Assembly (NCBI GenBank): GCA_012839815.1
Contig: DUMQ01000052.1
Location: 1-34,084, forward strand
Direction: 5' to 3'
DNA from: Bacillota bacterium
Lineage (GTDB): Bacteria > Bacillota > SHA-98 > Ch115 > JABLXJ01
DNA: 34,084 nucleotides
How positions within the stretch are numbered: the first letter of the stretch is position 1; each line of letters begins with the position of its first letter. The notes under the pieces were generated by a model that made no database searches, had not been told where the DNA came from, and saw nothing but the letters and a program-made list of their open reading frames with translations. Positions 1-34,084 of this stretch are shown here, piece by piece. The position numbers were made by a program, and so were the translations under genes.

Positions 1-27
1 CCGCCGGGCGAAGAGAGAGGGGCCCCA

Positions 28-57
28 TAAATAACAAAAGGGCTACAAGCCCTTTTG
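28..57 (-). terminator. Intrinsic terminator after rpsI
   Basis: A perfect 10-bp stem (35-44 with 48-57) with a 3-nt loop is followed, on the minus strand, by TTATTTAT. It lies about 117 nt past the rpsI stop and is the likely end of the rplM-rpsI transcript. The T run is interrupted, so efficiency may be moderate. On the plus strand the stem is followed by GCCTTCTCC, so it is less likely to act in that direction. The 58-173 stretch between it and rpsI is AT-rich, and I see nothing else in it. Confidence 0.75.
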
Positions 58-173
58 CCTTCTCCAATTCTATTTGCTATACTTATATACTCATGCTATC
101 ATACTTATATTTATGCCACTCTATCCGCCACTCTACCGCATAACCGTCGCCTTTGTCCCCATCTCTTCCGCCA

Positions 174-569
174 TTATCTCTTGGAGAATTGCGGCGCCTT
201 GCGTGCCTTCTTGAGACCATACTTCCTTCTTTCTTTCATACGCGGATCCCTGGTCAGGAGACCAGCCTTCTTCAAAGGCGACCGCAACTCCTCGCTGATA
301 TTGAGCAAGGCCCTGGCAATCCCATGCCTTACAGCTCCGGCCTGCCCCGTGATGCCTCCCCCTCGAACGTTAGCAATAACATCGTAGCGATCCAACACAC
401 CCGCCACGCGCAGGGGCTCTTTGACCACGATCTCTAGCACTTTACGGCCAAAATATTCAGTGAGGGGTTTCCCGTTTATAATTATATTCCCGCTGCCCGG
501 AGTAATCCGGACTCGGGCAACAGCGCACTTGCGTCTTCCCGTTCCACTGTATTGAACCTGTGCTGCCAC
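174..569 (-). CDS. rpsI: 30S ribosomal protein S9
   Basis: S9 binds the 3' major (head) domain of 16S rRNA, and its C-terminal tail reaches the P-site tRNA. The 131-residue product is close to the usual bacterial length (about 130). It has the family N-terminus [14 protein letters not shown], the central [19 protein letters not shown] block, and the conserved basic end [16 protein letters not shown], whose terminal Lys-Arg is the tRNA-contacting residue pair. The start is GTG at 569, with a G-rich ribosome binding site about 7 nt upstream. It lies 18 nt behind rplM, the usual partner, and is probably co-transcribed from the promoter at 1066-1095. Nothing looks damaged. Confidence 0.97.
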
Positions 570-587
570 TCCTCCACCCCCCCTTCA

Positions 588-1031
588 CTAGCCTTCTATC
601 TCAAGCTTTTCTGGTTTCTGTGCCTCGTGAGGGTGCTCTGGCCCTCTATAAACCCTGAGCTTCCTGATGATCTTGCGGCCCAGCCTGTTATGCGGCAACA
701 TCCCCATAACCGCATGCTCAATTACTCGCTCTGGCTTGGTCTTCAAGAGGTCAACGAGGCGTGTCGCCTTGAGCCCGCCAGGATAAAGTGAATGAGTATA
801 ATATATCTTCTTGTTTAACTTGTCGCCCGTTACTGCCACCTTTTCAGCGTTCACAACGATCACATGATCTCCGGTATCCATATTGGGGGTGTAAATCGGC
901 TTGTGTTTTCCCCGCAGGATGCTAGCAACCTGGGAAGCAAGCCTGCCCAGGGTCTTGCCCGTGGCGTCAACCACGTACCATTTCCTCTCTATGTCCCCGG
1001 CTTTAACAGTATAGGTAGAATTCTTATTCAT
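588..1031 (-). CDS. rplM: 50S ribosomal protein L13
   Basis: L13 is an early-assembly protein of the large subunit that binds 23S rRNA. The product from ATG 1031 has 147 residues, close to the family length of about 145. Visible signatures are [18 protein letters not shown] near the N-terminus, [20 protein letters not shown], and [15 protein letters not shown] followed by [16 protein letters not shown] near the end. An upstream in-frame start at 1079 was rejected: the 1031 ATG is preceded by AAGGGGGA at suitable spacing, and the upstream extension would lie inside the leader just behind the promoter. It is first in a rplM-rpsI pair, separated from truA by a repeat element and a promoter. Confidence 0.96.
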
Positions 1032-1065
1032 GAAACTTTCCCCCTTGACACGCTCACACAAAGCT

Positions 1066-1095
1066 ATTTTAATACACAAAAAGCCAGGATGTCAA
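1066..1095 (-). promoter_or_regulatory. SigA-type promoter for rplM-rpsI
   Basis: On the minus strand a perfect TTGACA (-35, 1090-1095) is separated by 18 nt from TAAAAT (-10, 1066-1071). The predicted start falls about 25-30 nt before the rplM ribosome binding site. This matches the known habit of rplM-rpsI having its own promoter even where the upstream cluster is co-linear. It rests on sequence match only. Confidence 0.7.
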
Positions 1096-1101
1096 CATAA
1101 A

Positions 1102-1140
1102 GGTATCCGGGTACCGGGATACCGGTATAAACCGGTATCC
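1102..1140 (-). other. Overlapping hairpins upstream of the rplM promoter
   Basis: A perfect 10-bp stem (1117-1126 with 1131-1140) has a 4-nt loop. Its outer arm also pairs with a third copy of the motif at 1102-1108 (7-bp stem, 8-nt loop), so two mutually exclusive hairpins are possible. In a truA read-through transcript the second one is followed by CTTTATGTT, a weak T run. It could be a poor terminator for the truA transcript; the T run is too weak to be sure. Confidence 0.45.
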
Positions 1141-1142
1141 TC

Positions 1143-1418
1143 CTAAGTTAGTGCGCAAAAATCTCTGCCCTTTTTGGCACTCGCATAGAGTGTCTCGCAT
1201 CTCTCGGCCAGGCGGACGCGGCTAAGTGTAAGTTCGAAGATTATCGCCGTTTTTCCAGGGGATGCCGGTGCTTGCGTTCCGGGGACGGCGCGCTTGCGGC
1301 GCGCCTCCGTTGAAATTTGGCGCGAGGGCCTTGCCAAATTTCAAAAGGCCCCGTCACGCAAGCACCGGCATCCCCCTGGGACGTGCTGGTAAACTGGCAC
1401 AAATCGGCACTAACTTAG
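1143..1418. mobile_element. Non-coding palindromic repeat with 12-bp terminal inverted repeats (MITE-like), copy 1
   Basis: The element is bounded by a perfect 12-bp inverted repeat, CTAAGTTAGTGC at 1143-1154 and its complement at 1407-1418. Inside, 1255-1277 and 1356-1379 form a second inverted repeat (23 of 24 positions, one extra C). There are smaller stems at about 1283-1299 and 1312-1344. A second copy of the family lies at 33835-34084. It encodes no convincing protein; a 64-codon open frame inside it has no ribosome binding site and no recognisable family. The truA stop codon (1415-1417) lies inside the right terminal repeat. The class is unknown to me, and no clear target duplication is visible. 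Confidence 0.75.
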
Positions 1419-2152
1419 TATTTAACGCATACGAGGTATAAACCCTTTGCTGGCGCGGTTGGCCCCGCAACCCGCCGATCCCTCGCATCGAGAACCTTCT
1501 TTACCCATTCAGGAGCCTCCCTGCCGGAGCCAACCCTCAGTATTGTCCCAACTATGATCCGCACCATATTATAAAGGAAACCGTCAGCCTCGATCGTCAT
1601 GGAGATGACCCCGCCGTCCCCGGACCACTCGAGTACCTTAACCTCCCGTTCGAATGTCTTCGCCCCGCCACCCGATGCCGCAAAAGACCTGAAATCATGC
1701 CTGCCGATCAAACATTCACTCGCGATGCGCATCCTCTCCAGGTCGAGCTCCTCATGAACATGATAAGCATAGTTCCTCAAAAATACGGACGCATGAGAGC
1801 CCGTCTGGATCTTATAGCAATATACCTTGCTTTTCGCATCATACCTGGCATGAAACCCGATATCAACCTCCTCGGCATCGATAATACGTATGTCCGGCGG
1901 GAGCACACTATTCAAAGCGGGAGGGAAACTCTCCGGTGGCATCCGGCTGGACGTCCTGAAGTTCACGACCTGGCCAAGGGCGTGCACCCCTGCATCGGTC
2001 CGCCCGGCGCCAGTTACCCTGACATGTTCTTTGACTATACGCAGGAGGGCCTTTTCAAGCTCACCCTGGATCGTCCGGACGCCAGCCTGCAGCTGGAAAC
2101 CAGAATATGCAGTGCCGTCATACTCCATAACCAGCTTGATATTGCGTTCCAT
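1415..2152 (-). CDS. truA: tRNA pseudouridine(38-40) synthase TruA
   Basis: TruA isomerises uridines 38-40 in the anticodon arm of many tRNAs. The 245-residue protein has the TruA catalytic motif GAGRTDAGVHALGQVVNF with the nucleophilic Asp, an N-terminal VMEYDGTAYSGFQLQ block, the FHARYDAKSKVYCY segment, and GFLYNMVRIIVGTIL near the C-terminus. It starts at ATG 2152, 20 nt behind ecfT, with a weak G-rich binding site, so it is probably last in the alpha-ecf transcript. Its stop codon is embedded in the terminal repeat of the element at 1143-1418. This suggests the element inserted at, or was trimmed to, the very end of the gene. Confidence 0.96.
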   Translation of the reverse strand: MERNIKLVMEYDGTAYSGFQLQAGVRTIQGELEKALLRIVKEHVRVTGAGRTDAGVHALGQVVNFRTSSRMPPESFPPALNSVLPPDIRIIDAEEVDIGFHARYDAKSKVYCYKIQTGSHASVFLRNYAYHVHEELDLERMRIASECLIGRHDFRSFAASGGGAKTFEREVKVLEWSGDGGVISMTIEADGFLYNMVRIIVGTILRVGSGREAPEWVKKVLDARDRRVAGPTAPAKGLYLVCVKY

Positions 2153-2172
2153 CGCCCTATCGCCTTGCCAAA

Positions 2173-2970
2173 TTAGAGAAACACCGCAACCACTACAATA
2201 AACGTTACGGTAACCAGAGATGCAACATAATCATCCGTGGTGGCCTTGAGCTGGCGCATTCGTGTTCTTCCTTCCCCGCCCCGGTAACATCGCGCCTCCA
2301 TAGCTATGGCGAGTTCGTCAGCACGACGAAAGGCGATCACAAAAAGCGGTACCAGGAGCGGCACCAGACTTTTGGCCCTCTGAAAAATATTCCCGCTCTC
2401 AAAATCCGCACCCCGGGCCATCTGCGCCTTCATTATCTTCTCCGTCTCCTCCAGGAGCGTCGGGATGAATCTCAAAGCTATAGTCATCATCATCGCAAGC
2501 TCGTGAGCGGGCACACCAATCCGCCTGGCCGGCCGCAGGAGGGCCTCCATCCCATCTGTTAGCTGGATGGGTGAAGTTGTCAGGGTCAACAAAGATGTGG
2601 CCACGACGAGGAGGACTAGACGGCCAACCATGAGCACACCCTTATATACCCCCGCATAGGTAGCGATCAATGGTCCCAGCCTGAAAAGCTCCTTCCCGGG
2701 GTTCATGAAAAGGTGCAACAAGAAAGTCAAAATCAGAATTATGACGAGAGGCCTCAAGCCCCGGACGATATAACCCGGGGATATGCGCGACAGCGCCACA
2801 GCTGCGCCTACGAAAAGAAAAAGCAATACATAACCCCAGAGCTCCTCGACAAAGAAAATGCCTATGACCACCGCGAGCGTCAGGAGTATCTTCGTCCGGG
2901 GATCCAGCCGGTGTATTACCGAATCACCCGGTATATGCTGTCCTATCGTAATGCTGCTGAACATGGGCAT
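2173..2970 (-). CDS. ecfT: Energy-coupling factor transporter transmembrane protein EcfT
   Basis: EcfT is the membrane scaffold that couples the EcfA ATPases to exchangeable substrate-binding S components in group II ECF importers of vitamins and metals. The 265-residue protein has several hydrophobic segments (roughly residues 28-60, 70-90, 105-135 and 245-265). It also has the two cytoplasmic coupling motifs typical of the family, AQMARGADFESG and AMEARCYRGG, which contact the ATPases. It starts at ATG 2970, only 3 nt behind ecfA2, with a GGAGG site 8 nt upstream. No S component is encoded in this window, so the substrate cannot be deduced and several may share the module. Confidence 0.93.
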   Translation of the reverse strand: MPMFSSITIGQHIPGDSVIHRLDPRTKILLTLAVVIGIFFVEELWGYVLLFLFVGAAVALSRISPGYIVRGLRPLVIILILTFLLHLFMNPGKELFRLGPLIATYAGVYKGVLMVGRLVLLVVATSLLTLTTSPIQLTDGMEALLRPARRIGVPAHELAMMMTIALRFIPTLLEETEKIMKAQMARGADFESGNIFQRAKSLVPLLVPLFVIAFRRADELAIAMEARCYRGGEGRTRMRQLKATTDDYVASLVTVTFIVVVAVFL

Positions 2971-2973
2971 AGG

Positions 2974-3846
2974 CTACGCCTCCGACACGCCCTTCCCGGG
3001 CATGAGCAATGGCAAGAGTTCCTCTTTTGCTTCACCGACGGTGAGAACATCAGTTCTTACGTTCCATCCCCTTCGTGCCAGTTCGCGCATGAGTTCGGTG
3101 ACCTGAGGGATGCCAAGGCCCATTTCCCGGAGTTCCTCAGCTCTCTTGAACACCTCCCGGGTTGGCCCGTCGATGGCTATCTTGCCCCTATTCATGACTA
3201 TCAGCCTATCCACAAGCTCCGCCACATCCTCCATGTTGTGCGAGACCAGCACGATGGTCATCCCCAGTTCGGTATGCAGCCTCTTTATCTGCCCCAGGAT
3301 ATCGTCCCTACCCCTTGGATCAAGGCCCGCCGCGGGCTCATCGAGAATGAGCGTCTTTGGCTGCATTGCCAGGACCCCGGCGATGGCAACCCGCCGCATC
3401 TGGCCGCCGCTCAGCTCAAAAGGCGACCTGTCCTTCACCCCTTCGTAATCCAGGCCGGCGATCCTAAGCGCCCACATGACGCGACCCGCGACCTCGTCCT
3501 CGGAGAGACCTAGATTCCTGGGCCCAAATGCCACATCTCCATAAACCGTTTCCTCAAAGAGTTGGTGCTCGGGATATTGAAAAACCAGACCCACCTTCCG
3601 CCGGATCTCTTTCATCTTCGTATCCCGGGAGCTCAGGTCAATGTCGTCAATATAAACCTTCCCCCGCGTAGGTTTCAAGAGGCCATTGAAGTGCTGGACC
3701 AGCGTGGACTTGCCGGATCCGGTCTCCCCAATAAGGCCCACAAACTCCCCATCATCTATGTTCACGCTCACATCATCAAGCGCGACGGCCTCGAAGGGCG
3801 TCCCCGCCATATAGATATGAGAGACATGCTCAACCCTTATTGACAT
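2974..3846 (-). CDS. ecfA2: ECF transporter ATPase EcfA2
   Basis: This is one of two ABC ATPases powering the shared ECF module. It has Walker A GETGSGKST at about residues 40-48, a Q loop in VGLVFQYPEHQLFEETVYGDV, the signature LSGGQMRR, Walker B LILDEPAAGLDP, and the switch His in VLVSHNMEDV. The QYPEHQLF form with the LSGGQMRR signature fits the EcfA2 subtype. The start codon overlaps the ecfA1 stop (ATG at 3846, or GTG 3 nt earlier), indicating translational coupling. The product is about 290 residues, the normal length. Assignment as A2 rather than A1 is by resemblance and by order in the operon. Confidence 0.92.
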   Translation of the reverse strand: MSIRVEHVSHIYMAGTPFEAVALDDVSVNIDDGEFVGLIGETGSGKSTLVQHFNGLLKPTRGKVYIDDIDLSSRDTKMKEIRRKVGLVFQYPEHQLFEETVYGDVAFGPRNLGLSEDEVAGRVMWALRIAGLDYEGVKDRSPFELSGGQMRRVAIAGVLAMQPKTLILDEPAAGLDPRGRDDILGQIKRLHTELGMTIVLVSHNMEDVAELVDRLIVMNRGKIAIDGPTREVFKRAEELREMGLGIPQVTELMRELARRGWNVRTDVLTVGEAKEELLPLLMPGKGVSEA

Positions 3847-4718
3847 CACACATCACCTGAAGCGACGATCCGGCGCGGCCCGTATATCCTATCCAGATAA
3901 ACAGCCATATCGCTGACCCTGAATATATCCTGCGGCAACCTGGCGCCGGCCTTGTTTAGCTCATAGGCCAGCTCTGTCACCTGGGGAACATCCAGGTGCA
4001 ACCCCCTGATCATCTCGACCTTACTGAATATCTTTCCAGGCACATCATCCATGACCACCCTGCCGCCTTCCATGACGATAACCCTGCTACCCAGGACCGC
4101 TTCGTTCATAAAGTGGGTAATGTGGATGACGGTCATGCCCTTCTCCGAATTCAACCTGCAAATTGTACGCATGACCTCATCGCGGCCGGCTGGATCAAGC
4201 ATGGCCGTAGGCTCATCCAGCACTATGCACTCTGGTCGCATGGCGAGAACCCCAGCGATCGCCACCCGTTGCTTCTGGCCCCCTGAGAGCAAGTGTGGAG
4301 CGTGACGCTTGTAGCCTACCATGTCCACGACCTCCAGCGCCCAGTCTACTCTCTCCCGGATTTCAGCGGGTGGAACCCCGAGATTCTCGGGCCCGAATGC
4401 AACATCTTCCTCTACCGTAGTCGCCACGATCTGGTTATCGGGATTCTGAAATACCATTCCCACGGTCTGTCTTATTTTCCACAGGTTCTTGGGATCCCTC
4501 GTATCCATGTCCTTAACCAGGACTCTCCCCGAAGTCGGGACCAGGAGCGCGTTCAGGTGCTTCGCTAACGTCGATTTACCCGAGCCGTTATGGCCTACAA
4601 TCACAACAAACTCGCCCTTGTCTATGGCGAGATCGATCCCCCTCAGAGCGCCTATCTCGTTATCCTGTCCCGAGCCGTAGACGAAGGAGACTCCCTCCAA
4701 CCTGAACATCTCTTCCAA
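3846..4718 (-). CDS. ecfA1: ECF transporter ATPase EcfA1
   Basis: First ATPase of the ECF module, acting as a heterodimer with EcfA2 under EcfT. Visible motifs are Walker [10 protein letters not shown] near residues 42-50, the Q loop [21 protein letters not shown], the signature LSGGQKQR, Walker [14 protein letters not shown], and the switch His in VIHITHFM. The Q-loop form QNPDNQ is characteristic of EcfA1. The start is TTG at 4718, preceded at 7 nt by AGGAGG; an ATG three codons in has poorer spacing. The length of 290 residues is normal. The gene follows rplQ by 38 nt, as in Bacillus, so it is likely expressed with the ribosomal genes. Confidence 0.92.
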
Positions 4719-4756
4719 GCCCGACCCTCCTGACCCTGACTCCTGGTTCCCTGCTC

Positions 4757-5095
4757 CTACACAAGCTCAACGATGACAAGTGGTGCCCTGTCGCCCCTGC
4801 GCGCTTCGAGTTTGATTATCCGCGTGTACCCACCGGGTTTATCCTTATACCTCGGACCTATATCGGAAAAAAGCTTCTTGAGAGCATCCTTGCTCGCGAT
4901 ATAGCTGGCAACTAGCCTCCTCGAATGCAAATCCTCCCGCCCGGCGAGGCTGATAAGCTTCTCGGCGATCGACCGTATCTCCTTCGCCTTGGCCTCCGTG
5001 GTTCGAATTCTATCGTGCAAGACCAGGGCCGTAACCATGCTCCTGAATGTCGCATGCCTGTGCCCTGATGTGCGCCCCAATTTTCTCTGCCCCAT
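4757..5095 (-). CDS. rplQ: 50S ribosomal protein L17
   Basis: L17 sits near the peptide tunnel exit of the large subunit. From ATG 5095 the product is 112 residues, the normal size, with the family opening [16 protein letters not shown], then [16 protein letters not shown], and the ending [15 protein letters not shown] longer frame beginning at 5173 was rejected: it would start almost on the rpoA stop and would translate the small duplicated sequence at 5136-5188. The chosen ATG has GGAAGGAGG at good spacing. It is the last ribosomal gene of the alpha cluster. Confidence 0.96.
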
Positions 5096-5135
5096 CGTTG
5101 TGCCTCCTTCCCCTGCTCCAGTGGTCAAATCCATT

Positions 5136-5188
5136 TGATCAAGTCGATCCTCTGATGATCCTCTGATGATCAAGTCAATCCTCTGATG
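5136..5188. repeat. Short duplication of the rpoA 3' end
   Basis: A 22-bp sequence at 5167-5188, which includes the last rpoA codons and stop, is repeated at 5136-5157 with one mismatch. Inside it the 11-bp unit ATCCTCTGATG occurs three times (5147-5157, 5158-5168, 5178-5188), the first two in tandem. It fills most of the 79-nt gap between rpoA and rplQ. It looks like a local slippage duplication. Confidence 0.85.
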
Positions 5189-6113
5189 GCTTCAGCGATA
5201 GCCCTAGATTGGCAAGCTTTGCCTTAACCTCTTCGAGAGACTTCTTCCCGAGATTCCTCACCTTCATCATGTCTTCCTCTGTCCTCTTGGTCAATTCCTC
5301 GACGGTGTTTATCCCGGCGCGCTTCAGGCAGTTATATGACCTGACAGAGAGATCGAGCTCCTCTATGGTCATTTCCAGGGCTTTATCCTTACCCTCTTCC
5401 TCGCGCTCGACCATAATCTCAACCCCACCCGGGGATTCGGTCAGGTTTATGAAGAGTGTAAGGTGCTCCTTAAGGATCCTGGCCGCCAGGCTGAGGGCCT
5501 CTTTAGGAGATATGCTCCCGTCAGTCCAGAGCTCGAGGATCAACCTGTCATAATCCGTAACCTGTCCGACCCTTGTGTTTTCCACAGTATAATTGGCCTT
5601 GACAACGGGGGAATAAATTGAATCCACGGGAATAACCCCGATAGCCTGGCCAAGCTTCCTCCGCTCGGCCGGCACATAACCCCGCCCCTTATCAACTGTT
5701 ATCTCCATAAACAGTCGGCCATCCTTTTCAAGGGTTGCGATGTGAAGATCCGGGTTCAGGATTTCAACATCCGGGTCGGCTATGATATCTGCGGCCGTAA
5801 CCTCGCCTTCGCCCTCGGCTTCCACTCTTATAACCTTGGGCTCATCGACATGGAGCCTCAACAAGAGCTCCTTAAGGTTCAATATGATATCCGTTGTATC
5901 CTCGAGCACCCCGGGTATAGTGGAGAACTCATGCAAAACCCCATCTATCTTAACGGAGGTCACAGCGGCCCCTGGCAAGGAGGAGAGAAGTACCCTGCGA
6001 AGCGAGTTCCCGAGCGTAATGCCGTAACCCCTCTCCAAAGGCTCCACAACGAACTTACCGTATTTGTCGGTAAGTTCGACGCATTCGATCCTCGGCTTCT
6101 CAATTTCTAACAT
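5175..6113 (-). CDS. rpoA: RNA polymerase subunit alpha
   Basis: Alpha dimerises to nucleate polymerase assembly, and its C-terminal domain contacts UP-element DNA and activators. The 312-residue product from ATG 6113 has the dimerisation region with [19 protein letters not shown] near residue 35, the typical [24 protein letters not shown] segment split around residues 175-200, and a C-terminal domain with [19 protein letters not shown] and [17 protein letters not shown]. An upstream in-frame ATG at 6146 was rejected because AAGGAGG lies correctly before 6113. The gene follows rpsD by 64 nt. Its last codons are partly duplicated downstream. Confidence 0.97.
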
Positions 6114-6177
6114 TAAAGACCTGCCCTCCTTCATTTGCGATATCACGCCAAATCACGCTACGCCGACCTCCCGGGTT

Positions 6178-6804
6178 TTATCGCGAATACAACTCTACGA
6201 TCATGTGCTCCTGAACCGGCACATCTATTTGGTCCCTCGTAGGCAGGTTCAGAACCCTGCCAGATAGCTCGCTTGCATTGAGCTCAAGCCACGGCGGCGT
6301 TCCCTTGTCTACCAGAGACTCGGCAAGGGCCTTAAATTTTGGGAGTTCCTTGCTTCGCTCGCGAATGGATATTACATCCCCAGGGCTCACAAGGTAAGAC
6401 GGGATATCCACCTTCCTCCCGTTCACGGCTATATGGCCGTGTCGCACTATCTGCCTCGCCTCATTTCGTGAGGAACCGAACCCCAACCGGTAAACTACAT
6501 TATCAAGCCGGCTCTCGAGGATCTGAAGGAGGGCCTCGCCAGTGATGCCCTTCTTCCTTGCCGCCATTTCAAAATAGCGCTCAAACTGCCGCTCAAGGAT
6601 GCCGTATATCCTCCGGAGCTTCTGCTTCTCCCTTAACTGGATCGCATACTCGGATAGCTTTTTCCGCCCCTGGCCATGCTGTCCCGGTGCGTACCCGCGT
6701 CTATCAATCGCACACTTTTCTGTAAAACATCTATCGCCCTTGAGAAAGAGCTTGATGCCCTCTCTCCTGCAAAGCCTGCATACGGGCCCCGTGTACCTTG
6801 CCAT
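6178..6804 (-). CDS. rpsD: 30S ribosomal protein S4, zinc-binding form
   Basis: S4 is a primary 16S rRNA binder that starts small-subunit assembly and often represses its own operon. The 208-residue product has four cysteines at 9, 12, 26 and 31 (C-x2-C-x13-C-x4-C), marking the zinc-containing form. It also has [11 protein letters not shown] and an S4 RNA-binding domain from about residue 98 ([32 protein letters not shown]). It starts at ATG 6804, 14 nt behind rpsK. I did not identify an S4-type pseudoknot leader. Confidence 0.97.
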
Positions 6805-6818
6805 GCAATCAACCTCCC

Positions 6819-7208
6819 TTAGACTCTCCTGCGTTTAGGTGGCCTACAACCGTTATGGGGGATAGGGGTAACATCCTTTATCATATTTATCTCCAGGCCT
6901 GCAGCCTGCAGCGATCTGATGGCCGCCTCTCTTCCGGCTCCCGGCCCCTTTACATAGACTTCTATCTGCCTCATGCCATGCTCCATCGCAGCTTTGGCCG
7001 CCGCTTCCGCAGCCATCTGCGCCGCAAATGGAGTCCCCTTCCTCGATCCCTTGAACCCTTGGTTCCCGGCGCTTGACCAGGAAATTACGTTACCCCGCGA
7101 ATCAGTTATGGTGACTATGGTATTGTTAAACGTCGACCGAATATGTGCGGCGCCGCTTTCGATGTGTTTCCGCTCTCTCTTTTTTGTCCTGGTGCCCTTC
7201 TTAGGCAT
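6819..7208 (-). CDS. rpsK: 30S ribosomal protein S11
   Basis: S11 forms part of the small-subunit platform near the mRNA exit and the Shine-Dalgarno helix. The 129-residue product is normal length, with [41 protein letters not shown], and the end [18 protein letters not shown] 7208 is preceded by a GGAGGAGGGG tract. It is placed between rpsM and rpsD, as in all typical alpha clusters. Confidence 0.97.
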
Positions 7209-7232
7209 CGCCCCATACCCCTCCTCCTAATA

Positions 7233-7604
7233 TTACTTGGATCTCCTTACTCCTACCGTCTTCCGTGGGCCCTTCCGGGTCCTGGCGTTCGTCCTGGTCC
7301 GTTGCCCCCTGGTGGGAAGCCCCCGTCTGTGTCGCAGCCCCCGGTAGGTCCCTATATCAATAAGCCGTTTAATGTTGGCCGCCTCTTCAGCCCTGAGGTC
7401 GCCCTCGACCTTGTATTCCTTGTCGATAACCTCTCTAAGCTTTGTTATCTCCTCTTCCGTAAGATCCCGGACCCTCGTGTCCGGGTTAACACCCGTCTTA
7501 CCGAGGATGTCTCTTGACCTGGTAAGCCCTATGCCGTAAATATACGTCAACGCGATTTCAACCCTCTTGTCCCTGGGCAGGTCGACTCCGGCAATCCTGG
7601 CCAT
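7233..7604 (-). CDS. rpsM: 30S ribosomal protein S13
   Basis: S13 lies in the head of the small subunit, makes bridges to the large subunit, and its tail contacts the P-site tRNA. The 123-residue protein opens [19 protein letters not shown], has [10 protein letters not shown], and [20 protein letters not shown] followed by [10 protein letters not shown] near the end. It starts at ATG 7604, 18 nt behind rpmJ. Confidence 0.97.
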
Positions 7605-7622
7605 TCTCGTTCCACCTCCGCT

Positions 7623-7736
7623 CTAGCCCTGTTTCTGCTTATGCTTGGGATTCTCACAGATAACCATAACGCGCCCCTTGCGTTTGATTATCTTGCATTT
7701 TTCACATATCTTCTTAACCGATGGGCGCACCTTCAT
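7623..7736 (-). CDS. rpmJ: 50S ribosomal protein L36, zinc-binding form
   Basis: Translating the minus strand from ATG 7736 to TAG gives exactly 37 residues: [16 protein letters not shown], then [21 protein letters not shown]. That is the normal length and sequence pattern of L36. Cys11, Cys14, Cys27 and His32 form the expected zinc knuckle, so this is the zinc-containing type rather than the zinc-free paralogue. A GGGAGG ribosome binding site precedes it. It lies between infA and rpsM, the usual place, with a possible promoter of its own at 7762-7790. Confidence 0.97.
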
Positions 7737-7761
7737 AACTCAAACCCTCCCGGCTCGCGTC

Positions 7762-7790
7762 ATTATTTATAAGGTTAACCTTAAAGTCAA
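7762..7790 (-). promoter_or_regulatory. Possible promoter with palindromic spacer upstream of rpmJ
   Basis: On the minus strand TTGACT (7785-7790) and AATAAT (7762-7767) are 17 nt apart, each one base from the SigA consensus. The spacer holds the 14-bp perfect palindrome TAAGGTTAACCTTA (7770-7783), which could be an operator or chance. It lies in the 90-nt infA-rpmJ gap and would drive rpmJ and the alpha cluster. Confidence 0.5.
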
Positions 7791-7826
7791 GCTTGAGGTC
7801 ACGTTCAAGGACCCATTTATAAAGCT

Positions 7827-8045
7827 CTATTTAAAACGGTAGACGATTCGCCCGCGCGTTAAATCGTAAGGTGAGAGCTCTACCGTCACCCTATCGCCCG
7901 GCAGTATCCTGATGAAATTCACCCTCATCTTGCCCGATACATGGGCCAGGACCCTGTGCCCGTTCTGCAACTCCACACGAAACATGGCATTAGGCAACGC
8001 CTCAATAACGGTTCCCTCAACTTCTATGGCGTCGCGCTTGGACAT
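7827..8045 (-). CDS. infA: Translation initiation factor IF-1
   Basis: IF-1 is an OB-fold protein that occupies the A site during initiation. From ATG 8045 the product is 72 residues, exactly the usual length, with [40 protein letters not shown] and [18 protein letters not shown]. The frame stays open for 8 more codons upstream, but those overlap the preceding gene, and the ribosome binding site GGAGGGGG fits 8045. It starts 4 nt behind the KOW-domain gene, so translation is probably coupled. Confidence 0.97.
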
Positions 8046-8049
8046 GGGG

Positions 8050-8349
8050 TTATCGCCCCCCTCCGTCATTCATATCATTACCTAAATCATTACCTAGATT
8101 TCTCAAGGCCTCCCGGACCTCCTCGTCGCTTATCTCCTGGCCTGCCAGGAGCTTGGACTCTATATCACGCGCAACCTTCGAAAGCAAGGTAAGATGATAG
8201 ATATTCTTTCTCTTGGGATTCCCCTGCCTACGAGTCTTGCCGTCGACAACCTCAACATATCTTTCATCAATAATCCTGGCAACGAGATAAAGCCGCCCAC
8301 GATCTCTCCCCGCGCGCGAAATCACCAGCTGCCCGGGGCGTAATCTCAT
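8050..8349 (-). CDS. KOW-domain RNA-binding protein (L14e/L27e-like)
   Basis: A 99-residue protein whose N-terminal part, [20 protein letters not shown] followed by [17 protein letters not shown], is a KOW-type beta-barrel. This kind is found in archaeal and eukaryotic L14e/L6e/L27e proteins and in the small KOW proteins of many Clostridia. The segment [12 protein letters not shown] and a charged alpha-helical C-terminus follow. It sits between map and infA, the standard place for this gene in Clostridia. Its function is not established; binding rRNA is an inference from the domain and position. ATG 8349 with AGGTGG upstream was preferred over a start 7 codons earlier. Confidence 0.85.
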
Positions 8350-8402
8350 ATTGACCACCTGCCACCCCAATATCCGGTGTGCCGGCCAGCCAGGGGGCCA
8401 GA

Positions 8403-11074
<2,672 letters not shown>

Positions 11075-11515
11075 CTAAATCACCTCGACCTTCCCGCCGG
11101 CTGCCTTGATCTTCTCCTCCGCTGACCGGCTGAAGCTATGTGCCCTGACTGTGAGGGGTTTGGTTAATTCCCCGTCGCCAAGGACCTTGAGGCCATCCTT
11201 CACCTTCTTCACCATGCCCGAGCTGATAAGCACATCGGGGGTAACTTCCGTTCCCTCGTCAAATCGGTTAAGATCCCCTACCTTGATGATTGCATATTCT
11301 TTTTTGAATATATTCGTAAACCCCCTCTTCGGGAGCCGACGTTGAAGTGGCGTCTGGCCACCTTCAAACGCGGGTCCCTTGCCGCCACCAGATCGCGCTA
11401 GCTGTCCTTTATGGCCCCTGCCGGCGGTCTTTCCAAGCCCTGACCCTATACCTCTGCCCTTTCTCTTGGGCGCCTGTTTGGCCCCGGCGGGCGGCATAAG
11501 CTCGTGTAGCCTCAC
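11075..11515 (-). CDS. rplO: 50S ribosomal protein L15
   Basis: L15 is a late-assembly protein that organises several 23S rRNA domains. The 146-residue product opens [20 protein letters not shown], with the Gly-rich extension [18 protein letters not shown], then [15 protein letters not shown] and a C-terminal globular domain ending in [12 protein letters not shown] 11515 is preceded by a G-rich site. It abuts secY, the usual arrangement. Confidence 0.97.
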
Positions 11516-11546
11516 CAGTCACACCCCCTTCGTATCATTCATTTTG

Positions 11547-11756
11547 TTACCCATCGATTTCCTCTACATCCAAAAGGTGCTCTATCTTCCGGATCATCCC
11601 ACGCACCTGCGGGGTATCCGCGTGCACAACAGCCTGGTTCAGCTTGGACAACCCGAGCGCCTTGATCGTCGCCTTCTGGCTCTCAGGTGCCCCTATCCCG
11701 CTCCTGCGGAGGGTGATCTTCAACTTACGCGATCCTATCTTAGATTCCGTGGACAA
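11547..11756 (-). CDS. rpmD: 50S ribosomal protein L30
   Basis: Small large-subunit protein. From TTG 11756 the product is 69 residues: a short N-terminal extension ([10 protein letters not shown]), then [34 protein letters not shown] and [16 protein letters not shown], as in the L30 family. The TTG has a GAGGGGG site 8 nt upstream and lies 13 nt past the rpsE stop. A longer frame starting at 11816 would overlap rpsE and translate non-family sequence, so it was rejected. The extension makes it about 10 residues longer than typical. Confidence 0.92.
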
Positions 11757-11769
11757 GTTATGTTCCCCC

Positions 11770-12270
11770 TCAGCCAAGCAATTCTTCGACGGTCTTCCCC
11801 CGGAGCTTTGCAACATCTTCGGGACGCTTGAGAGACTTCAAACCCTGAATTGTGGCGCCAACCACGTTCAGAGGATTGGAAGAGCCCAGAGACTTGGTAA
11901 GGATATCCCTTATTCCAGCGGATTCAACTACCGCCCTCACGGGGCCGCCCGCAATGACGCCAGTGCCTTCCCCGGCCGGCTTGAGCAAGACCTCCCCCGC
12001 ACCGAAGCGGCCTATTACCTCATGCGGTATCGTAGTTCCAATAATCGGCACCTCGAAGATATTCTTCTTGGCGTCTTCTACGCCCTTCCTTATAGCCTCC
12101 GAGACCTCCGCTGCCTTGCCGAGGCCCGCGCCGACATGCCCGTTACCATCGCCCACGACTACCAGGGCGCGAAAGCTCCTTGTCCGGCCGCCCTTTGTGG
12201 TCTTGGCAACAGGATCAATGCTCACAACCTTCTCTTTAAGGTCCAGGCCTTCATAATCGACCCTCTTCAT
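11770..12270 (-). CDS. rpsE: 30S ribosomal protein S5
   Basis: S5 helps control decoding accuracy and mRNA unwinding at the entry channel. The 166-residue protein has the N-terminal double-stranded RNA-binding domain with [20 protein letters not shown] and [15 protein letters not shown], then [19 protein letters not shown] and [22 protein letters not shown] 12270 follows an AGGGGAGGG site. It lies 65 nt behind rplR. Confidence 0.97.
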
Positions 12271-12335
12271 CTACGTCCCTCCCCTTACCTCTATTTTCAC
12301 TTAGCACTTACAACCCTCGCCCTCTCAGCAACCAG

Positions 12336-12704
12336 TTAAAATTCAAGGCCTCCCTCTCGCGCGCCATCCGCAAATGCCGCGATCCTGCCGTGATAGATAT
12401 TCCCGCCGCGATCAAAGACTACGCTCTTTATTCCCTTCTCAAGGGCGCGTTTCGCGAGCAGCTTGCCAGCCTCCCTCGCGGCCTCCACATTATTGCCCCG
12501 GCCAATTTCCTTTTTCACCTCGGGCTCTACGGTAGATATCGCTACCAGGGTGTGACCGGCCTGGTCATCTATAATCTGAGCGCTAATATGCTTAAGGCTC
12601 CGGAATACGCTCAACCTCGGGCGTTCCGGGGTCCCGACGACCTTCTTCCGCACCCTTAGGTGCCTGCGTTTCCTCGCAGCCCTTCTGTCGAATGGTTTAA
12701 ACAT
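12336..12704 (-). CDS. rplR: 50S ribosomal protein L18
   Basis: L18 binds 5S rRNA together with L5 and L25 at the central protuberance. The 122-residue product has a basic start ([18 protein letters not shown]), [19 protein letters not shown], and the ending [20 protein letters not shown] plus GAREGGLEF, all family hallmarks. It starts at ATG 12704, 21 nt behind rplF. Confidence 0.97.
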
Positions 12705-12725
12705 CCGTCACCGCACCCCTCACCA

Positions 12726-13277
12726 TTACTTCTTACCGGCCGCCTTGCCGGCCTTGCCAGCCTTCCTGCGTATCCGTTCGTCAACATACTTAATACCTTT
12801 GCCTTTATACGGCTCAGGCTCACGCACGGCGCGGATATCCGCGGCTACCTGACCGACACGCTCCTTGTCGATCCCCCTGACCACGATCTTCGTAGGTTGG
12901 GGTACCTCTATCTCGATGCCCTCACCGGGATCGATCTCAACCGGGTGCGAATAGCCGACAGTAAGAACCAGTTTCTTTCCCTGCTTTGCCGCTTTGTATC
13001 CCACACCCGAAATCTCCAGGGACTTTTCATAACCCTCAGTGACACCCTTGACCATGTTTGCCACGAGCCCGCGCGTCAGACCATGTAGAGCTTTATGCTC
13101 CTTGCTATCGCTGGGGCGCTTCACGAGTATCTTGCCATCCTCCACCACCAGCTGCATATCATTGTGAATCCTCTTTGAAAGGATCCCTTTGGGGCCTTTA
13201 ACCGTTATAACATTGCCTTCAACCGCCACTTCCACGTTTGGGGGCAACGCTACCGGCATCCTTCCAATGCGAGACAC
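12726..13277 (-). CDS. rplF: 50S ribosomal protein L6
   Basis: L6 sits near the factor-binding site next to the sarcin-ricin loop. The 183-residue product from GTG 13277 opens [20 protein letters not shown], contains [55 protein letters not shown], and ends with [19 protein letters not shown] followed by a Lys/Ala-rich tail ([10 protein letters not shown]). The six codons upstream of the GTG lie over the ribosome binding site GGAAGGAGGG and were not counted. Confidence 0.96.
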
Positions 13278-13322
13278 CTGTATCCCTCCTTCCACACGAG
13301 AACCCTCACGGCCGTTAAACTG

Positions 13323-13358
13323 CCGGTCCCCGCCGGCTCCTCACCGGACCTCGCCGGC
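13323..13358. repeat. GC-rich 15-bp direct repeat in the rpsH-rplF gap
   Basis: CCGGTCCCCGCCGGC (13323-13337) and CCGGACCTCGCCGGC (13344-13358) match at 13 of 15 positions with a 21-bp period. They fill much of the 86-nt gap between rpsH and rplF, which is long for this operon. Each unit holds the self-complementary GCCGGC and could pair with the other. No function is evident. Confidence 0.6.
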
Positions 13359-13363
13359 ACGCC

Positions 13364-13762
13364 TCACCATACGTAGCAGATGACCTCGCCGCCCACCTTC
13401 TCCTTGCGGGCCTTCTTATCAGCCATGATGCCCTTGGGCGTTGATAGGATCGCAACTCCAAGACCTCCCAGGACCCTGGGCAGCTCATCCTTGCCGACAT
13501 AGACACGGAGTCCCGGCTTGCTGATCCGCTTTAATCCCGAGATCACCTTCTGCTTATTCGGCCCATACTTCAGATACAACCTGAGGATACCCTGCTTCCC
13601 GTCATCAATAAGCTCATAGTCTCTGATGAAACCCTCCTCCTTAAAGACCCGAGCGATCTCCCTCTTGATCTTGGAGGCTGGGACATCAACCACCTCATGA
13701 TTCGCCGTGCTAGCATTCCGAATTCTCGTCAGCATATCGGCAATCGGATCCGTTGACACCAC
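13364..13762 (-). CDS. rpsH: 30S ribosomal protein S8
   Basis: S8 binds helix 21 of 16S rRNA and in many bacteria represses the spc operon. The 132-residue product has [20 protein letters not shown] at the start, [20 protein letters not shown] in the middle, and the conserved end [17 protein letters not shown] followed by GGEVICYVW. The start is GTG 13762 (a second GTG follows directly), with a GGGGGG site upstream. I saw no convincing S8-binding mimic in the leader. Confidence 0.97.
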
Positions 13763-13780
13763 GCCAGACGACCCCCCTTC

Positions 13781-13966
13781 TCACCAGCTCGCCTTGGTCA
13801 CACCCGGAATTTCACCCCTGTGCGCCAACCTCCTGAAACATATCCTGCACATGTCGAATTTTCTCATATATGCCCTGGGACGCCCGCAGATGCGACACCG
13901 GTGGTATGCACGCACCTTAAACTTGGGCGTCCTCTTCTGCTTTTCAATGAGAGCTTTCTTCGCCAA
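13781..13966 (-). CDS. rpsN: 30S ribosomal protein S14, zinc-binding type Z
   Basis: The 61-residue S14 has Cys24, Cys27, Cys40 and Cys43 in two CxxC pairs (HRCRICGRP and FDMCRICF) and the ending [11 protein letters not shown]. This is the short zinc-dependent form common in Gram-positives and thermophiles. The start is TTG 13966, with GGAAGGAGGG at good spacing. It lies between rplE and rpsH as expected. The zinc-free long paralogue is not in this window. Confidence 0.97.
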
Positions 13967-14006
13967 GCTATTCCCTCCTTCCTCTTCTCTTCTTTTCCTT
14001 CCTCAA

Positions 14007-14549
14007 CTACTCCGCCCTAAACGGCATACCCATAGCCTTGAGGAGTTCGTAGGATTCCTCATCTGTTTTCGCTGTAGTAACGAGCGTTATATCCATACCG
14101 CGTATCTTATCGATTTTATCATAGACTATCTCAGGGAAGATCAATTGCTCCTTAATTCCCAGGGTATAATTACCTCTGCCGTCAAACCCCTTTGGAGAAA
14201 CCCCCCGGAAGTCCCGGATCCTCGGGAGAGCGGCGTTGAATAGCTTATCGAGAAAATAGTACATACGTTCCCCGCGTAGCGTTACCTTGCACCCGATCGG
14301 TATACCCTTTCGGAGCTTGAAAGCGGCTATAGACTTTTTTGCACGCATTACCGCGGGCTTCTGACCCGTTATAGCCTTTAAATCCTCCATTGCCGCATCG
14401 AGAGCTTTAGGTTCCGATACCGCATCGCTTACCCCCATATTGACGACGACCTTTTCTATCTTGGGGATCTCCATAACGCTCTTGTAGTTGAATTTCTGCT
14501 TCAGCAATGGAGCAACTTCCTTCTCATACTTTTCTCTGAGACGCGACAT
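14007..14549 (-). CDS. rplE: 50S ribosomal protein L5
   Basis: L5 binds 5S rRNA and touches P-site tRNA. From ATG 14549 the product is 180 residues, the normal length, with [77 protein letters not shown] and [18 protein letters not shown]. The upstream in-frame start at 14567 was rejected because GGAAGGAGGG lies within that extension at correct distance from 14549. Confidence 0.97.
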
Positions 14550-14580
14550 TAACCACCCTCCTTCCACCTCGAAGGCTCCT

Positions 14581-14919
14581 TTACTTTCCTATTTCAGCCC
14601 CGCACTTCTTGCAAACTCTGATATAGTCCCCATCCTCGGCCAGCACGCGCCCCACACGGGTTGGCTTATTACATTTATTACATATAACCATGACCTTGCT
14701 TACAGGCATAGGGCCGGGCTTCTCAACGACCCCACCCTGGGGCATTGTGCGTGTCGGCTTCGTATGTCGTTTCAGGATGTTGATGCCTTCGACGGTTACC
14801 TTCCCGTCCTTGGGGAATACTCGTAAAACCTTCCCCTTCTTGCCTTTATCCTTTCCCGAAAGAATCAGGACCGTATCGCCCTTTTTGACATTCTTAATCT
14901 TAAACCTTGCTTGGGCCAA
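14581..14919 (-). CDS. rplX: 50S ribosomal protein L24, cysteine-containing form
   Basis: L24 starts large-subunit assembly. The family block [20 protein letters not shown] is followed by [39 protein letters not shown], and a C-terminal part with two CxxC pairs ([13 protein letters not shown] and [11 protein letters not shown]) that may hold zinc. The likely start is TTG 14919 (112 residues), 22 nt past the rplN stop and about 10 nt after a GGGGG tract. The open frame continues to 14961, but that would overlap rplN and lacks similarity. The start is the least certain point. Confidence 0.9.
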
Positions 14920-14941
14920 CTCCAGTGCGCCCCCTTTCAGA

Positions 14942-15310
14942 CTAAAGCACCTCTGGCGCAAGCGAGATTATCTTCATAAAGTTCTTATCCCTCAGCTCCC
15001 GCGCCACGGGCCCAAAGATTCTCGTCCCCCTGGGATTATTCTGTTCATTTATAATCACGGCAGCATTCTCGTCAAACCTTATATATGAACCATCAGGCCG
15101 CGGGAGATTCTTCCGCATCCTGACGATAACAGCCCTCACGACGTCGCCCTTCTTCACCATACCGCCGGGGGTCGCCTCCTTTACCGAGGCTATTATCACA
15201 TCCCCGATACCGGCGTAACGCCTGTTGGAACCGCCGAGGACGCGTATACACATGATCTTCCTTCCGCCGGTATTGTCAGCTACATTGAGAATCGTCTGCG
15301 GCTGGATCAT
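14942..15310 (-). CDS. rplN: 50S ribosomal protein L14
   Basis: L14 forms intersubunit bridge B8 and is the binding site of the silencing factor RsfS. From ATG 15310 the product is the canonical 122 residues: [79 protein letters not shown] and [20 protein letters not shown]. An ATG six codons upstream was rejected because AAAGGAGGG lies directly over it. It is the first gene of the spc cluster, 67 nt behind rpsQ. Confidence 0.97.
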
Positions 15311-15377
15311 CGCCCGCCCTCCTTTCAAAACCCTCGCTACGTAAACGTAAACCCAGACTATCTTATATCGTTGCCGT

Positions 15378-15641
15378 TTACCTGGCCCTCTCTATGATAT
15401 CGATGACCCTCCATCTCTTTTCCCTGCTGAGGGGCCTCGTCTCCATTACCTTGACCTTGTCGCCAATATGGCACTCGTTCCCCTCGTCGTGGGCCTTGAG
15501 CTTCATGGTCCGGCGAATAATCCGGCCGTAAACCGGATGTCTGACCGTCCTCTCGACAGCCACGACAACCGTTTTATCCATGGCATCACTAACAACGGTA
15601 CCGGTCCGCGTTTTGCGCACCCCGCGCTCCGCCGTCGCCAC
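15378..15641 (-). CDS. rpsQ: 30S ribosomal protein S17
   Basis: S17 is a primary 16S rRNA binder with an OB fold. The 87-residue product has [60 protein letters not shown] and [17 protein letters not shown]. Two GTG starts are possible: 15647 lies only 2 nt behind AGGAGG, while 15641 is 8 nt away, so 15641 is preferred. It follows rpmC as in the standard S10 cluster. Confidence 0.95.
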
Positions 15642-15699
15642 AGGCACCCCCTCCTTCCAAAACTGGCCTGATCTCGTTCATTTAAGTCCGGTTGATCCC

Positions 15700-15903
15700 C
15701 TACGCCCGGTTGATCCTCAGCTCTCGCTCACGCAAGATTGTATTGACACGCGCAATGGAGCGCTTGACTTCTCGCAGCCTCATAACGTTTTCAAGCTGGC
15801 CGGTGGCAAGCTGAAACCTCAAGTTGAAGAGCTCTTCCTTAAGGTTCCGGAGGTTCCTTTCAAGTTCCTCATTTGTAAGGTCCCTCATCTCCTTAGCCTT
15901 CAT
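15700..15903 (-). CDS. rpmC: 50S ribosomal protein L29
   Basis: L29 lies at the tunnel exit and is part of the docking site for trigger factor and SRP. From ATG 15903 the product is 67 residues, all helical as usual: [18 protein letters not shown], then [20 protein letters not shown] and [19 protein letters not shown]. The start overlaps the end of rplP by 11 nt and uses a GGTGAGG site. A GTG at 15927 keeps the frame open but has no binding site. Confidence 0.95.
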
Positions 15904-16327
15904 TTGCCTCACCACCCACTTCCTCACGCTTGATAAACTTGCTCTTGACAGGGAGCTTATAGGCAGCGAGCCGCATTGCCTCCCTCGCTACATCCTCGGG
16001 CACCCCTGCAATTTCAAAAAGCACGCGCCCGGGCTTTACAACCGCGACCCAGTATTCGGGATTGCCCTTCCCGCTTCCCATACGGGTCTCCGCGGGTTTC
16101 GCCGTTACGGGCTTATCCGGAAAGATCTTAATCCAGACCTTCCCACCCCTTTTGATATACCGGGTCATGGCAATTCGGGCCGCCTCGATTTGACGCTCGG
16201 TAATCCATCCTGGTTCGAGGGCCTGCAGCCCAAATTCGCCGAGATACAACTCTGCCCCGCGTGAAGCTGTGCCCTTCATCCTGCCGCGTTGAACCTTCCG
16301 GTACTTGACTCTCTTAGGTTGTAACAC
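15893..16327 (-). CDS. rplP: 50S ribosomal protein L16
   Basis: L16 binds between the A-site tRNA elbow and 5S rRNA and is needed for late subunit maturation. The 144-residue product has [79 protein letters not shown] and [20 protein letters not shown]. It starts at GTG 16327, 2 nt behind rpsC, with GGAGG in the last rpsC codons. Confidence 0.97.
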
Positions 16328-16329
16328 TC

Positions 16330-16989
16330 CTACTCGCCTCCCTGTGCCGCCGCTTTCGGCTTCTCCGGAAGCACCTCGCCCTTATATATCCAAACCTTGA
16401 CCCCTATACGACCATAGGTGGTATAGGCCTCTGCGAAACCATAGTCGATATCAGCCCTCAGCGTATGAAGAGGAACCTTGCCCTCATTGTAACCTTCACT
16501 CCGAGCGATTTCCGCGCCGCCAAGCCGCCCGCTGCACCTCATCTTTACCCCCTGGGCGCCGAGCTTCATCGCTCGCGCCATGGCCTGTTTCATAGCACGC
16601 CTGAATGAAACCCTCTTCTCAATCTGTTGCGCGATGTTCTCAGCCACCAGCTGCGCATCGAGCTCAGGGATCTTGACCTCCACGATGTTTACGCTTACCT
16701 GCTTGCCCGTCATGTTCTCCAGCTGGCGCCTGAGGTTCTCCACCTCCTGGCCGCCCTTTCCTATGACCATCCCGGGACGCGCCGTATGGATCGTCACCCT
16801 GAGCCTGTTAGCTGCCCGTTCGATCTCGACCCTCGAGATGCCGGCCGCATAGAGCCTCTCCTTGATAAACTTTCGGATCTCAAGGTCCTCGTGCAAGAGG
16901 TCCGAGTAATTCTTCTTGCTATACCATCTTGATGCCCAGTCCTTTATCACCCCGAGCCTCAATCCCATCGGGTGTACCTTCTGGCCCAC
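16330..16989 (-). CDS. rpsC: 30S ribosomal protein S3
   Basis: S3 lines the mRNA entry channel. The 219-residue product has [20 protein letters not shown] at the start, a KH domain with [20 protein letters not shown], then [40 protein letters not shown] and the C-terminal [20 protein letters not shown]. It starts at GTG 16989, 3 nt behind rplV, with a GGAGGGG site. Confidence 0.97.
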
Positions 16990-16992
16990 AAA

Positions 16993-17331
16993 TCACCCCT
17001 CCTTCTCCCTGAGAATAACCGTAACATGGCTCGTGCGCTTTCTTATCCGCACCGGGATGCCACGCATCCGGGCGCGCCATCTCTTCAAAGTGGGTCCCTG
17101 GTCAACATAGGCTACCGCAACGTAGAGATCATCCTTGTTAAGGTCCAAATTGTGCTCAGCATTCGCCATGGCTGACTTGATAACCTTGGCTACAACCTCT
17201 GCAGCCCCTTTGGGGGTATGCTTCAGCAACGCCAGCGCCTCGTTGGCGGTCTTGCCCCTGATGATGTCGACAACTTGTCGTACCTTCCGCGGCGAGATTC
17301 TCACGTACCGTGCTACCGCTCTGGCCTCCAT
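16993..17331 (-). CDS. rplV: 50S ribosomal protein L22
   Basis: L22 lines the peptide tunnel; its beta hairpin forms part of the constriction. The 112-residue product has [60 protein letters not shown] and the hairpin region [20 protein letters not shown] followed by TSHVTVIL. No deletion is seen in the hairpin. It starts at ATG 17331 behind a G-rich site. Confidence 0.97.
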
Positions 17332-17350
17332 ATTTCGACTACCCCCCCTT

Positions 17351-17635
17351 CTATTTCAGAGCCGTCGATCGCTCCGTATGCGCGCCATGGCCTCTGAATG
17401 TCCTCGTCGCTGCAAACTCGCCCAGCTTATGCCCCACCATATCCTCAGTGATGTATATCGGCACATGCCTTCTACCATCATGAACTGCGATGGTGTGTCC
17501 CACCATATCCGGAAATATCGTCGAATCCCTAGACCAGGTCTTGATGACCTCCTTCGTGCCCTTTTCGTTCATCGCCTTTATCTTTGCCAGGAGCTTCGCA
17601 TCCACATAAGGCCCCTTCTTTAGAGATCTTGACAC
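17351..17635 (-). CDS. rpsS: 30S ribosomal protein S19
   Basis: S19 pairs with S13 in the head of the small subunit. From GTG 17635 the product is 94 residues: [80 protein letters not shown]. The frame stays open back to 17671, but GGAAGGAGG lies in that stretch at the right distance from the GTG. It follows rplB by 32 nt. Confidence 0.97.
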
Positions 17636-17667
17636 GCGCCTACCTCCTTCCTCGATGAAGATGCGCC

Positions 17668-18495
17668 TCAACCTGTTCGCCGCTTGAGGATCATCTTATC
17701 AGATAACTTCTTCTTCCGGGTCTTATAACCCAGCGTAGGCTTGCCCCACGGAGTAAGAGGGCTCTTTCGCCCGACAGGTGCGCGGCCTTCCCCACCGCCG
17801 TGAGGATGATCCACCGGGTTCATGACTACCCCGCGGACCCTTGGTCTCCGGCCAAGCCATCTCGAGCGGCCAGCCTTGCCAATGGAGATGTTCTCCCGCT
17901 CGACATTCCCGACCTGGCCGATGGTGGCCTTACAATCTAGGCGAAATAGCCTAACCTCGCCTGACGGGAGGCGAACATGGGCGTAATCCCCTTCTTTGGC
18001 TATGAGCTGGGCTCCCATGCCTGCCGCCCTCACGAGCTGGCCTCCTTTACCCGCCACGAGTTCAATGTTATGAATGATGGTACCAACGGGGATGTTCCTC
18101 AGCGGGAGGGCATTGCCCGGCTTTATATCAGCATCCGGACCGGACATCAGCATGTCCCCGGGCTCGACCCCCAATGGTGCTATGATATAGCGCTTCTCCC
18201 CGTCGACGTAATTCAAAAGGGCGATGCGGGCGCTCCTGTTGGGATCGTATTCAATGGCTGCGACCCTGGCCGGCACGCCATCCTTATCCCTCCGGAAATC
18301 TATAACTCTGTAAAGCCTCTTGTGGCCGCCGCCACGGAACCTCGCCGTGACCCTGCCATAGACATTGCGTCCCCCGGACTTTTTCAGCGGCCTGAGCAAC
18401 GAACGCTCAGGTTTTTCCTTTGTGATCTCGTCAAAGGCGGATACCGTCATGAAACGCCTACCCGCCGTTATGGGCTTGAACTTCCTTATCGCCAC
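17668..18495 (-). CDS. rplB: 50S ribosomal protein L2
   Basis: L2 is needed for subunit association and peptidyl transfer. The 275-residue product has [60 protein letters not shown], and the conserved active-centre segment [20 protein letters not shown] with the essential His. The C-terminus is [18 protein letters not shown]. It starts at GTG 18495 with GGGAGGG about 8-10 nt upstream. Confidence 0.97.
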
Positions 18496-18546
18496 CTTGT
18501 GTCTTCCCTCCCTTGTTGCGGCATCACCCGGCCAGGCATCCCCAAA

Positions 18547-18843
18547 CTAGACGCCCTCGAAGATCGGGATCGAATAGTTTTTCTCGAGGGTGACTATGGC
18601 CTTCTTTAGCTCGGGTGTCCTCCCCTGAAACCGCCCTACCCTCTTGATCTTGCCGTGGACGCGGATCGTAGCGACATCCCTGACCTTCACCTTAAAGATG
18701 GCCTCAACCGCCTCCTTGATCTGGGTCTTGTTGGCGCGGGGGTTGACAATGAACGTGTACTTATTCTGCTCGAGCAGCCTGGTGCTCTTCTCCGTCACCA
18801 GAGGCCGTATGACTATGTCACGTGGGTCGCTCATTGTGCTCAC
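18547..18843 (-). CDS. rplW: 50S ribosomal protein L23
   Basis: L23 at the tunnel exit docks trigger factor and SRP. The 98-residue product has [40 protein letters not shown], and the ending [20 protein letters not shown] 18843 overlaps the rplD stop by 4 nt and lies 10 nt behind AGGAGG. An ATG three codons later is the alternative, but it is 19 nt away. Confidence 0.96.
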
Positions 18844-19466
18844 TGCGCCAACACCTCCTCGAGCTTGGAAACGGCGGACCTGGTCATGAGAAGCTTCTTG
18901 TGAGCCAGGATATCGTAAACATTAAGCTTCTCGACAGGGAGGGTCGCAACGCCGGGTATGTTATTGACCGACTTTGTAATATTGACATCAGGCTCCGCTG
19001 TCACAACCAGGGCGGAATCGCCCGCGTCCAGTCCATTCAGGATACCCACCATAGTCCTGGTCTTCGGTGCTTCCAGATTGAAATCATCCACAATTATCAA
19101 TTCCCCCGCCTCCATCTTGGCAGAGAGAGCAGACTTAAGTGCAAGCCTTCGCGCCTTCCGCGGTAACCGGTAACCGTAGTCCCTCGGCTGAGGCCCGAAA
19201 AGAGTCGCGCCGCCGGGCCACAGGGGCGACCGCCGGCTTCCATGCCTTGCGCGGCCCGTTCCTTTTTGCCTCCAGGGTTTCACCCCGCCGCCGGAGACAT
19301 ATCCGATAGTTTTCGTAGCAGCCGTCCCCTGACGTCTCGACGCAAGCTGCATGACTACGCTCTCGTGCAGGAGACCCTTATGCACTGGAACCCCGAAAAC
19401 CCCATCCGGTAAATTTAGTTCTCCAACCTTTTCTCCACGAACGTTATAAAGAGGCGCCGTGGGCAT
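18840..19466 (-). CDS. rplD: 50S ribosomal protein L4
   Basis: L4 reaches into the peptide tunnel and in some bacteria regulates the S10 operon. The 208-residue product has [20 protein letters not shown], then the tunnel loop with [20 protein letters not shown] and [20 protein letters not shown], and a C-terminal domain ending with [23 protein letters not shown] 19466 is about 7 nt behind GGGGGG, better than the ATG two codons earlier. It overlaps rplW by 4 nt. Confidence 0.96.
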
Positions 19467-19480
19467 GACCATTCCCCCCT

Positions 19481-20119
19481 TTACTTGGCGCTCCGTTTCT
19501 TAATACTTTCCTTCACGATGAGAAGGCCTCCCCTCCGGCCGGGGACCGCGCCGCGGACCAGCAGCAAATTCCGGTCGGGATCGACCTTGACCACCTTGAG
19601 ATTCTGGACGGTGACACGCTCCCCCCCGAGGCGCCCCGGAAGCCTCCTGCCCTTAAAGACGCGTGCAGGATCGGTTGCTCCCAGCGAACCGACTCTCCTG
19701 TGGTACATTGAGCCGTGCGACATGGGCCCGCGCCTGAAATTCCAGCGCTTTACAACGCCACTAAAACCCTTGCCGAGGGAAGTCCCGGTGACATCCACAG
19801 AATCTCCCTCTTTGAATATATCAGCCTTTATCTCCTGGCCGACCTGGAACTGCTCGACGTCGTCGGTCCTTATCTCCCTGAGGTAGCGGGTCGGCTTCAG
19901 CCCTGCCTTTTTAAAATGCCCCCTCACGGCCCTGGTAAAAAGCCTCTCTCTCTTCTCCCCCATACCAAGCTGTATGGCGTTATAGCCATCAGTCTCCTTG
20001 GTTTTCTTTTGCACCACAACACATGGTCCCGCCTCGACCACGGTCACAGGTACAGCGTTCCCGTCTGCGTCAAAAACTCGAGTCATCCCAAGCTTCCTGG
20101 CAAGTATGCCCTTGGGCAC
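19481..20119 (-). CDS. rplC: 50S ribosomal protein L3
   Basis: L3 is an early assembly protein whose loop nears the peptidyl transferase centre. The product has KGILARKLGMTRVFDADGNA, GPCVVVQKKTKETDGYNAIQ, the loop region KGFSGVVKRWNFRRGPMSHG, and YHRRVGSLGATDPARVFKGR followed by LPGRLGGERVTVQNLKVVKV. GTG 20119 (212 residues) lies 8 nt behind GAGGGGG. GTG 20128 is in frame but overlaps the site. It starts 28 nt past rpsJ. Confidence 0.95.
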   Translation of the reverse strand: MPKGILARKLGMTRVFDADGNAVPVTVVEAGPCVVVQKKTKETDGYNAIQLGMGEKRERLFTRAVRGHFKKAGLKPTRYLREIRTDDVEQFQVGQEIKADIFKEGDSVDVTGTSLGKGFSGVVKRWNFRRGPMSHGSMYHRRVGSLGATDPARVFKGRRLPGRLGGERVTVQNLKVVKVDPDRNLLLVRGAVPGRRGGLLIVKESIKKRSAK

Positions 20120-20147
20120 GACCGACACCCCCTCTCTGGGTCGAAGC

Positions 20148-20456
20148 TTAGAGTTTGATCTCTATATCCACCCCGGCCGGCAGGTCCAACCTCATCAGGT
20201 CTTCGACCGTCTTCGGGGTGGGATCCAGGATGTCTATCAGCCTCTTGTGCGTGCGCATCTCAAACTGCTCCCTTGAATCCTTGTCAATGTGGACTGAGCG
20301 CAGGACGGTGTAGATGCTCTTCTCTGTCGGCAACGGAATCGGTCCCGAAATCTGGGCCCCGCTCCGCCTGGCTGTATCCACGATTTTTTCGCAGGACTGG
20401 TCCAGGAGCTTATGGTCGAATGCCTTAAGCTTTATCCTTATCTTCTGGCTGGTCAT
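20148..20456 (-). CDS. rpsJ: 30S ribosomal protein S10
   Basis: S10 serves in the small-subunit head and also in antitermination complexes with NusB. The 102-residue product has [60 protein letters not shown] and [20 protein letters not shown]. It is the first gene of the S10 cluster and starts at ATG 20456, 113 nt behind tuf. I saw no promoter or L4-type leader in that gap, only a GC-rich stem. Confidence 0.97.
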
Positions 20457-20503
20457 ATCAATACCTCACTATCAGCGAATTTGCCGCGGCCCCCAGGGGC
20501 AGC

Positions 20504-20529
20504 GGCCGGGGTGCGCATTCGCCCCGGCC
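20504..20529 (-). other. GC-rich hairpin in the tuf-rpsJ gap
   Basis: GGCCGGGG (20504-20511) and CCCCGGCC (20522-20529) form a perfect 8-bp stem with a 10-nt loop. No T run follows on the minus strand, so it is not an intrinsic terminator. It could slow polymerase or protect the tuf 3' end; nothing further can be said. Confidence 0.45.
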
Positions 20530-20569
20530 CCGCCCGGAACCCGCAGCATTAGCCGCATCATAGGTAGCG

Positions 20570-21775
20570 TTACTCGATGATCGAGGTTACAACGCCCTTC
20601 CCCACAGTCCTGCCGCCCTCGCGGATTGCAAAACGCAATCCCTCCTCCATGGCGATGGGCGTTATAAGGGTTATCGTCATCTTGACATTATCACCGGGCA
20701 TAACCATCTCTACGCCGTCCGGTAGCCTGACGTCGCCCGTAACGTCGGTTGTCCGGAAGTAGAACTGCGGCCTGTATCCATTGAAGAACGGGGTATGCCG
20801 CCCTCCCTCTTCCTTGGACAGTACATAGACCTCAGCGGTAAACTTGGTATGCGGGGTAATCGATCCCGGCTTCGCCAGGACCTGGCCCCTCTCAACCTCG
20901 TCCTTCTCAATACCCCTCAGGAGGACACCGATGTTGTCGCCGGCAACGCCCACATCCAGCGTCTTCCGGAACATCTCAACACCCGTCACCACGGACTTCT
21001 TGGTCTCAGGGCTCAGACCCACGATCACGACCTCGTCTCCGACCTTGACTGTCCCTCGCTCCACCCTGCCGGTGGCGACCGTGCCGCGGCCCGTGATGCT
21101 GAATACGTCCTCGACGGGCATCAGGAATGGCTTATCCGTGTCACGCTGCGGGGTCGGAATATAATTATCGACTGCGTCCATGAGCTCCAGTATGCCGCCG
21201 CACCACTTGCACTCGCGCTGGCCGCAACCGCACTCCAGGGCCTTAAGAGCCGAGCCCCTCACAAAGGGTATCTCGTCGCCCGGGAATTCGTTCTTGGAAA
21301 GGATATCCCTGACCTCCATCTCCACCAGGTCGACCAGCTCGGACTCGCCCTCCATCCTATCAATCTTGTTGAGGAAGACGACTATATACGGCACGCCTAC
21401 CTGCCTTGCGAGCAGAACGTGCTCTCGGGTCTGAGGCATCGGGCCGTCCTCCGCCGACACAACGAGTATGGCCCCGTCCATCTGCGCCGCCCCGGTGATC
21501 ATGTTCTTGACGTAGTCAGCATGTCCCGGGCAGTCAACGTGGGCATAGTGCCTCTTGTCAGTCTCGTATTCCACATGGGCAGTCGCGATGGTGATGCCAC
21601 GCTCCCTCTCCTCCGGGGCGTTGTCGATCTCCTCGAACTTCTTGTAAGTCGCCTTGCCGTGCTTGGAGAGAACGAGCGTAATGGCGGACGTAAGGGTCGT
21701 CTTACCGTGGTCGATATGCCCTATGCTCCCGACGTTAACATGTGGCTTCGTCCTCTCGAACTTTTGCTTAGCCAT
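20570..21775 (-). CDS. tuf: Elongation factor Tu with cysteine-rich insertion
   Basis: EF-Tu delivers aminoacyl-tRNA to the ribosome as a GTPase. The 401-residue product has G1 GHIDHGKT (19-26), the switch I segment [15 protein letters not shown] with the effector Thr, G3 DCPGH (81-85), G4 NKID (136-139) and G5 SALKAL (175-180). Directly after G5 is [11 protein letters not shown], giving Cys182, 184, 189 and 192 (C-x-C-x4-C-x2-C), which could bind zinc. I recall similar cysteine-bearing EF-Tu in some Clostridia but could not check. Domains 2 and 3 look standard, ending [13 protein letters not shown] 21775 has AAGGAGG. Only one tuf is present here. Confidence 0.97.
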
Positions 21776-21874
21776 ACATCCTTCCTCCTTGACCTCGTCA
21801 TTTGATCTTGGCTATAACATTTTTATTTGTGAAGCCGCGCCGGTCGGCGAGCAGCCTCCGCCGCGACCTACCAC

Positions 21875-23953
21875 CTAGCTCGCCACGCCACGTGCCGTTA
21901 AACGCTCCGCAATACTGGCGGGGACTTCCTCGTACCCGAGCAACTTCATCATATAAGTCCCCCGCCCCTGGGTCACGGATCTAAGGTCCGTGGCGTACCC
22001 AAACATCTCAGCCAGCGGGACATTTGCTCGGACGACCTGCATGTCGCCCCGGGCCTGTGTCCCCTCGACCCTGCCCCTGCGCGAAGCGATATTCGCTATG
22101 ACATCGCCCATGAACTCCTGCGGCACCACCACCTCCACGTCCATGATGGGCTCTAGCAATACGGGATGCGCCTTCCTCGCGCCATCCTTAAATGCCATCG
22201 ACGCCGCTATCTTGAACGCCATCTCCGAGGAATCCACCTCGTGGTAGGACCCATCCACAAGCGTTACCCTCACATCCACTACCGGATATCCTGCTATTAC
22301 ACCGCTCTCCATGGCCTCTTTGACGCCAGCCTCGACGGCAGGGATATATTCCTTGGGGACGGCGCCGCCCACGATCTTATTAATAAACTCGAATCCTTTA
22401 CCCGGTTCATTAGGCTCCAATTCGAGCCACACGTGACCATACTGGCCGCGGCCGCCCGTCTGCCGGACAAACCTGCCTTCGCTCTTAATCCTGCCCCTGA
22501 TGGTCTCGCGGTAAGCGACCTGAGGCTTGCCCACGTTGGCCTCCACCTTGAACTCACGCAATAACCTGTCTACGATTATCTCCAGGTGGAGCTCACCCAT
22601 GCCCGATATTATGGTCTGGCCAGTTTCCGGATCCGTTCGCACCTTAAAGGTCGGATCCTCTTCGGCGAGACGCACAAGGGATATGCCGAGTTTATCCTCG
22701 TCGGCCTTGGTCTTTGGCTCGACGGCAACCGACATAACAGGCTCGGGGAACTCCATAGCCTCGAGCACAATAGGGTGCTTCTCGTCGCATAGCGTATCGC
22801 CCGTAAAGGTATCTTTAAGCCCAACCGCAGCAACGATGTCGCCGCTTGCGGCCATCTCGGTCTCCTCGCGGTGGTTCGCGTGCATTCGCAGGATACGCGC
22901 AACCCGCTCCTTCTTGCGCTTCAACGGGTTGTAGACATACGACCCTGCTGATACCTTGCCTGAGTAAACCCTGAAGTATGCCAGCCTACCCACATACGGG
23001 TCCGCAACTATCTTGAAGGCCAGCGCAGCAAAGGGCTCATCGTCCCCCGGGCGCCGTTCCTCCTTCTCCTGGGTATCGGGGTTGACCCCCTCGACAGGCG
23101 GCAGGTCGGTCGGCGCCGGGAGATAATCAACGATCGCATCAAGGAGCGGCTGGACACCTTTGTTTCTAAAGGCTGAGCCGCATAAGACCGGAACGACCCT
23201 GCCCGCGAGAGTCCCTTTCCGCAGGGCCCGCCTGATCTCATCCTCCCCTATCTCTTCGCCCTCAACATACTTGAGCATAAGCTCATCATCTACATCTGCA
23301 ACCGCCTCGAGGAGGGCTTCGCGCCTCCTGGCCGCCTCCTGCTCCATCTCAGGCGGAATCGGGATAATCTCGAGGTCCATCCCGAGATCATCTTTATACA
23401 GGATGGCCTTCCGTGTTATCAAGTCAACGATGCCAGTAAAGTTTGACTCTGAACCCAGGGGAGCCTGGACCGGCACTGGATTTGCACCGAGCTTTTGCCT
23501 TATCTCACTAACAACCCGGTCGAAGTCAGCACCGACCCTATCCATTTTGTTGACAAAAGCCACCCGGGGAACATTATATCTGTCCGCCTGGCGCCATACG
23601 GTCTCTGACTGGGGTTCCACGCCCCCGACCGCGCAGAATACTGCTACCGCCCCATCCAGGACCCTCAGGGACCTCTCGACCTCTACTGTAAAGTCCACGT
23701 GCCCGGGCGTATCTATAATGTTAATACGATGATCCCGCCAGTGGCAGGTGGTAGCCGCCGAGGTAATGGTGATACCCCTTTCCTGCTCCTGGACCATCCA
23801 GTCCATGGTAGCTGAGCCCTCGTCGACCTCGCCGATCTTGTGAACCCGGCCAGTGTAGAAGAGGATTCGCTCCGTTGTTGTAGTTTTGCCAGCGTCGATG
23901 TGTGCCATTATCCCTATATTGCGCGTCTTTTCCAGTGGGAAGCTTTCACCCAT
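21875..23953 (-). CDS. fusA: Elongation factor G
   Basis: EF-G catalyses translocation and, with RRF, ribosome recycling. The 692-residue protein has G1 [15 protein letters not shown] at about residues 17-31, G2 [10 protein letters not shown]3 DTPGHVDFT, and G4 NKMD. Domain III follows, then domain IV with [20 protein letters not shown] and domain V with [19 protein letters not shown]. The length is normal and no damage is seen. ATG 23953 follows GGGAGGGG. It lies 56 nt behind rpsG and 99 nt before tuf. Confidence 0.98.
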
Positions 23954-24009
23954 GCCGATCCCCTCCCTTCCATTGGCCGACTTCGCATGTCAGACTTGAT
24001 ATACCCGGC

Positions 24010-24480
24010 CTACCACCTGTAGTGTGCGAAGGCCTTGTTAGCCTCGGCCATCCTGTGGGTGTCTTCACGTTTCTTCACAGACCCGCCAACCCCCTGGGCG
24101 GCATCCATAATCTCTGCTGCAAGCTTCTCAGCCATGCTCTTCTCAGATCTTTCTCTGGCGAATTGGACTATCCAGCGCAAGCCAAGAGTAGTTCTCCTAT
24201 CGGGCCTGACCTCTACAGGCACCTGATATGTGGCACCACCGACTCGTCGAGGTTTGACCTCGAGAACTGGCATAACGTTTTTAAGGGCACGATCAAATAT
24301 CTCCAGAGGATCTTTGCCGGTTTTCTCGCGAATGATATCCATGGCCCTGTAAAAAATGCTCTCGGCGAGTCCTTTCTTGCCCTTCATAAGAAGCCTGTTA
24401 ATCATCGCGGTGGCCAGCTTGCTTTGATATACAGGATCCGGAGATAGTTCGCGTCTCGGAACATTGCCCCGCCTCGGCAT
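24010..24480 (-). CDS. rpsG: 30S ribosomal protein S7
   Basis: S7 nucleates the small-subunit head and in E. coli represses the str operon. The 156-residue product has [60 protein letters not shown], and the ending [23 protein letters not shown] 24480 follows GGAGGTGG, 26 nt behind rpsL. Confidence 0.98.
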
Positions 24481-24506
24481 TTGCCCACCTCCATTCTCAC
24501 CTGGTA

Positions 24507-24923
24507 TTACGACTTGGGCTTCTTCGCTCCATACTTGGATCTCCCCTGCCGTCTATTTTGAACTCCTGCTGCATCCAGGGTGCCACGGATAATGTGGTAC
24601 CTGACGCCCGGGAGATCCTTAACCCTGCCGCCCCTTATCAATACAACCGAGTGCTCCTGCAAGTTATGACCTATGCCCGGTATATAGGCCGTGACCTCAA
24701 GGCCGTTGGTGAGACGGACCCTGGCGATCTTGCGCAAAGCCGAATTCGGCTTCTTGGGCGTGGTCGTCCTCACGACCGTGCAGACACCGCGCTTCTGCGG
24801 TGAGCCCTCAGTGTACCTGGTCTTGCGCGTATAGGAATTATAGAGCCAGCGCAAAGCAGGTGCCGCAGACTTCTTCTCAACCCTCTCCCTACCCTTGCGA
24901 ATAAGCTGACTGATCGTTGGCAT
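24507..24923 (-). CDS. rpsL: 30S ribosomal protein S12
   Basis: S12 monitors codon-anticodon pairing at the decoding centre. From ATG 24923 the product is 138 residues, with [20 protein letters not shown], the decoding loop [19 protein letters not shown] carrying the Lys equivalent to E. coli Lys42 (PKKPNSA), and [20 protein letters not shown] with the second Lys and following Asp. Both loops are wild-type, so streptomycin sensitivity at S12 is expected. The insertion after about residue 30 ([20 protein letters not shown]) makes it longer than the E. coli protein, as in many Gram-positives. A GTG three codons earlier lies on the AGGAGG site. Confidence 0.97.
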
Positions 24924-25013
24924 CCATTGCACCTCCTCTCAATCCTCTGGTCATTAAAACTGTTGATCATTCCTGAGCATTAGATCTTTCCTCAACACCA
25001 ATTAAAATACGAC

Positions 25014-25047
25014 CTTGCCCCTTTCACCAGGCGGTGGAAGGGGCAAG
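25014..25047 (-). terminator. Candidate terminator or attenuator between the L7Ae gene and rpsL
   Basis: On the minus strand a 10-bp stem, a single mismatch, and a further 4-bp stem close on a 4-nt loop. GTCGTATTTTAATT follows after the stem. The T run is short and displaced by about 5 nt, so termination would be partial. It sits about 60 nt past the L7Ae gene stop and 90 nt before rpsL, where it could set the ratio of rpoBC to str gene expression. I found no convincing promoter between it and rpsL. Confidence 0.5.
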
Positions 25048-25107
25048 TCAAATATACCGCAAGTATGACTGCAGGCATCCTCTCTTCTATCTATCAATCC
25101 TACCCGA

Positions 25108-25359
25108 TCAATCCTGCAGTATAGCAGCCGCGGCTGCCCCGACCTCTATCCCACATGCTTTACCAAGCTGCATCATGGTATCAATGTTCACAATGGGAAC
25201 GCCCTTCGTCTTACACAGACTCTTGACATTCTTTACGACATGCTCCTCAGCATCGCCTGCAACAAATACTGTCTTTACGTCTCCCCGCTCAAGCGCCTTA
25301 AGGGTTTCCTTCGTGCCTACGGCCTTCCTTTTCGCCGTCCTCAGCTCCTCATAGGACAT
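25108..25359 (-). CDS. rplGB: L7Ae-family K-turn-binding ribosomal protein (YbxF-like)
   Basis: An 83-residue member of the L7Ae/L30e/YbxF family, which binds kink-turn RNA motifs. It has MSYEELRTAKRKAVGTKETL, the family segment KTVFVAGDAEEHVVKNVKSL, CKTKGVPIVNIDTMMQLGKA and CGIEVGAAAAAIL. The start is ATG 25359 with GGGGGAGGAG at correct distance; the frame stays open back to 25440 without similarity. The position between rpoC and rpsL matches Bacillus ybxF. Its physiological RNA partner is not known from sequence. Symbol by position and family. Confidence 0.9.
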   Translation of the reverse strand: MSYEELRTAKRKAVGTKETLKALERGDVKTVFVAGDAEEHVVKNVKSLCKTKGVPIVNIDTMMQLGKACGIEVGAAAAAILQD

Positions 25360-25458
25360 ATCGCTCTCTCCTCCCCCAAATACGTCCGTCCACGTCGTAA
25401 TTTCGAGGGATCTTTTAAGGAAAGCCCCGCCGTCAGACACTTCGATATTATAGCATCT

Positions 25459-28400
25459 CTAGTAACCAGTGTCAAGCAAAACCGGCGTCACATCCGCACC
25501 AGTTTCGGCTGCTTGCTCGGCAACCTCTGCGGCGGTAGCGTCCTCCACCTTGGGTTGTTCTTGATTCTTCGCCTCACCATCACCCGCCGGCGTAACCCGG
25601 ATGTTGCGATACCTTGACATCCCCGTGCCACCCGGGATAAGCTTGCCGATTATAACATTTTCTTTAAGTCCCAGCAACGGATCTGTCTTCCCTTTGATCG
25701 ATGCATCCGTCAGTACGCGAGTGGTCTCCTGGAAGGATGCTGCCGACAGGAAACTCTCCGTCGCAAGGGATGCCTTCGTGATCCCCAGCAGCACCGGGCG
25801 TCCTATCGCCGGCTCACCGCCCTGCTTTTCTACCTTTTCATTCGCCTCTTCAAACTCAAATATATCGACGAGGCCTCCTGGCAGCAGGTCCGTGTCACCC
25901 GACTGCTCCACCCTCCACTTGCGCAACATCTGCCGCACCACGACCTCGATATGCTTATCATTTATCTCCACACCCTGCGAACGATACACGCTCTGGACCT
26001 CACGCAGGAGATAATGCTGGACAGCCCGCGTGCCCTTTATTCTTAGGATATCATGAGGGTTGACCGATCCCTCCGTCAATTGATCTCCTGCGGCGACTCG
26101 CGCGCCATCCTTGACCTCCAGCCGCGCACCATAGGGGACGGTGTAGACCTTTTCCTCCCCGAGATCCGTCTGGACTATTATCCTCCTGGTACCCTTCGTC
26201 TCGCTAATGCGAACCGTGCCGTCTACCTCGCTGATAACGGCCTGGCCCTTGGGTTTCCTTGCTTCAAAGAGCTCCTCAACGCGAGGCAGACCCCTCGTTA
26301 TATCGTCTCCCGCGACGCCACCTGTATGGAATGTTCTCATCGTTAGCTGAGTGCCAGGTTCGCCAATGGATTGAGCGGCGATTATGCCAACCGCTTCGCC
26401 CACTTCAACGAGCCTTCCCGTGGCCAGGTTTCGACCATAGCATTTAGAACATACCCCGTATCGGGTCCGGCAGGTCAGCACGGATCTTATCTTCACCGAG
26501 GTGATGCCAGCTCGCTCTATCAAACGGGCATGATCCTCATTGATCTCCTCATTCTTCCTGACTATAACCTCACCGGTAGCGGGATTTATGATATCTTCCA
26601 GGGCCAACCTACCGATTATCCTGTCGCGCAAGGTCTCTATAACCTCGTCTCCCTCGGTTATAGCGCTCACTTCGATGCCATCCTCGGTTCCGCAGTCTTC
26701 CTCGCGGACGATAACATCCTGGGCAACATCTACCAGCCTGCGAGTTAGGTACCCGGAGTCAGCTGTCCTGAGGGCAGTATCCGCAAGACCTTTTCGCGTA
26801 CCATGGGTTGATATGAAGTATTCCAAGACTGTAAGACCTTCCCTGAAATTCGCCTTGATGGGCAGGTCGATCGTCCGCCCCGACGGGTCGGCGACCAGGC
26901 CTCGCATGCCCGCCAGCTGCCTCAGCTGCTGCACGTTACCCCGCGCGCCGGATGTCGCCATCATATAGACGGGGTTGAACTTATCCAGGTGAGCCAGCAT
27001 CGCCTTCTGGACTTTATCAGTTGCCTCCGTCCAAGCATCGATTACAAGCTGGTACTGTTCCTCGCTTGTGATAAGCCCCCTCTTATGCTGCTGCTCGATC
27101 TCGTCGACCTTCTTCTCGGTCTCAGCAAGGATCGCCTGCTTTTCAGGGGGAATTACGATATCCTCGATCGCAACCGTTGTACCGGATTTCGTAGCGTATC
27201 TAAAGCCGATGGTCTTAATATTATCCAGAATCTCTGCAGTCTTCACGTTACCATACTTACGCTGGCACTTAGCCACGAGTTTACCGAGGAACCCCTTGGT
27301 TACAGGATGCCGCTCCGGCAGGTCTTGAATGATCTCAGGAATAGGTTTATGACAACCTTTTATTAGATCCTCTACAACACCATCCTCCTCAATGGCGCTG
27401 TCGACCGCATCGTTAATGTATGGGAAATCCTCCGGGAAGATCGAGTTGAATATGATCCGGCCCACGGTAGTTACCAGGAGGGCATTCTTAAACTCCTCCC
27501 GGCGGAAGGCATCCTTCTCGCCATTTGTGCGGACAGCAATCCGCGCGTGAAGCTCAATGACACCCTGGTCGTAGGCCATCAACGCCTCGTTGAAGCTTGA
27601 AAACACCTTGCCTTCGCCCCTGGCACCCTTTTTCTCCAGGGTCAGGTAGTAGGACCCAAGAACCAGATCCTGGCCCGGGACAGCTATCGGGCGCCCGTGG
27701 GCGGGGGACAGGATGTTATTTACGGATAACATCAGCAGCCTGGCCTCGGCCTGAGCTTCGGCCGACAGCGGGACATGGGCAGCCATCTGGTCACCGTCAA
27801 AGTCCGCATTGTACGCCGGGCACACGAAGGGGTGGATCTTTATGGCCCGCCCCTCGACGAGGACCGGCTCAAACGCCTGGATACCCAGCCTGTGCAAGGT
27901 CGGGGCGCGGTTCAGGAGCACAGGGTGTTCCCTGATTACCTCCTCGAGCACGTCCCAGACCTCATCCCGCACCCGCTCTACCATCCTCTTTGCGCTCTTT
28001 ATATTATGCGCATAACCGCGGTCGACGAGCTTTTTCATAACAAACGGCTTGAAAAGCTCGAGGGCCATCTCCTTGGGCAGGCCGCACTGGTGCAGCTTCA
28101 ATTCCGGACCCACCACGATAACCGAGCGGCCAGAGTAATCCACGCGCTTGCCGAGGAGGTTTTGCCTGAACCTCCCCTGCTTCCCCTTGAGCATATCGGA
28201 AAGGGATTTTAACGGCCTGTTGCCGGGGCCGGTTACGGGCCTTCCACGCCGCCCGTTATCGATAAGAGCATCCACGGCCTCCTGGAGCATACGCTTCTCA
28301 TTTCTCACGATAATATCCGGCGCCCCCAGCTCCAAAAGGCGCTTCAACCGGTTGTTCCGGTTTATGACCCGCCGGTAGAGATCATTCAGGTCTGATGTTG

Positions 28401-29148
28401 CAAAGCGTCCACCGTCCAGCTGGACCATGGGCCTCAAGTCCGGCGGGATAACCGGGATAACATCCAGTATCATGTATTCAGGCCGGTTCTGGGACCTGCG
28501 AAAGGCCTCCACAACCTCAAGGCGCCTGATGGCCCGTATCCTTTTCTGCCCGCTCGCCTCCCTTATCTCTTTCCGTAACTCCCTGGCAAGCTGGTCAAGG
28601 TCGATCTCCTTGAGAAGCTCCTTTATCGCTTCGGCTCCCATTCCGGCTCTAAACGCCTGCCCGTATCTCTCACGGTACTCCCGGTACTCATTCTCCGATA
28701 GCAGCTGCTTCTTGCTTAAGGGAGTGTCGCCGGGCTCAATTACGATGTATGAGGCAAAGTATAATACCTTTTCGAGTGATCGCGGGGACATATCCAGGAG
28801 CAAACCCATACGGCTTGGAATACCCTTAAAATACCAGATATGCGATACAGGGGCAGCGAGTTCGATATGACCGAGTCGTTCCCTTCGAACCTTCGATCGT
28901 GTAACCTCTACCCCGCATTTATCGCAAACGATGCCTTTATACCTCACCCTCTTGTATTTGCCGCAATGACATTCCCAGTCCCTTGTCGGCCCGAAAATCT
29001 TCTCACAGAAAAGACCTTCTCGTTCCGGCTTAAGAGTCCGGTAGTTTATGGTCTCCGGTTTCTTGACTTCCCCGCTTGACCAAGCGCGAATCTGTTCAGG
29101 GGACGCCAGGCCGATCCTCATCTTATCGAAGTTGTTTACGTCCAACAA
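25459..29148 (-). CDS. rpoC: RNA polymerase subunit beta prime
   Basis: Largest catalytic subunit of RNA polymerase. The 1229-residue protein has the N-terminal zinc site ([20 protein letters not shown], near residues 60-79), the clamp, and the catalytic NADFDGDQM at 447-455 with the three Mg-binding Asp. It also has MATSGARGN, the bridge helix and trigger loop region with [20 protein letters not shown], and a second zinc site (CGTEDG, then [15 protein letters not shown]). The tail is Ala/Glu-rich, ending [10 protein letters not shown]. The start is TTG 29148, 8 nt behind AGGAGG and 68 nt past rpoB. Length and domain order are those of Bacillus-type enzymes, with no large insertion. Confidence 0.98.
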
Positions 29149-29216
29149 CGGCCTCTCCTCCTCTCTTGAGCTTCCCCTTTATATCTTGATCATCCATGTC
29201 ATCTATGTCTATGGGG

Positions 29217-32200
29217 CTAGACATCCTCATCCTCATCTTCATCATCGTCAATGCCGTATCCATCGCTATCCTCGTCATACTCACCGGCACCAGCTTCTTC
29301 ATCAAAGAGGTCCTGCTCATCGAGGTCTCCACCATAGAGTTCATCGTCGAGTTCGTCTTCCTTTTCCTCGATGTCGAGCCCGCTATCCTCTTCGGTGAAC
29401 TCCTCTTTATCAAAGCCCTCCTCATCTACCTCGCTTACATCCTGGACATCTCTAACGTCAACCTCGTCCTCATCATAGACATCCCGGGGCTCCTTATCCG
29501 CACCTATATCCCCTGTATCCTCTATGTCCTCTGTATCCTCTATATCCTCTCTTTCCTCTGCCGGGCTGTACGGTTCATCTCCCTCTCTACCCTCAATGTC
29601 GATACCGAGTTCTTTCGCCGTCTCACCGACATCATCATCGCTCTCGCCTATCTCGATCTCCTCAGCGTGTTCACCAAGGACCTTCACGTCCAATCCGAGG
29701 CTCTGGAGTTCCTTGATCAAGACCTTAAAGGATTCAGGCACCCCGGGCTCAGGCACATTGTCGCCCTTGACGATGGCTTCATATGTCCTGACCCTGCCGA
29801 CAACATCGTCCGACTTGACGGTCAAGAGCTCCTGGAGGGTGTAGGCCGCTCCATACGCCTCAAGCGCCCAGACCTCCATCTCGCCAAACCTCTGGCCGCC
29901 GAACTGGGCCTTGCCACCCAGGGGTTGCTGCGTCACCAGGGAATATGGCCCTGTAGACCTGGCATGGATCTTGTCATCAACAAGATGCAACAACTTCATA
30001 AGATAGGCATATCCAACGGTGACCGGGTTATCAAACGGCTCACCGGTGCGACCGTCATAGAGGATCGTCTTACCATTCTCAGGAAGTCCTTGCTTTTTTA
30101 ACATCTCAACAATCTCATTCTCCAGGGCTCCATCAAAAACAGGACTTGCAACCGGAGTCCCGGCTACCTTGGCAGCCCATCCAAGATGCGTCTCCAGGAC
30201 CTGACCCAGGTTCATCCTGGACGGAACACCAAGGGGGTTGAGCACAACCTCAATGGGGGTACCATCAGGGAGAAATGGCATATCCTCCTCCGGGAGTATC
30301 CGCGCGATTACACCCTTGTTGCCATGGCGACCGGCCATTTTATCCCCTTCGGAGATCTTACGTTTTTGAGCTATATATACCCTCACAAGCTTATTGACAC
30401 CTGGCCCGAGCTCATCGCCATTCTCGCGAGAGAACACGTGAACGGCGACAACCTTGCCGGACTCGCCATGAGGGACTCGGAGAGAGGTATCCCTCACCTC
30501 ACGCGCCTTCTCCCCAAATATGGCCCTAAGGAGACGTTCCTCCGCCGTGAGCTCCGTCTCTCCCTTCGGCGTAACCTTCCCGACGAGTATGTCACCGGGC
30601 CTCACCTCCGCGCCGACCCGGATGATCCCGCGCTCGTCCAGGTCCTTCAACGCCTCCTCACCGACATTGGGTATATCCCGAGTTATCTCCTCAGACCCGA
30701 GCTTTGTATCGCGCGCCTCGGCCTCATATTCCTCTATGTGAATGGAAGTGAATATATCTTCCTTAACAAGCTTTTCGCTTATGAGGATAGCATCCTCGTA
30801 ATTGTAGCCCTCCCACGGCATAAAGGCTACCAGTACGTTCCGGCCCAGGGCGAGCTCGCCGTGGTCTGTCGAAGGGCCATCGGCTATTACGCTCCCGGCA
30901 GCGACCCGATCCCCTTTTCTCACAATTGGCTTCTGATTTATACACGTGCCCTGGTTGGATCTCTGGAACTTCAGGAGCTTATACCGGTCTTCGGAGCCAT
31001 TATCGGTTTTTATGACGATCTCCTCGGAGGTCACCCTTGTCACGATCCCCGAATTCCTCGCGAGGACAACCACTCCCGAATCAATCGCGGCTTTATACTC
31101 AATCCCCGTGCCAACCAGGGGGGCTTCAGTGCGCAGAAGCGGCACGGCTTGACGTTGCATATTCGAGCCCATAAGGGCACGACCTGCGTCATCATTTTCG
31201 AGGAATGGAATCAACGCCGTCGCAACGCTGACAAGCTGCTTGGGTGATACGTCCATGTAGTCAACCTGGTCAGCGGGCACCATCAAGATCTCATCTTTAT
31301 ATCTCACCGAGACCCTGGCGTGAATAAACCGCCCATTCTCATCCAGGGGCTCGTTTGCTTGGGCAATGATATAGTTATCCTCTTCATCGGCGGTAAGATA
31401 TGCTATATCATTCGTCACCTGCCCGTTTTCCACCCTGCGATAAGGCGTCTCGATGAAGCCGAATTCGTTGATCCGCGCATAGGTACAAAGGGAACCTATC
31501 AGCCCGATGTTTGGCCCTTCAGGCGTCTCAATGGGACACATCCGGCCATAGTGAGAATGATGGACGTCGCGCACCTCAAACCCTGCCCGCTCCCTGCTCA
31601 GGCCGCCGGGCCCCAACGCACTGAGACGTCGCTTGTGAGTCAGCTCAGCAAGCGGGTTCGTCTGGTCCATGAACTGCGAAAGCTGGCTCGACCCGAAGAA
31701 TTCCTTAACGGCGGCAACAACCGGGCGGATGTTTATAAGGGCCTGGGGGGTTATCACATCGACATCCTGTATTGTCATCCTCTCACGGACTACCCGCTCC
31801 ATCCTGGACAGCCCGATCCGGAACTGGTTTTGCAGAAGCTCACCCACTGATTTCAGCCGGCGATTACCAAGGTGGTCAATATCGTCGATCTGGCCGATCC
31901 CGGTGAGCAGGTTCACCAGGTAGTTAACCGTAGCCACTATATCCTCTTTGGTAATTGTCTTCACAGTGAGCGGGGGCTGCCCATTCCCAATGATCTTCAA
32001 GGAGCGGCCCTCTTCGTCCAGGGCGATTATATCGCGCTTACCGCTACGTGCGAGGACCTCCGTTACCCTCTGCGCCAGCCGGCGATCAACCCTATCCCCG
32101 GCGGCAACCACCACCTTGCCCGTATCATTATCCACTATATCACTGGCCGGTCGGAGCCCGACCAGGCGATTCCCCATGGCAAGCTTTTTATTAATCTTGT

Positions 32201-33020
32201 GCCGGCCTACTGCCGCAAGATCATAGCGTTTCGGGTCGAAAAACAATGTCTCAAAAAGCGTCCTGGCGCTCTCCACCGTCGGCGGCTCGCCAGGGCGGAG
32301 TCGCTTGTAGATCTCAACGAGCCCCTCTTCTTCTGACTCTGTGTTGTCACGCTCCAATGTGTTTCTTATGAACTCGTTTTCGCCAAAGAGTTCCAGGAGC
32401 CTTGCGTTTGTCCCGTAACCCAGGGCGCGAAGCAAAACCGTCGCCGGTAGCTTACGCGTTCTATCAACCCTCACCCAGAGGCAGTCGTTGGCATCCGTCT
32501 CAAATTCAAGCCAGGCCCCCCTGTTTGGGATGATGCTGGCTGTGAATATCGGCTTGCCGTTTGAATCGACCTCCCGGCCGAAATATACACCCGGTGAGCG
32601 GACAAGCTGGCTCACGATCACGCGCTCCGCACCGTTTATAATGAAGGTCCCCTTCTCAGTCATGAGCGGGAAATCGCCCATGAAGACCTCCTGCTCCTTG
32701 ACTTCACCGGTCTCCTTATTTATCAACCTCACACGAACCTTGAGGGGTGCTGCGTAAGTAACATCGCGCTGCTTGCACTCCTCAACAGAGTACTTGGGCT
32801 CGCCAAGGGAATAATCAACAAACTCAAGAATGAGATTGCCTGTAAAATCCTGAATCGGAGAGATGTCATGAAAGGTCTCGACCAGGCCCTCATCAAGAAA
32901 CCATTGATATGACTTCTGTTGGACCTCGATCAAATTCGGTAACGGGATGACCTCCTCGATCTTGGCAAAGCTTAGCCGGGGTCTCCTTCCCGTTTCCAAT
33001 TCGACTTCGACTGCAGCCAT
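29217..33020 (-). CDS. rpoB: RNA polymerase subunit beta with long acidic C-terminal tail
   Basis: Catalytic beta subunit. From ATG 33020 the product is 1267 residues. The rifampicin pocket near residues 443-475 is wild-type ([37 protein letters not shown]), followed by [19 protein letters not shown]. The family C-terminus ([20 protein letters not shown]) ends about 152 residues before the stop. The rest is a tail with 76 Asp/Glu and only 8 Lys/Arg, ending [10 protein letters not shown]. Bacillus RpoB ends with a much shorter acidic tail. The start has GGGAG at correct spacing; a TTG 25 codons upstream (33095) keeps the frame open but has no site. The leader is described separately. Confidence 0.97.
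29505..29558. repeat. 9-bp tandem repeat inside the rpoB acidic tail
   Basis: Six consecutive 9-bp units of the form T-x-T-x-TCC-C/T-C (for example TGTATCCTC and TATGTCCTC) encode repeated Glu-Asp-Ile/Thr triplets on the minus strand ([17 protein letters not shown]). The period keeps the reading frame, so unit gain or loss would only change tail length. Confidence 0.8.
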
Positions 33021-33085
33021 TAGCTTATCACTCCCATCTCCCACGTGATTTGAGCAGTGGGCCACGTCATGGCTTCTAAAACCAT
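33020..33085 (-). CDS. Possible 21-codon leader ORF coupled to rpoB
   Basis: An open frame from ATG 33085 encodes [20 protein letters not shown] plus Ser. Its TAA shares one base with the rpoB ATG (TAATG), the classic geometry for translational coupling. The frame is open further upstream to a TTG at 33214, but no site precedes either start except a weak GGAAA close to 33085. It has no recognisable family. It may be chance; the coupling geometry is the only support. Confidence 0.2.
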
Positions 33086-33100
33086 ATGTTTCCAAACGTC

Positions 33101-33132
33101 ATAAAAACAAGGCTCGGGAGCGTCCCGCAGCC
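33101..33132 (-). terminator. Candidate attenuator in the rpoB leader
   Basis: On the minus strand GGCT-G-CGGGA, loop CGC, TCCCG-AGCC forms a 9-bp stem with one bulged G (33111-33132). TTGTTTTTAT (33101-33110) follows directly. It lies about 80 nt before the rpoB ATG and about 155 nt after the predicted transcript start, the position expected of a transcription attenuator. The GC-rich run just upstream (33133-33150) might form a competing pairing, but I could not fold it reliably. Confidence 0.5.
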
Positions 33133-33207
33133 TCGCCTCCGGCCCGGGTAAGGGATTGGCTTCAGACTCAGGTATTGAGGGATTGTAAAAACGCGTCCAT
33201 ATTAGTA

Positions 33208-33237
33208 TTGACAACAGCTAGAAGAATTATGTATAAT
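33208..33237 (+). promoter_or_regulatory. Consensus promoter on the opposite strand within the rpoB leader
   Basis: TTGACA (33208-33213) and TATAAT (33232-33237), both perfect consensus hexamers, are separated by 18 nt on the plus strand. A transcript would begin near 33244 and run towards the 3' end of rplL. It would start with a 7-bp stem (33242-33248 with 33263-33269), then meet TTTTTT at 33286-33291 and the hairpin at 33326-33354. No plus-strand gene lies downstream. Confidence 0.5.
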
Positions 33238-33241
33238 CCTG

Positions 33242-33269
33242 TTGGAGTATTGGTAGCTGGAAACTCCAA
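33242..33269. other. Hairpin shared by the rpoB leader and the antisense transcript
   Basis: TTGGAGT (33242-33248) and ACTCCAA (33263-33269) form a 7-bp stem with a 14-nt loop. In the minus-strand leader it would lie within the first 45 nt of the rpoB transcript, and it would also be the 5' end of a plus-strand transcript from 33208-33237. Confidence 0.4.
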
Positions 33270-33292
33270 GGCTTAGCTTGTCGCATTTTTTA

Positions 33293-33321
33293 ATATTACC
33301 ACTCCTGGTCATAGGTGTCAA
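33293..33321 (-). promoter_or_regulatory. SigA-type promoter for rpoB and downstream genes
   Basis: On the minus strand TTGACA (33316-33321) and TAATAT (33293-33298) are spaced by exactly 17 nt. It lies immediately behind the rplL terminator and ahead of a leader of about 265 nt to rpoB. A promoter between rplL and rpoB is expected when a terminator separates them. It is the best promoter in the window. Confidence 0.8.
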
Positions 33322-33354
33322 TAAAAATTCGAGGGGCATTTTGCCCCTCGAATT
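33321..33354 (-). terminator. Intrinsic terminator after rplL
   Basis: A perfect 12-bp stem (33326-33337 with 33343-33354) with a 5-nt loop is followed on the minus strand by TTTAT, with the stem itself ending in AATT. It lies about 33 nt past the rplL stop. Its far end touches the -35 box of the rpoB promoter. On the plus strand the stem is followed by GCTTCC, so it would act poorly in that direction. Confidence 0.85.
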
Positions 33355-33386
33355 GCTTCCTGGATGATATATGCCTCTCAGGCTCT

Positions 33387-33764
33387 CTACTTTATCTCGA
33401 CGGTCGCTCCCGCCTCTTCTAGCTTCGCCTTCATGGCCTCGGCCTCTTCCTTCTTTAGCCCTTGCTTAACCGGCTTGGGTGCCCCATCAACCAGGTCCTT
33501 CGCTTCCTTCAGGCCAAGTCCAGTAAGCTCCCTGACGACCTTGAGCACTGGGATCTTCTTATCGCCCGCGGTGACGAGGATAACGTCAAATTCGGTCTTC
33601 TCCTCAACCTCCGGTGCGGCTGCAGGAGCTGCCGCCGGACCTGCCGCGACAGCCACAGGAGCTGCCGCGCTAACACCAAATCTCTCTTCCAAAGCCTTGA
33701 CCAGCTCAGACAGCTCAAGAACCGTCATATTCTCTATCGCCTGGAGAATTTCTTCTTTTGTCAT
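33387..33764 (-). CDS. rplL: 50S ribosomal protein L7/L12
   Basis: L7/L12 forms the flexible stalk that recruits translation factors. The 125-residue product has the N-terminal dimerisation domain ([20 protein letters not shown]), an Ala/Pro-rich hinge around residues 33-52, and the factor-binding C-terminal domain with [40 protein letters not shown], then [23 protein letters not shown] 33764 follows AAAGGAG and GAGGT. Upstream one expects rplJ, but a repeat element beginning at 33835 intervenes; rplJ, if present, lies beyond the window. Confidence 0.97.
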
Positions 33765-33834
33765 CCGGACCTCATACTCCTTTTCTCATATTTTCATAGT
33801 TCTCACGTTCTAAGTTGTTATATTCTCATAGAAT

Positions 33835-34084
33835 CTAGGTCAGTGCGCAAAAATACCCGGACCTTTTGCAGGTAACACCTACCACTGCCGCACATTGGCC
33901 GGGGGTGTCTCGCATCTCTCCGCCAGGCGGCCTTGATCTCCGGTCCAATAGCCCTCAGCCGGAGATTACGGAGCGGCCTGCTCGACTAGGTGTAGGTTCC
34001 TTAATTTGCAGTTTACCAGCACGTACGTCCCGGGGGATGCCGGTGCTTGCGTGACGGGGCCTTTTAAAATTTGGCAAGGCCCTC
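33835..34084. mobile_element. Non-coding palindromic repeat, copy 2 (cut by the window edge)
   Basis: The end at 33835, CTAGGTCAGTGC, matches the terminal repeat of the element at 1143 with two changes. Further shared blocks in the same orientation are 33842-33854 with 1150-1162 (identical), 33905-33930 with 1190-1215 (25 of 26) and 33986-33999 with 1222-1235 (12 of 14). Then 34009-34084 matches the reverse complement of 1324-1396, differing by a 4-bp ACGT insertion, a 1-bp gap and one substitution. The far end is outside the window. No coding sequence is seen. Confidence 0.75.

Follow-up and report, generated by a model that had tools for sequence, protein, structure and literature searches.

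The 34,084-nt stretch of Bacillota DNA analyzed here (the window, contig C34) is one of the 163 contigs of a 2.80-Mb assembly (G000) and ends, upstream of rplL, in a repeat that resembles another repeat of the same window (copy 1, positions 1143–1418, plus strand). The question raised by this locus is why the two copies match each other partly in direct and partly in inverted orientation, and the initial annotation proposed that the core of the copy at 33835–34084 had flipped relative to its ends or else that the family consists of two near-symmetric halves. The repeat is real: it opens with a terminal repeat at 33835 and reaches the contig end at 34084, which is an assembly break and not the terminus of the element. 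We conclude, with a probability of about 0.83, that 33835–34084 is part of a single, compound, 432-bp non-autonomous MITE of the IS630/Tc1 type that carries its core in the canonical orientation.

Both kinds of match to copy 1 are recovered by pairwise comparison and BLAST. The direct ones cover 33835–33868 against 1143–1176 (34 nt, 76%), 34030–34059 against 1255–1284 (30 nt, 90%) and a further block of 26 nt (96%), and the inverted one covers 34029–34084 against 1324–1379 (56 nt, 96% complementary); in BLAST, the latter match spans the last 76 nt (92%, E 3.5e-26). Thus, the last 76 bp do correspond to the reverse complement of copy 1, but with about six differing columns including gaps, not with the "only three differences" originally counted.

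The reconstructed element in the rplJ-rplL gap

C34 and contig C48 share a stretch of 48 bases exactly, the former at its end and the latter at its start. Of about 60 contig ends that bear family sequence, no other overlaps this end of C34 exactly by 20 bp or more. C48 carries rplJ, the gene that had been anticipated beyond the element. From this overlap, we infer that the two contigs join within one element, which in the joined form comprises 432 bp; the gene order is rplJ-element-rplL-rpoB. The visible 250 bp (33835–34084, minus strand) run with the right end first and the remainder is located at C48:49–230. Read along the plus strand, the visible part consists of the outer terminal inverted repeat (33835–33854, CTAGGTCAGTGCGCAAAAAT; consensus CTAAGTTAGTGCGCAAAAAT), an outer end module of type B (33855–33904, ACCCGGACC...GCCGGG), a subterminal inverted repeat block (33905–33930, exact GTGTCTCGCATCTCTCCGCCAGGCGG), the middle module M1 of the outer element, with a hairpin of its own (33931–33985, CCTTGATCTCCGG...), the right arm of an inner, class-wide element (33986–34031, starting CTAGGTGTAGGTTCC), a stem arm of the conserved core (34032–34052, GGGGGATGCCGGTGCTTGCGT) and the start of the core itself, beta side (34053–34084). 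The break falls within the core, with 34037–34084 identical to C48:1–48.

For comparison, we used a sister genome of the same genus (G001) that is less fragmented than G000 and has longer contigs. There, rplJ directly neighbors rplL, the element is lacking and the spacer measures 95 nt, as opposed to 527 nt here; copy 1 is likewise absent at the truA-rplM junction. Of the 232-bp outer element described below, G001 and one other genome of the order yield only traces. The empty orthologous sites and the mere traces of the outer element in relatives imply that, among the genomes searched, the insertions at both window loci and the amplification of the outer element are confined to this species; the 432-bp element was inserted between rplJ and rplL recently. 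The rplJ-rplL target in G001 has diverged (GAATGCTGGGGC), and CTAG is not displayed there.

The rplL gene (L7/L12; 33387–33764, minus strand) retains some 70 nt of leader together with a ribosome-binding site of the GGAG type, and a search for sigma-70-like sites found none in 33300–34084, which includes the visible part of the element. An effect on the L10/L12 balance is plausible, and the co-regulation by L10 mentioned in the initial annotation could be lost. A strongly structured 432-nt insert in the rplJ-rplL gap presents a natural test of whether the L10:L12 balance requires the two genes to be close. On the other side of rplL, a strong, terminator-like hairpin (33326–33354, minus strand; 1 found against 1.1 expected by shuffles) lies between rplL and rpoB, the gap that in other bacteria is the site of the rpoBC attenuator.

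A modular family of more than 100 copies

Genome searches with each of the window copies retrieved dozens of relatives. Patterns drawn from the family match at 90 core, 136 subterminal-block and 171 terminal-repeat sites in the 2.8-Mb genome, far beyond chance given that the reversed control patterns gave 0 matches, and the genome harbors well over 100 copies of this modular hairpin element. The elements come in forms of 232, 382 and 426–432 bp, with a 20-bp terminal inverted repeat at both ends, and complete copies, such as C95:7394–7821 and C6:44687–45112, read left end, left arm, core, right arm, right end. Stop-to-stop open frames of 100–133 codons are present and vary between copies, which differ by single-base indels. 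At L062:1673–1741 (C9:3672–3740), a minimal element of 69 bp contains just two terminal repeats and a single end module.

About half of the family fragments in G000 (78 of 154) stop no more than 30 bp from where a contig or fetched region ends, so that much of the fragmentation of this assembly can be put down to this single family. A fixed k-mer overlap in the assembly graph was considered and discarded: overlaps between contig ends have no set length, varying between 20 and 127 bases.

A MITE within a MITE

The 432-bp form is composite. An outer 232-bp element, with ends CTAAGTTAGTGCGCAAAAAT, carries an inner 200-bp element (CTAAGTG...CACTTAG), and each occurs on its own: 232-bp copies at C161, C92, C122, C80 and C37 consist of the outer element alone, and the inner one stands without the outer across the class. 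Positions 80–279 of the complete element by themselves have matches in 15 of the 101 genomes searched (including this one), all within the class. Among the matches listed, the core is found in the uncultured Bacillota MAGs Yes71-24, UBA6811, MAG-64, UBA4981 and AS02xzSISU_21, mostly between ends CTAAGT...ACTTAG, and the arm sets around it are of several kinds. At least 39 loci in the named genomes match a 27-base pattern taken from the inner hairpin; the exact core pattern has no match in these genomes because the relatives differ in that stretch.

An empty target of the inner element, GGACGCGG-CTAG-TCGAGCAGG, is preserved at C78 (L065), and its comparison with the filled form, GGACGCGG-CTAAGTG...ACTTAG-TCGAGCAGG, shows that the target is CTAG and that insertion leaves a TA on either side. 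C precedes TA at 88 of 110 outer ends, against a background of about 19% of the TA sites in the fetched DNA, and 8 of the 10 two-ended copies read C-TA...TA-G. Duplication of TA, a mark of IS630/Tc1 transposition, is therefore documented by the internal empty site and the end statistics, and not seen directly at rplJ-rplL; in the flanks of the 232-bp copies, there is no consistent longer target duplication. The truA-rplM site of G001 was rejected as a definition of the target duplication given that G001 natively reads CTAAGTTG. Combined, these features suggest a scheme in which an IS630/Tc1-type transposase acts, or acted, on the CTAAGT...ACTTAG ends, insertion would duplicate TA at preferred CTAG targets, and a 200-bp MITE of greater age, whose hairpin core is branched and conserved, sits in a younger 232-bp MITE.

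Yet another palindromic element, of about 115–130 bp (GAGACTGTTGA...TCAACAGTCTC), is lodged inside the outer terminal repeat at three loci, L026:~800–931 (C91), L028:~230–368 (C124) and L004:~1900–2048 (C2). Here TTGCGC is apparently duplicated, a target duplication unlike that of the host element.

The putative mobilizing enzyme and known relatives

We detected no DDE_3 gene in this genome (99.7% completeness), which does not strictly disqualify a MITE, as transposases are often lost. A DDE_3 gene is present in 6 of 17 genomes of the class. The sister genome contains a 1143-bp IS630-type transposon (L174:883–2025, G001:C2) with HTH and DDE_3 domains (DDE_3 E 1.1e-31), the coding region of which is broken by one internal stop. 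This transposon starts CTAAGTTAGTGTCCAATTAA and ends, in reverse complement, CTAAGTTAATGCACAAAAGT, matching the terminal repeat of the outer MITE at 15 of 20 and 17 of 20 bases, respectively; a relative in another genome of the order has the same start point, CTAAGT. To judge by this broken relative, the mobilizing enzyme is probably an IS630-type (DDE_3) transposase. The family offers a clear example among bacteria of one MITE nested in another, for which a sister genome holds an autonomous relative. Candidate autonomous elements inside the fetched loci, spanning 1.2–2.5 kb, proved to be host genes between two separate copies.

The closest precedent is RUP (repeat unit of pneumococcus), a non-coding MITE mobilized by IS630-Spn1 that is likewise present in about a hundred copies, bounded by terminal inverted repeats matching an IS630 element and inserted at TA (PMC2229807). 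RUP, however, is a simple 107-bp unit, in contrast to the nested, modular 200–432-bp element with a branched conserved core described here, and has IS630-Spn1 at its disposal, whereas no intact transposase was found in the present genome. Anatomy also links the element to Correia/NEMIS of Neisseria, a TA-bounded hairpin MITE with size variants created by an internal segment (PMC2229807), except that the internal segment of the present element is a MITE in its own right, bounded by TA/CTAG and with a core that inverts. A preference of IS630 for CTAG is reported in PMC2170065 and its reference Tenzen and Ohtsubo 1991; IS630/ISY100 (Tc1/mariner) share with our findings a DDE_3 transposase with an N-terminal HTH, TA duplication and this preference, but the element in the window lacks a transposase gene. 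The present element is a modular new variant of the IS630-type MITE.

A branched core maintained across the class

The complete element folds far better than its shuffles (z −15.7). Across 29 cores from many genomes, 36 base pairs in three helices are kept, and 11 of these 36 have changed on both sides, compared with a mean of 3.6 in shuffled data, where 0 of 500 shuffles scored as high; slid controls of the pairing collapse. The covariation along with the collapse of the slid controls implies that the structure of the core is maintained. Throughout an uncultured class of Bacillota, this 115-bp, branched, covarying core appears between different arms, and the arm sequence GGTTGCCGGTG is among its most conserved parts class-wide. 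Maintenance of the structure is compatible with RNA and with single-stranded or cruciform DNA alike and does not tell these apart. When the window was searched against Rfam, no family reached the gathering threshold, and only miRNA and lncRNA matches far below the gathering scores were returned.

A more far-reaching possibility is that the 115-bp three-way-junction core is a functional module in its own right, be it a structured RNA or a DNA substrate in single-stranded form, that several unrelated sets of arms have captured throughout the class and that inverts recurrently as part of the life of the element. We put this forward only tentatively and consider it rather unlikely.

Core orientation varies within the family

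Gathering the copies bears out the suspicion that both core orientations occur within the family. The flipping segment, about 75 bp long, lies between 20-bp inverted stem arms. The left (AL) arm in this genome adjoins the alpha side of the core in 31 cases and the beta side in 36; the copies with both arms include 12 canonical and 19 flipped ones, and the long contigs of G001 yield 5 and 16, respectively. In the other members of the class, the canonical orientation prevails, with at least one flipped copy (L161).

Orientation is linked to the type of the outer end (23/7/4/21, Fisher p 9e-6), although all four combinations occur, which indicates that many flipped copies descend from few founders. 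On a tree of the cores, orientation requires 12 changes against a shuffled mean of 15.7; the tree is poorly resolved and does not fix the number of events. The flipped cores may have a single origin. The most economical account is that a small number of inversions between the 20-bp stem arms happened early and were spread by transposition, with further inversions since. Such flips would result from recombination within the hairpin or from template switching there, to be then copied by transposition, with no dedicated invertase. Small hairpin-associated inversions in chloroplast DNA might provide a mechanistic parallel: as cited in PMC12928735, inverted repeats of 11–24 bp flank a loop that flips, so that short inverted repeats surround a segment found in both orientations, although the segment flipping here is about 75 bp long and belongs to a multi-copy bacterial mobile element. 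Long, internally repetitive inverted arms and reported structural dynamism also characterize Foldback/Galileo of Drosophila, according to PMC3573991, but these are eukaryotic relatives of the P element that are kilobases long.

Alternatively, a site-specific recombinase could actively switch the core at the 20-bp inverted arms, in the manner of invertons. The segment is indeed flanked by inverted repeats and found in both orientations, at nearly 1:1 in this genome and in both states in the sister, and the arm sequence is highly conserved across the class. However, conservation and covariation of the stem are equally expected of a hairpin that is needed in transposition or in RNA, the visible part of the element contains no sigma-70-like promoter, and the link between orientation and end type implies that the flips are not at free equilibrium; we therefore view active switching as quite improbable. 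Still less probable is that the flipped copies are chimeras produced by a short-read assembler at internal inverted repeats: the many fragments terminating at contig or fetched-region ends indicate that the assembler struggled with this family, but 19 flipped copies have both arms inside one contig, and in the sister genome most of the flipped copies are complete, with CTAAG-type ends, and reside within contigs of 49–354 kb.

The elements at L161 (UBA6811, DKEX01000071) and L163 (Yes71-24, JASEJE010000013), in other class members, include a flipped core and hybrid arms, one of each type, indicating module exchange between element types. The family presents a conserved hairpin core in both orientations and between different arms, and with more than 100 near-identical copies per genome, both the inversion of hairpin DNA and the exchange of MITE modules become directly countable.

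The two copies of the window

Both window copies lie within ribosomal-protein gene clusters. This location, the extreme hairpin and the covarying core could be taken to point away from a transposable element, towards an extragenic palindrome of the REP/BIME type or an RNA that regulates ribosomal operons in cis. REP/BIME are tagged palindromes of 20–40 bp associated with a RAYT transposase, and given the size of the element and its anatomy of terminal inverted repeats and TA, membership in that group is unlikely. The defined terminal repeats, the TA/CTAG target, the nesting, the empty orthologous sites, the well over 100 copies at unrelated loci and the lack of any Rfam family at threshold in the window render this alternative as a whole highly improbable.

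Under the preferred reading as a compound MITE, the mixed matches that prompted the analysis result from the opposite directions of the two copies and from the terminal and nested inverted repeats. The copy at 33835–34084 corresponds, in reverse, to the right-hand portion of the order left end-left arm-core-right arm-right end; copy 1 corresponds to the left-hand portion, lacks most of the right half and carries its core in the canonical orientation. The alternative of near-symmetric halves was well founded in that terminal, subterminal and core-stem inverted repeats are common to both ends, and it is these repeats that produce the direct matches. We give next to no credence to an inversion of the core of the 33835–34084 copy by recombination, even though flipped cores do occur in the family and a naive comparison with copy 1 yields direct ends and an inverted core: the family alignment refutes this reading, as the right arm is next to the beta side of the core, just as in C95, C6 and C2 and in the arrangement prevailing class-wide, the left arm adjoins alpha in the C48 half, and copy 1 has the identical internal order, being merely shorter and oppositely directed. 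The 33835–34084 copy is in the canonical core state, the orientation that also prevails across the class.

Copy 1 occupies the gap between rplM (L13; 588–1079, minus strand), the downstream gene, and a truA-like pseudouridine synthase gene (1415–2152, minus strand). Its inner element (1222–1404, plus strand) retains the left arm, the core, with stem arms at approximately 1257–1277 and 1356–1376, and part of the right arm. It is the end of copy 1 that supplies the TAA stop of truA (1415–1417), although this stop is also native to the sister genome, within a similar sequence. Beside copy 1, at 1099–1142, the window contains a short palindromic array, GGTATCCGGGTACCGGGATACCGGTATAAACCGGTATCC, that is absent from the sister genome.
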